A stretch of DNA of 64,000 bases from Gautieria morchelliformis (lineage: Eukaryota > Basidiomycota > Agaricomycetes > Gomphales > Gomphaceae): NCBI GenBank assembly GCA_015179125.1, contig WHVA01000005.1:186001-250000 (forward strand). Reading direction: 5' to 3'. Of this stretch, positions 1-64,000 are shown piece by piece. Every line of letters starts with the position of its first letter. Position 1 is the stretch's first letter. Below the pieces are notes generated by a model that saw only the letters and a list, made by a program, of their open reading frames with translations, did not search any database and had not been told where the DNA came from. The position numbers and the translations under genes were made by a program.

Positions 1-201
1 CCGAACCTTGGAATGCTGCGCAGGCTCCCCCTTTGAGGAAGCAATGGAATTTTCTGTGAAAGATGTTTTTTTAGTGGGGAAGCGGGCGGCGGTGGGTGCG
101 GGTGCCTCCCCCCCTCCCGGGAAATTAGCATGGAAAGATAAACACCCCCTCCAGGAGAGAGGCAGGGGTTTTTTTCTGTTATTGAGAGATGGTTTATAGA
201 T
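1..201. other. No recognisable gene; low-complexity sequence
   Basis: Stretch with C-, G- and T-rich runs (for example around 90-120 and 165-180). It does not read as the copia integrase expected just upstream of the next feature, so the copia homology begins abruptly near position 202. It is either an insertion or a deletion junction. Confidence 0.4.
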
Positions 202-2470
202 TTGTATGGGAAAAACAAGATGAACAAAACCATCTTTGGCTGCACTGCCTATGTCCATGTGCAAAAGGACGAAAGAACTGGACTGAAACCCAGATCTCGC
301 AAATGCATTTACCTTGGCTTCGAGGACGGTTATAAGGGTTGGCGCTGCTTGGACCCCATCACAAAACGCACCATCATATCTCGAGACGTCATCTTTGATG
401 AATCTGAATTGCCAGGTCTTACTACGGCTAACAATATTACTGAACCATTCCTACCATCCGCCACACTTCCTGACCGGATCGCAGCTCCACTGGAAGGGCA
501 ACCGGACCAAGGCGTTGAACTCCCAGAAGCCGCCCCTCCAGACAATCCCAGACCACCAGCCAAACCCAACCCACCATTTGCTCCCAACCCTCCTGCCGAC
601 CTTGACCCACCAGCCGACCCCGACCCACCAGCTGACCTTGACCCACCAGCCCCACCCGCACCTATCGCACTCCTCCGCCGGTCCAGCAGGACTACTGCCC
701 GGATTGATTATCGCCATCTCCATGACCCATTCCTCCGACCTCATCCACCTCCTGATCATGACGATCCAGGCCCTGAGGGGGGTGCAGCAGCCAGCGCTTC
801 AATCATTCAGGCCCTGGAATTCATCTATGATGAATCAGACACCATGGACGCAAATGCAATCTCACCGAGTATCATCAGAGCTGCACTGAATGCAACAATA
901 AAAGATGGCCGTGTTCCCAAGACGTTTGCTGAAGCAATGCAACGCTCCGATGCACCAATATGGAAGGACTCGACAGACGCAGAGATACGAGCCCTCCTAG
1001 ACAATGGGACATGGGAATTAGTGAAATTACCGCCTGGGGAGAAAGCCATTGGCTCTCAGTGGGTCTTCCAAATCAAGCTCCATTCAGATGGCTCTCTAGA
1101 TAAATACAAGAGCCGCCTGGTAGCAAAGGGATATACCCAATGAGCAGGCATCGATTACGACGAAGTCTTCGCTCCTACCACACAATGGGCAGCCCTGCGC
1201 ACAATATTAGCTCAGGGAGCACTACAGGGAGCGCACATAGAATCTGTGGACATATCGAACGCTTACCTGAATGGAGTACTTGACAATGATGCAAAAATAT
1301 ATATGCAGCAACCGGAAGGCTATCATCAAGGGGGATCAGACTGGGTATGCAAACTGAAGAGAGGACTGACTAAAGCAGAGCAGAAGATTGTGGTACGAAC
1401 GACTTGGGACTGCGTTGGAGAGCATGGGATTCAGGCGGCTCCAATCTGTGCCAAGTGTCTATATCTGGATGAGCGACACCACCAAGGTCATCATACCTGT
1501 TTTCGTCGATGATTTAACCCTAGTATCAGACTCGAAGCCGGAACTGGACCAGGTCAAAAGCAAACTAAGCGAAATCTTCAAATTGAAGGATCTGGGCCCG
1601 ACAACATCGCTACTAGGCGTAGAAGTGGAGTATGATCGCGTACAGAAAACACTAAGGCTCTCACAAAACCAGTATATTCAAGAACTTCTTGATCGGTTCC
1701 AGATGTCGGATTGCCGACCCGTATTCACGCCTATGGCCCCAGGTCCGAATTTGAGCTCTGCCATGGGACCATCAACACCGGAAGAGATGGAGGAAATGAA
1801 GGGTGTGCCCTACCTAAACGCGGTTGGAGCACTGAATTACTTGGCCATCGCAACCCGTCCTGATATCGCTTACGCCGTCGGACGCCTCGCACGATTTAAC
1901 TCAAACCCAGGCCCGACGCACTGGACGGCAGTAAAACACCTCTTGCGCTACATAAAAGGGACAATCGACCTAGCACTCACATACACGCCCGATCTATCAA
2001 CCAGGCCATTCCAAACGTGGACTGATGCCGACCATGGAGGAAACCCGGACAACGGTCAGTCGACCTCCGGATTCCTCACAAAGATCGGAACCGGAGCCAT
2101 TAGCTGGGCCAGCAAATTGCAGAATATCGTTACCTTGTCCACAACCGAGGCTGAATTCGTCGCATCGGTCCTAGCGGGAACCGAGATCGTCTGGTTACGG
2201 AGCCTATTAGATGAACTTAACGCAAAAGTCGAAGGACCGTCTCACCTCTTCATTGACAATCAGTCTGCTCTCTCTGTTGCCAAAAACCCTGAACATCATG
2301 GACGTATGAAACACCTGGATATTCGGTACTTCTGGCTGCGAGAGAAAGTCGCTCATAAAGTCATTCAGATCGGCTACGTACCCACGAATAGCATGCCGGC
2401 GGATCTGCTGACCAAAGCGCTGCCTCGCGAGTCAGTAGAACGGCACAGACGAGCCATGGGACTCTTCTGA
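202..2470 (+). pseudogene. Ty1/copia pol, 5'-truncated and decayed (copia-1)
   Basis: Reverse-transcribing polyprotein of a Ty1/copia retrotransposon. It starts inside the integrase C-terminal region (FGCTAYVHV, KCIYLGFEDGYKGW). A proline-rich linker with repeated PPAD units follows at 580-660, then reverse transcriptase: WELVKLPPGEKAIGSQWVF near 1010-1070, GIDYDEVFAPT at 1144, and the active-site block VFVDDLTLVSD near 1497-1530. RNase H (TDADHGG, STTEAEF, KHLDIRYFW) runs to the stop at 2468. It is broken by an in-frame TGA at 1141-1143, between GYTQ and AGIDYDEV where an Arg is normal, and by a frameshift near 1370-1388 in the region that normally reads RGLYGLKQ. No gag, protease or catalytic integrase core is present, so the copy is dead. 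Confidence 0.93.
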
Positions 2471-2492
2471 GGTTGACCGCGTCAGGGGGGGG

Positions 2493-2657
2493 TGTTGCTC
2501 GTGCGAGATCACGTGACACAGTCGCCCAATGTAGTAGTCTGAGTTCGAAGGGAACCTATCAACTTTCCCTTCGAACACAGGTGCGCAGTGCTAGGTCCTC
2601 ACCGGGTAGATAGTAATCTAATCAACTTTCCCTTCGAACTCAGTCCTGCACGCGACA
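2493..2657 (+). repeat. 3' LTR of copia-1 with internal 23-bp direct repeat
   Basis: A G-rich polypurine tract (2481-2492) directly follows pol, then the sequence opens with TGTTGCTCG and ends in GCGACA, giving a 165-bp TG...CA LTR. Host sequence resumes at 2658 and matches the R-gene copy at 40247 onward. Inside, a 23-bp direct repeat (2558-2580 and 2621-2643, one mismatch) flanks a 40-bp spacer that begins GTGCGC. The 5' LTR lies outside the window. Confidence 0.8.
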
Positions 2658-2658
2658 C

Positions 2659-3768
2659 TAGTCGCACGTGGGGCTGCCTCGCCACAATCTGCTGGTGCTA
2701 GTGGAACATTCTCTGTAACGCCCACATCTCCCCGTGCTCAGAGAGCTGCGCGACCGTCAACTTTGCGTGATTCCTCGAGGCGCGTGCAGCGCTGGAGTTC
2801 CGTGGACAAGGTGGCACTTAATGGAAACGGGAACAGTCCATCAAGGGATGATCCTGACGGACGGCGGCAGTCGCGTCATGCGGGGAGTGCGGAGAGCCCG
2901 CTGGGTGGCAGGGAAAGCCGTAGTGTTGTGGGCGAAGGGTTACGAGCTGCTGGACTCGCCCGTCGTGGCTCGGAAGATGTCTTCGCTGAAGGTGTTCCGC
3001 AACGCCGAGCACGGCTTAGCGTTGGATTGGGGAGCAGGCCTTCACTGAACGGCAGTGGGGATGGAGACCTGGACGAATTGAGGCGTGGGATTGCGCAAGT
3101 TGCGATTGGGCTTCCCGACGAAGAACAGGAGCCACGAACACCAACTTCTGCATCTGGCTCTGTGCGGTATGGGGCTGCACGTAATATTCACAGTGTTTTG
3201 TCTAGTGGTGCCTCACGGGCAGGCACATTGCTCGGGTCGTATGGTGCAGATGAGGAGGGACCTCGCATGACTCCGCTGCGGACGTATCGATCATCATATG
3301 AGCTACCAGAGAACGATGTCACGACACGCCCCACAACACCAGCGCTTGCATACCTCACCCTATGGCCGGGCCACGCAAACGCCATCTTCGGAGCATGCCC
3401 GGCTAATGTTCGACTCCCTCACCATGTTCGAGACGTAGCTAGCATGCATACCGACGTCCTCGTCCGCTCCGGACCTTAGTAACGCGCATCGCACACAGGG
3501 TAGTGCAGAGCGTGAACTGATGAGGGTGAGTGATGAGGTAGTGAGGAAGGTGACTGCGCTGCATAGGATGGACTCGCTGGACCTTGGTGGGGGAGGGGGT
3601 GGGAGTGGGCGGTCCAGTTTGGATGGGGGAGACAGATCTGTGAGGACGGTGAGGAGTGTGGATGTCCATGGGAGGCGTAGTACTGAGGGGTCGGTGTATC
3701 GCGAGGCCCGGCGGAGCTGGGAAGATACAGAGGTGTCGGCACGGCGGACGGCGGCGAGAGTAGACCTG
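2659..3768 (+). pseudogene. R-family gene, copy 1 (truncated, unknown function)
   Basis: Unrecognised Ser/Arg/Gly-rich protein gene present several times in this window. This copy lacks its 5' part, cut by the copia LTR, and its 3' part, joined to unrelated sequence near 3768. Shared blocks include DLDELRRGIAQV, SVRYGAARNIHSVLSSGASR and DEEGPRMTPLRTYRSSYELP in one frame (to a stop at 3477-3479). RRSTEGSVYREARRSWEDTE follows in another frame after a shift. No domain could be named. The frame breaks and truncation make it a non-functional fragment. Confidence 0.6.
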
Positions 3769-3769
3769 A

Positions 3770-4620
3770 ATATTTCAGAGGTCAAACTTGAACTGCATTG
3801 CGAGCGATGTTCTGAACATGATACAATGCATTTATCTCATCTCATCGAGGTACAAACACGTCTAGATAGTAATTAAGTCGCTTCTTGTCACCCACCCACC
3901 AGATGACCACGAGTACAGCTATGATTCGCTTGGGAGGGGGCTGCTACCCGTTCCCAACAGATTCTAGCAACAACTCGATGTTATCGTCGGCGCTGCAGGA
4001 GAACGGGTCGCCCAGCTTCGCGCCAGATCCGCCATGCCCTTCACTTATCCTCCTGGTCCATCTCACCCTGGTCAGGCTGCGACTAACGACGAATTAGCGT
4101 CGGTCATACGGGCAGACCGCGAGCATGCACTTTAAAAGGCGCACCCTGAGCCTTTAAAGGTTGATGATTATGGTCATGTATTTATGGGGTAGCGATGGCG
4201 GGGATTTGGAAGCGAGATGTCGATTGTATTTTGGAGGCAGACGCAATGTACACACTTTTCGATGGGGGACAATTCTGTTGGGGAGAGTGTTACTGGCATT
4301 GAATGACGAGGGATCTGGGTCGATCACATCCGGAATAGGGATATACTTAGCGCCCGCGCACAATCTTCTTCGCTACTATATTTAGATCCACTTGGCAGTG
4401 TCATCACGACAGCTTCTGCCATCACAGCGATGCGGTGAGCGATCACGTCGATCATGTCGATCGTGGAACCACACGAAGTTCGCCATTTATAGCATATGAA
4501 TGATGTACATCCAGTCCCAATTAGGTGACTAAGAATGCATGGCCTGACGCTTGATATTTTATGAATCTGAGCATGACATGGCAAGTTGGAATCTTTGGCT
4601 CACTGGCAGAGTATGCACTC
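3770..4620 (-). pseudogene. Degraded copy of small gene A
   Basis: Clearly homologous to 23770-24560 (for example GACCACGAGTACAGCTAT near 3904 against 23900). In the better copy a short Ala/Lys-rich reading frame lies on the minus strand. Here that frame is interrupted by stops and indels, so it is a relic. The last 150 bp (about 4480-4620) recur again at 38090-38210. Confidence 0.45.
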
Positions 4621-5007
4621 ACAAATGGTACAAGGCCATTACCACAGCACTCAGTTAGGTGGCGGAGAACGAGCCGTACTAGCCACCTGGAACTTTTTAC
4701 ACAGCACTCGTTTAAGGAAACCTGCTCCCAACATGAATAGGTTACACGAACATCCTTTACGGTAGTGCATTGGATTGGGTGATCATATCTTTCTAGGAAG
4801 TGTACATATTTTTCATTCTACTTTTAACTCATAATATAAAGAAAAGCTCATAATGGGGATATGAATAGAAAGTATATTTTACGATTTATAAAACAGAAAT
4901 AAATAATTCTTCTCTTGCCCTCCTCGATTGGTGGCCCTGCTGACAACAAATCCATATATTTGTATTTCTACCAACTTTTAATATAAACCATATTGATGTT
5001 ACTATAT
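4621..5007. other. AT-rich host sequence, nothing recognised
   Basis: No coding frame, repeat or RNA signature supported. It forms the left flank of the gypsy insertion. Confidence 0.5.
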
Positions 5008-5012
5008 AATTA

Positions 5013-5700
5013 TGTTACGACCGGTCATTTCCGACTTCCGACCCTCAGTTCCGCCACACCTTCCGCCCCTCCGATATTTCCGCAACACATTCCGCCCCTC
5101 CGATATTTCCGACATTCCACCCCTTGTACATTTCCCTTGTGCTTTCGACTCTATTACTCGGACCCACCGAACCCACCTTACCGTTCATCAAGACCATATG
5201 TCCGACCCTCCTTGTGTTTCGTTGTCAGATATGTTTTCCCGACCCCTTGTTCTTTGCCATGTTCTACCTTACCTTGAACCCCCTTGTAGTCCCATTGTTC
5301 CCAATAGTTAGTTCCCACGCATTGTCTACTCGACTTCCGCTTCCTCTGGAATTTGCTTAGTACCATATCATTACCTGTTGCCTCAGCTCTTTGTATAAAA
5401 GCCTGTCATGTATGTCTCTTATTCTGCAATCAGATAATCGCCTTCGATACTTGATTTCCTTCGCTCCATCTCCTGTTCTTAGCACAGCAAGTCTAGCAAG
5501 ATCTCAGTCTCTCCGCCTTCCGTCTTCCGCCTTCCGCCTCAGTTCCAACTCAAGTTCCGACCAAACCTTTGGTTCAGTACTTTCCGACTTCCGACTCAGT
5601 TCCGAAATACTTAGGACGATAGTTCATTGGGGGCGCAACCTACAAGTTGAAGCCGCTGTCCTTTCCAGTTCCAACTTAGCGGAAATCTCGATATGTAACA
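5013..5700 (+). repeat. 5' LTR of gypsy-1
   Basis: 688 bp, begins TGTTACGACC and ends TATGTAACA. A TATAAAA box at 5394-5400 marks a likely core promoter, so R should start roughly 30 bp downstream. It carries many TTCCGAC-type short motifs. A diverged relative stands as a solo LTR at 60517-61179. Confidence 0.92.
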
Positions 5701-5733
5701 GTATTATCTGATTCCCACCCGATAACTATCACT

Positions 5734-7152
5734 ATGCCTCCTCGTACCACAGCTACTTCAGCTCGAGCAGGAGCTGTCGAAGCTCTCTCTTATTTTGGCA
5801 GTCTCAGATCCGCAGCACCAAGGCACGTGGAACCCTCCGGCAGCTCTCGTGCCGACGATGAGCTCTCCGATGCTATTCCGCAATGATTCGAAGAAGTTCC
5901 CGACACTAATCCCGACGACAATCCCGACTATGACGGAAACTCGACGAGTAGCAGCGGCGAACAAACAGCAGCGTCATTCCGACGCCCAGCTCCACCACCA
6001 CCACCTCCACCAGGACCACCTCCAGGCGGCCCTCATGGCAGCCCACCCGGCGGTCCCCCAGGCGGTCCTCCACCTCCAATTCCACCTCAGATTCCCGCCA
6101 ACCCAGTTCCGCCTGCGCCAGTTCCGGATCTTGCACAAGCCATTGCCATGCTAGCTGGACAACTTCAACGCCTGGCCCAAGCACCACCACGCCCCAAGAC
6201 AAAGGTCCGCGAACCAGATCAGTTCGACGGTTCCGACCCCAAGAAGCTCCAGCCATTTCTGGTCCAGCTTCAACTCAATTTCCGTGATCGTCCCGACGCC
6301 TTTCCCAACGACGAACGAAAGGTCAATTACGCCCTTTCCTATCTCCGAGGCACGGCTCTCGACTACTTCGAACCCACCCTCATGGACCCATTCGCTCTCG
6401 TCGACTGGGCCGACGATTACCATAACTTCGTTTCCGAACTCCGCAGCAACTTCGGACCATTTGACATGGAAGCCGATGCGGAAAATGAACTCAATAAGCT
6501 TCGTATGAAAGACACTCATAAGATAGCTAAATATATCGTCATGTTCCAGCAGCTCGCTCCTCGAGTCCAATGGGGAGAAGCCGCACTCCGACGCCAGTTT
6601 TACATGGGCTTGCCATCCCGCATCAAGGATGAAATTGCCCGCGTTGGAAAACCCGCCACCCTTACCGACCTTCGCAACCTCACCCAATCCATCGATTCAC
6701 GCTACTGGGAAAGACACTCGGAGATTGCTCGCAAAACTTCCGCCCAGAGCAAGAACGACAAGTCTTCCGACAAGAAGTCTGATAAAGACAAGAAGAAGAC
6801 CAATTCCGGAAACAACAACTCCAGAAACAACAACAACAACAACAGTTCCGGATCCAACTCCGGCAACCGGAACAACAACAACACCCCTCGCAACAACCAG
6901 GCCTCTGGTTCCAACACCAACGCCCAAAAGAGCACTCCGGACCTTTCCGACAAACTTGGGAAGGACAGAAAACTAACCCCTGTAGAACGCCAGCGTCGCA
7001 TGGACAACAACCTTTGCCTTTTCTGCGGCAAAGGCAGTCACGTCACTCGCGACTGCACTCGTGCTTCCGCCTCCGCTGCTAAGGCCAAGGGCCGTGCAGC
7101 AAAAACGGAAGAGAAATCCGAAGCGGCTCCCACTGCGGATTCAAAAAAATAG
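5734..7152 (+). pseudogene. gypsy-1 gag (capsid and nucleocapsid) with one nonsense codon
   Basis: Structural Gag protein. The ATG at 5734 follows the LTR by 33 bp and is in frame with the whole gene. A Pro/Gly-rich N-terminal part (about residues 90-135) leads into a retrotransposon-gag capsid domain (NYALSYLRGTALDYFEPTL around residue 205). An Asn/Ser-rich linker and a CCHC zinc knuckle (CLFCGKGSHVTRDC, near 7015-7056) follow. An in-frame TGA at 5884-5886 interrupts residue 51, in a context where CAA-CGA would be expected. The frame ends at TAG 7150-7152, directly after a run of seven A that is a plausible frameshift site into pol. Confidence 0.88.
7143..7149 (+). promoter_or_regulatory. 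Probable -1 ribosomal frameshift site between gag and pol
   Basis: Heptamer A-AAA-AAA, read in the gag frame as TCA AAA AAA TAG. Slipping back one base puts the ribosome in the pol frame, which is open from 7149 to the protease without a stop. The X-XXY-YYZ pattern and the gag stop immediately after it fit the classic arrangement. No downstream pseudoknot was assessed. Confidence 0.65.
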
Positions 7153-10100
7153 TCAGCAGTCCTCCGGCCTCCGCACGAGCTGAGGGCTGTGTTGACCCCA
7201 TCCGTGCGACAAATGAGGTTAAACTCAACGCATCTGCTCTTTCATCCTCCGACTCCCTCTCTGTTCCACTCACTTCCGACACAATTTCCGCACCCCCGTT
7301 TACCGCATTGATCGACTCCGGTTCGACTCATTGTTTCCTCAATTCCGACTTTGTTCTGAAACATAAACTTCCGACCCGCAACATTCCGACTATTCCGCTC
7401 CGCCTTTTCGATGGGTCTTCCAACACGGGAATTTCCCAAGTTGTGGACCTGTCTATTCGTTTCGCTACTGGGGACAACCATGAAGTTACGTTTTACGTTA
7501 CTCCACTAGATGCTAGCTGTTCTGTTGTACTAGGACACAATTGACTCACCCGATATAATCCGTTGATTAACTGGGCATTGGGTCAAATACAGTTCCGTAC
7601 CCCAGATCAACTTCCGTCTATTCCGACGTCGTCCGCAAAGATGGCTCAGGCCTCTTCTGCAACTCCGCTCGTGGATTCAGTTCCGCACTCCGGTCCCGCT
7701 TTAGCACCTCCGTCCCTCGAAGCTCCTCGAATTGCGCTTGTCTCCCCCACTGCTTTTCGCGTATTGCAACGGCAAGAAGATACGACCATTTTCCAGCTTC
7801 ACCTTTCTGATTCGGCTTCAGTCAAGGCTCATTCCACCTCGACTTCCGCTCCTGTCGACATGAGCTCAGTTCCGGAAGAATATCGTGACTTCCCGGACGT
7901 GTTCAACAAGGCCAAAGCCGATAAACCAGCTGAACATCGACCTTATGATCTGAAGATAGATTTGGAAGAAGGAGCATCTCCGCCCCTTGGACCGATCTAC
8001 TCCCTTTCGCAAAGTGAACTCCAGACTCTCCGAGAGTTCGTCGATGAACATCTCAACATGGGCTTTATCCGCCCTTCGCTGTCTCCGCACGGCGCTCCGG
8101 TCCTTTTTGTCAAGAAGAAGGATGGATCTCTCCGCCTCTGCGTCGATTTCCGCGGACTCAATGCCCTCACTAAAAAGGACAAATATCCGCTTCCACGCAT
8201 TTCCGATCTACTCGACACTCCCCGCAGGGCAAAGATCTACACCAAAATCGACCTCCGGCACGCTTATCACCTTGTCCGCATCCGCAAAGGTGACGAGTGG
8301 AAAACCACTTTCCGCACCCGCTACGGTGCTTTTGAGTGGGTTGTCATGCCTTTCGGTCTAACCAATGCTCCCGCCGCTTTTCAGCGATTCATGAACGATG
8401 TATTTTCCGACCTTCTCGACGTATGCGTTCTAGTCTACATTGACGACATCCTCATCTATTCCGACACACCGGAAAAACATCGGGAACATGTCCACAAAGT
8501 ACTCCGCCATCTACACAAACACCATCTCTACGGAAAAGCAGAGAAATGCGAATGGCATCGCGACACGGTCGAATACCTCGGCTACATCCTCTCTCCTACG
8601 GGTCTTACCATGGCAGAGGACAAGGTCAAGGCAATTCAAGAATGGCCGGAACCCCGACGTGTTAAGGATGTGCAGTCTTTCCTTGGCTTTGCCAACTTTT
8701 ACCGGCATTTCATTTACAATTTTTCCGACATTACTGTTCCACTCACGCGTCTCACCAGGAAGGGTGCCCCATGGAATTTCACTCCGGAATGCCGTTCCAC
8801 ATTTGAAGCCCTCAAATCGGCCTTCACTACGGCTCCTATACTCGGTTTCTGTATTCCTGATGCCCAACTTGTACTCGAAACCGACGCTTCCGACTACGCG
8901 CTAGCCGCCATTCTTTCCATCATTTCCCCTGACGACGGAGAAATTCATCCGATCGCCTTTCATTCCCGCACTTTTTCCGCCCCGGAACTCAACTACGACG
9001 TCCACGATAAGGAACTACTTGCGATTTTCGAAGCCTTCAAAATCTGGAGACACTACCTCGAAGGTCCAACTTATCTGATCGACATTGTAATGGATCATAA
9101 GAACCTTGAGTATTTTGCAACGACTAAGATTTTGACTCGCCGTCAAGTCCGCTGGTCTGAATATCTCTCACAGTTCAACATGGTGATCCGCTTCCGCCCC
9201 GGAAAGCTCGGAGCAAAACCCGACGCACTCACTAGACGTTGGGACGTCTACCCAAAAGAGGGAAGTAGCGACTATGCCAGTGTTAATCCGCACAATTTCC
9301 GCCTAGTATTCTCTACTGAGCAACTGGCATCGTCCCTGCGTGCCACAGCATTGCAGTTTCAGCTACTCCGCGCCTCAATTATTATGGACACCGAGTCTCT
9401 CCATTCCGACATCTGTTCCGCACTTCGTTCCGACCCCATCTCCACAGCCCACCTCGATGACCCCACCAGTCCTGGATGGTCCCTTGATTCCGACGGATTT
9501 CTCCAGTACAAGTCCCGGATTTACGTTCCAGATACCAACGATCTACGACTTCGCATGCTCCAGCAAAGCCATGATCATCCGCTCTCAGGACACCAAGGCC
9601 AGAACAAAACCCTCGACATAATCCAACATACCTATACTTGGCCCCTCCTCCGCACAATGGTCCAAGACTACTGCAAGTCATGCACCACCTGTATGCGAGC
9701 CAAGCCTCAACGTCACAAACCCTATGGCCTCCTGAAACAACTTCCGATCCTGGAACAACCGTGGAATTCGATATCCATGGATTTCATTGAGAAACTTCCT
9801 AAGTCATCTGGCTATGATACCATTCTAGTGATCGTTGACCGCCTTACAAAGCAGTCCATCTTTATTCCGACCTACAACACCATCACTTCCGCCCAACTCG
9901 CACAACTCTTCGTGCTCCACGTCTTTTCCAAGCACGGAATCCCTTCCCATGTCACTTCCAACCGTGGATCAGAATTCGTGTCATCCTTTTTCCGCACACT
10001 CGGCAAGGCTCTCGACATGAAGCTCCACTTCACTTCCGGTTATCATCCCGAAGGAGACGGACAAACGGAATGTACTAATCAGACCCTTGAGCAGTATCTC

Positions 10101-10856
10101 CGCGTCTATTGCAACTACCAACACAGCAATTGGTCCGACCTTCTTCCGCTCGCGGAATTTGCTTACAACAATGCACCTTCCGCTACCACCGGAATTTCAC
10201 CTTTTTACGCCAACAAGGGCTACCACCCGAATCTCGCCATCCACCCTGAATGTGATCTCGCCTCTGCAAGAGCCCGAGACTTCGTCGTGGAACTTGACGA
10301 CCTTCACCAGCACCTCCGAGAGAACATTTCCGCCGCACAAAAGAGATACCAAACTTCTGCCGATCGGAAACGACTTCCGCAACCAGCATTCGAGATAGGC
10401 GACAAAGTCTTTGTCAAAGCTGAAAACTTCCGCACCACTCGCCCCTCGAAGAAGCTCTCTGAGAAATACCTTGGTCCTTACGAGATCATTGCTAAGGCCG
10501 GCAGTCGTTCTTTCACTCTCAGACTTCCTGACAATATGCACGCAGTACATCCGGTATTCCATGTCTCTATGCTTGAGCCAGCAGTTCCGAACACAATTCC
10601 GAATCGAGAACAACCTCCGCCTCCACCAGTCGTCATCGCCGGAGAACCGGAATATGAGATCTCGGAAATTCTCAGCTCCAAGCTCGACAGACGATACCGC
10701 TGCCAACTCCAGTACCTAGTCAAGTGGGCAGGCTACGAAAACACCGATGAAGAGACCTCGTGGATTTCCACCATGGAACTAGACCACGCCTCTGACCTCG
10801 TCTCTGATTTCCACAAGTCTTATCCTGATAAACCTGGCCCCATTTCCGCGCCTTAG
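7149..10856 (+). pseudogene. gypsy-1 pol: protease, RT, RNase H, integrase, chromodomain
   Basis: Entered by -1 frameshift from gag. In order: retropepsin (LIDSGSTHCFLNSDF at 7305), RT (LRLCVDFRGLNALTKKDKYP; active site VYIDDILIYSD near 8433), RNase H (LETDASDYALAAIL near 8874) and integrase. The integrase has an HHCC zinc-binding end (H and C residues 9565-9700) and a catalytic core (MDFIEKLP, DGQTECTNQTLEQYL). A C-terminal chromodomain follows (YEISEILSSK, LQYLVKWAGYENTDEETSW). Two defects stand out. TGA at 7542-7544 replaces the usual Trp of a GHNWL motif after the protease. The second catalytic Asp of the integrase (normally SDRG) reads SNRG near 9957-9968. The chromodomain places it among chromoviruses, which target heterochromatin. 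Confidence 0.93.
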
Positions 10857-11048
10857 TCAATTCCGACCTCATTTCCGATACACCATTCAATCTTTCAGAT
10901 CAAGTTATATGTCAAATCCGATTATTATTCCGATACACTAATTTCCGACACTTCAAGAGATATTTTACAAGTCACTTCGATGCTCACTCCTCCCTCATCG
11001 TTTCCGCCTCCTCCTCGTTCCCCACTTCCGCACCCTCTTCCACATTCA

Positions 11049-12235
11049 CTATCTCCACGCTGACCAACTCGGTCCCCACTCTCGTATCCGCCACCTGACT
11101 CGGACCCGCTTCCCCCCGTTCTCCTCCTGCATCCGCAATTCCATCCTTTCCCGGACCATGTCATTCCGCCATCTATACTCCCGTTTGAATTGCTCCAGGA
11201 CCGCCGACATAACGGTCATTTGATTTTGGAAGGACAACAACTGCTGTTGTTGAACTTCCGCCATCTCCTCAAGGGTGTTCCGGATCCCGCACTGGGATCT
11301 CCGGATACCCCTCAACGACCTAGCGATGTCGAACAACGGCGACACCATGGAGAAGCGGTTGAGCACCGCAGTCTCTGAGGTTCCGGTCACCGGAAATCCC
11401 TCCAGCTTTTTTCCGCTTGGTCCCGGTTTCGACTTGGGGGTTTCAGGCCCCTTGATCTCAACCCTGCGCCGTTTCCGCTCCACCCTCGCGGCACACCCAT
11501 CCACCACGCAACGACGCTTCTTGTCCCGGCACCGTTCGCAGGCCGTCTCCCGCGGATTTTCCGACCACACACACTCCAGGCCCTTGACCTCGCACATGTC
11601 GCAAGGAGCCTTCTCCTCCTCGCCATCCCTGGTTTTCCTTTTCTGGGTCACGGGATTCTCCGGCCCCAGCTCTCGCAATTCCAGTATCCGGGCCATCTTC
11701 TCTTTCCGAGCCTGCTGGAACTCGTCCGCCCTCCGTTTCCGCTCCGCAACGATGTTCGGCATGGGAGCACCTTCTTTCTGCTTCCCCTTGCCCTCTGGAG
11801 TCAGTGTGCTTTCCGCACTGCTTTCCCCTTCCAACTCCCCCTCGGATTCTACGACTCTCTGGCAGTTTTTCCGTGAGCTCTGGAACACCCCACACGACAT
11901 TTCTGACTCACCCGGGATTTCCCTGCCTTTTCCGCCATGACCTTGTCTTCCACAGCTTTTTTCGCCGTGTCCCGTTTCCGCTGCTCCTCACGGAGGCGCG
12001 ACTCTTCCTCGCGGCGTTTACGGTCCCTTTCCTCCCTCTCCTTCCACTCCTGCTCCTGACGCTCCTGTTCCTTGCGCTCTTTCTCCTTGCGCTCCTCCTC
12101 CAGACGCTCCCTCTCTTTCCGCGTGGCTTCCTTGGCCTCACGCTTTTCGGCCAGTTCCTTCTGCGCAAGCATGTCAGCAAAGTGCTGCTTCATCTCAGCC
12201 CTGGTCATTTTGGAGAAGTCGACTGGAGTGCTCAT
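11049..12235 (-). CDS. Antisense spliced gene inside gypsy-1: coiled coil plus Zn2Cys6-like cluster
   Basis: Two minus-strand frames join through a 53-bp intron (11859-11911; GTGAGT donor, CTCAC branch-like site, CTGCCAG acceptor, phase 0). Exon 1 is 12235-11912 and exon 2 is 11858-11049, giving about 377 residues. The N-terminal third is a highly charged Glu/Lys/Arg helix, likely a coiled coil. Cysteines at about residues 194, 197, 204, 215, 218 and 225 follow C-x2-C-x6-C-x10-C-x2-C-x6-C, the spacing of fungal Zn2Cys6 DNA-binding clusters, with basic residues (RCRDKKRRC) after it. The C-terminal part has a Gln-rich helix (VQQQQLLSFQNQM). It lies between pol and the 3' LTR, opposite in direction to the element. 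Splicing is inferred. Function is unknown: a regulator of the element, of host genes, or a nucleic-acid chaperone are all possible. Confidence 0.7.
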
Positions 12236-12357
12236 GGTGGATCAAAACGAAGACGCGTCTTGTTTCCCGCCTATCTTTCGAACTCCGACGTGTTTGTTCA
12301 CAGGTCACGTGATCCATACTTGTGGTCTCGCGGGGCTCGACCTTAGAAGGGAGATAC

Positions 12358-13037
12358 TGTTACGACCGTTCATTTCCGACTTCCGACCCTCAGTTCCGCC
12401 ACACCTTCCGCCCCTCCGATATTTCCGCAACACATTCTGCCCCTCCGATATTTCCGACATTCCGCCCCTTGTACATTTCCCTTGTTCTTTCGACTCTATT
12501 ACTCGGACCCACCTTACCGTTCATCAAGACCATATGTCCGACCCTCCTTGTGTTTCATTGTCAGATATGTTTTTCCGACCCCTTGTTCTTTGCCATTGTT
12601 CTACCTTACCCTGAACCCCCTTGTAGTCCCATTGTTCCCAATAGTTAGTTCCCACGCATTGTCTACTCGACTTCCGCTTCCTCTGGAATTTGCTTAGTAC
12701 CATATCATTACCTGTTGCCTCAGCTCTTTGTATAAAAGCCTGTCATGTATGTCTCTTATTCTGCAATCAGATAATCGCCTTCGATACTTGATTTCCTTCG
12801 CTCCATCTCCTGTTCTTAGCACAGCGAGTCTAGCAAGATCTCAGTCTCTCCGCCTTCCGTCTTCCACCTTCCGCCTCAGTTCCAACTCAAGCTCCGACCA
12901 AACCTTTGGTTCAGTACTTTCCGACTTCCGACTCAGTTCCGAAATACTTAGGACGATAGTTCATTGGGGGCGCAACCTACAAGTTGAAGCCACTGTCCTT
13001 TCCAGTTCCGACTTAGCGGAAATCTCGATACGTAACA
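12358..13037 (+). repeat. 3' LTR of gypsy-1
   Basis: 680 bp, preceded by a purine-rich tract (12345-12357). It matches the 5' LTR apart from a 9-bp deletion within the GGACCCACC motif, a 1-bp insertion and scattered substitutions. It ends CGTAACA, followed by the AATTA duplication. Confidence 0.92.
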
Positions 13038-13042
13038 AATTA

Positions 13043-13344
13043 GTACTATACCTGTCCTACATATCATATTATATATACATATATTATACTATGAAGGTTC
13101 TTATCTCATAGTACATAGACTTTATGAATAACCTCTATAGGGCACTATGGTTCCTGGTTCGTTTCCACACCCACGTATGTGTGTGTATGACTTACTGCTC
13201 CAGCTGCTGACCCTGGCCCACACATTTCTTTAGTTCCAACTCCCTGGTTAATCACATATAATCCCCAATTCTCTTAGATCCAATTCTCTCTCCCTTTACT
13301 TATCTGACATTATGATTCCCTCTTGCAGCAGATGCTCAATGTCG
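13043..13344. other. AT-rich host sequence, nothing recognised
   Basis: Continuation of the sequence interrupted by gypsy-1. No convincing reading frame. Confidence 0.4.
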
Positions 13345-13527
13345 TCACCGCCTTCCTGGAGGACATCGAAGAGGTCGTGTTTGACTACCACCGTATAAAA
13401 GAACCCGAAGGAGGGCATCACTGAGCTCCATGTTATCAGTCTTTGTCATGGTATTGGCAGCAGAGAACAAGAAGCTTGTGTCTCTGCTCTGGCCGGTGAC
13501 GGCAGGAGCAAGAAAACCTGCATCCAA
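13345..13527 (-). CDS. Short unrecognised exon candidate
   Basis: A 60-codon frame on the minus strand whose composition looks protein-like (GFLAPAVTGQSRDTSFLF near its start). No start, stop or splice context convincingly completes a gene, and no family was recognised. It may be one exon of a decayed host gene. Confidence 0.2.
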   Translation of the reverse strand: MDAGFLAPAVTGQSRDTSFLFSAANTMTKTDNMELSDALLRVLLYGGSQTRPLRCPPGRR

Positions 13528-13699
13528 ATCAGCTCAAATTATGAATTCAAATCAGGCTTATCAGAGTTAAAACTGATTTTGGGGGCTTTGTTGGAGCTTT
13601 TAAATGTTTCAAATCCTTGTTCAAATCCTCTCCAAATCCCCCTCTACTCTGATAGGCCCTATTGCTTCTGTCTACATTCTATTATATATTCTTTCTCTG

Positions 13700-13805
13700 A
13701 GATACAGGACCTAGGCACTATCAAAGAACCAGCCACACCATCAAAGAACCAGACACCTCCACAAAGAACCCAGAATGCCAAGCAAACACTGTCAATCAAG
13801 TGATC
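13700..13805. repeat. Degenerate CATCAAAGAACCAG repeat block
   Basis: Several near-copies of a 14-16 bp unit (ATCAAAGAACCAG) followed by AATGCCAAGC. The same block occurs at 15660-15750 and, reverse-complemented, at 34510-34630, so it belongs to a dispersed duplicated segment rather than to a gene. Confidence 0.55.
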
Positions 13806-14019
13806 GGGTTAGCAAAGGTCAGCAGGGGATGATTGCACCACATCAACTGTCACATGTAAATTACATAACAGTAATACAATGGCCGCTGACTTTCGGCGTT
13901 CAACAGCAACTACCATTTGAAGCACTCATGCCCACTCTCACCCACACTTGATCTGCTGCTAGCACGCCGCATGTACACTGTCCTTCACTATCCACTCGTG
14001 TTCCACACCACTCACGCTC

Positions 14020-14715
14020 CCATTCAGTGTCCCCTGCTGACATTCCCCCACTCACGGGTGCATTCAGTGTCCCCTGCCATCCACTCATGTTCCACCAGTT
14101 GGCCTTGGCCAGAAGGTGAAATAAATGCATCCCTACCCACCCACAAATACCTTGACTCAACGTCGGCGTGCTGTCCAGCACCTTCAGAGCGTGTAAGGCG
14201 TGATAAGTCTGGTGGAGACTGCTGGCAAACAAGGTAGATATCAAGCAGCTCTATTGTTGAGGTGCAGGGATTCAGGTAAATGTATGACCATAACCCAGGC
14301 ATCTGCAAGGCGACGTTATGCCAGTGGCGTGACATGTGGGATACCAATATTTCAATGCCACTGCTGATGTCCGTAGATGAGCTGGTCATGGAGAATATCC
14401 TCGAAAATATCGGATAGTATTTCGCTCGGGATTTTATTCATACCAACATTCCAGTTGAGACTCTCTTAGACGTCAACAGGAACGGCTGCTAGAGTCTTGT
14501 CCACCGCTTTCAGTTGTGTGGGTAGTTGTTCCTTGGTAGCTTCCAGGTCGGCGACCTCCTCGTAAAGCATTTCCAGGGTTGTCATGGCGTTTTTGTAATC
14601 ATGTTGCCACCTAATAACTAGGACATTATAAGTTTTGGTGCAGGCAGGTCGAAGAGAACTTACCCCGAGGCGTAAAACACGAAGGAAGCAATGCTACAGT
14701 TGCGCGAAATCAAGT
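14020..14715 (-). pseudogene. F-box protein gene relic
   Basis: On the minus strand a coiled-coil exon (TTLEMLYEEVADLEATKEQL) precedes an F-box (MNKIPSEILSDIFEDIL). After a +1 shift comes the region that follows the F-box in Agaricomycete F-box proteins (VSHMSRHWHNVALQMPGLWS). A 50-bp GT-AG intron lies upstream (GTAAGT...TTATTAG, about 14613-14662). A TAA between coil and F-box and the frameshift after it disable the gene. F-box proteins recruit substrates to SCF ubiquitin ligases and are a strongly expanded, fast-decaying family in these fungi. A second fragment lies at 31757-32068. Confidence 0.65.
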
Positions 14716-14829
14716 GGCTCTAACAGACTATGGATTAGGATGCCTGATGATGAACCACAATCAGCCTGTTAGGCTGTGCTCAGTGTTAGGTGGAAGTGCG
14801 AATGTAGCGATGTGCCTGCTAGTGAGAAA

Positions 14830-15010
14830 CCACTAGACAAAACGCTGTGAATTATAATATTACGTGCAGCCCCATACCGCACAAAGCCAGATGCAGAAGG
14901 CGGTGTTGTGGATCCTGTCCGTCGTCGGGCAGCCCAATCCCACATGCGCAATCCCGCCCCTGAATTCGTCCGGGCTTCCATTCCTGAGTGCATACTCAGT
15001 GAGCCAAAGA
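14830..15010 (-). pseudogene. R-family fragment, inverted (copy 2)
   Basis: Reverse-strand translation contains VRYGAARN and HSVLSSG together with a diverged ELRRGIAQ-type segment, matching the R copies at 3060-3240 and 40640-40800. It is a short orphan fragment. Confidence 0.6.
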
Positions 15011-15204
15011 TTCCCATTTGCCATGAGCGTCCGGCCCCGGGAGGCCAAGGAGCGGACCAGGAAAACCAGAGCCTTCTGGTCCTCTACAAGACAAAGGATC
15101 TAATTATAATTAGAATAGTACCCATGTATGCAAGGCAGCGACTTGCGTCGCTGAAAATTATCGAATCCACGACTACATATCTTACCCAACTGTGAGCGTC
15201 TTCA

Positions 15205-15565
15205 ACCTATGCTCCCAGACGTACCTGCTGACAATTTGGAAAACATAGAGGAATTGCTGGAGGATCATGTCAATATGGGGCTGGGGAAGTCGAGTCTCGC
15301 GCGCAAGCGGTAAGTACAACGTTGTGGGTTTATGTAAAGCCATGCTTATTACTGACTGTGCTTGCGCCTTTCAGACGACAAGGATCATGCTGACAATATG
15401 CTTGGTCAACCGCGTAAGTTCCCCGCACACGATTCACCTTTTCTTCTCGCCAATCTTCGTTTTCTTGTTGGGAAAAGCGGGTGAATCAGATGTAGAGACA
15501 AGCTTGCACGAAGCCATTGAAGGTTGGAGCTGGCTGAGGATGACGGTGGTGGTGGGTGGTGGATA
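15205..15565 (+). pseudogene. Unrecognised intron-containing gene fragment in the left arm
   Basis: A 65-bp intron is readable at 15310-15374 (GTAAGT donor, CTGAC branch site, TTTCAG acceptor). The downstream exon reads DDKDHADNMLGQPRKF and continues through LRFLVGKSGESDVE. The right-arm counterpart (37640-37900, opposite strand) preserves the same splice sites and exon. No family was recognised. Upstream frames conflict, so a full gene cannot be assembled. Confidence 0.4.
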
Positions 15566-16779
15566 GTAGGCGTGGGTAAGAAGCTTGGTGCATCATTGAT
15601 ACGCGAGCACATGCTCGATATTGCTTCTAGATCTACATACATTCCTGAGATACAGAACCCAGGCACACTGCTGTATCAAAGAACCAGGCACACCATCAAA
15701 GAAGCAAGCGTCTGAAGGCCATCAAAGAACCAGGATGCCAAGCGGGCCCGGTCGATCAAGCGATCAGGTCGGCAAATGCCGGCGAGGTACGATTCACATG
15801 CAAATTACGGACAACCTGGGTGACGCGCAAGTTCCCGGTGCTTGGACCGCATCAAAGCGGTTTGCTGTGAAAAACTGAAAAGCGGCGCTTGTAGACGTGT
15901 GTGGGTCCAACCCCCACCACTGGACGTCTGGACGTGCTTCACAAGGAAGCTAGAGAGACCTTGATGTAGAAGACGATATAGGAGCACTTCACCTTGAAGC
16001 TAGAAAATCGAGTCTCCATTCTGATTGCTGCAGCAAGCCGACCTGTGAGCTAGCATAGCTTCCTCCCCGCTCTCTGACAGACACCACAACGCGACTCCAA
16101 TCAGCATCTACAGGCATTGGAGGTGTTACCAGCAGAATACAGACCAGTGATAATGACTATCATTGGCGATCATTTTGCCTGCCGACCTCGGCTTATCCCA
16201 CATCGACCACCATGTCGGAATAATTTGAGAAAACAACCTAGGTACTTCGCCATTTGAGCCTAAGTTTTGAACGGTCATCTCCCTGCTGGGTCAATTCCAC
16301 CGGTCGTCGCAATTTGGCTCTGTCAAAGCATGATAATGACAGTTGTCTGTGGAGGCGGATTATAGTAGCAGTTCGTCAGCATAACTAGGTGTTTTTAAAT
16401 CAGCCACGATAATATGGATTTACCCATGCTCAACCACCTCCCGGCCTAACGTACGACCTAGAGCCTGTCCTATTCCAGGTGTATTATTTTGCCATCCATT
16501 TCCGTATGTAACACTTGGTGTGTTATGGGTGTGGGTGGTCTGCTGGGCTGTCGAGGGAAGAGAATCCAGTTCCGGATTATGGCAGCCCGCTGCCTAATGC
16601 TTAAAGCACTGAGATGCAGAAAACTGATCTCCAGCTAGATGTCAAAGGGGGAACCAAAACGCAGGAACAGACATACAACGATAACCTGCATTGCGGCACA
16701 GCAGATCCACCCGTGCAGGTGGAGAACAAAGGAAGGCAAGGGGGTAGGATGGATGAGGGGGATGAAAAGAAACAACGCA

Positions 16780-17480
16780 CCTCTTAAGGGTCCCTCCGCC
16801 TTAATCGGCCCTTACCGCCTTGGCGGCATCGTGGCCCTCTTCCGCAGGCGGCTGCACGTCTGCATTGACGTCCTCCCTCTCCCTCGGTGCTGGATTTTCT
16901 CTCACGAGCGCTGCACCTTTCGGCCGTAGAGGGCGGCAGATGAGCGCCTGAGGAAGTGGCCGAGGGACGTGTCAGCGCTGACGGGGAACGACAGGCGGGG
17001 ATCTGGATGTGAGCACGGGAGCGAAGACGCAGCACGCTGGACTCACAACGCACTGTCTATATCCCCAAAGGGTGCAGCGGCCCGCTCAAAGTAAGCCCAG
17101 GGCATGCCGCTGTTGAACCCATGATTGTCCTCCTCATCAAGGTCGAGGATCTGGAGGAAGGTGTCCATGTCGGGGCGGGAGTCAGTTGTGGGCGGGTATT
17201 CTTGTGCCGAAAACGGTGTCGCTGCTGATGCGGCGGTCGTCGTCGTTGCGGGGGCGACTGCTCCGCGCGAGCATTCGACAACTGGCCAGGGGGACCCACC
17301 TCCTCTAGAGGGTCATCTCCCCCGATGCGCGCAGTCGCGCGTGCTGGTGTGGACGGTGTCATGTTCGTGGGCCAACTGCTGTGTGGATTACCATCAGGCC
17401 AGAAGCAACTTCGGCACTGCGCAGGCTCAGCTACTGAATCAGCCCAGAGCGACAGGGGTAACAATGTCGTCAGCTCACCA
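16780..17480 (-). pseudogene. Unknown gene X, left-arm copy
   Basis: Minus-strand exon containing MDTFLQILDLDEEDNHGF followed by WAYFERAAAPFGD (about 17160-17060). A second part toward 16790 (NADVQPPAEEGHDAAKAV) ends at a stop. The same two exons occur on the plus strand in the right arm, where a 5' splice site GTGAGT and a 3' site GTCAG separate them. Pro/Ala-rich sequence precedes the conserved exon. A frame conflict upstream and a stop in exon 2 of this copy suggest decay. Function unknown. Confidence 0.45.
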
Positions 17481-17879
17481 ATAAACATGTCCTTACCCGA
17501 TGACAAATTATTCAGAGAGCCGTAGCCACTAACACACTGTTTCCTAACATCCCAAAGCCAAAATTCTACCTACCCGGAATTGACAGGCGAGACGATTCAT
17601 GATGCGCCTTTGGACGACCCTTAACGTCCTCGGAGTCGTCAATTCGGTTGTGCCTCAGTTCGTCGGAAAGTGAGTACGCACATCTGCCAGTGCACAGCAC
17701 GTCACAAGATCAAAGGCGGTGGCATGAGAGGGCGTCGCGCGATAGAGGCTCGTAGGAAGCAGACGCCGAGGACAAGTTGAACAACTCCATACCGTTCTAA
17801 TTGCCCAAGTTGGAGCGTGGGAGGGCGGTCCAGAACGCAGAACGCCATATTCAAGCTCCGATGACTGTGGTGCGCAACC

Positions 17880-19027
17880 TTATCAATTTGCCCCCAACGG
17901 GCCGTATGGTGCAGATCATCTGAGGAGGAACCTCGCACGACTCCGCTGCGCACATATCGATTGTCATACATGCTACCAGAGAGAACGATGGCACGACGCA
18001 GCTAGCACGCATACCGACGTCCTCATCCACTCCAGACCTAACGCGCATTGCACATAGCGTAGTGCACGCAAACGGGCTGAATACATTGCTCCGCGCATGC
18101 GCTCGAGGCGCAGATCGAGGCTGAGGTCGGAGATGCTGCGACGCATGTCGACGCATCGGAGGTGTGGCGCCAGGTAAGGGGGAGTATCGCGAGAGCGTGA
18201 GGGTAAACGATGAGCTAGTGAGGACGGTGTGTATCGCGAGGCCCGGCGGAGCTGCGAAGATACAGAGGCATCGGCATGGCGGACGGCGGCGAGAGTGGAG
18301 CTGAATAGTCATCTTTCGACGTCTCAGAACCTGATGCGGGACCGGGAGAGGGAGAGGGGTGGAGGCCGGGGACTAACAAGGGAAGAAGAAACAGGGCGCG
18401 AGAAGGAGAAACGTTCATCACAGCTGGACCGCTTATCCATTCGACGGATGTTCACCCCGCACATTGTAAACGCTTCAGCCGCATCGCAAGGTTCTCCAGA
18501 CCCAATTATCCATCGCCCAGCTCAGCCTCATAATCTCCGCGATCAGCACTGCAACCTACCCCCCGTCACCGTCCCACCCCCATTCCCTCGCTCCCCTCCG
18601 AGTCCTTAGACCGCAGAGGCTCCACCCGCCGCCGCGGCAAATTCTCTAACACCTATAACGCAACCGTAAGCGGGACATCCATCTTCCGTGCCATGACCTC
18701 GTCTGGGGCCACAACCGCAGTGTCTGCGCACACAGTCAGTGCGGCGGGGGAGGTTACGGCGTTTCAGTTGGTAAAGGTGCAGGCGTCACAGGGGAGTGCA
18801 CTAGTTGGGTTGCAAGATCAGCAGGAAAGGAATGAGCGGAAGCGGAGTCTGAGTATTACGGGTGAGTCTGGTGATGGCGACACGGGGAGGTTGCCGAATA
18901 TGCGGGGGCTGAGGAGTTCGATGAGGAATTCGCTTGATGGAGGGGCGGAGGAGGGGCGAGAGCATCTGCCGCCACCTGTGAATGGAGAGCGTTGGGAGAG
19001 GAGGACAAAAAATGATTTGCCGTCATA
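17880..19027 (+). pseudogene. R-family gene, copy 3
   Basis: Aligns with 40800-42297. It keeps STSQNL, RRMFTPHIVNASAASQ, SGATTAVSAHTVSAAGEVTA and the C-terminal block SLSITGESGDGDTGRLPN with a stop at 19026-19028. Internal deletions and frame changes (for example between 18090 and 18230, and around 18600) remove the central coiled-coil and Gly-rich part. The 3' boundary is shared with the larger copy. Confidence 0.6.
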
Positions 19028-19028
19028 A

Positions 19029-19620
19029 GTGAGTCGCAGCAACATATTCGTCGCCCAAACTTACGTTAACGCTCATTCCCTCTTCAGCATCGGCCGATCC
19101 ACGTATGGCGCGCAGGCGCCCAATTATATCTCGCGTTCTTCCCGTCTGTACCCTTTCGTATTCTTTGGACATCGTACATCGGATTATCATATCACGACCT
19201 TGAACCATCGAGCTACAGACATGAAACTGGGGACAGCGTAATACCCACCAGGGTAGATCGTCCAGAGTATGCCTGGGATGTGAAAAGAAATCTCTCTCGT
19301 TCTCTTTCCTTGACGTTTTTTTTCCCTTTTTATTCTCAGAGCATCTTTCTGATCGTTTTTCGACGCTCCACACGTAGGCTATAGTATGCGCTATGCACGA
19401 ATAAAGGTATAGTATTCAATTATATTCTCTCCGGAAGTAAGCATATACCGCGCTGGCCCTCCACTGCATGGATGTTTGTGAAGCGTCGAGATTTTCACCC
19501 TCGAGCTCGTTTCCAGCCGCTTAAAAATAAATTAGATTGCAACCCACTGGGAACGTTGAGTTTCATGGTCATGGCATAACATGTCGGGAGTGGAAAGTTT
19601 GGGTACCTCTGAGCACTGAC
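19029..19620. other. Duplicated non-coding stretch downstream of R
   Basis: Homologous to 42298-42980 (shared CATCGGCCGAT, GACATCGTACATCGGATTAT and the T-rich tract before GAGCATCTTT). It may hold the R 3' UTR or a decayed exon. No frame is conserved between the copies. Confidence 0.4.
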
Positions 19621-19623
19621 TAC

Positions 19624-20062
19624 TTAAGCTGAGCTGGTACTTGATGACCCGTCAAAAGCCGCGGGACCATAAACTTCCACCGCAATGATCTTCTCACCAT
19701 CGTCGGTCGTCACGTCTGAGCCAAAGCTCCACCGTTCCCGTAATTGATGTTACCCAGTCAGGAACATGGATTTTATGGTCGCCTTTAGGCTGGGCCAGTA
19801 TCCGAACGAAAGAGAGTACGTCAATCGGAGGCTCATTGCCGGTGCTAGTGCAGCCATGGCGCCTTGATCTGTTATTCCTCTTGCGAATAGGCAGAGTACC
19901 ACCATCGGCAGTGGGTTTAGTATAAGGCGTCCATTCGTCGCAGACCACGCCAGGAGCCGAAGACCGATGCTGACCTGCTCTGCGACGACGACAGTGACCT
20001 CGAGTCTCACCACGTAACGTTCGGAAATTGGGGACAATAAAAGGCCCCCGTGGACACCTCAA
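19624..20062 (-). CDS. Unknown gene K, copy 1
   Basis: Minus-strand coding region conserved with 42981-43397. It contains NEPPIDVLSFVRILAQPKGD and KIHVPDWVTS, and ends in another frame as DGEKIIAVEVYGPAAFDG followed by SSSTSSA and TAA at 19624-19626. The two frames meet near 19735, so either a short intron or an indel separates them. Conservation of protein sequence between the diverged copies argues for real coding. No family recognised. Confidence 0.45.
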
Positions 20063-21830
20063 AGGTTTTCAGGAATCTCGCTCGACCCGACAGCGGCCCT
20101 CCGGATCAACGCACTGGGCGTTGCCTTGGCTTCAAGTTATTGAGAGACGTTAGACATGCATTGTTGAGTGGCCTGAGCGAAAAAAAAACAGTATTACCAT
20201 AGGTTCGGCGCAAGCCTTCAGGTGCGGAGCTTGACGTTTGCACTAGTGAGTCCAACACAGTGGAACACGCATGAGAAGGGGAAGCGGAGAGTTTACACCA
20301 CTAAGAACGCCCCAGGTAATCGCGTAAGTATAATTCTCCAACTTTTGGCATGCGAGTTGCTTACACAACTGATTTGTCTACGGTAATGGCGAGGCGAGGG
20401 AGGAACGAGGCAGAGATGCCACGCGTGCTTCTTCCAACGATGAGATCAAGGTAATCGAAAATACCGGTACGCTCACAGCCATTTGCGGTGACAGTCTTTT
20501 CGCAAGTACGACGGCCATCCATTCCACCCATTCCACGACGATGCGCATGGCAACCAGAGATGAGAGGCCTCGAATGCCGCAGCCAGTGGGCAAAATGCGG
20601 TGCCGAGGAGAGACGTTCGCCACAAACTGAAAGTCAGAAGCTAATGACTAGAACAGCACAGCACAGTTCTATAGTGGAGAATATGGTACGCCGTACCAGC
20701 TACGGGACATGGCCGGTGCCGGGTGTCCCGCAGCGATCTAAGGGTGGCTGCGGAAAATGCTCCAGCATTACATAATTTTGGCACGACCGACCGCACCGCC
20801 GACTCAACGATCAGGGTCGTCGAGCGTAAAATAACGGATGATCTGCACTTCCGTGACTTTGTGGATTCGACATTCATCTAATCCCACCTCAATCGTTTTA
20901 TAATGTCTGGCTTTTCCTTCTATCCTTCCCAGGCCGGGTCTACAGAACACGGCACACAACGGTCGTTCTAGTAGGGCGATGCCCGGACATGAGGCTAGAG
21001 CTCAGTTTGTTTTATGTTACATGTTGGGCTCACGATTCATGTCATCAACGTCCAGGAGCACTGTCTGGTTGAGCCACGGTAAAATCAAGGCCGCTACAGA
21101 CCACCGTGCCGGTACTACACTCACTGAGTTACTTACTGTGATGGTAGGGCCTCTGTCGTAGTTTGGGCAGTGTTCTGATGTCTGATATGTAACATACCGA
21201 AGGATTAAGTTTCTCTGGCAATCGAGGCAAATCATCTTCAACTCTCGATGTCTAGAGGTACTGCGTCTTCAGGATGGGATCCCATGAAGAGTTAACAACT
21301 CAGTCGTGCCGGGGGGCTTGGGTAATTAGTATGTACTCCTGTATTCTAGGTATTGTAGTGCATCCCCTTTAGTCAGTGTCTGATGTGATTGAAACGGCGA
21401 CTCCCCAACAGATCGTCATACCTAACCGCCTTGCCGCAGATGCGCTCTATAGCAGTGTTTTTATAAGCTTCTTGATCATCACTAGTGCATGCATCTTGGA
21501 CTGGGATCACGGTGCGTGGAGTGAGTGTTAAGATTGCCATCCCGTTCTCTGACTATCGGCAGTGTTATCTTTCATGGAGACGCGCGCGGAGACACGTTGT
21601 CAACGAGGGTAGCTACTCGTGGCGGTGTCCCTAACCCCGATGTCAGTTCCGTCCCCTTCTGCCATCCCATGCTATAAGGTTCTTTCAGTAGACGGTTCAT
21701 CTTTAACATCCAGATATCTAACCTGCTTAGTTTACAGTATACGATCACCATATGGCATCTCAACAGAGCGTGGATATTCAGGTTATGTCAGACAAGTGAG
21801 TAGGTTGGGCCATTCAGTGGGTAGAATCTG
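20063..21830. other. Duplicated host segment without a clear gene
   Basis: Matches 43880-44064, then 48557-49343 and 49993-50800 in the second unit. A minus-strand stretch near 21050-21140 (VAALILPWL core) is partly conserved in both copies and may be an exon. The site near 20200 (ATAGGTTCGGCGCAAG) is the empty version of the copia insertion at 44060-48561. Confidence 0.4.
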
Positions 21831-23512
21831 ACAATATAGAAGTCTGGCTATTAACTATGTGGACATTGCTACCCTCGGTGTGTAAGGAGCATCATGGACT
21901 GTTAACATATCCCTGATCCAAGTAGCACTGCTCGCCTATGATACTCTCTTGACCCTCCCGCCCGAGATTACCTATATCTGGCACAGAAGAGTCAGATTAG
22001 GAACTGTCCTTTACCTGCTCACTCGCTACCCTGCCTTACTTTTCTCTATCTTTACGGTATCCTTAAATATAGCAAACATCACAGTCGAGGTGAGTGGGTT
22101 TATTCGTGAAACGCAGGTTGCTCACATACATATCAAGTATGACATATGTGTTCTTTCATACATCCTCTGATGCCGAAACAGAGTGTGCAACCCATTGGTT
22201 CATTTCCAAAATTGTCTGGCCATTGTGATCCTTCCAGGTATAGAAGGTAACCGTATACCGGTAAAAGTCCCCAGTTGTAAACTTACATACCCTCCCTTGC
22301 AGGACTGTTATGGGCCCGAGTATACGCCATGACCCAGTACAATCAAGGGATGCGGTGGGTGCTTGGAGCCCTCGGTCTTCTTCTGTACATGGGCAGCTTA
22401 GGTGCGACAGTGGTACGCACGCTTCCCTCTTCAAGTTAAAGTCTGTCGCTAATCTATCCTCAAACACAATACCATATTACAGTTTCTCGCAGTCAAAACT
22501 GGATGCAACGTCGCAGGTCAGGATCTGGGTGCTCTACTTTTGTGAGTGACAACAGCAGTTATATTGAAGCAGGTCCATATATCACTTTGTCAGGGGTGAG
22601 AAATCTCATTTCAGTTGCGGTTTAGTTTAACAGACCATTTTTCCTAGCGGAAACAATGAATGATGTGTTCATTATACTTTTCGACACATTGGTTGTTGTC
22701 GCGACACTATACAATACCCTTGGGCTCATGAGACGCTCAAGAGAGCTTCGGATGCTCCCTCGAAAGTCATTGACCCAAATTTTGGTTGAACAAGGTCTGT
22801 TAATTCATCCTTATACTTTGAAATTGCTCATTGCTAGTCTAGGTCTCATAAGATATGGGTATGTACTTTCTGACCGCCCCCGTTGAACTTTCCATGTAAT
22901 ACCAACTCAGATTTGTATTGAGCATCACATTAGCATCTGGGATTGCTGCTAAGGTACTGTATAGTGTCCAATTTACGAGACGTACCAAATACTGAGTATA
23001 GCAGGTTTTGAGAGTGAGTCCATTGCATGCATACACTTGGACGTCCAGTTACACACAAGGTCGATAGCCCAGCATTTCAACAATCCTCCTAGATGTGCAG
23101 GACAGGTCAGATAGAAGGATCCTAGACAATAAGATATATGGCTAACGCTACATGTAGTCTGTCTGTCATCGTTATTTGTCGCTGTCATCTTGCTCTTCAA
23201 GAGAGAGTTGCTCACCCTAATGGCACCACCCATTCTGCACATTATCCCGTAACGAGCTTTCGTGCAGCTACACGACATATTCACAATTCGCTCATGGAGG
23301 AATTCAGCGATCCAAGTGTCAGCGAGATTGGAACTTCAGAACCTCATGGGAAGGACGGCCCCTCTTCTACCGCAGTGGTGGGCATCGAGCTTGAGGAAAT
23401 CCATCACGGAAGGGAGCTTGGGAGTGCTGTGGATGATTCCTCTATTGAGGTCTGTGCTGAACTGCAAACTGGTAAGTCGTCCTTGCTGTTCTTTTGATGG
23501 ATCATACCTTCT
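21831..23512 (+). CDS. DUF6533 multi-pass membrane protein gene, copy 1
   Basis: Intron-rich gene of the fungal DUF6533 family, small membrane proteins of unknown function common in Agaricomycetes. The hallmark block reads YVDIATL, a 45-bp intron (21878-21922), then VALLAYDTLLTLPPEITYIW and LGTVLYLLTRYPALL. Further exons: LLWARVYAMTQYNQGMRW with a hydrophobic helix (about 22305-22413), and DVFIILFDTLVVVATLYNTL near 22660-22790. A hydrophilic C-terminal tail (AATRHIHNSLMEEFSDPSVS) follows near 23270. A TGA occurs in the candidate exon near 22225, so splicing there may differ or the gene may be damaged. Start codon not determined. Confidence 0.7.
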
Positions 23513-23769
23513 TGCGACTCAATACAATACCCTTGTAATAGCGGCGTCGACGGGGCAGGTATCAATAGAGGTCTGATAGGTGTATGGGGGTATGACGCCA
23601 CCTGAGGGAGAGGAAGAGTAGATGGACGGCATCACATGTAGGCATGGAAGAAAGAGGTGTCCTACCCAAACATGCATGTATGTAGCACGCAACCAATGAT
23701 GGTACTATTTTGCTAAAGGTATATTTACAAGTGAGCGACAATTTTTTCGAACCATGAACCTTGCTTGAA

Positions 23770-24330
23770 GTATCAGAGGTGGAACTTGAACTGCGGTGTG
23801 AGTGATGTTTGGCACATGATACAATGAATTTCTCCCGTCTGTCAGAGGTACAAACACTTCTAGATAGTGATTGAGTCGCTTCTTGTCACACATCCACCAG
23901 ATGACTACGAGCACGGCTATTATTCGTGTGGGAAGGCGGCTGCGTCGGCCTAGTAAAGTATAGCAACAATTCGCTGTTCTCATTGCCATTGCGGGAGAAC
24001 GGGTCGCCCAGCTTCGCGGCAGGCACCATGGCCTTCACTTCATCCTTGGCCCGGTCCATGGCACCCTTCTGCTGGTCAGGCTGCGACGAACAACGAGGAA
24101 TAAGTTTCGATCATCCGGGCAGACCGCGAGGACGCACCTTAACAGCGGCAGCAGCCTTGTCAGCCACAGGTTGACGGTTATGGCCATAATAATTATAGTG
24201 ATGGCGGGGATTTGGAAGCGAGGGCTAGACGGAATTTTGGAGGCAGACATCTTATGTGCACAGTTTTCGATGGGGGACGACCGGAATGGTGAGCGATCAG
24301 CATCGGTCACATCCGGAATAGGGAGATACT
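23770..24330 (-). CDS. Small gene A (Ala/Lys-rich), better copy
   Basis: Minus strand. An upstream exon ends in ADKAAAAVK and is joined, by a GTGCGT...GTCGCAG intron of about 60 bp (near 24079-24136), to PDQQKGAMDRAKDEVKAM followed by LGDPFSRNGNENSELL. A hydrophobic frame (IPAITIIIMAITVNLWL) overlaps the first exon in another register, so the N-terminus is uncertain. It could be a short organelle or membrane-associated protein. No family named. The other copy (3770-4620) is degenerate. Confidence 0.4.
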
Positions 24331-24800
24331 TAGCGCCCGCGCACGATCTTCTCCGCTACTATATTTAGATCCAGGTGGCTGTGTCATCACGACAGCTTCT
24401 GCCATCAGAGTGATGCGGTGATCGATCACGTCAGCCATGTCGATCGTGGAGCAGGAACATCGCCATTTATAGCATGATGTGCATCCGGACCTCGGCGACT
24501 AAGAATGCGGGGTCTGGCGCTTGATATTTATGCATCTAAGCATGACATCTCACTGGCAGGGTATGTGCCCACAAATGGTACAAGGCCTTCGGATCGTTCC
24601 CTGCCCGGAATATCAACGTCATGTCATATCCCTGCATACGACGGTGTTCCAAGCTATACACGCCTCCTTATACTCGAACGGGACACTAACTCTCAGAGTG
24701 GGCTTTCACGATACGATTAGTAGGGAGAGATTGGACAAACTGTACGTCGCGGCGACCGGTTCAGTGAAATTGTAAACCGCCGCGTACGTCCTTCTTCACG
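24331..24800. other. Intergenic part of the duplicated unit
   Basis: Shares its first 230 bp with 4340-4620, and parts with 38090-38210. No gene seen between small gene A and the start of the next R copy. Confidence 0.4.
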
Positions 24801-24825
24801 AGCCAACCACTTGCATTCGTCCGCA

Positions 24826-25311
24826 ATGGACCTGGACACACCATCGCGGCCTTCCCGTGCTCATACGCCTATCATACAACGCAGCGAGCCACGCCAGCGT
24901 CTTAGGTCTGCTCCCTCCTCGCCTGCTAAACCCCCAGCTGCTCAGACACCAAACACTCCTCGCAAGCAAATGTCGACCACCTTCGCCGTGATCGGCTCAG
25001 GCAGACGGTCACGCCGAGTGTCAATACAGCAGCCAGGTCCTGAAGATGACGCTTTGCCAGCACAGCCACAAACACGGCTGACGGAAGTGGGAGTAAAAAA
25101 TCCAGAGCCCCATTACCGAGAGAATTCCGTGACCGGAGGAGCTATGACGGCAGGGTGCATCTACAACTTCTGTCAGTATCGCTGTAAAGCTGACCGGGGT
25201 GCAGTCCGTCGGTGAGAGCTCCACGTCGACGCAGCGCACGCAAGATCATGAGCGTACGATATCACCGGGCGTCCTAGTCGCACGTGGGGCTGCCTCGCCA
25301 CAATCTGCTGA
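24826..25311 (+). pseudogene. R-family gene, 5' part (copy 4)
   Basis: Best-preserved N-terminus of the family. ATG at 24826 opens MDLDTPSRPSRAHTPIIQRS, followed by basic Ser/Pro-rich sequence (SAPSSPAKPPAAQTPNTPRK, GSGRRSRRVS). A downstream segment in another frame (TQRTQDHERTISPGVLVARG) suggests an intron or a frameshift around 25150-25200. Homology to the copy at 39800-40280 stops at 25311, where F-box relic sequence begins, so the gene is cut here. The low-complexity, phospho-site-like composition gives no functional clue. Confidence 0.55.
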
Positions 25312-25513
25312 GACCCTCTGTTCCGAGACGCTAACAGGAACGGCTGCTGAAGTCTTGTCCAGGAGCGCTCTTGAGCCATTACCACATCCACAAAGAAAAT
25401 TCCCACGCTACCAGACTACCAAAAAAACTACACACTACATTACCCCACTGTTTAATCCTAGTAGAAACTCTCTAGACATAGATACAACCACAGCATCCAC
25501 AGCCAGCACCAAA

Positions 25514-27247
25514 ATGGTGGCCCCAACGACTGCCGCCGCCGGTAGGGGCCGGCTGGCCCCAGCAAACGCGGCGCAGCGCCCAGACACCCAACGACGGCTG
25601 CGCTCCGATTCCCAGAACACCCGCAGAAGCGAGACGGAGCAGGCAACGGGTACCATCAGCGCAGTGACAGCGCAGGACTTCCTCCTGTCCAAGAAGCTCA
25701 TACCAGAGAGACAGACCATAACCTACCACAATCTCGCCACGGCACTACTCCACCTCGCCGACTCCCAAGTCATGTCGAAAACCCTGGAGGAGGGGATGAA
25801 AGCGATCTCCGTTCTGATCACGGACCTGGCGGATCGCTCAACCGTGGCATCGGTAGTGACCGACGTCAATGAGCGCCTCCAAGGGGTCTTCGCCCCGGTC
25901 ATACAGAAGATAGAGGAGGCCGCGACCAGGATCAGGTCGTCGACCGACAGCCTAGCTGGAACCGTAGAGGAGCTCAGACAAGAGAGCGATGGCACCGCAC
26001 AGAGGATAGTGGATGCGGTTGTGGAGCAGATACCGGCGGGCCCGCCCATGAGCGGCGACAGCGCTACTGGAGGGCAGATGCAGCCCGTGTCGTATGCCGC
26101 AGCGGCAGGGTGGAGCTGCGATGCAAGAGTGCGCGCACGAGAAGGGGTAAAACAGAGGCAGATTTTGGTCAACGCAGGGGAGCCAGGGGAACAGGTCCTG
26201 GCGGAACTGGACAACGCAGCCCTGGCAAAACGGGCCAATGACATACTGGACGGTATCAGCGACTCCGCCAGCCACACGATCATCAGTGCGAGGAGGTTGA
26301 ACAACGGAGGAATACTCTTCAAATTTTAAAGTGAGGGATCGGCACAGTGGATCAACGAGGCACAGCGAAGAGTACACTTCACAAACGCATTAGCACCGGA
26401 CGCAAGAATGAAAACGCGACTGTTCCCGATCGTGCTGCAATTCATCCCACTCCATTTCGGGCCGGACAGAGGTGAGGAGCTGAGGGCCATAGAAGGCTAC
26501 AACAAACTTCCGTGTGGCGCGATCGACAAGGCGAGGTGGCTTAAGCCCACACACCGCCGGGCAGCGGGCCAGACCTGCGGCCACGCGCTGGTCACGTTCA
26601 CCAGCCCGGAGGTGGCCAATAAAGTCCTGACCAACGGGCTGATAATCTGTCAGAAACGGATATACGCAGAAAAGTGCAAGAAGGAACCCACCAGATGTTT
26701 AAAATGCCAGGGGTGGAACCATCTGTCGTACACGTGCCCGCAGCCCTTCGACACGTGCGGCACCTGCGGGGAAAGACACAAGACGTTGGCCTGCGCTGAG
26801 GTAGGGAAGCTGTGCTGCACGTCCTGCAAGTTGGATGGCCATGCCAGCTGGGACAGAGCATGCCCTACATTCCTTCGCAAGTGCGAGGAAATCACCGCCA
26901 GGCTCCTAGAGAACCAAATGCCATACTTCCCCACGGAGGAGCCGTGGACGCACGTGTCACAGGTGCCAAAACCTACCCTCCCACCATACTGGACAACGCC
27001 AGGACCGCCTCTCGTGGATAACGACGGTTGGCAAACAGCCACCCACCGCAAAGGTAAGTATAAACAATCGACACTCCCTTTCCAATGCACCCAGTGTGAA
27101 CCACTGGGGACTGGTGGGGCACGCTCTCGATCCCCTCGACAGCGGGCCAGCCCCGTCACCTCGACCAACAGAATCGAACTGGGCCCCAACATCAGATGGG
27201 GCAACACGAATAGTGATAACGGGCTGCCCTCGACGGGCCGAAACTAA
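25514..27247 (+). pseudogene. LINE ORF1, zinc-knuckle nucleic-acid-binding protein
   Basis: ATG at 25514, about 150 bp from the element's 5' end. An Ala/Arg-rich N-terminus leads to a helical, coiled-coil-like middle (about residues 70-175) and then three CCHC-type zinc knuckles near residues 395-445 (CLKCQGWNHLSYTC, CGTCGERHKTLAC, CTSCKLDGHASWDRAC). ORF1 proteins of this type coat LINE RNA and help target-primed reverse transcription. TAA at 26327-26329 splits the frame just after GGILFKF. The rest continues in the same frame to the stop at 27245-27247. Confidence 0.85.
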
Positions 27248-30200
27248 TGTCTTACACCATAGATCCCATACCAATGAGACTGAGAATCTATCAACAAAAC
27301 CTCAACAAGTCCAACCAAGCGCACTACGACCTTATCAACTCGGCCCTACACAGGGAATGGGACGTCATCTTATTGCAAGAACCCTACATCGACACCCTGG
27401 GCAATACAAGAGCAAATCATAACTGGCACGTGATCTATCCCACTTCTCACCTCGCTGATGTCTCCGCAAAAAGATCAGTGATTCTAGTCAATGCCAGCCT
27501 GGACACCAACTTGTGGTCACAGGTCTCTTTTGAAGGCACAAACGATGTTACCGTGATCCAGCTCCAACACCCACAAGGCAAAGTTACTATTTTCAATATA
27601 TATAACGACTGCGACCACTCCAACACCCTCAGGGCACTCGACCATTTCATCGACAGGGAGCGCCGCAACCTCATTTAGCAGGAAACCGACTCCATGCTAT
27701 GGTGTGGCGATTTCAACAGGCATCATGCTATGTGGCACGAAGAGCGTAACCATCATCTGTTCACGGCGGCGGCAACCAGGGAGGCCGAGGAACTCATATC
27801 GTTATTCGTGGACTACAATATGGTAATGACGCTACCGAAACGAACACCAACCCTACAATCAATGGCTACCAAGAATTGGACACGGGTAGATAACGTGTTC
27901 TGCACTGACAATGTGGCCGAAACAGTTATCACGTGCGACACTAGCCCCAGGCTATGGGGGATGGGCACGGATCACATGCCAGTCCTCACAGTACTCGACC
28001 TAGAGGCGACGCACAACCCACCGGCCCCATTCTGGAACTACAGAATGGTCGACTGGGAGCTGTTTAGGGAACAACTGGAGGAGCAGCTCGAGGAAGTGCC
28101 AGGACCTAAAGAGCTGGACACGCTAGCTGAGTTCAGCGAGGCTGTCAATGCACTGATGACTGCCATTCAGGAGACGATCAGCGAAGTAGTACCGCTCTCC
28201 AAGCCGGTGCCACACTCACGTCGATGGTGGAGTAGGGAGCTTACAACACTTAAGAAGGCTAAGAACAAAATCAACAATGAATCATATTGTTACTACGCGA
28301 TCACTGACCATCCCTCCCACCAGGAACATCGCGGGGTCAGTGTCGAATACGGCGAGGCGATAAAAAGAGCCAAGGCGCAGCATTGGGCCAACTACCTAGA
28401 GGACATTGATGATCACATGCTATGGTCGGCCAACAGATACCTGTCTAACCCTGCATCAGATGGCGGCAAGACCAGGATACCAACACTGAGAGGCCGCACC
28501 ACGGACGGGGAGGAGTGGTCGGCCGAGATGAACACGGACAAGAGCAAAGCTCCTGGCCGGCACCTTCTTTCCACCGAAGCCCCCTGAGACACAGGTCCCG
28601 TCGCACTTCCGCTATCCGAAAAGGATCACATGCAGCTTCCAGCTGCACAAGGACCAGATTAGGAGACAGATAGCCAGGCTTAAGCCCCACAAGGCACCGG
28701 GTGATGATGGCATTCCAAACATCATCTTGAAGGAGACGGTAGATCTGATCGCTGAGTACCTCCTTCATATCTTCCGCACCACTTTCACGTTGCAAACATA
28801 CAGCGATAACTGGAGGACGTGGGTCACGATTGTCCTCCAGAAACCAGGCAAGGCCAGCTATGAAGTGCCTAAAGCCTACCGGCCTATAGCGCTCCTCAAC
28901 ACCATCGGCAAACTATTGACAGCAATTGTGTCAGAGGACCTGGTGTACATGACAGAGAAATACCACCTTCTACCCACGAACCACTTTGGGGGGAGGCCTG
29001 GGCGCACCACGACAGACTCCCTGCACCTGGTAGTTAACAGAATCAAAGGGGCCTGGCAACGGAAGAAGGTGGCGGTAATGCTGTTCCTGGATATCGAGGG
29101 TGCCTTTCCAAACACGGTCACAGACCGGCTCCTGCATAACACGCATAAGTGGCGGGTCCCGGAAGAGTATGTGCTGTTTGTGGAAAGGATGCTAGCAAAC
29201 AGGCGCACGAAGCTACGATTCAACAACTACACATCTGATTGGGTGGCGATAGACAATGGCATAGGACAGGGGGACCCACTATCCATGATCCTTTACTTAT
29301 ACTATAACGCTGACCTGCTAGACATCCCAGACAGGAAAGGACAGGCCGTGGTCGCCTTTGTGGATGACACAAACTTGTACGCCAAAGGGGACACCTACGA
29401 GGAGGCTTACGACAGCCTCAGGGAGATGCTGTTGAAGCCAGGTGGCGCGAAGGAATGGACGATCACCCACAACTCCAGGTTCAAAAAGACGAAGTTTGCG
29501 GTGGTGTGTTTCTCGAGGAGGAGGGTGCCGGATCCAGCGCGTGCAGGTACTAACTTCCTCTACGATGACGTGGATATCGAGCCGGCCAAGGCCCACAAGT
29601 TCCTAGGCATGTTCCTGGACGAGGAGCTGCGATGGAACACACAAGCAGAGAAAGCCGTGGCAAAAGCTGCTAAGTGGACCTTGCTTTTTTGCAGATTGTC
29701 TAAACCGTTGACAGGTGTGCGTGCTGGCCTCATGAGACAGCTGTACCGAGCTGTAGCCATCCCCAAGTTCACGTACGCTGCAGATGTCTGGTTCACCCCG
29801 GTGAGGAGGCAGGAGGGAGGAAAAAATGCTAAGGGGTCGGTAGGTGTAGCGAAAAAACTAACCTCGGTACAGAGGATAGCAACCGTGGCTATTACTGGCG
29901 CGATGAGGACGACAGCAACGGACATCCTAGAGGCCCACACCAACATCATGCCCATCGAACTGCTGATGTGGGAAGTGTGTCATCGGGCGGCCCTCCGACT
30001 CATCACCCTACCAAAGGCCCACCCGCTACACCGGCCAGCGCGATCATGTGCTAGATGTCTAGTGAAAAGACACCCCTCCTCGCTGCACCAGCTTCTTCAT
30101 GCCTTCCACCTTACCCCCGACACCTATGAGAAAATCGTGCCGGCCCTGCAGCCGCCCGACACGGCCCAGCTCTTCACCACAGAGATAGCGCCCACCAGGG

Positions 30201-31186
30201 AGGAGTCCAAGGAGGACGACATGAACAACACCGCGGACGCCAAGGTCTATACAGATGGCTCTGGCCTGGAGCAAGGGGCAGGGGCCACAGCAGTCTTGTA
30301 CAAGGGAGGACAGAAGATCAAAGCGGTGAGGTATCACCTGGGCTCACTAGCTGACCATACCACATATGAGGCAGAGGTGATTGGCGTAGTATTAGCCCTC
30401 GAGCTCCTGTCAAGAGAGAAAGGGATCAAGGAGGCGATGATCCTGCTGGACAACCAGGCCATCATACAGTCCATCAGCCGCGTACGGTCCAGGCCAGCTC
30501 AGCACATCCTAGAACACGCCAACAACATGGCCAACAGGGTGGCTATGCCAACGCGGAGGCGCAGAGTCAAGCTCAAGGTCACATGGATCTCCGGACACGA
30601 TGATGTGGAAGGGAATGAAGCGGCGGATTCAGAAGCGAGGAGAGCAGCTAAAGGAGATAGCAGTCCACAGAGTGAGCTCCCTGCCTTCCTATCACCGGAG
30701 CTACTACCGCGCAGCATGGCTGCTGCATGTCAGTGCTTTCGCACAGAACAAAGACAGAAATGGCGGAGACAGTGGATGGTCTCGCCCCGTTTTGCCAGAC
30801 TGGAGAAGATAGACGAGAGCCTCCCCTCCAAGAGCTACTGCAAGATGACGTCTGACCTCACCCGGGCCCAAACCAGTCTGATCACGCAACTACGGACGGG
30901 CCACGCCCCCCTCAACAGCCATCTCCACAGAATCAAGAGGGCCACGTCGCCCCTATGCCCGGCGTTCTCATCAGCTGACGAAACAGTGCACCACTTCTTG
31001 TTCGACTGCCACACCTACGAGCACGCCAGACACAAACTTTGTCGAAAGATGGGATGCAGGTCCAAGTCGGCGAAGACACTTCTAGGGAGCACCAAGGGGA
31101 TGACAGCGCTCTTATTCTACGTGGCAGAGACAAAGCGATTAGAGGGCACTTTCGGTGATGTCACCCCCCGTTTACCTGCCAGATGA
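27247..31186 (+). pseudogene. LINE ORF2: AP-like endonuclease, RT, RNase H
   Basis: The start ATG overlaps the ORF1 stop. Endonuclease motifs: VILLQEPYID, LWCGDFNRHHAMWH, and MGTDHMPVL near 27960. RT: YRPIALLNTIGKLLTAIVSE, FGGRPGRTTTDS, FLDIEGAFPN, GIGQGDPLSMILY, and the active site VAFVDDTNLYAKG near 29350. RNase H domain: KVYTDGSGLEQGAGATAVLY near 30243, then LLDNQAIIQS and WISGHDDVEGNEAADSEARR. A cysteine/histidine end follows (ETVHHFLFDCHTYEHAR). Broken by TAG at 27676-27678 in the endonuclease and a frameshift near 28540-28550 between the endonuclease and RT. The encoded RNase H fits Tad1-clade LINEs of fungi. Confidence 0.92.
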
Positions 31187-31756
31187 CGAGATCACATCCA
31201 CACAGACAGGACCAGTGATTATGACTATGATTATGACCGGAAAGGACAGCGACACAGCACTATGCTTGCTGATACCTCTACCCATCAATCCACCTAGCTC
31301 GAGCAACGACATGATAAGACTCAACACAGCAGGGAATGCGGGATCGGGTTCAGGACCAGACGGCCAGGCGACATGGCGCAACAACACACTCCGGACCCCT
31401 TTTCTTTGATTCTCTTATGGCTGCAGCGCTCCCACATGTCGTGCAGGCCCGCTCCGGCGGCCGAGCACTTAGCATGACAGACCAACCACATGGGATGTAA
31501 CAACCAAGCGGAGAGTGGGAGTACCTTATCTCACAACAGAGGGGGGCGGTAAACGACCCCGAGGGGGTTGGGCCAGCGGGGGAGAGGGTCCGTCGCCGGT
31601 GCCACTGCCCACTCGAGAACGCAGCGGGTGGGAGCCTCAGGGAGCGAGGAGGAAGGCCCGCCCTTTCTAGGTACAATGCATGCAGCGACCATCATAGGTA
31701 CACCTGCGGTCGAATAAAATGACATAAAAAAAATAAAAATAAAAATAAATAAAAAA

Positions 31757-32068
31757 AGTCTTGTCCACCGCTTTCAGTTGCGAGGGTAGTGGTTCCTTGG
31801 TAGCTTCCAGGTCGGTGACCTCCTCGTAAATCATTTCCAGGGTCGTCATGGCGTTTTTGTAATCCTGTTGCCACCTAATAACTAGGACATTATAAGTTTT
31901 GGTGCAGGCAGGTCGAAGAGAACTTACCCCAAGGTGAAAAACACGAAGGAAGCAACGCTACAGTTGCGCGAAATCAAGTGGCTCTAACAGACTACGGATT
32001 AGGATGCCTGATGACGAACCGCAACCAGCCTGTTCGGCTGTGCTCAGCGTTAGGTGGAAGTGCGAATG
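31757..32068 (-). pseudogene. F-box relic fragment split by the LINE
   Basis: Direct repeat of 14490-14810. The coiled-coil exon recurs on the minus strand (MTTLEMIYEEVTDLEATKEP) with the same upstream intron signals. The remaining F-box part expected beyond the insertion is only about 50 bp at 25311-25360, where it joins the R copy. Confidence 0.6.
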
Positions 32069-32419
32069 TTTGGGGCCAAATTGATGAGGTTGTGCACCAC
32101 AGTCGTCAGAGCTTGAATATGGTGTTCTGCCTGGACCGCCCTCCCATGGCAATTAGAACGGTATGGAGTTGTTTGACCTCGGCGTCTACTTCATCCTTTG
32201 AGCCTCTATCACGTGATGCCTTCAAGTCAAAAATCATGCCACAGCCTGTGTGTGCGTACTCACTTTCTGACGAACTGACAACCGAATCGACGACTCCAAG
32301 GACGTTAATCTTCCGAAGGCGTACTATAAATCGCCTCGCCTGTCAATTCTGGGTAGGTAGAATTTGGCTTTGGGATATTCGGAAACGGCGTGTTAGTGGC
32401 TACGACTCTCTCAATAGTA

Positions 32420-33099
32420 TGTCACGGGGTAAGGGCATGTTTATTGGTGAGCTCACGACATTGTACGCCTGTCGCTCTGTTTCGATTCAGTAGCTGAGCT
32501 TGCGCAGTGCAGATGTTGCTTCCTGCCTCATGGTAACCTCACGCAACAGCTGATCCACGAACATGGCGCCCTCCAAACCAGCACGAGCGACTGCGAGCAG
32601 CGGGAGGGACGACTCTCCGGAGGAGGTGTGTCCCCATGGCCAGCTGTCGAGTGATCGCGTGGAGCAGTCACCCCCGACACAACGACGACCACCGCCTCAG
32701 CAGTGTCTGCCCAAGAATCTCCGCCCACACTGACTCCCGGCCCGGCATGGACACCTTCCTCCAGATCCTTGACCTCGACGAGGACAATCATGGGTTCAGC
32801 AGCGGCATAAACTGGGCCCACTTTGAGCAGGCCGCTGCGCCCTTTTGGGACATGGACAGTGCGTTGTGAGTCCAGCGTGCTGCGTCGTCTCACATCCGGA
32901 TCCCCGCCCGTTATTTCCCGTCAGCGCCGACTCGTCCCTCGGCCACTTCCTCAAGCGCTCATCTGCCGACCTCGGCATGCAAAAGGTGCAGCGCTCATGC
33001 GAGCAAATCCAGCACCTGGGGGAGAGGCGGGACGTCGATGCATACGTGCAGCCGGATGAGGTAGAGGGCCACGACGCCGCCAAGGGCAGGGCAGGTTAA
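32420..33099 (+). CDS. Unknown gene X, right-arm copy
   Basis: Exon with SRPGMDTFLQILDLDEDNHG and WAHFEQAAAPFWDMDS ends at a GTGAGT donor near 32866. A 60-bp intron ends CCGTCAG, and the next exon reads ADSSLGHFLKRSSADLGMQK and continues to EVEGHDAAKGRAG with TAA at 33097-33099. The joint restores the frame. Upstream sequence is Pro/Ala-rich and frames disagree before the conserved exon, so the start is not defined. No domain recognised. The inverted copy at 16780-17480 supports the exon structure. Confidence 0.45.
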
Positions 33100-33257
33100 C
33101 GTGGAGGAGACCCTTAAGAGATGCGTTATTTCCTTTCATCCCTCATCCATCCTACACCCTTGCCATCCTTTGTTCTCCACCTGCACGTGTCGAGCTGCTG
33201 TGCCGCACGGCAGGTTATCGTTGTATTTCGGTCCCTCTGTTTTGGTGCCGCCTTTGA

Positions 33258-33655
33258 CATCTAGCTCGAGTGGAGGCTGGAGCTGAGGTAGGAGTTGGAA
33301 TTGGAATTGGTTTCGAACTCGACCTGGTTCAAGTTCGAATCTTATATGTTTAGTATAATTATTAAAAATAAACAGCTAAACATTTATAATTTATAAATTT
33401 AAAAACATATTTTAGCACTTTCAATTTCACGCTGAGCTCCACTGTGCTTCGAGATCGATCCTCATCTGAGGTATTCTGCTGATTACCTACGCTTTGTTCT
33501 CGAGAACAGCCAAGATTCATCGAAAGAGAAGTCCCCTCTAACCTAAAAGAAAAGAAAAGGAGACAGAAGCGTCCTGATTCTGAACTGACCCCAAGACTGC
33601 TTAAGATTATGTGTTTTCGGATAGAATTCTTGACATGCACAGGTAATTCCAAATA
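33258..33655. other. Insertion present only in the right arm
   Basis: Starts in GGAGTTGGAATTGGAATTGG-like sequence, then AT-rich, with no homology in the left arm, where the flanks are contiguous near 16625. No TIR, LTR or reading frame could be established. Confidence 0.4.
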
Positions 33656-34829
33656 GGTGACCAGTTTTCTGGAGCTCAATGCTTTAGGCAGCGGGCTGCC
33701 ATAATCCGCAACTGGATTCTCTTTCCTCGGCAGCCCAGAAGATATCCACCCACACCCATAACACACTAAGTGTTACATATGGAAATGAATGGCAAAATGT
33801 TACACCCGGAATAGGATGGGCTCTAGGTGATGCGGTGGGCCGGGAGTGGTTGAGCATGGGTAAATCCTTCTTATCGTGGCTGCATTTAAAAATTTAAAAA
33901 CACCTAGCTAGGCTGACGAACTGCTACTATAATCCGCCTCCAGAGACAACTGTCATCATCATGCTTTTACAGAGCCGAATTGCGACGACCGCTGCTATTG
34001 ACCCAGCAGGGACTTCATCACCGTTCGAAACTTGGGCTCAAATGGCCACGTACCTAGGTTGTTTTCTCAAATTTACTCCATGGTGGTCGATGTGGGATAA
34101 GCCGAGGTCGGTAGGCAAAATGATCGACAATGATAGTCATTATCACTGGTCAGTATTCTGCTGATAACACCTCCAATGCCTGTGGATTCTGATTGGAGTC
34201 CGATTTTGATGTCGGCCAGAGAGCGGAGACTCCGGAGAGGAAGAGTATGGTAGCTCACAGGTCGCCTTGCTGCAGCAATCAGAATGAAGACTCGATTTTA
34301 TAGCTTCAAGGTGAAGTGCTCCTATATCGTCTTCTACATCAAGATCTCTCTAGCTTTCTTGCGAAGCACGTACAGACGATGGTGGGGGCTGGACCCACAC
34401 ACGTCTACAAGCGCCGCTTTCAGATACAGCAAACCGCTTTGATGCAGTCCAAGCACCGGGAACCTGGTCGTCACCCAGATTGTCCGTAATTTCCATCGCT
34501 TGATCGACGGGGTTTGCTTGGCATCCAGGGTTCTTCGTGGGGGTGCCAGGTTCTTTGATGGCATTCATTGATGCTTGCTTCTTTGATGGTGTGCCTGGTT
34601 CTTTGATACAGTAGTGTGCCTGGGTTTTGCAGAACGCCCCAGCCATGGGGAGCGCCGGTCCGCGGACGCGTCCATGGACAAACCCTAGAATGCGTTAGGT
34701 AATATAGTTGACTGTGGGCCTAAGGCCCACAACGTTACATACGGACTCATCGCCGGCCACGACGAGCACACTCCTAAGCTTACCGTGGCACGAATTGCTC
34801 CGCTGTTTGTATATATCTACTCTAGCGAT

Positions 34830-36233
34830 ATGTCGACACTTTTTTCACTGCTTAGTGTCAACCTCAGTCTCCTTCAAGCTGTCAGCTTTGAACAGCTTAT
34901 CACATTTGTCAACCTTATCCAACACCTTTGCGAGCGAATAACATGGAACCAGCCTTACGATTACATTGGTCCCCCAGATGCACTGCCAATTTCTGTGCAC
35001 AATTTTATATGTGATGTGCTGGGGCTGGACACCGAAATGGTAAAATATATCTGGCTTACTTGGAAGCATATGGCTTGGACCAAGGCCACCGATTCTAGAG
35101 AGCCTCAATTCCAACGATCAAATTCACTTCTACCTTTATTTCTGAAGCATGGTCCGGCTCATAGCATAGGTAAATCTGACCGAGTGGTTCGCTGCCTGTA
35201 TTTAACATATCACTTGCAGCCTATTATGAATTCTTTCTACCTCATCGTGTCTGCATTGATCCAGAATGTCAGCATTATGGAAGTACACCCCAGTGGGCTC
35301 GTCCTCGTTTACAGAACCCAGTACATATGCCGCAACGTTACTGACAAAACAATATGGACCGATGCCACGCTATACAACTTCATTCTACTGCCGAAGTGAG
35401 TTACATATTTTTAGTATACAATAATACTGAAGGTTATTGTGAGATTGTCATACAAGATATCACCACAACTACCGTGTTCATGCACAAGCATCATTACGCA
35501 CTTACTACTCGGGTGTCCCTGATGTTATCCAGGTGTCCCCAAAATTCTTCTTTCAATCTTCTGCTTGTGAAATCTTTGCTACCATGATGAATTCACCTTG
35601 GTAAGTCCTAAGGTAATGTGAATGCTCAATAATCATCAACTTCCGTTTAGGACTTCAGCTACGAATTGCGACATAATATTTAATCAAGCGTTTCTGTCTC
35701 CAACCATCAAGAATCTCTTGCCACGAGATTGGAAGGTCAAGCTAACATGCTACTCCGAAGATGTCTGGAACACATTTTATATCCATTCGCTCCTCCTTGA
35801 CCTTACTGCGCGCTCGGATGTATTACAAATCCCTCACCAGTGCTCAAGTCAAGCAGATCGCCTTCGTCCCGCTCTTGAAGCACGCAATGATTGTATGATG
35901 GGAGTTGGGCAGGAGCATTGGAATCATGCATGTGAGAAGTGCACACATGTCTCTAAAGATGCCAATGGGATCAGCTGTGAGCTGTGCTTTTCCATTCTCA
36001 ACGCCTGTTAAATTGTCATCGTAGATGGGATACGATCGGTGGTCACTGATGGTGTCACCCTCGGACATCCCTGCTGTGCCGGTGATATTGAATGCAAAAA
36101 CCCACTACCTAACGGTCGCTCAACCTATTGTGAAGCAGGTGATCGTCATAGATTGAGGTATCGCAATGTGCTAATGCCGCACGTATTTATCAAACTTGTT
36201 AGTTTTGAGCCGGTTATGTACAGTGGAATATAG
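34830..36233 (+). pseudogene. CxC5/CxC6-type cysteine-cluster protein (KDZ-associated)
   Basis: Five exons can be read: 34830-35169, 35220-35395, 35444-35600, 35651-35976 and 36025-36233, with GT-AG introns of 48-50 bp. N-terminus MSTLFSLLSVNLSLLQAV. Cysteine motifs: HRVCIDPECQH, then CRNCHTRYHHNYRVHAQ followed by TYYSGVPDVIQVS. Next come SPWTSATNCDIIFNQ across the third intron, WNHACEKCTH, and VVTDGVTLGHPCC with a final Cys cluster. This matches basidiomycete proteins with CxC5/CxC6 clusters encoded next to Kyakuja-Dileera-Zisupton transposases, thought to be DNA- or chromatin-binding. One frameshift is apparent in exon 2 near 35321. Otherwise the spliced frame is continuous, about 400 residues. 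Confidence 0.75.
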
Positions 36234-36239
36234 GATCCA

Positions 36240-36763
36240 TTGCGAAATACGGATGACCCTCCTCGCCGCTGCCTTCCCACCGCAGACCAGGCCAGGCCAC
36301 ACCCCTCCATCCTGATACGGTCCCGCAGCTGATTCACCAAAACCCAGTGAAAGACGGAACGCAATCTCGCCATCGACCCACCAAACCTCGGCGAAGAATG
36401 CAGCGGCGAGCACGCCGAGCGGGCGGTGAGGAGCGAGGTGAGGACGAGAGCGCGGAGGTACGGCAGGACAGTCGATGCGAGCGCGAACAGGGCGAAGTCC
36501 GAGACGCGCACGCACGGCGCCCAGTGTGCGGGCGGGCACGGGCTGTACGTTACGCAAAAGTTGTAGGAATGGAGTAGGAGGCGGAGTGTATACAGCGTGT
36601 GCGCGATGACGAGCACGGTGAGGGGACGGCGCAACAGCGCGGTGGAGGGCGGAAGCTGCGTCTGGCCAGGAGCTGACGTGCAAGCCGTAGGACACGACGA
36701 AGAGGACGGACAGCGTTGCGTAGCCCGGTGTAAAGGCGGGGCGGACGGGACGAGACTTGGCAT
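36240..36763 (-). pseudogene. Fragment of a hydrophobic (membrane) protein
   Basis: Minus strand, GC-rich. Hydrophobic segments TVLVIAHTLYTLRLLLHSYN and FALFALASTVLPYLRALVLT lie in one frame, with AAAFFAEVWWVDGEIAF in the next frame. This suggests one ancestral membrane protein with a frameshift. Family not identified. It lies inside the TIR-bounded block and may be captured host DNA. Confidence 0.35.
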
Positions 36764-37518
36764 GGGAACAGCATATGTATCGTGTCTTCGGGATAGTCAC
36801 GTTCGGAAAGTCGAGCAGATGTCACCAGGAAAAAAAGCCTGAGAGGCGCCGAAGCCACCCGGGCAAAAAAGGAGCACCCTGGGGCGGCGGCGGTCGCATG
36901 GCGCATGGTGATTCGAACGGTGATGGGGTTGTTCGGGTTGTGCTGGAGAAGGGAGCGGCACCAAGAAGACGACGTGGCAGCTTCGCAGCGAAGTCACCGG
37001 GGGTATGGTTAGGCTACTCGAGGCTCATTGGGGCAAGGATGACTCGGAGTGATTGATCAGCTGGTGCGAGTCGTACAAACAGATTGTGGAAGAAGCTATG
37101 ACTGTAGGTGGGCGGTGTTTATTGCCGCTGACGTAGCTGCACGTGTCCACGAATGGCAAAGGGGGAGACGCGAGTGTTCAGCATTGTGGAGCAACGAGGC
37201 ACTCACCTTAGCTGTGATGCGAGCAGCCAGAAGAACACATCAAAATGTGCGAGTGAGATCCAAGAAGGAGGAGGGTATATCACGAGCGGAAAAGGGGGAG
37301 GCGCGAGTGTTCAGCGAAGGCGGCGGTGTGGAGCACCTAAGGCACTTGCATTAGCTTTGATATGGCGTTTTGCGTCGAGTGTGGATGTAGGCAGGGCATG
37401 TTGGTCACCTCCTTGAACAGCGAGGGCGATAGATGGAGTCTGGAGCAGTTTCTGCGGCGCGGAAGACATGGTGGTTGGAAATAGCTCCTATGGACCCTTA
37501 TGGTCTCTTAGGGTTAAG
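36764..37518. other. GC-rich interior of the TIR block, nothing recognised
   Basis: Contains a near-duplicate of GGGGGAGGCGCGAGTGTTCAGC (about 37162 and 37289) and no supported gene. Confidence 0.35.
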
Positions 37519-37539
37519 TGTCCATGGACGCGTCATTGA

Positions 37540-38045
37540 GCACGTGCTCGCGTATCAATTGATGCACCAAGCTTCTTACCTACGCCTACAATTCACCACA
37601 CGGTCCAACACCACCACGTCACCTCAGCTCCAACCTTCAATGACTTCGTGCAAGCATGGCTCTACATCTGATCCACCCGCTTTGCCCACCAAGAAAACGT
37701 AGATCGGCGAGAAGAAAAGGTGAATCGTGTGCGCGGAACTTACCGGTTGACCAAGCATATTGTCAGCATGATCCTCGTCGTCTGAAAGGTGCAAGCACAG
37801 ACTAGTCAGTAACAAGCATAGCTCTACGTAAACCCATAACATTGTACTCACTAACCGCTTGCGCGCGAGACTCGAGTTCCCCAGCTCCATATTGACATCA
37901 TCCTCGTCTGGGAGTATAGGTCGAAGACGCTCAAGTTAGATAAGATATTTAGTGGTGGATTCGATCGTTTGCAGCGACGCAAGTCGCTGCCGTAAATACA
38001 TGGGTACTATTCTAATTATAATTAGATCCTTTCATCAGGAAAAAC
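37540..38045 (-). repeat. Right arm of the inverted repeat, second part
   Basis: Reverse complement of 15100-15610, including the unrecognised intron-containing exon pair on the minus strand (exon LGNSSLARKR, intron, exon SDDEDHADNMLGQP). It ends at the AT motif TAATTATAATTAGATCC. Confidence 0.7.
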
Positions 38046-38239
38046 TGGGGATATTATGGAATGGTACGTACCCCAAGGAACACTCTCTCGTGAGATTGAT
38101 GTACATCCGGATCCAATTAGGTGCCTAAGAATGCGGGGCCTGACGCGTGATATTTTATGATTCTGAGGACATGGCAGGTTGGAATCTCGACTCACTGGCA
38201 GAGTATGCAGATACTCCGACCAGCCTCTGTATATCGACG

Positions 38240-38662
38240 TGTCGTTGTCCGGTTGCTGTCACTCTTCTAGAGGTGGAAGTGTTTAAGCGATAGAACGTTG
38301 CTGTCTTCGGTATCAGTGGCGACGCTGTTGCGAAACAGAAGAGATTGATTCATCAGCTGGGCTGCCGTGCCCGGTTCTGAGTGACGCGAAAGGAGATGCA
38401 CGCAAGGCCTACCAAATAAAGCAGGGTCTCTTGGGGTTGACTGCGTACTGCTTTGCTATTCTTGTCGAACAAAGGACTTAGACGCTTACCGTGGTTCAGG
38501 ACGTGTGACGTTCGTCATTTACTCCAAAGTGTGGTGCGAGATGTGCTGAGTGCCGTGTTGAACTTCAATGAGCACGTATCATTGGAGGCGATAGAGGAGG
38601 CGGAGAAGAAAGTACAGGAGCCTACACCTCAGGACGAGACGCCGAGGAGTCAACCATTATGA
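38240..38662 (+). pseudogene. Peroxiredoxin (AhpC/TSA, PrxQ/BCP-like) relic
   Basis: Three frames together give the C-terminal half of a thiol peroxidase: VFGISGDAVAKQKRLIHQLG, then PVLSDAKGDARKAYQIKQGL, then GRVTFVIYSK and VVRDVLSAVLNFNEHVSLEA, ending at a stop at 38660-38662. This order (GISGD, PVLSD, GLLGLT, VRDVL..N...HV) is that of PrxQ-type peroxiredoxins, which reduce hydroperoxides. The N-terminal catalytic Cys region is absent and at least two frameshifts are present, so it is dead. Confidence 0.6.
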
Positions 38663-38937
38663 TGACATCTTACTGTATGTATGGAACTACGTTGGGAATA
38701 CACGTCGTAATACTGTGCAGCGACAAGCGTATTGGAGGTGTATAAAGTACGCATCGTGGCCAAGTTGAAGTTCCCAAGACTTGTCTGGAAATAAGTTTTG
38801 CTGGAATGGAATAAATACGCACGTGGACGAGGCGCCGAAAACAAACAAGCCACCACGAACTCGTTCCCAGCGTTGGACCCGTTTTACCCGTGGTGTTCCC
38901 CTTTACTCATTAATGCTCAGTCACGACTGTCGATGAC

Positions 38938-39341
38938 CCTTCGCCGCCTTTCCTTAGCTTCAGCTCGCGCCCGCCTTTCTAGTGCAATTTTTATCCGACT
39001 ACCACCGCCCCCGTCGCCACCCTCTCCAGCTCGCTCGGCTTCGTCAACTCATTCTCAGCTGCCCTCCCCGCCAGAAACAACCTCTGGAAGCACAGACGAT
39101 AGCAATTCAACCTCTTCCGGAAGCCTCAGACGCACGGGCATGCGTAACGGCAACAAGCACACATCTTTCAGTGACGACGACGATAATTGTACCAGATCAT
39201 GACGATGATGACAAAGCAAGGCTTTCAAATGAAAAATATCCCGGACAGAGGAAGGATGCAGACTACAGGCCCTCGTCTTCCACTTTGGAGCGAGTCAAAA
39301 GACTGACCGAAAGAAACAGAAAGGTGCTTTATTTGCTCTGA
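38938..39341 (+). CDS. Unknown Ser/Pro-rich gene
   Basis: ATG at 38938 opens TLRRLSLASARARLSSAIFI, then Pro/Ser-rich sequence and an acidic run (SFSDDDDN). A shift near 39185 leads to DHDDDDKARLSNEKYPGQRK and TLERVKRLTERNRK. The acidic repeat is a natural place for an indel, or an intron may join them. No family recognised. Confidence 0.3.
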
Positions 39342-39359
39342 TGCGCCAGACCCATAGCT

Positions 39360-39806
39360 TGTTATCTTCTCCGGCCACTCAATTTCTCCCATGCGGTACA
39401 TTGATTTTCACATTCCTGCCGTCGTTGTTACACCATGCGCGTATGTATGATCAAGCCACTCGCGAATCAATCTGATTTACCCATGTCCTGGAATGAATGT
39501 TCACACATATCCTTGTCACACCTTTGTGAACTGTCTTATCAATGTAATCGACAAGCTTTCCTCCATTACCTCGCCTGAATCTCACTCTTGTTCCTCACCA
39601 TCTGCACCCTCAACCTCATCCTCGCGTTCCCGATCGCCCCTCCCGCCCACCTTCTCCTCTTCGTCCTCAGCTACAGCAAGCCCAAGCTCTCGCGTATCTT
39701 TTGCACCCTCTCAACTAGGGATTCCGGTTCTGAAACTGAGCGCGAGCAGTAGCATCCTAGCTGCGTACGTCCTTCTTCACGAGCCAACCATTTGCGTTCA
39801 TCTGTA
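39360..39806. other. Ser-rich open stretch upstream of R, function unclear
   Basis: One frame (39493-39807) is open and Ser-rich (SPSAPSTSSSRSRSPLPP), but the last 40 bp belong to the duplicated R promoter or leader, homologous to 24785. It may be low-complexity non-coding sequence. Confidence 0.25.
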
Positions 39807-42297
39807 ATGGACCCGGGCACACCATCGGGGCCTTCCTCGTGCGCATACCCCTGTGTTACAACGCAGCGAACCACGTCAGCGTCTAAGGTCTGCTCCCTCC
39901 TCACCTGCTAAACCCTAAGTTGGTCAGACACCAAACACTCCTCGCAAGCAAACGTCGATCACCTTCGCCGCGATCGGCTCAGGCAGACGGTCGAGTGTCG
40001 ATACAGCAGTCGGATCCTGAAGATGAGGCCTTGCCAGCACAGCCACAAAAGGCCCGCGGAAGTGGCAGTAAAAAAATCCAGAGCCCCAGGGCCTAGAGAA
40101 TGCTGTGGCCGCAGAAGCCTTGACGGCAGGGTGCGTCTAATACTTCCGTCAGTATCGCTGTATAGCTGACCGGGGTGCAGTCCGTCGGTGAGAGCTCCAG
40201 GTCGACGCAGCGCACGCAGGATCATGAGCGTACGATATCACAGGCGGTCCTAGTCGCACGTGGGGCTGCCTCGCCACAATCTGCTGGTGCTGGTGGAACT
40301 TTCTCTGTGACGCCCACATCTCCCCGTGCTCAGCGACCTGCGCGACCGTCAACGTTCTCAAGGCGCGTGCAGTGCTGGAGTTCCGTGGACGAGGTGGCAC
40401 TTAATGGAAACGGGAGCAGTCCATCGAGGGATGATCCTCGGACGGCGACAGTCGCGTCATGCAGGAAGTGCGGAGAGCCTGCTGGGTGGGAGGGAAGGTC
40501 GTAGTGTTGTGGGCGAAGGCTTACCGCTGGACTCCCCCGTCGTGGCTCGGAAGATGCTTCCCTGAAGGTGTTCCGCAACGCCGAACACGGCTTAGCGGTG
40601 GATTGGAGCCGGCCTTCACTGAACGGCAGTAGGGATGGAGACCTGGGCGAATTGAGGCGTGGGATTGCGCAAGTTGTGATTGGGCTTCCCGACGAGGAAC
40701 AGGATCCACGAACATCACCCTCTGCATCTGGCTCTGTGCGGTATGGGGCAGCACGTAATATTCACAGCGTTTTGTCTAGTGGTGCCTCACAGGCAGACAC
40801 ATCGCTCGGATCGTATGGTGCAGATGAGGAGGGACCTCGCATGACTCCGCTGCGAACGTATCGATCGTCATACGCGCTACCAGAGAGAACGATGTCACGG
40901 CACACCCCACAGCACGAACGCTCGCGTACCTCGCCCTATGGCCGGGCCCCGCAAACGCCATCTTCGGAACATGCCCGGCTAATGCTCGACTCCCTCACCA
41001 TGTTCGAGACGCAGCTAGCACGCATACCGACGTCCTCGTCCGCTCCGGACCTAACGCGCATCGCACACAGCGTAGTGCAGAGCGCGAACGGGCTGAATAC
41101 GTTGCTCCGTGCCGGAATGCGCATGCGCTCGAGGCGCAGATCGAGGCTGAGGTGGGGGATGCTGCGACGCATGTCGACGCTTCGGAGGTGTGGCTCCAGG
41201 TGGGGGGGGAGTATCGCGAAAGCGTGAGGGTGAGCGATGAGCTTGTGAGGACGGTGACTGCGCTTTTATTAGGTGTAGGAAGGCTTGTGAGGGAGGCGGT
41301 GAAAGAGCGTGGGAAGGACTCGCCGGACCTTGGTGGGGGAGGGGGGGGAAGTGGGCGGTCGAGTTTAGATGGGGAAGATAGACCTGCGAGGACAGGGAGG
41401 AGGAGTGCGAATGTCGATGGGAGGCGTAGCACTGAGGGGTCGGTGTATCGCGAGGCCCGGCGGAGCTGGGAAGATACAGAGGCGCCGGCACGGCGGATGG
41501 CGGCGAGAGTGGAGCCGAATAGTCGTCCTTCGACGTCTCAGAGCCTGACGTGTGACCGGGAGAGGGATGGAGGCCGGGGACTACCAAGGGAAGACGGCGA
41601 AGAAACAGCGCGCGAGAATGAACGTTCGTCAGCGTTGGACCGCGTATCTATTCGACGAATGTTCACCCCGCGCGTTGTAAAAGCTTCACCCGCATCGCAA
41701 GATTCTCCAGACCCGAACTATCCATCGCCGATCCCGGCCTCACGCACCTTCCTAGACCGTGACCGTGACCGTACCTCCGTAGACCGTGACCTTGATCTGC
41801 GCGATCGGCACCGCAACCTACCCCCCCTCACCGTCCCTCCGCCCCTTCCCTCGCTCCCCTCCGAGTCCTTAGATCGCAGAGGCTCCAACCGCCGACGCGG
41901 CAAATTCTCTAACACCTCTAACGCAACCGTACGCGGGACAGCGATCTTCCCTCCTGTTCCCTCGTCAGGGGCCACAACCGCGGTGTCCGCGCACACAGTG
42001 AGTGCGGCGGGGGAGGTTACGGCGTTTCCGTTAGTAAAGGGGGAGGCGTCACCAGGGAGTGCGCTAGTTGGGTTGCAAGAACAGCAGGAGAGGGACGTGC
42101 GGAAGCGGAGTCTGAGTATTACGGGTGAGTCTGGTGATGGGGACACAGCGAGGTTGCCGAATGTGCGGGTGCTAAGGAGTTCGAGGGTGAGGAATTCGCT
42201 TGATGGTGGAGCGGAGGAGGGGCAAGAGCATCCGCCGCCACCTGTGAATGGAGAGCGTCGGGAGAGGAGGAGGACTATAAATGATTTGCCGTCATAA
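39807..42297 (+). pseudogene. R-family gene, longest copy (copy 5)
   Basis: Unknown protein. The start region (39807) is frameshifted relative to the copy at 24826. Then SPRAQRPARPSTFSRRVQCW appears near 40328. From 40568 a long frame holds ELRRGIAQVVIGLPDEEQDP, VRYGAARNIHSVLSSGASQ and LMLDSLTMFETQLARIPTSS, plus a helical stretch (TRIAHSVVQSANGLNTLLRA). A shift near 41112 leads to ALEAQIEAEVGDAATHVDAS and a Gly-rich linker. Basic Ser-rich sequence and the C-terminus SLSITGESGDGDTARLPN follow, with TAA at 42295-42297. Predicted features are coiled coil, disordered Ser/Arg-rich tails and many possible phosphorylation sites. Frame shifts could be introns in part. Family not recognised. Confidence 0.55.
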
Positions 42298-42980
42298 GTG
42301 AGTCACAAGCGAATATGTGAGTTGCAGCAACATATTCGCCTCCCCAAACGTACGTTTACGCTCATTCCCTCTTCAGCATCGGCCGATTCGATCCGCGTAT
42401 GCCGCGCAGGCGCCCAATTATACCTCGCGTTCTTCCCGTTTGTCCCCCTCTTCGTATCCTTTGGACATCGTACATCGGATTATCATATCACGACCTTGAC
42501 ACATCGAGCTATGAGATATGAAACTGGGGACAGCGTAATACCCACCAGGCTAGATCGCCCCGAGTATGCCTGGGATGTGAAAAGAAATTTCTTTTGTTCT
42601 CTTTCCTCGACGTCTTTTTTTTCCTTTTTATTCACTGAGCATCTTTTTGATCGTTTTCTGTCGCTCCACACGTAGGCTATAGTATGCGCTATGCACGAAT
42701 AAAATTATACACGAGACTCTTCCGATTCAGGCCGTCGAAACACGACGGATCAGTAATATACATAGGCAGCCTGGATATCAACGTTATGCAATTATATTCT
42801 CTCCGGAAGTAAGCATATAATCTGATGCCGATCTCGCCCTCCACTACACGGATGTTTGTGAGGCGTCTTCACCGTCGAGCTCACTCCCAGCGGCTTAAAA
42901 CCCAGTCAATTCCCATTGAATTTCATGCATCATAGCACAAGTCGCGAGTCAAAGTTTGAGTATCTGTGGGTACTGACTAC
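42298..42980. other. Duplicated non-coding stretch downstream of R
   Basis: Counterpart of 19029-19620, with a short insertion near 42710-42790. No gene supported. Confidence 0.4.
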
Positions 42981-43397
42981 TTAAGCTGAGCTGGTACTTG
43001 ATGACCCGTCAAAAGCCAGGGGACCATAAACTTCCACCGCAATGGTCTTCCCAGTCATCGTCGTTCGCCACGTCTACGCCAAACCACAATCGATTCCCGT
43101 ACTTGATGTTACCCCGTCAGGAACATGGATTTTATCGTCGCCTTTGGGCTGCGCCAGTGTCTGAACGAAAGACAGTACATCAACCGGAGGCTCATTGCCA
43201 CTGGTGCCAGTGCTAGAGCTTTGATCTGTTTTTCCTCTTGTGAGAATAGGCAGAGTATCACCGTCGACAGTGGCTTTGATATAACGCGTCCATTCGTCGC
43301 AGAGCACTCCAGCAGCCGAAGACCGATGCTGACCTGCTTTGCGACGACGACAGTGACCTCGAGTCTCACCACGTAACAACGTTCGGGTGCACAGCAT
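42981..43397 (-). CDS. Unknown gene K, copy 2
   Basis: Counterpart of 19624-20062. It keeps NEPPVDVLSFVQTLAQPKGD, KIHVPDGVTS and the C-terminal IAVEVYGPLAFDG with TAA at 42981-42983. An indel near 43045 shifts the frame before the C-terminus in this copy. Its upstream part is cut by the truncated LINE inserted at 43387. Confidence 0.4.
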
Positions 43398-43886
43398 TCA
43401 AACGAGCAGACGAAACGGTGTAACACTTCTTGTTTCGATGTCCCGCCTACAAGGAGCAGAGAAAACAGCTCGAGCACTCGCTGCGGAGGAGCGCGAAGGA
43501 ACTCAACACGCTACTAGCCAAGCCGAAGGCGATGAAACCGCTGTTCAAGTACAAAAGCGGCACAAAGAGATTCGAACAGACACACGGGAACCTAGAGATG
43601 AGGGGAGGCGACGGGCGATGAAGAAGGGAGAAGCCAAGAGACAGCAGCAAACCGCGCGGAAAGCGCGATCACACCTCGCCACCGGAGGCATGGAAACGCC
43701 CAGGGCTTTGCCCACGGAGCACTAGCGGAGACTGAGAAAGAGAGGTCATAGAGACCATGTCGAACGGGTACAGACAGTCACGTCTTACATATGGCCGCGC
43801 CCCAAAAGACGATAAATTGGATTAAAAATAAATAAAAATAATAAAATAATAAAAAATAAAATAAAATAAAATAAAAAAACGTTCGG
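43378..43886 (+). mobile_element. 5'-truncated LINE fragment with target duplication
   Basis: A 491-bp insert (43387-43877) flanked by AACGTTCGG (43378-43386 and 43878-43886) and ending in an A-rich (A)nT tail. It encodes the extreme C-terminus of LINE ORF2 (ADETV, a stop, then HFLFRCPAYKEQRKQLEHSL), related to but distinct from the full-length LINE at 25361. The undisturbed target is at about 20013-20026 in the first unit. Confidence 0.88.
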
Positions 43887-44064
43887 AGATTGGGGTCAAT
43901 AAAAGCCCCCTGTGGACACCTCATAAGGTTTTCTTCTCGCTCGAGCCGATAGGGGCCCTCCGGATCAACCCACAGGGTGTTGCCTTGACTTCATTATTGA
44001 CAGACGTTAGACACCCATATGTTGAGCGGCCTGAGCGAAAAGAAACCTGTATTACGATAGGTTC

Positions 44065-44285
44065 TGTTAGTAATCGGGACGATGACACCGCCGAGGCAGA
44101 GCCGGCACGCATTTAGCCGGAGGTTCGAGATCGCTCTCGACCCCGGGTTGCTGGTGCACCGGCATCGCATCGGCACAGCAGCTCGAAGAGATTGGTAATA
44201 CAAACGGACATCATATTTTGTATATAAAGGAACGATCTACTTGAGATCATAGAATATCAGACTATTATATCTCCTTCGTTCCACA
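44065..44285 (+). repeat. 5' LTR of copia-2
   Basis: TGTTAGTAATC...GTTCCACA, 221 bp, with a TATATAAAGG promoter box near 44220 and a self-complementary GATCTACTTGAGATC just downstream. No internal exon duplication of the kind seen in copia-3. Confidence 0.95.
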
Positions 44286-44364
44286 GGTTATGGGCCCCGC
44301 GCATAACTAAACTACTACAAATCTAACTACGCTCTATACTCCAATAACTCAATACCGATCGACG

Positions 44365-47300
44365 ATGTCGAGTAGCAACAACACGTACAAGATCGACCCC
44401 TTGAACGGGGATAATTACGCGGCGTGGCGCCGGCGGCTCGAGTGGATACTCGATGACTTAGATCTGTGGGACGTGGCTATCGGCAGGGAGACGGAACCGA
44501 GACCGGCAGATGCCGACAACGTCACTGCGACCGAGCAGCAGGAGATCGACGATTGGAGAAGGAAGGACAAGAAAGCTAGAAAAGAGATTTGCCTCAGAGT
44601 TGCCGATGAACAACTAGTTTACATCAATCAGACGATGTCTGCATTTGCTGTATGGACTAGTTTACAAGCTATATTCGAATCTAAGGGAGCAGTGGGAATT
44701 GTAAATCTCCGAAGAGATTTCTTCCGGACGCTTGCCGAGGATGGCGCGAACATGGAGGAGCACGTACGCAAGCTCCGCGGCATTCAACAGGAATTGAATG
44801 CGCGGGGGCATTACATCAGTAACACCGAGTTCTCGAACACGTTGCTGACGTCATTACCAGATTCTTGGTCGGCGTTTATTACGGCAGTAAACGCCAGTGG
44901 AGCCGGGACAACAGCTGATATATTAATAGCTCGGGTCCTCGATGAGGATCGAGCACGGAAAGCTGGATCGGCACGGCAGACGGCGCTTAAGGCGCAACAA
45001 CGTCACAGGACCAGGAAAGATGACTCAGGAGCAACAAAGGGAAAGTGCCGAAATTGCGGCAAGAAGGGTCATTACGTGAAGGACTGTTGGGCGAAAGGTG
45101 GCGGCAAGGAGGGCCAAGCACCGAAATGGTTCAAATCAGGGAACAAAGAAACAGTCAAACAAGCAGAAGAAAAGGACTTCGCATTTGTATCTAAGGAGGT
45201 AGCATACAGTGCTATATCCGCATCCGACTGGTTAGCCGATTCAGCGGCAACAACACACATAGCTAGAAGCCGAAATGATTTCGCTAGCTATGCCGAGGAA
45301 CCATCTGAAATCGAAGGAATTTCACCTGATGCGGTACTACATACACAAGGCCGAGGCACGATCTACATGGAATTCAAGGTCGGCGCCAAGACGAACACGA
45401 TCGAGCTACGTGACGTCAAACACGCACCAGATGCGCCGAACAACCTTATCAGTGTAGGGCGGCTAACTGATAAGGGCAACACGGCCACATTTTCAGGCAC
45501 CGGCGTCGAATTCAAATCACGCGCCGGAGTTACCTTCGCACAGGGACAGAAGCGTGGGCGGCTATTCTGTATGAAGGCACGGGTCACTCGATCAGTCGAG
45601 GCACGGGACTTTGCCGCAGCGGCAAAGGGACGGTCATGGGACAAATGGCACAGGATACTAGGGCACGTCAATATAAACTCCATAAAGTTGTTGAAATCTA
45701 ACGATCTAGTCACCGGACTTGAGATCGACGAGTCAAACGAGCCGAGCCAGTGCAAGGCATGCATACAAGGCAAGCGGCATGTGGAGCCGTTCCCCAAAAG
45801 AGCCGAGGACACTGTAGAACAGGTCGGTGACCTGACAGTATCCGATGTATGGGGACCTGCCCAGACCGAGGGACCATCACGTGAAAAGTACTTTTATTCT
45901 TTCACGGACATCAAATCGAGGTACACCGTAATCTATTTTGGGAGCACCAAAGATGAAGCGCTCAAACACTTCGAGACGTACAAGGCATTCCTCGAGACCC
46001 AAACAGGTCAGAAACTGAAGAGGTTTCGCTCGGATAATGGAGGGGAATATGTCAATAAAAATTTCAAGGAATTTTGTGCAAAATATGGCATTATCATGGA
46101 GACCACAGCTCCATACTCCCCAGCCCAGAATGGAATTGCCGAACGACTCAACCGGACCTTACTCGAGCACGCACGGGCAATGATATTTGCCAAGAACCTG
46201 CCAAAAATACTCTGGCCCGAGGCCGTGGCTTACGCGTGTTATATCAAAAATCGATCACCCACGCGAGCGCTTGGAGATGACGCAACGCCGTTCCAAGCAC
46301 TATTCGGCAAGAAGCCGAACATAGCACGTCTAGAGGAATTCGGGACAAATTGCTGGGTTATGGTGCCGGATCAACGTCGAGCCAAACTTGATCCAAAGGC
46401 AGAAGAGCATATATTCGTCGGAGTAGCAGAACATGCAAAAGCCTGGAGGTATTACAATAAAGCCTCAAAACATGTTCAAATTTCAAGAAATATTACATTC
46501 GACGAAAACGACAACAAACTCTACCCTATCCCAGATAACGACGATGACGACACGGCACCGCTCGAGGGGGAGCACTCACCGCGCGAGCATGTGCCGGACC
46601 CGATCACATCTACCCCACAGACGTCATCACCCCAGACAACACCCGTTCCTGATCCACCTGAACAAGCGCCAGCTCCACAGATTCGACGGAGCACGCGTAT
46701 CACTCAAAGACCGGATTACCGGAAACTGAATAATTCAGGACGCACCGAGCAGGTTTACATAACGAGAGAAATCGTCACTGAACCTGAGAATTACAGAGCG
46801 GCGGTATCACGTGATGATGCGCCGATCTGGGAGAAAGCGATGGAAATTGAGATGGACCAACACAAGACGTTAGGAACATGGGAGCTAACAGAACTACCAC
46901 CCGGACGAGTAGCTATCGGTTGCCGATGGGTATACGCTGTCAAAACACAACCGGATGGACAATTCGATAAGGCTAAAGCAAGGGTTGTGGCTCAAGGATT
47001 CACACAGAGGCCAGGGATGGATTACTACGAGATAACCTCACCCGTGGTCAAATTCGATTCACTACGTGTTCTATTAGCGATCGCAAACACACTCGATTGG
47101 GAAATCGAAATGATGGATGTCAAAGGCGCCTACCTCAATTCAACCATAGATGAGGAGATCTACATGCGCCAGCCCGACGGATTTGACGATGGATCTGGAC
47201 GCGTTCTAAGAATATACAGAGCGCTCTACGGACTCAAGCAATCGGGGCGAGCTTGGCATCAGCGCTTACGCAAATTACTACTCGATCTCGGCTTCCATCA

Positions 47301-48387
47301 AAGTACAGCCGATGAATGTGTCTACATCAGACAAGATAAGGACTCAATCGAAGTCATATCAGTATATGTGGACGACTTTGGACTATTTGCTGACTCCAAA
47401 GGAGGGATGATTAAGCTCAAGGGGGAGCTTCATGGGAAATTCCCCTTAACAGATTTAGGAGAAATGAAGAAAATATTGGGAATTAGAGTTGAGAGGAATA
47501 GGGATGAGGGAACACTGATCATGTCACAAGGACATTACATCGACATCATACTCGATCGATTCAACATGACAACGGCTCATTCGGTATCTACACCTCTGCA
47601 TAAAATGATCAAACTCACGACACCCATGGACTCAACAGGTCCAACTGCCGAAGTACCCTATGCCAAGGCGATCGGATCACTCATGTATGCAGCACTCAGC
47701 ACGCGACCTGATTTGGCTTTTACCGTACAACACTTGAGCCAATTCACTACTACTTACGGAACCGAGCACTGGACGGCGATCAAGCACGCGCTCAGGTACC
47801 TCAAGGGGTCACGTGACGACGGCATAATCTTCCGACGAGACGCTGGTCTCGACCTCGAAATATTTGTCGACTCGGATTATGCTAATAGAAACGACGCACT
47901 ATCTATTAGTGGCTATGTAGCTATACTAGGAGGGGGAGCTATCGCATGGAGCTCGAAGAAGCAGCGAACGATCGCGCTATCTACCACGGAGGCCGAATAC
48001 ATGGCACTTACCGAGGGCGCCAAGCAATTAATCTGGCTGAGGCGTTTTATCGAGGAACTTGGAATCGATCAAACCCAGCCCACGTCACTTCGATCAGACA
48101 ATCTAGGCGCCATTACACTATCGCATGACGCAACGTATCATGCGCGTACCAAACACATCAATGTCGCATATCATTTCATCCGTGAGAAAGTGGTCTCTCA
48201 CGAGGCATCACTTACATACGTACCGACGAAGGAGAACGTAGCGGACATATTTACAAAGGGATTAGACATGCATCAACATAGGTATCTATTAGGGAAATTA
48301 GGATTTTGCCGAAGGGACTTCTCGCTGAGGGGGAGTGTTAGTAATCGGGACGATGACACCGCCGAGGCAGAGCCGGCACGCATTTAG
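44365..48387 (+). CDS. copia-2 Gag-Pol polyprotein
   Basis: 1340 residues in one frame. Gag N-terminus (NYAAWRRRLEWILDDLDLWD), zinc knuckle CRNCGKKGHYVKDC near residue 228, and protease with DSAATTH near 290 (the usual DSGA reads DSAA). GAG-pre-integrase (WHRILGHVN) precedes the integrase core: FTDIKSRYTVIYF near 512, SDNGGEY near 556, NGIAERLNRTL near 590. RT has active site VYVDDFGLF near 1000. RNase H follows (FVDSDYANRN near 1166, KHINVAYHFIREKV). The stop TAG at 48385 lies inside the 3' LTR, so the last residues are LTR-encoded. All catalytic blocks appear present. Start chosen as the first ATG after the primer site. Confidence 0.96.
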   Translation: MSSSNNTYKIDPLNGDNYAAWRRRLEWILDDLDLWDVAIGRETEPRPADADNVTATEQQEIDDWRRKDKKARKEICLRVADEQLVYINQTMSAFAVWTSLQAIFESKGAVGIVNLRRDFFRTLAEDGANMEEHVRKLRGIQQELNARGHYISNTEFSNTLLTSLPDSWSAFITAVNASGAGTTADILIARVLDEDRARKAGSARQTALKAQQRHRTRKDDSGATKGKCRNCGKKGHYVKDCWAKGGGKEGQAPKWFKSGNKETVKQAEEKDFAFVSKEVAYSAISASDWLADSAATTHIARSRNDFASYAEEPSEIEGISPDAVLHTQGRGTIYMEFKVGAKTNTIELRDVKHAPDAPNNLISVGRLTDKGNTATFSGTGVEFKSRAGVTFAQGQKRGRLFCMKARVTRSVEARDFAAAAKGRSWDKWHRILGHVNINSIKLLKSNDLVTGLEIDESNEPSQCKACIQGKRHVEPFPKRAEDTVEQVGDLTVSDVWGPAQTEGPSREKYFYSFTDIKSRYTVIYFGSTKDEALKHFETYKAFLETQTGQKLKRFRSDNGGEYVNKNFKEFCAKYGIIMETTAPYSPAQNGIAERLNRTLLEHARAMIFAKNLPKILWPEAVAYACYIKNRSPTRALGDDATPFQALFGKKPNIARLEEFGTNCWVMVPDQRRAKLDPKAEEHIFVGVAEHAKAWRYYNKASKHVQISRNITFDENDNKLYPIPDNDDDDTAPLEGEHSPREHVPDPITSTPQTSSPQTTPVPDPPEQAPAPQIRRSTRITQRPDYRKLNNSGRTEQVYITREIVTEPENYRAAVSRDDAPIWEKAMEIEMDQHKTLGTWELTELPPGRVAIGCRWVYAVKTQPDGQFDKAKARVVAQGFTQRPGMDYYEITSPVVKFDSLRVLLAIANTLDWEIEMMDVKGAYLNSTIDEEIYMRQPDGFDDGSGRVLRIYRALYGLKQSGRAWHQRLRKLLLDLGFHQSTADECVYIRQDKDSIEVISVYVDDFGLFADSKGGMIKLKGELHGKFPLTDLGEMKKILGIRVERNRDEGTLIMSQGHYIDIILDRFNMTTAHSVSTPLHKMIKLTTPMDSTGPTAEVPYAKAIGSLMYAALSTRPDLAFTVQHLSQFTTTYGTEHWTAIKHALRYLKGSRDDGIIFRRDAGLDLEIFVDSDYANRNDALSISGYVAILGGGAIAWSSKKQRTIALSTTEAEYMALTEGAKQLIWLRRFIEELGIDQTQPTSLRSDNLGAITLSHDATYHARTKHINVAYHFIREKVVSHEASLTYVPTKENVADIFTKGLDMHQHRYLLGKLGFCRRDFSLRGSVSNRDDDTAEAEPARI

Positions 48388-48556
48388 CCGGAGGTTCGAG
48401 ATCGCTCTCGACCCCGGGTTGCTGGTGCACCGGCATCGCATCGGCACAGCAGCTCGAAGAGATTGGTAATACAAACGGACATCATATTTTGTATATAAAG
48501 GAACGATCTACTTGAGATCATAGAATATCAGACTATTATATCTCCTTCGTTCCACA
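48336..48556 (+). repeat. 3' LTR of copia-2
   Basis: Identical by eye to the 5' LTR over 221 bp. Contains the last 17 codons of the polyprotein. Confidence 0.95.
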
Positions 48557-48561
48557 GGTTC

Positions 48562-49343
48562 AGCGCAAGCCTTCAGGCGCCGAGCTTGACGTTTTTTTCG
48601 TGTGCTACGGACACCTTTCCACGACAATACACATGAAAGCGGGAGAGGACTCGGCCCTCGAATGCCGCCTCGGAGCGATCAGAGTGCGCGAAGATGAGTG
48701 CTGCGTTCAACACGCCGAGCCGAGAGGTTAGCCACAAACTCGGTCAGAAAGCGATGAAGTTAGACTGGGAGGAGAGCACGACACTCAGTTTCGATGATGG
48801 AGGTGCGCGTTTTGGCCGGACGGCAGGTGCCGAGCTCAGACTCGAAGGGTAAAATAACGACTGTGGTCTGTGCTTCCGTAACTTTGTGGATTCGACAATC
48901 CATCTAAGCGCACCCTAATCGTTTTAACTTTTCCAGCTATCCTTCCCGGTCTTGGTATTGAATACTAGGGGACACGGTACACAACGGCCGTTCTAGCTGT
49001 CGCAGATGTTGGCCTGGTGGGATGGAGTAGGGTAAGTAGGGTTATGTCTGGACATGATGTTAGAGCTCAGTTTGTTTTACATTACGTGTTGGGCTCACGA
49101 AGCATGTCATCAATATCCAGGGCACTGTCTCGTCGAGCCACGGCAAAATCAAGGCCGCTACAGCCCACCGCGCCGAGACTACATTCATGGAGTTACTTAC
49201 CGTGATGGTAGGCCTCTATCGTAGTTTGGCAGTGTTTTGATGTCTGATATATAACATACCGAATGATGAAGGATGGCTGGCAATCGAGCCAACGCATCGA
49301 GAAGCCTTCAACTCTCGATGGCTAGAGTACTGCATCTGAGGCA
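48562..49343. other. Duplicated host segment, no clear gene
   Basis: Counterpart of about 20215-21255. The minus-strand ALILPWL-type stretch recurs near 49120-49190. Otherwise no conserved frame. Confidence 0.4.
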
Positions 49344-49992
49344 GTGGCTGTTGGAGTTTGTAACCTTCGCTGTATTTTGTGGGGCGCGCTCGGCGCCTAA
49401 TAAGACCTAAGCCGTTCTTTCCTACTGCGACCACCCCGTAAACTTCTATAGGTTATGGGCCCCGCCCGTTCGCTCTAGTTGTTGGCTCCCTCGGGATCGA
49501 AACGCGTGCTCCCCCGGTGTTGGGGTTGAGAGGGCTCTCCCGTTGTAAAGTTCATCGCAAAGCCCTGTGACGTTCCAGGCATTTACCACATCGCGTGAAA
49601 AACCCCCAACCATGTCGTGCACACACACATACCATTTGTTGCCGGTCACCAGTCATTACCGGGACTCATCATTAGCCATGGGAACTCGAGTTGTTGTTGA
49701 GATTGGTGGATGGCACACCCAAGCCTTCGTGTTCTGAGGCGGTTCATGTAAGCCCTTATTTGTTGAGGCCTCAATATTCTCATTCTACCCGGGGAGGTCA
49801 CTCGGTATTGGAAAGCTGTTGGAGCTATTCCAGGAGTTGGTTTTCAGGGAAGCTGGAGTTGAAGAGTGCTTCGATTAAGGAGGTGTGTTGGAGTTTGTAA
49901 TCTTCGCTGTATTTTGTGGGGCGCGCTCGGCGCCTAATAAGACCTAAGCCGTTCTTTCCTACTGCGACCACCCCGTAAACTTCTATAGTGGC
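49344..49992 (+). mobile_element. Miniature non-autonomous LTR element (TRIM-like)
   Basis: Two 102-bp terminal repeats (49349-49450 and 49886-49987, one mismatch, C/T at the GTAACC/GTAATC position), flanked by the 5-bp duplication GTGGC (49344-49348 and 49988-49992). The primer site GGTTATGGGCCCC follows the first repeat, the same type as in copia-2. A purine-rich GATTAAGGAGG precedes the second repeat. Interior 435 bp with no retrotransposon protein; total 639 bp. It must be mobilised in trans, perhaps by a copia element with the same primer type. Absent from the first unit. Confidence 0.85.
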
Positions 49993-50805
49993 CCCGTTGT
50001 TGATCTGGACAAATCATCAGAAGAACTTCTCCAGGTGACTGCAAGATACTCATTCGGCACTGCGCGATCTCAGTCAGCAACATCTCCCAGAAAATCCATA
50101 CCTGGAACCAATCATTCGAAATGCTTGGTTGTAAATTGGTTATACTTTCTCTCCCGAAGGTCCAGTGATGTGAATGTCTACAGGGTGCTCAGCGAAGAGT
50201 GAGTTGTCGTGAGGATGGGGAGCAGCCTTTCCAGGTCCCATGACGAGCTAACAACTCAGTTGTGTCTGGGGACTCGGGGAGTTAGCATGGACTTCTGGAT
50301 TCTAGGTATTGTAATGCATCCCCTTTCTTTAGTCAGGGTCTGATGTGATTGAAACGGCGACTCCCCAAAATATCGCCATATATGCCCGCTTTGCCGCAGA
50401 CACATTCGACGGCAGTGGTTTCTGTAAGTTTCTTCCTCATAACTAGTGCATGGATTTTGGATCGTGATCACTGTGTGGAGCTAGTTGTGAGTGTACCATC
50501 CCATTCTTTTACTCTTGGCAGTTATCCTCCAAGGAGACGCATGTGAAGAACGTGTTGAGGATAAGTAACCGTGGCGGTGGCTTTACCCCCGGTCTCAATT
50601 CCGTCCCCTCTTCCATGCCAGAATGTTATAAGGTTCTCTAGATGGATGGTTCATCTTTAACTTCCAGATATCTACCCTAGTTAGTTTCCAGTATATGATC
50701 ACCATATGGCATCTCATCAGAGCGTGGATATTCAGGGTATATCGGATAGGTGAGCAGGTCAGGCCATTCAGTGGAGTAGAATCTGACAATCTAGAAGTCT
50801 GACTA
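49993..50805. other. Duplicated segment upstream of DUF6533 copy 2
   Basis: Counterpart of 21260-21830. No frame is well conserved between copies. Confidence 0.4.
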
Positions 50806-51570
50806 TCAGCTATGTGGACGTTGCTACCCTCAATGTGTAAGGAGCAATCATGGGCTGTTAACATATCCCTTATCCAAGTAAGACTGCTCGCCTATGACAC
50901 TCTCTTGACCCTCCCATTCGAGATTACCTATATCTGGCCCAGAAGGGTCATATTGGGAACCGTCCTTTACCTGCTTGCTCGCTACCCTGCCTTACTTGAC
51001 TTTATCTTTAATGTAATGGGAGATACAGCAAACATCCCGCTCGAGGTGAGTGGGTTTATTCGTGAACGCAGGCTGCTCACATACATATCCAGTATGACAT
51101 TTGTATTATTTTATACATGATCTGAGTTCTTCTGTATATGGGCAGTTTGGGAATTGAAGTGGTCGGCACACATCTCTTTTCAAGTTCAAGTCTCCCATTA
51201 ATCTTCTCAAACACAATATGGTATTAAGTTTGTCGGAGTAAAAAATGGAGGCAACATCACGGCTCTGGATCTGGGTGCTCTAACTTTGTGAGTGACAGCA
51301 GCAGTTATATTGAAGCAGGTCCATATATCACTTTGTCAGGGATGAGACATTCTACGGTGTACCTAACGCGCCAGGTTGAAAAACATGATTTTTGAACTTT
51401 TCGACTTCCGCTATAGCGCTGGGCTCAGTTTCCCTACACGTACTAATACATAGTTATAGTCAGGCATACTCACGGTCAGTCCTCTATTCTTTTAGGTTAA
51501 ATTTTATCTCTTATTCCCATCTTGAGGCTCTGACGACGTGCCACTCTACCACCCTCGACGCCACGCATAC

Positions 51571-52166
51571 AGGTGCCGTGAGTATACAGCGAACAATACG
51601 AGGCGTATTGTTCCCTGCATACTCATGGAACCTCTGTGAGCTCAACGCAGTGCTGAAAGAATTAGGCGGTAGCAGGGCAGTACTAGGTCTAAGTCAATAT
51701 ATGATCCATCTTTTGTTCTGGTACGTGACTCGTTCTTCGGGTGTTCTGTGTACTTCTGTGTCAGTCCAACCTCCTTGTCAATAACCTGCGCTGTCGCGCC
51801 AACGACCCTGTGGAGGTAGTGGATTATTACTTCAAAAGGATTTCTTTATCAAACAAGGTCTCCCTGCTGGGACTTAACATAAGCCTTCTCGGCATTCTCA
51901 TTGTCCCTCATAATTCGAGACGCAGAAACAGAAAGCAATGAGTTCTGAAAAACGTTGTGCCACACCCCCTCATGGCCTGGTTGCGTTTCGACCCTTTCTT
52001 CTGCTCGTCCACGTTCGTATGCCTCTTCTGTGCCTGCATTGTAGCTCGTGACATTGTACGAAACACTCGCAGAGACGGCAAGTATGGGTTGGCCACATTC
52101 ACAACAGCCCTGAAGCTAGCGTTGGAGGAACTGTCAGCAACGTGGATATGGGTAGTAAGCGAATAA
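51571..52166 (+). pseudogene. Captured exons of a membrane protein
   Basis: Plus-strand exons with IRGVLFPAYSWNLCELNAVL, then RCRANDPVEVVDYYFKRISL and GLNISLLGILIVP. A hydrophobic segment FDPFFCSSTFVCLFCACIVA comes next, and KLALEELSATWIW last. GT and AG splice signals lie between some blocks. Family not identified. Likely a fragment copied from a host gene. Confidence 0.35.
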
Positions 52167-52179
52167 GACCTCATCCTTC

Positions 52180-52700
52180 TGTGTGAGGAGCTTGAGCACA
52201 GCCCATGTCTGTGGTCTTGTCCACGATAATCACTTGGCGTCTTCCGCGTCGTCTCCAAAAGCATTTTTTCGCAGTTCTGCCACTCCACGTTGTATAATGT
52301 CTTCTATGGCGTCGGCTACACCTTGCCCTGCACGTACTTTATGAATAATCAGTCGAGTGGGTCGGTCAAGTATTTGTCACGTGGATTGCCGGACGTACGG
52401 TTTCAAGATCACTAGCTCGACCACCCAATCGTTCAATGAGCTGTGTCTCCTCTGGGCTGATGTTATATTCGACGCTTGCTTCTTGAAGCTTCTTGTTGAT
52501 GAATGCTAAAGAGCTCGCGGGGTCTGCATCCGCTAGAGCATTAAGAGGCTTTGTAGGCAATGCTGTTCGCTATTGTCAATATCAATAAATTATTTTTTTT
52601 GAAGAGCTGTGCACACCTTTCGCCAGTAGTTTGGCACTCTCACGGTTATCACTGACAACGATGACATGAGCAATCTGACCAGAAGGTATAAAATGAAGGT
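52180..52700 (-). pseudogene. Captured 3' part of a Yme2/RNA12-like ATPase gene
   Basis: Minus-strand exons: AHVIVVSDNRESAKLLAK, a 47-bp intron (52570-52616, GTGTGC...GACAATAG), then ALPTKPLNALADADPASSL. These lead on to SPEETQLIERLGGRASDLET and, after another break, HKVRAGQGVADAIEDIIQRG with ELRKNAFGDDAEDAK. The GGRASDLE block, followed by GVAELRKNAFGDD, is as I recall it from the fungal P-loop protein family related to mitochondrial escape protein 2. Introns are retained, so capture was at DNA level. The Walker A part is missing. Confidence 0.55.
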
Positions 52701-53814
52701 ATAAAACTGAGCTTAGTGTCGTTGAAGCCAATAAACAATTACCCAGACGATTTGAACCAGATCTGCTGAACAATACGCGTGGCGTCGAGGGTGGTAGAGT
52801 GGCACGTCGTCAGAGCCTCAAGATGGGAATAAGAGATAAACTTTAACCTAAAAGAATAGAGGACTGACCGTGAGTATGCCTGACTATAACTATGCATTAG
52901 TACGTGTAGGGAAACTGAGCCCGGCGCTATAGCGGAACTCGAAAAGCTCAAAAATCGCGTTTTTCAACCTGGCGTGTTAGGTACACGATAGACATTCCCA
53001 GGTTCAGTTGCAGTTTAACAGACCACTTATTCCAAATGGCCACAATAAATAATGTGTTTCTTATACTTTTTGACACATTGGTTGTTGTTGTGACACTATA
53101 CAATACCCTTGGACTCGTGAGGTGCTCAAGAGAGTTTCAGATGCTCCCTTGAAAGTCATTGACCCAAACTTTGGCTGAACAAGGTCTGTTAATTTATCCT
53201 TACACTTTGAAATTGTTCATTGCTGGTCTAGGTGTCATAAGATATGGGTATGTACTTTCTGACCGCCGCCGTTGAATGTTCCATCTAATACCAACTCAGA
53301 TTTGTATTGACCATAGCATTAGCAAGTGCTATCACCAGGAAGATACTGTATGATGTCCAATATCATGAAGCATATCGAATACTGAGTATAACAGGTTTTG
53401 AGAGTGAGTCCATTGCACGCATACACTTGGACGTCGACTCCAGTTACACACAGGGTCAATGTTTCAGCAATCCTTGCAAATGTGCAGAACAGGTGAGACC
53501 CTAGCAGCCTCATATCATTTATATATACCTACTGCTACATGAGTCTCTCTAGCATTATCATTTGTTGATGTCATCTTGCTCTTCAAGAGAGGGTTGCTCA
53601 CCCTAATGGCACCACCCATTCGGCACACCATCCCATAACGAGCTTTCGTGCAGCCACACGACAGATTCACAATTCGCTCATGGAGGAATTCAGCGATCCT
53701 ATTTTCAGCCAGACAGGAGTTTCAGAAGCAATTGAATTGCCGTAAATTACGGGGGTATGACACCAGCTGGGGGAACAGATGAAGGGCATGGAGGAAAGAA
53801 GAGTCACAACGCTG

Positions 53815-54005
53815 TACCTCTGAACTACCATATTATGTTGCCACACAATGGATAAACATATATGTATATTTATGAGTAATTCACATAGGGTGCTGCATAG
53901 CAACAGTCGCTCCCAATTATTTAGACGTCGAACTGGAATATATGCATCTCGGAATATGATATATTGTATTGCACACTCGTCTGCTGAAAGGAGCTCGTGA
54001 TAATA
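53815..54005. other. AT-rich flank, nothing recognised
   Basis: Homology to the first unit (ending near 23650) fades out here, just before the copia-3 LTR. Confidence 0.35.
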
Positions 54006-54273
54006 TGTTGGAATATCGATGTCATACAATGATACGTGTCCACACACACCCACTGACGTGTCAGTACTTACTGTTCAAACCCCGCTTTGTCCCCTTTCCT
54101 CAGTCGTTCACGATCATCTGAACGTCTGAGGTAAGGACCATCTCATACTCCTGGGTTCTACTTCCTTTACTCACCCATCATCACCTGTACCCTAGCTCAC
54201 AGTAGTACAGGTCATAATATTAGTCGTTCACGATCATCTGAACGTCTGAGCTCACAGTAGTACAGACCCAACA
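54006..54273 (+). repeat. 5' LTR of copia-3 with intron plus spliced duplicate
   Basis: Begins TGTTGGAATA and ends CCCAACA (268 bp), followed directly by the primer site GGTTATGGGCC (54274). Internal structure: a 29-bp block (54102-54130), a 65-bp GTAAGG...CCCTAG segment (54131-54195), and a 15-bp block (54196-54210). A 13-bp spacer follows, then the same 29-bp block (54222-54250) joined directly to the same 15-bp block (54251-54265). Both repeated blocks are identical. Confidence 0.85.
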
Positions 54274-54393
54274 GGTTATGGGCCAACTGCTGCACTACTG
54301 ATCTATCTGTGTAGAAATCTTCGTGCAGAACCCTCGTTGTTCCTTCTCGCCTCCAGTACCTACACTCGTTCCCTCTTCCCCTGCCCGCGCAGT

Positions 54394-57300
54394 ATGACTT
54401 CCTCTATTACCTCTTTTATCCCCGAGAACTGGGCTCGCCCCAAAATGTCTAAACTGCTCGTGGGTGGCGAGAACTACTCCTCGTGGGCTAGTGAGGCAAA
54501 GGCCCTCCTCACGACGAGCGGCCTCTGGAAGTAAGTACATAGACAAGAACGACCCCTCTTCTGCTCCACCTCCTGCCTCGCAACCGTCCGAGAAGGCACT
54601 CTGGACCGCGAAGAACACCACGCTAATTTTTACCATCCAACTCATGATGGACCCCTTGCTGCACCACATCATTACCGACTGCACCACCGCTGCCGACGCG
54701 TGGAAACGGGTCCATGACTCTTTCTCCACTCTAGGTCTGATGCACCAGGTGTCTCTCCTGAAGCGTGCCCTCTCCACGCGGTTTGCCCCCGGCGTTGACA
54801 TTGACGTGACGCTCCTCACTCTTGAGCACACGATGAAGGAAATGTTCGCCACCAGCCCCATCAAGGAGGACGACTGGATGATAATGATCTGTCTCAACGC
54901 GCTCTCTCATGACGTCTTCACTCCTATATGTGAGCAACTCGAAGGTATTCTTACCTCTACGAAGGACGGTATTTCTTTCGACGGTCTCAAAGCCTGATTG
55001 CACTTCGAGGCGTCTAAAATCCGCCATGCCAACCAAGCCATTGCCGCCGATGAAGCCCTAGCTGCTGTATCCTCCAAGAAAGCGCCTCACGTCATCTGCA
55101 CTAATTGCAGCAAGCCCGGCCACACAAAGGAAAGATGCTGGCACCCCGGCGGTGGCGATGAGGGTGGCGGTCCTAGAGCCTGTGCCAAGAAGGAAAAAGA
55201 TTCTGCCGCTCTCGCTGCTGCTGTTGCCGATACCAACGTCACGGGGGAGCATAGGACTGAATCCGCTAACATTGCCAAAGCCCCACCAGCTACGTCGCGT
55301 CCAATATCCTTCTTCCAACAAGATGACCGACTATATGACAGCGACTGGTCATTCGTGTGCACGGACAAAAACGATGCTGCATGCAGCATCGATTGGCTGG
55401 CTTACAAGCACGGTGCGGTACAACCAGAGCATGTTCTTGCATCACCAGAATCCGTTCCCCGCTTCCTTGATTCTGGCGCTTCGATCCATTGTACCCCTTG
55501 TAAGAACGACCTCACCAGGATCACGCCAATCACACCTCGCCCTATAAAAGGGATGAACGGTTCTATCGCTGAAGCTGTTGGTATGGGTGACGTGACGATA
55601 AACACCCTAAGCAGACAGTCGATAACCCTTCGCAACGCTCTGTACGTACCAGACGCGACCATCAGGCTGATATCGGTAGGGAAGCTCGCAGACGATGACG
55701 ACTATTTCTCGGTCTTCTCCAAAGACCAATGCCGCGTATATGACCGACTAAAAAGAGAGATCCTTAGAGGCACTAGGGCTACCGGAGGCTTATACTACGT
55801 CCCTATCACATCTTCCGCTCAAGCATATGCTAACCTTGCGCGGGCACCAGCTGACCTCGCGACTTGGCACAAACGACTGGGACACGTGAACTACCAATCC
55901 ATCATAGCGATGGCTAAGAAAAACATGGCCACAGGTATTCCCACCAACCTCTCCTGCATTCCGCCAATCTGCGAACACTGCATCCTCAGCAAACAGGCCA
56001 AAACACCTGTACCGAAAATACGTGAAGGAGAGAGAGCGGCTGACATTCTTGAAGTGGTCTACTCTGATATCACCGGGCCTGAGGACGTACCCGCCGGCGG
56101 AAACTTTTACATGCTAAACTTTATAGACGATCGTTCCAGGCACACCTGGACCTACCTCCTTGCCAAAAAGAGTGATGCGCTCGCTGCGTTTACTGAGTGG
56201 CAGACCCTCGTTGAACGGCAGTCTAACCGTCCCGTTAAGAGATTTATTACGGACAATGGTGGAGAGTACACTTCTAAAAACTACGAGAGATACCTCGGTC
56301 AACTCGGTGTTCAACACCTGCTCACCGCACCATACACTTCCGCTGAGAACGGCACCGTTGAATGGTCCCACCGTACGATCATGTCTAGAGCCCGATCAAT
56401 CAGGTCAGATGCAAATCTCCCCCCCAGCTTACGGGGTGAATGTGTGATGACCGCGGTATACCTCAAGAACCGCACTCCTTCACGAGCGCTTGATGACATG
56501 ACTCCATATGAAGCTTGGACGGGGTGAAAGCCCGACTTATCCCACCTGCGAGAGATCGGCTGCAGGGCCTTTGTATTAATCCAAAACCGACATGTCGCAA
56601 AGATTTACAACCGCTCAGTGGAATGTGTCCTGGTTGGATACTCTCAAGTCTCCAAAGCCTACCGGTGCTACAACCGCGCCACCGGCCAGATCATCACGTC
56701 GCGAAACATCACCTTCATCGAATCACAGGACAACGCCCTACGCCCACTGCACCCCGGACTCATATCTGGCTGCAATGACGCAACTGAGAGCGACGACGAG
56801 GAGGGTAACTACGACGCGATCCCGACAGGACCGGGTGACGGCGAGGCACATGACATGGCAGATACGACTGGGGAGAATGTACTGAGAGATGAAAATACTA
56901 CCGGCACCCTCGACCCTGATCCTGAAATCCCGCGCCGATCCTCACGCATACCCAAACCCTCCGCCGCGGGCGCAGCCATGCAAAACCTGCCGTACACCAG
57001 CTGCACTGAACAAACCGTCGCCAAAATCACCTCCACAAGCACTCTAGCATGCCTCGCCCGCTCTGCTAAGAGGAACGCGGAATTTGAGGCCAACTTCATA
57101 GAAGATCTGGCGTTGGCGGGCATCGTACACGAAGAAGAGGACCCCAGAACCTTTACCGAGGCTCTCAAAGGACCTAACGGCCCGATATGGCAGCTAGGCA
57201 TGGACTCCGAGTTGGAATCCATGGTGAAACATCACGTCTGGGATCTTGTACCACGATGTTCTGTCCCTGTCGGGAAAAGAATCATCAAAAGCAAGACCGT

Positions 57301-58148
57301 TTGCCATATGAAACGAGATGAATCTGGGAAGGTGGCTAAACTGAAGGTTCGCATAGTGGCGAAGGGTTTCACCCAAATCGCCGGCCAGGATTACCATGAC
57401 ACATTCTCACCGGTTGCATGCCTGGAGTCGTTCCGTGTCATCCTTGCACTAGCCGCGTCCCTTGACTGGGAAATACGACAGCTCGATGTAAAAACCGCCT
57501 TACCTCCACTCCAGCCTCGACGAGGATATATACATGGAGCAGGCCGAGGGTAGCATCATAAAAGGGAAAGAGGATCACGTGTGCAGACTACGAAGGGGAC
57601 TATACGGACTGAAACAGTCCGGCCGACAGTGGAACAAAACCCTGGATAAGGCGATGACATCTCACCATTTCTCTCGAAATCCCGTCGACCACTGTGTGTA
57701 CACACGTTCCACAAAGTATGGGAAATCGATGGTGGTGATCCACACTGATGACATGGCCGCCACTGCCAGCACCACGGCAGAAATGGACTCGATCGTCCAG
57801 GATCTCCAGGCCAACATCAATATCACCGACCTCGGCGATATCAGGTGGATGCTTGGCATTGAAATCACTCGTGACCGTGTCGCCAGAACGATATCCCTCA
57901 GTCAGACGGCGTATATCGAACGCATAGTAAAGCGCTTCAATCTCGATACTGCCTATCTGGTGTGGACCCCACTTAACACTACTGCCAAAGACCTCTCCCA
58001 CGATCAATCCCCAAAAGGTGGTGACGAAATAGCCGTCATGTTGAGAGTACCATATCGTGCTGCCATAGGCTCTATGATGTACGCGTCTATGTGCACGAGA
58101 CCCGACATCACCTTCTCTGTAAATCGTCTATCCCAATGCACAACGACA
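54394..58148 (+). pseudogene. copia-3 Gag-Pol, decayed and truncated by a gypsy segment
   Basis: Gag starts at 54394 (PENWARPKMSKLLVGGENYS). A 4-bp TAAG duplication near 54530 shifts the frame within LWK-YIDKND. Further blocks: zinc knuckle CTNCSKPGHTKERC (55102), protease FLDSGASIHCTPC (55470), GAG-pre-integrase WHKRLGHVN, integrase NFIDDRSRHTW and TDNGGEYTSKNY, RT QWNKTLDKAM. The RT active site reads VIHTDDMAA (usual YVDD altered). Stops: TGA 54995-54997 and TGA 56525-56527. A 1-bp insertion near 57501 shifts the frame again. Copia homology ends at about 58148, after NRLSQCTTTS, before RNase H. Confidence 0.9.
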
Positions 58149-59330
58149 TCCGCCGTCGGAGAACTTGTTCTGCTCCCGATTCCCGAAACCCGCTGGGACA
58201 CCATTAGTGTCGACTTCATCGTTGAACTCCCAGAGTCTCATGGCTACGACACGATCATGAATGTTGTGGATTCGGTAAGCAAGGTGTCCCACTTCATTCT
58301 GACGCACACGACGATCACAGCCCTCGGAGCGGCCTGCCTGTTCCTTGCACATGTATGGAAGTTGCATGGGCTCCTGAAGCAAGTTGTTTCCGACCGAGGT
58401 CCACAATTTGTCGCGGAACTGACTTGGGAGCTCTACCGCCTGCTCGGCATAAAGCTGGCTACCACCACAGCATACCATCCGCAGGGTGACGGACAGACGG
58501 AACGGGTCAATCAGGAGTTGGAGCAATATCTCCGCCTCTTTGTCAATGAGAGGCAGGATGGCTGGGATGAGTTACTTCCACTGGCGGAATTCCAATACAA
58601 CAACCATGTACATTCCGCCACACAACAGACTCCCTTCATGCTTGACTCCGGATGACACCCGCGGATGGGCTTCGAACCACGCCAGGCTGACTCCCGACTT
58701 GAGACGGTCAATGAGTTCCGGGACCGCATGGACTGCACCCTTTCGGAAGCCAAGTCGGCCCTTGCGAAGGCCAAGGATGACATGGCAAGGTACTACAACC
58801 AACGCTGGGTTCCTGCCCCGGAGTACCAAGTTGGAGACAAGGTGTATCTAGATGCAAGTGACATCCGCACCACACGCCCTTCGCAGAAGCTTGCCCACCG
58901 CTACCTTGGGCCCTTCACAGTGACGCGGAGGGTTGGACGGAATGCATACCGCCTCCGACTTCCGATGTCCATGTCCCGCCTCCACCCCGTCTTCAATGTG
59001 GTGAAGTTACTCCCTATGCTTGAGGACCCAATTCCAGGTCGGAAGGCTCGTCCGCCACCTCCGCCGGAAATTGTAGATGGGGAAGAGCACTATGTGGTGG
59101 AACGGATCCTGGACAGCCGGTTTGTGCGAGGACGACTCCAATTCCTCGTGAAATGGGAAGGGTATGGGTATGAGGAGAATTCGTGGGTCCTGGAGCAAGA
59201 CGTTTCCACTCCAGACAAACTCCGTGAGTTCTATAGGACACACCCCGGTGCCCCTCGCCGAATCCGCTCGCTGGCCTTTCAATCCCTCGTGTCCCGTGCT
59301 TCGAGGACGCAGCACGCTAGAGGGGGGTGA
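58149..59330 (+). pseudogene. Ty3/gypsy integrase and chromodomain fused to copia RT (gypsy-2)
   Basis: From GELVLLPIPETRWDTISVDF the frame is gypsy integrase, in frame with the upstream copia RT. Catalytic blocks: SVDFIVELPES, VSDRGPQFVAE and GDGQTERVNQELEQYL, so all three acidic residues are retained. TGA at 58653-58655 replaces the Arg of the family motif GRHPRMGFEPRQ. Then come KVYLDASDIRTTRPSQKL, LRLPMSMSRLHPVF and a chromodomain (VVERILDSR, LQFLVKWEGYGYEENSW). The stop at 59328-59330 abuts the LTR. Gag, protease, RT and RNase H of this element are missing. Confidence 0.92.
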
Positions 59331-59819
59331 TGTCAGGGGACACCCTGTTTTCCATTTCCAGTTCCGACACCACACCCAGTTCCGACTCCATTTCCGACTC
59401 CGCTTCCGGTTCCAATTCCATCTCGGCCTCCGCTTTCGGAAACGATTCCGCTTCTGGGAGAACTTCCTCCAGTTCTGTTCGCCTTGCCACTTCCACTCCA
59501 ATTTCCGACTTCCGCTCTCGGAACAGTGTCGGAAATCAAACGACTCGCGTAATAGGTGGCATCAAGGGTCGATCAAGGGTCAGGGTGGTCAGGGAGATGC
59601 AGGGTTGATGGCGGGTGCCAAGTGTTGTCCCTGGCTGCGCAACGTAGTATAATACCGGCTCGCTGACATTGGGGGTCCTTAGACTTTTCTCTTTGGATTT
59701 CCCCTTGTCAGGTGAGAATCCCCTCTCTTGTATACTCTGTTCATTTATACATGCTTTGGATTTCCCCTTGTCAGTTGTGTGGTAGTGTGATCTCCACAAC
59801 CAGCCAGGGTTGCCCTTAC
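59331..59819 (+). repeat. 3' LTR of gypsy-2
   Basis: 489 bp, TGTCAGGGGACACC...GCCCTTACA, after a purine tract AGAGGGGGGTGA (59319-59330). A 21-bp repeat CTTTGGATTTCCCCTTGTCAG (59691-59711 and 59753-59773) flanks a spacer of about 41 bp starting GTGAGA. A solo copy of the same LTR is at 61278-61767, which confirms both ends. Confidence 0.92.
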
Positions 59820-60037
59820 ACCATTGTTCCCTAGAGTATAAAGCAGCTAGCTATTACATTTTCTTCCCTCAGTCATTTGCAACACGAAGCGAACACTGAG
59901 GTAAGGAACATTCCAAGTCTCGAGTTATTTCTTTACTTATCTATGTGTTGTAGTATTCTTCATATAGGTAATAAAAATAGTTGTTTGCAACACAAAGAGA
60001 ACACTGAGTATTCTTCATATAGCTATAATTATTCTTA
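59820..60037 (+). repeat. Partial copia-type LTR with intron plus spliced duplicate
   Basis: TATAAAG box at 59837-59843. About 30 bp downstream begins the block AGTCATTTGC...ACACTGAG (59871-59900). A 53-bp GTAAGG...TTGTAG segment (59901-59953), TATTCTTCATATAG (59954-59967) and a 13-bp spacer GTAATAAAAATAG follow. Then comes a diverged copy of the first block (59981-60008) joined directly to TATTCTTCATATAG (60009-60022). The layout equals that of the copia-3 LTR although the sequence differs. The 5' part is cut off by gypsy-2. Confidence 0.7.
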
Positions 60038-60511
60038 CACCAGATGCAGAGAGCCAGCAGCAGACAGACAGATCCAGCAGGCACAGTGACAGTGGGCAGG
60101 AAAGCCAGAGGTTGCCAAAAGTTGAGCCAGAGGAAATGCCGGCAGGAGTGTTGAGGGAAGGTGGGTGCGCACGCAGCAATGTTGGAGGCGATCTCGTCAC
60201 GTGACCAGGGGCGTCCACTGCAACTCAGCATTTTAGGCAAGTCAGTAGAAAGTTGGATGCGTGGTTTGTTTGCATTTTAGTCAGCCTTATGTAAAAACCC
60301 CCACAACCACCCACACCTCACGCTTTCTACTATTGACTAGGTGGATACCCGTGCTTCACCCAGGGGTGTAAGTCAAATGCCTCGGTAAGGTCAAACACAT
60401 CAGCAAGGACAAACACATTGGGTGAATCAAACTTGGGGTAAGTAAAACTCATTTGGATAAGGAAAACTCATGTTATTGATTGAAAGTAGCTCTAAGCAAC
60501 ACACCAAGGTA
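60038..60511. other. Nothing recognised
   Basis: Short CA/CC-rich and AACTCATTTGGATAAGG-type sequence between LTR relics. No frame or repeat unit established. Confidence 0.35.
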
Positions 60512-61184
60512 GGTAATGTTATGACCATGCTGCTCATCCAACTCTGGTACCTCTACACCTCCTCCAACTCTATTCCGCAACATCCACACTTTGACATTTT
60601 GATCCCCTTGTTCTTTCCTATTCACATACTTCTCCTTATGACTCTATTCACCAGCTTCCATATTCGACCCTCAGCATAGGAAGTCGGGAGCATCAGGAGT
60701 TCCGTTTGTTCCACTATCAATTAGACCTACGTGCCCCTTGTTCTTTTGCCCATTGTTCTCAGCTCTACCCTGCACCCCCTTGTAGTTCCTCTTGTTCCAC
60801 ATTAGTTACTTACTCCATTTATCCTAATAACTTTTGCTTGCACCAGAATTGCTTACCTCTACTTTCTGACATGTTGTCTCAGCTCTTTGTATGCCTCTGT
60901 TCTCCAATCAGATAATCGACTTCAATACGTGACCCCCTTTGCACTGTCTCCTGTTCTTAGCACAGCAAGTACACCTCTGTCTCTCTGACCTCCATCTTCC
61001 AACTCGATTTCTGATATCCAACTTAACTCAATTCTTGAACCCTTACCTACTTCAGTTACAATACTCAACCTCTTCCGACTTCCAATCTCCGATCTCCAAA
61101 ATACTTAGGATGATGGTTGGGGGGTGCAACATATAAGTTGAAACTGCAGTCCTTTTAGATCCAAACCCAATACACAACAGGTAA
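60512..61184 (+). mobile_element. Solo LTR, old relative of gypsy-1, with target duplication
   Basis: LTR 60517-61179 (663 bp) begins TGTTATGACC and ends TACACAACA. It aligns loosely along its length with the gypsy-1 LTR (shared CCCCTTGTAGT, CTCAGCTCTTTGTAT, CAATCAGATAATCG, CTGTTCTTAGCACAGCAAGT). Flanked by GGTAA (60512-60516 and 61180-61184). Confidence 0.88.
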
Positions 61185-61199
61185 TGACTCTACACATTT

Positions 61200-62010
61200 C
61201 TCCCATGTCTGCATGTCCCCCCCCTACCTCACATGTAGCGTGTCACATGTGGCATGTCCCCACTCATAGTGTGTCCCTGTCAGGGGACACCCTGTTTTCC
61301 ATTTCCAGTTCCGACACCACACCCAGTTCCGACTCCATTTCCGACTCCGGTTCTGGTTCCGATTCCATCTCTGCCTCCACTTTCGGAAATGATTCCGCTT
61401 CTGGGAGAACTTCTACCAGTTCTGTTCGCTTTGCCAGTTCCACTCCAATTTCCGACTTCCGCTCACGGAACAGTGTCAGAAATCAAGTGACTCACATAAT
61501 GGGTGGCATCAAGGGTCGATCAAGGGTCAGGGAGGTCAGGGGGATGCAGGGTTGATGGCGGGTGCCAAGTGTTGTCACTGGCTGCGCAGCGCAGTATAAT
61601 ACGGGCTCGCTGACATTGGGGGTCCTTAGACTTTTCTCTTTGGATTTGTCCTTGTCAGGTGAGAATCCCCTCTCTTGTATACTCTGTTCATTTATACATA
61701 CTTTGGATTTCCCCTTGTCAGTTGTGTGGTAGTGAGATCTCCACAACCAGCCAGGGTTTCCCTTACAGTCCCCAAGTATAGTGTGCATAGAATGTCCCTT
61801 GTTTGTAATGTGTCCCTTGTTTGCGGTGTGTCTGCCAAGTATAGCTTGTCCCCCATGTGTAGCATGGCGCTGTGAATAGCATGCATCCCCCAAGTGCATG
61901 TCCCCCAAGTGTAGTGTGTCCCCACATGTAGCATGTCCCCAAGTATAGCGTGCATAGTGTGTCCCCATGCATAGCATATCCCCTGTGCATAGCATGTCCC
62001 CCATGTGCTC
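61200..62010. repeat. Minisatellite of GTAGCGTGTCCCC-type units
   Basis: Imperfect 12-24 bp units (CATGTAGCATGTCCCC, AAGTGTAGTGTGTCCCC) run at 61205-61277 and 61768-62010. The array is split by a solo LTR inserted with a 5-bp duplication. Unit order is irregular and no reading frame is conserved. Confidence 0.75.
61273..61772 (+). mobile_element. Solo LTR of gypsy-2 family with target duplication
   Basis: LTR 61278-61767 (490 bp) flanked by GTCCC (61273-61277 and 61768-61772). Closely matches 59331-59819, including the duplicated TTTGGATTT..CCTTGTCAG block. It sits inside the minisatellite, so the array predates this insertion. Confidence 0.92.
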
Positions 62011-62730
62011 TTGTTAGTATTGATAGAAATATGATTCAATCTCTGAATGTGAGATGAGTCGAGTGAAAGCTTGGAGTAGCAAAATATCTGCCCGTATAAC
62101 TAAGTATATGCGTCTTACAATAGATGCTATCCAGAATTGACTAGTACAATGTAGAATGAGTAAGAGTTGTATTTCACTGTTAATTGTAGTATACAGAATC
62201 GACTATTTATCTGACAAGAAGTAGGACTTGGCGTTCTTGGTACATTATGGAAAGAGAACAATGGATAGGTGGGATGGGGAGAATGGCGCATGGGTGTGGA
62301 TAGGAGGGATGATAGATGTTGTACAGGATTTACTTGAGTGTAAAGCATCATGTTGTGAAAGGAAATGGGTCTTAGGGAAGAATAGGAGTTGTGGTCCAGC
62401 TATAAGCAGGGTCAACTCGTCGTGTCGTGTCCCTTGATTGAATCACATGACTATGCGATGTGTGGCTCTTGGGTTGGGCTCGGCGTACTTGTACAGGGTT
62501 TATAGGGGTGGTCTGGACTGTCGTGGCATGTGGTGTGGGCTCCCGTGATATCGGGGTATTCGGACATGTAGATTGGGTTGGTTCGAGTGTGTGTGTTGGA
62601 GTTCGGCGATCTCAGGGATGGGTTGTAGTGTTGTATGTGTATTCAGGTGTGTGTATGCGACTTGGTTTGGTGTTAGGAATGTGTTGATAGAGTTGCCGAA
62701 TTGGTATGATGTTTCTTCAGTACTTCTAAC
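62011..62730. other. Possible LTR or leader of the next element
   Basis: TGTTAGTATTG at 62013 resembles an LTR start and the retropepsin frame follows 800 bp later, but no matching second LTR or primer site was found. GT-rich sequence at 62460-62690. No gene supported. Confidence 0.25.
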
Positions 62731-62825
62731 ATGTGCAGCATGGCATCTCCCTTGTTTTTTCAACATGGGAATTTCAGGACATCCCTCAACTTCATAATGC
62801 TCATTGTCAACTAGCTAAACCAGCT

Positions 62826-64000
62826 ATGAGTGTTTTTGAAAGCACGTCCAGTCTGGGGGGATCCAATGGAACTAATGGCAACAGTCCATCCAATCCATCT
62901 ACTCCAGGAGAGTTTGTTCATAAGACTCCCAGAGAAAGGAAAGGACTACTGAGAGACACAAAACGTCTAGTTACATTTTTGAGAAACTCAAAGCTCACCT
63001 GTAGGGCTCCTGCCTCCTTGATTAAGCTCAAGAAGTGTATGTCTAAACCTGCAGGTCGTGCCTTTCTTGAATCATGTGCTGCTACTACCTGCGTTTGGTT
63101 GGGTGAATACGGAAAGAACCCACAATACCTTGTGGTCGATTCAGGTTCAGATATCACTCTAATCTCTCAGAATACTCTTAACTCCATGGAGAATCCTCCG
63201 GAGGTCAAGATGGGCCAGGAAGTCAATTTAATACAAGTTACTGGTTCATCCAAGATCTCAGGCTATGTCACTATCCCCATAATTTTTGACTCAGACTCTG
63301 GTCCTGTCCAACTGGAAATCGAAGCCTATGTTGTCCAGGACATTGCTACCCCTATCCTTCTGGGAAATGATTTTTCCAATCAGTACTCAATTTCTATAAT
63401 GCGAAAAGGTCCTGACAGTTATCTAATATTTGGAGACACTGGATGGAAAACAAAAATTGAGAATCCAATTGGACCCTCTAGGACAAACCTAACTAGTCAT
63501 TCTCTGAATAACCGAACCCTTGGAGTGACTCTCAAGCCGCATGGAGTTCCTAATATGGTCAACCGCGTGTCATTACTCAACCCGCTCACTCAAACATGCG
63601 GATTTCATCTCCAATCCATGGTTCCCTTGTCTATTCCACCATCTCTACTTGGTCTGTCCTTTGACCTCTTTGTCGCTGTTACAACAACGGACGACGCTGA
63701 AGTCTTTAGGTCATCTTCGGAAGACCCCACATCCGGTGGCATTGTGCCTGGAAATCCGATTGATCACTTTGGTTCCGTCGGCTCTCTCTCCATTTCACGC
63801 CTCGAAGGCTGCCATCCCAGTCACAGCCTCAATTCACCCTGCTCACTGGTGTTCACAGTTCCTAGGTCTGTAATTCATGATCAGATCTGGTCCAACAACC
63901 GAGGAACCATCAAGGAATCCCTTTTCTTCGACCTCCTCTTTCTCTTCTCCACTACCCTGCTCGATTCGCACCAAGGATCGCTGCGTCGTTTCCTGGGGAG
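62826..64000 (+). CDS. Retropepsin-containing polyprotein of another gypsy-type element, partial
   Basis: Frame open from ATG 62826 (and in frame back to about 62730) to the end of the window, at least 391 codons without a stop. A Ser/Asn-rich N-terminal part (LGGSNGTNGNSPSNPSTPGE) precedes an aspartic protease: YLVVDSGSDITLISQNTL near residue 105, then IPIIFDSD and a closing block IATPILLGNDFSNQYSISI. This is the fungal retropepsin pattern found upstream of gypsy RTs, so RT should follow beyond the window. The last third is less clearly retroelement-like and could contain a frame change. The upstream reading (WEFQDIPQLHNAHCQ) suggests the true start may be earlier, possibly after an intron. 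Confidence 0.7.
   Translation, partial: MSVFESTSSLGGSNGTNGNSPSNPSTPGEFVHKTPRERKGLLRDTKRLVTFLRNSKLTCRAPASLIKLKKCMSKPAGRAFLESCAATTCVWLGEYGKNPQYLVVDSGSDITLISQNTLNSMENPPEVKMGQEVNLIQVTGSSKISGYVTIPIIFDSDSGPVQLEIEAYVVQDIATPILLGNDFSNQYSISIMRKGPDSYLIFGDTGWKTKIENPIGPSRTNLTSHSLNNRTLGVTLKPHGVPNMVNRVSLLNPLTQTCGFHLQSMVPLSIPPSLLGLSFDLFVAVTTTDDAEVFRSSSEDPTSGGIVPGNPIDHFGSVGSLSISRLEGCHPSHSLNSPCSLVFTVPRSVIHDQIWSNNRGTIKESLFFDLLFLFSTTLLDSHQGSLRRFLG

What the first reader, a model, noticed from the sequence alone, without database searches (positions are those of the whole stretch)
54102..54265. copia-3 LTR holds an intron-bearing segment followed by its precisely spliced duplicate
Seen directly: a 29-bp block and a 15-bp block occur twice. 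In the first copy they are separated by 65 bp starting GTAAGG and ending CCCTAG; in the second they are joined without a gap. The two copies of each block are identical. The difference is exactly a GT...AG excision. Inference: the second copy came from a spliced RNA, so splicing of the LTR-derived leader followed by template switching in reverse transcription built a tandem (unspliced R)-(spliced R) LTR. I know of no described LTR retrotransposon with this layout.
Basis: partly seen in the sequence, partly recalled or inferred. Interest (0 to 1): 0.88.

Follow-up and report, generated by a model that had tools for sequence, protein, structure and literature searches.

The report
Self-renewing introns inside retrotransposon repeats
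In a fungal genome, several families of jumping elements carry an intron inside their end repeats next to an exact spliced copy that seems to be rewritten from spliced RNA when they copy themselves, which would let them keep an intron that copying through RNA should erase.

Summary
It is no one-off. Of 108 A|GTRA sites parsed, 89 keep a second copy, in 26 sequence clusters. A one-intron version occurs in two other LTR families of this window: copia-1 (2493-2657) and gypsy-2 (59331-59820; 1848 exact exon|donor matches genome-wide). Two further LTR families here lack it.

Three results say the second copy follows splicing and is renewed. (1) A1/A2 (and B1/B2) co-vary between families. (2) In 9 of 10 two-LTR elements no A1/A2 difference is shared by both LTRs, so A1=A2 at insertion. 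(3) Two copies whose intron gained an AG 2 nt upstream carry the matching +AG in the second copy; of 10 readable LTRs none is discordant.

Best model: the 5' leader is spliced, and strong-stop DNA copied from it docks on the spliced copy in the 3' LTR, which keeps the intron and rewrites the copy. No RNA data were available: splicing, start site and docking are inferred. The open-access papers searched showed no description of this.

The parts
54006..54273 (+). copia-3 5' LTR (TGTTGG..CCAACA)
54102..54130 (+). A1, first exon of R; inferred transcription start at its first base
54131..54195 (+). intron 1 (GTAAGG..CCCTAG, 65 nt)
54196..54210 (+). B1, 15-nt microexon
54211..54221 (+). spacer x, starts GT (proposed donor of intron 2); its last base is the variable junction
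54222..54265 (+). A2+B2, spliced copy of A1+B1; proposed docking site of strong-stop DNA and, with x, proposed intron 2
54266..54273 (+). short U5
54274..54284 (+). PBS-like GGTTATGGGCC
59871..60022 (+). second copia LTR with the two-intron layout: A1 59871-59900, intron 59901-59953, B1 59954-59967, x 59968-59978, A2 59979-60008, B2 60009-60022
59331..59820 (+). gypsy-2 LTR, one-intron layout: A1 59691-59711, intron 59712-59774 whose last 21 nt (59754-59774) are A2
61278..61767 (+). second gypsy-2 LTR with the same layout (A1 61638-61658, A2 61701-61721)
2493..2657 (+). copia-1 3' LTR, one-intron layout: A1 2558-2580, intron 2581-2643 ending in A2 2621-2643, U5 2644-2657

Best explanation
These are LTR retrotransposons with one or two short spliceosomal introns inside the R part of the LTR and a second copy of R that equals the spliced product. 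Transcription starts at A1 (inferred). The 5' leader is spliced to cap-A1-U5 (gypsy-2, copia-1) or cap-A1-B1-U5 (copia-3 type; two introns, the second being x-A2-B2) (inferred). Reverse transcriptase copies this into minus-strand strong-stop DNA. At the first strand transfer that DNA docks not on A1, where the intron breaks the match, but on the contiguous spliced copy A2(B2) of the 3' LTR, and is extended through x, B1, intron and A1 into U3 (inferred). The new LTR is again A1-intron-(B1)-x-A2(B2)-U5: the intron survives, and A2(B2) is rewritten from spliced RNA. Co-variation, equality at insertion, tracking of a splice-site shift and the variable junction base are shown from sequence; the RNA and cDNA steps are not.
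For: A1/A2 mismatches within copia-1 copies 12 of 483 against 37.8 on average when A2 is shuffled among copies, 0 of 10000 shuffles as low; copia-3 type 148 against 723, 0 of 5000 (86 copies). In 10 elements with two LTRs 18 of 20 A1/A2 differences are private to one LTR. Splice shift: L013 and L014 have intron end TAGAG and second copy CTGAG-AG-CTCAC; 8 unshifted LTRs have unshifted copies; 0 of 10 discordant. Homology ends at AG|GT on the right: x starts GT and B ends AG in 79 of 89. Branch-like CTNAY 8-35 nt before the acceptor in 80 of 86 introns (200 shuffles: mean 34, max 47) and in 59 of 78 proposed introns 2 (mean 21, max 30) (copies are related, so not independent). TATAA 32-34 nt before A1 in 21 of 27 occurrences, in 26 of 86 copies. 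Base before A2 is the most variable LTR column in copia-1 and among the more variable ones in copia-3 clusters; it is the same in both LTRs of 10 of 10 elements though it differs between elements (C 5, T 5). Expansion L121 (A-i-B-x twice, then A-B) and gypsy L199 fit docking of unspliced DNA on A2; L164 fits an upstream start.
Against: No RNA, CAGE or poly(A) data. In a gypsy-2 sample taken in contig order the base at -1 before A2 is nearly constant (A33, T1) and only -2 varies (T26, G8). 60 of 86 copies have no TATAA within 80 nt of A1. Short A-B and A-intron-B LTRs are common (193 exact gypsy-2 short forms) and could come from deletion between the repeats; the base before A is T in every listed short form, so no transfer scar is seen there. 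B1/B2 figures (27 against 478) are biased, since B2 was delimited by its match to B1. One element has a short 5' and a long 3' LTR (L156/L159), which the model does not give directly. One genome only.
Confidence: 0.78

Rival explanations
1. Conventional LTR with the start at A2: R is A2(B2), and A1-intron-B1-x is just part of U3, a relic of one old event.
For: The variable junction base lies before A2, where an ordinary U3/R border would lie.
Against: Does not explain why A1 and A2, and B1 and B2, stay equal in 26 clusters and at insertion, nor the tracked splice shift. TATAA, where present, mostly sits 32-34 nt before A1.
Confidence: 0.08
2. Spliced strong-stop DNA is joined to an RNA 3' end at x by microhomology in each cycle, so A2(B2) is added afresh without docking on an older A2.
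For: Bases at the end of x vary; in L164 the copy starts further upstream and the spacer is changed.
Against: x has nearly constant length within families, and 21-44 nt of match on A2(B2) would be ignored.
Confidence: 0.12
3. One 120-nt intron from the donor after A1 to the AG at the end of A2, instead of two introns, in the copia-3 type.
For: A2 ends in AG; the product A-B equals the short LTRs.
Against: It would renew A2 but not B2, yet B1 and B2 co-vary; GAG is a poor acceptor (recalled). Does not bear on the one-intron families.
Confidence: 0.12
4. Chance indel between simple repeats, or DNA-level repeat turnover only.
For: Deletion between A1 and A2 or B1 and B2 can make the short and the A-intron-B LTRs.
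Against: Cannot make a second copy that lacks exactly a GT..AG segment in dozens of clusters, nor follow a shifted acceptor.
Confidence: 0.02

Closest known systems
Ty1/copia and Ty3/gypsy LTR retrotransposons
   Same: LTR pair, PBS, gag-integrase-RT order of domains (copia) or RT-RNaseH-integrase-chromodomain (gypsy), 5-bp target duplications
   Different: intron and spliced R copy inside the LTR
Intron-bearing LTR elements Ogre and EVADE of plants and spliced Cer1 of C. elegans (named in passages of PMC12786077)
   Same: LTR elements whose RNA is spliced
   Different: there splicing serves subgenomic RNAs or export proteins; that those introns lie in the internal region is recalled, not read
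Retroviruses with a splice donor in R, such as HTLV-1 and foamy viruses (recalled, no call)
   Same: donor in R
   Different: the acceptor lies outside the LTR and the genomic RNA stays unspliced (recalled)
Ty1 untidy ends (Mules et al. 1998; seen only as a reference title) and the effect of the 5'-G number on HIV-1 strand transfer (PMC4668388, abstract and part of introduction)
   Same: heterogeneity tied to the 3' end of strong-stop DNA
   Different: here the variable base lies before the spliced second copy and not before A1

Membership tests
LTR retrotransposon (copia) | gag, integrase and RVT_2 in copia order | tested here: met
   copia-2 has all of them in one frame; the copia-3 copy is broken but has Pol_BBD, gag_pre-integrs, rve and RVT_2
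LTR retrotransposon (copia) | two LTRs of one element with PBS after the 5' one and target duplication | tested here: met
   in 10 of 10 pairs exactly one LTR has the PBS; 5-bp duplications read in six of the ten pairs (the other four not checked), plus C404 and copia-1
LTR retrotransposon (gypsy, chromodomain) | RVT_1, integrase, chromodomain | not tested
   one search shows these for gypsy-1, which lacks the layout; the gypsy-2 fragment beside the LTR gave only rve (protein 9), and its 58656-59330 frame was not scanned
Spliceosomal intron | GT..AG ends, short fungal length, branch motif | tested here: met
   AG in 86 of 89, 50-73 nt as parsed, CTNAY in 80 of 86
Spliceosomal intron | removed from RNA | not testable with these tools
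   no RNA data; indirect support from the splice-shift copies
Known intron-bearing LTR elements (Ogre, EVADE, Cer1) | intron in the internal region, outside the LTR (recalled) | tested here: not met
   here the intron lies wholly inside the LTR in all three lineages

The most novel reading that the evidence does not exclude
A general device: LTR retrotransposons of both copia and gypsy type keep spliceosomal introns in R because the spliceosome in effect writes part of the LTR in each cycle. The spliced copy of R is at once the 3' end of the last intron and the landing pad of the first strand transfer, so layout, intron and exon copies perpetuate themselves and evolve in concert.
Probability: 0.65. 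Interest if true: 0.92.

Novelty: new variant of a known kind. Interest (0 to 1): 0.86.

Why it matters
Introns are expected to vanish when an element copies itself through RNA; that loss was the classic proof of an RNA intermediate (passage in PMC12786077). Here introns in the most critical part of the LTR seem to persist through many cycles in both big LTR superfamilies, with a simple account of how. The layout also writes splicing outcome, start site and transfer end into DNA, so these steps can be read from genome sequence alone, and it raises a testable question: what does an element gain from a spliced 5' leader?

Tried and rejected
A single 120-nt splice in the copia-3 type was weighed and set below the two-intron version because B co-varies too. 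Short A-B LTRs as proof of splicing: dropped, since deletion between A1 and A2 gives the same sequence. An LTR with intron 1 gone but the spacer kept (A-B-x-A-B), which only splicing would make, was not searched for genome-wide and was not noticed in the loci read. The first gypsy-2 result (junction base the most variable column) was weakened by a second sample; both are told. In one search the window copy was counted twice (as L036); one search drops it. One search used a spacer one base too short and found only 4 copies with a junction one base shorter. Rows dropped: L121, L022, L018; L164 from the column counts; L196, L199, L214. The Yarrowia element Tyl6 was looked at as a precedent; the passages seen say nothing of an LTR intron.

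Full report
OBSERVATION. The match is 29/29 and 15/15. The borders of the duplication coincide with signals: the left border is the first base of A1, in the middle a GT..AG stretch is missing, and on the right the homology stops where B1 is followed by GT and B2 by U5.

IT IS A FAMILY PROPERTY. DNA searches of the own genome (122 Mb, 1113 contigs) gave 43 and 41 matches (40 candidates scored in each). A relaxed pattern found 115 sites against 0 for its control (100 listed). I fetched 88 of the 100 listed sites and had loci. One search parsed 108 A|GTRA sites: 89 carry a second copy and 19 do not; those 19 are interrupted or truncated, or have the form A-intron-B-U5 (L020, L098, L116, L145, L149). 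Of the 89, intron 1 ends AG in 86, the spacer starts GT in 79 and B ends AG in 79. The donor GT was part of the search pattern and is no evidence. One search sorted 86 copies (three misparsed or broken ones dropped) into 26 clusters by U3+intron similarity, 13 of them single copies. The blocks differ between clusters, but A1 matches A2 and B1 matches B2 within a copy.

TWO MORE LINEAGES. A scan of the window for direct repeats led to the gypsy-2 LTR (59331-59820): CTTTGGATTTCCCCTTGTCAG|GTGAGA...|CTTTGGATTTCCCCTTGTCAG|TTGTG. The last 21 nt of its 63-nt intron are a copy of the exon. The exact exon|donor string occurs 1848 times, the exact spliced string 193 times. A sixth repeat, with one mismatch, lies in the copia-1 LTR (2493-2657); 20 fetched relatives have the same one-intron layout. 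Two other LTR families in the window, copia-2 (44065-44289/48336-48560) and gypsy-1 (5013-5700/12358-13037), have no repeat of that kind, so the layout is not universal.

THE SECOND COPY FOLLOWS SPLICING AND IS RENEWED. (1) Co-variation: copia-1 A1/A2 mismatches are 12 of 483 against 37.8 when A2 is shuffled among copies (0 of 10000 shuffles as low); copia-3 type 148 against 723 (0 of 5000). The B1/B2 figures (27 against 478) are biased because B2 was delimited by its match to B1. (2) Timing: ten pairs of LTRs lie 4.7-6.0 kb apart on one strand, and in each exactly one is followed by the PBS; 5-bp target duplications were read in six of the ten, the other four not checked. In these pairs 18 of 20 A1/A2 differences are private to one LTR; 9 of 10 elements share none. 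(3) A natural experiment: in L013 and L014 the intron end TACAG has become TAGAG, an AG two bases earlier, and their second copies read CTGAG-AG-CTCACAG. Genome-wide patterns and the loci themselves give 2 shifted introns with shifted copies, 8 unshifted with unshifted copies and 0 discordant among 10 readable LTRs; two more of the 12 intron ends found (C748, C1046) have no readable second copy. Three short LTRs (L156, L157, L158) also carry the +AG junction. A DNA-level copy would not know that the acceptor had moved.

THE JUNCTION. If A2 is where strong-stop DNA is joined, bases just 5' of A2 should carry scars of its 3' end. In copia-1 this base is the most variable LTR column (A12 T4 C3 G1; L164 left out). 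In gypsy-2 it is the most variable in a sample chosen for similarity to the window copy, but in a sample taken in contig order -1 is nearly constant (A33 T1) and -2 varies (T26 G8); in the 67 copies together -1, -2 and -3 rank 3, 4 and 7 of 138 columns. In nine copia-3-type clusters its rank among non-CpG columns is 6/229, 6/217, 5/232, 7/236, 5/225 (24 tied), 10/217, 1/232, 21/234 (29 tied), and in the last it does not vary. It is the same in both LTRs of 10 of 10 elements though it differs between elements. The base before A1 is T in 67 of 67 gypsy-2 copies.

HOW IT PROBABLY WORKS. TATAA, where present (26 of 86 copies), lies 32-34 nt before A1 in 21 of 27 occurrences, which favours a start at A1. 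The spliced leader cap-A1-(B1)-U5 is copied to strong-stop DNA, whose best contiguous match in the 3' LTR is A2(B2). Extension regenerates U3-A1-intron-(B1)-x and leaves a fresh A2(B2)-U5. In the copia-3 type B co-varies too, so B must also come from the 5' copy; this works if x-A2-B2, which begins GT and ends AG, is spliced as a second intron. By-products that fit: (A-intron-B-x)2-A-B in L121 and its gypsy-2 counterpart L199, and the left-extended copy in L164. Short LTRs fit transfer to A1 but equally deletion between the repeats; gypsy-2 short forms show no scar before A in the capped list. The C404 element with a short 5' and a long 3' LTR between CGGCG duplications needs slippage during or after reverse transcription.

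LITERATURE. Full-text searches of the open-access PMC library listed nothing that by title or start of abstract describes an LTR with a retained intron in R or a spliced R copy. Passages seen: PMC5014426, PMC3248453 (0 occurrences of 'intron' and 'splic' in the main text), PMC5542766, PMC12786077 (plant LTR elements generally lack introns, exceptions Ogre and EVADE; an intron put into a Ty is lost on transposition), PMC4974528; abstract and part of the introduction of PMC4668388. Most subscription journals are not held, so prior description cannot be excluded.

VERDICT. Origin of the second copy from spliced RNA is very likely and repeated renewal likely; docking on A2 and intron 2 are the most economical but unproven steps.

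Noticed in passing
L013, L014, L156-L159 (C984, C404, C565): Natural splice-acceptor shift of 2 nt carried into the spliced copy; L156/L159 are a short 5' and a long 3' LTR of one element between CGGCG duplications.
   Followed up: yes
L121/L154 (C737:223400-223956), L199 (C49:11822-11964): Expanded LTRs in which the intron-bearing unit occurs twice before the spliced copy (L121) or the second exon copy is again followed by the intron (L199).
   Followed up: partly
54099-54130 and relatives; 2538-2580: Block A forms an inverted repeat (CTCAG..GTTCA/TGAAC..CTGAG, in other clusters GTTTG/CAAAC); in copia-1 the 5' arm lies upstream of A1.
   Followed up: no
54183-54214 and relatives: In several copies the end of intron 1 and the end of B1 plus the start of x form an inverted repeat around the acceptor (for example ACCTGTACTAC/GTAGTACAGGT in L007).
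   Followed up: no
44065-48560: Copia-2 with identical 225-bp LTRs and one long open frame (1358 codons); plain LTR without the layout.
   Followed up: partly
17.9-23.3 kb against 40.8-53.7 kb, and 2658-3517 against 40250-41089: Long stretches of the window are repeated at 82-91% identity, apart from the LTR elements.
   Followed up: no
28532-31186: Open frame with RVT_1 and RNase_H domains and no integrase hit, non-LTR-like.
   Followed up: no
58159-59330: Copia-3 pol runs into a gypsy integrase fragment and a gypsy-2 LTR: a chimeric join.
   Followed up: no
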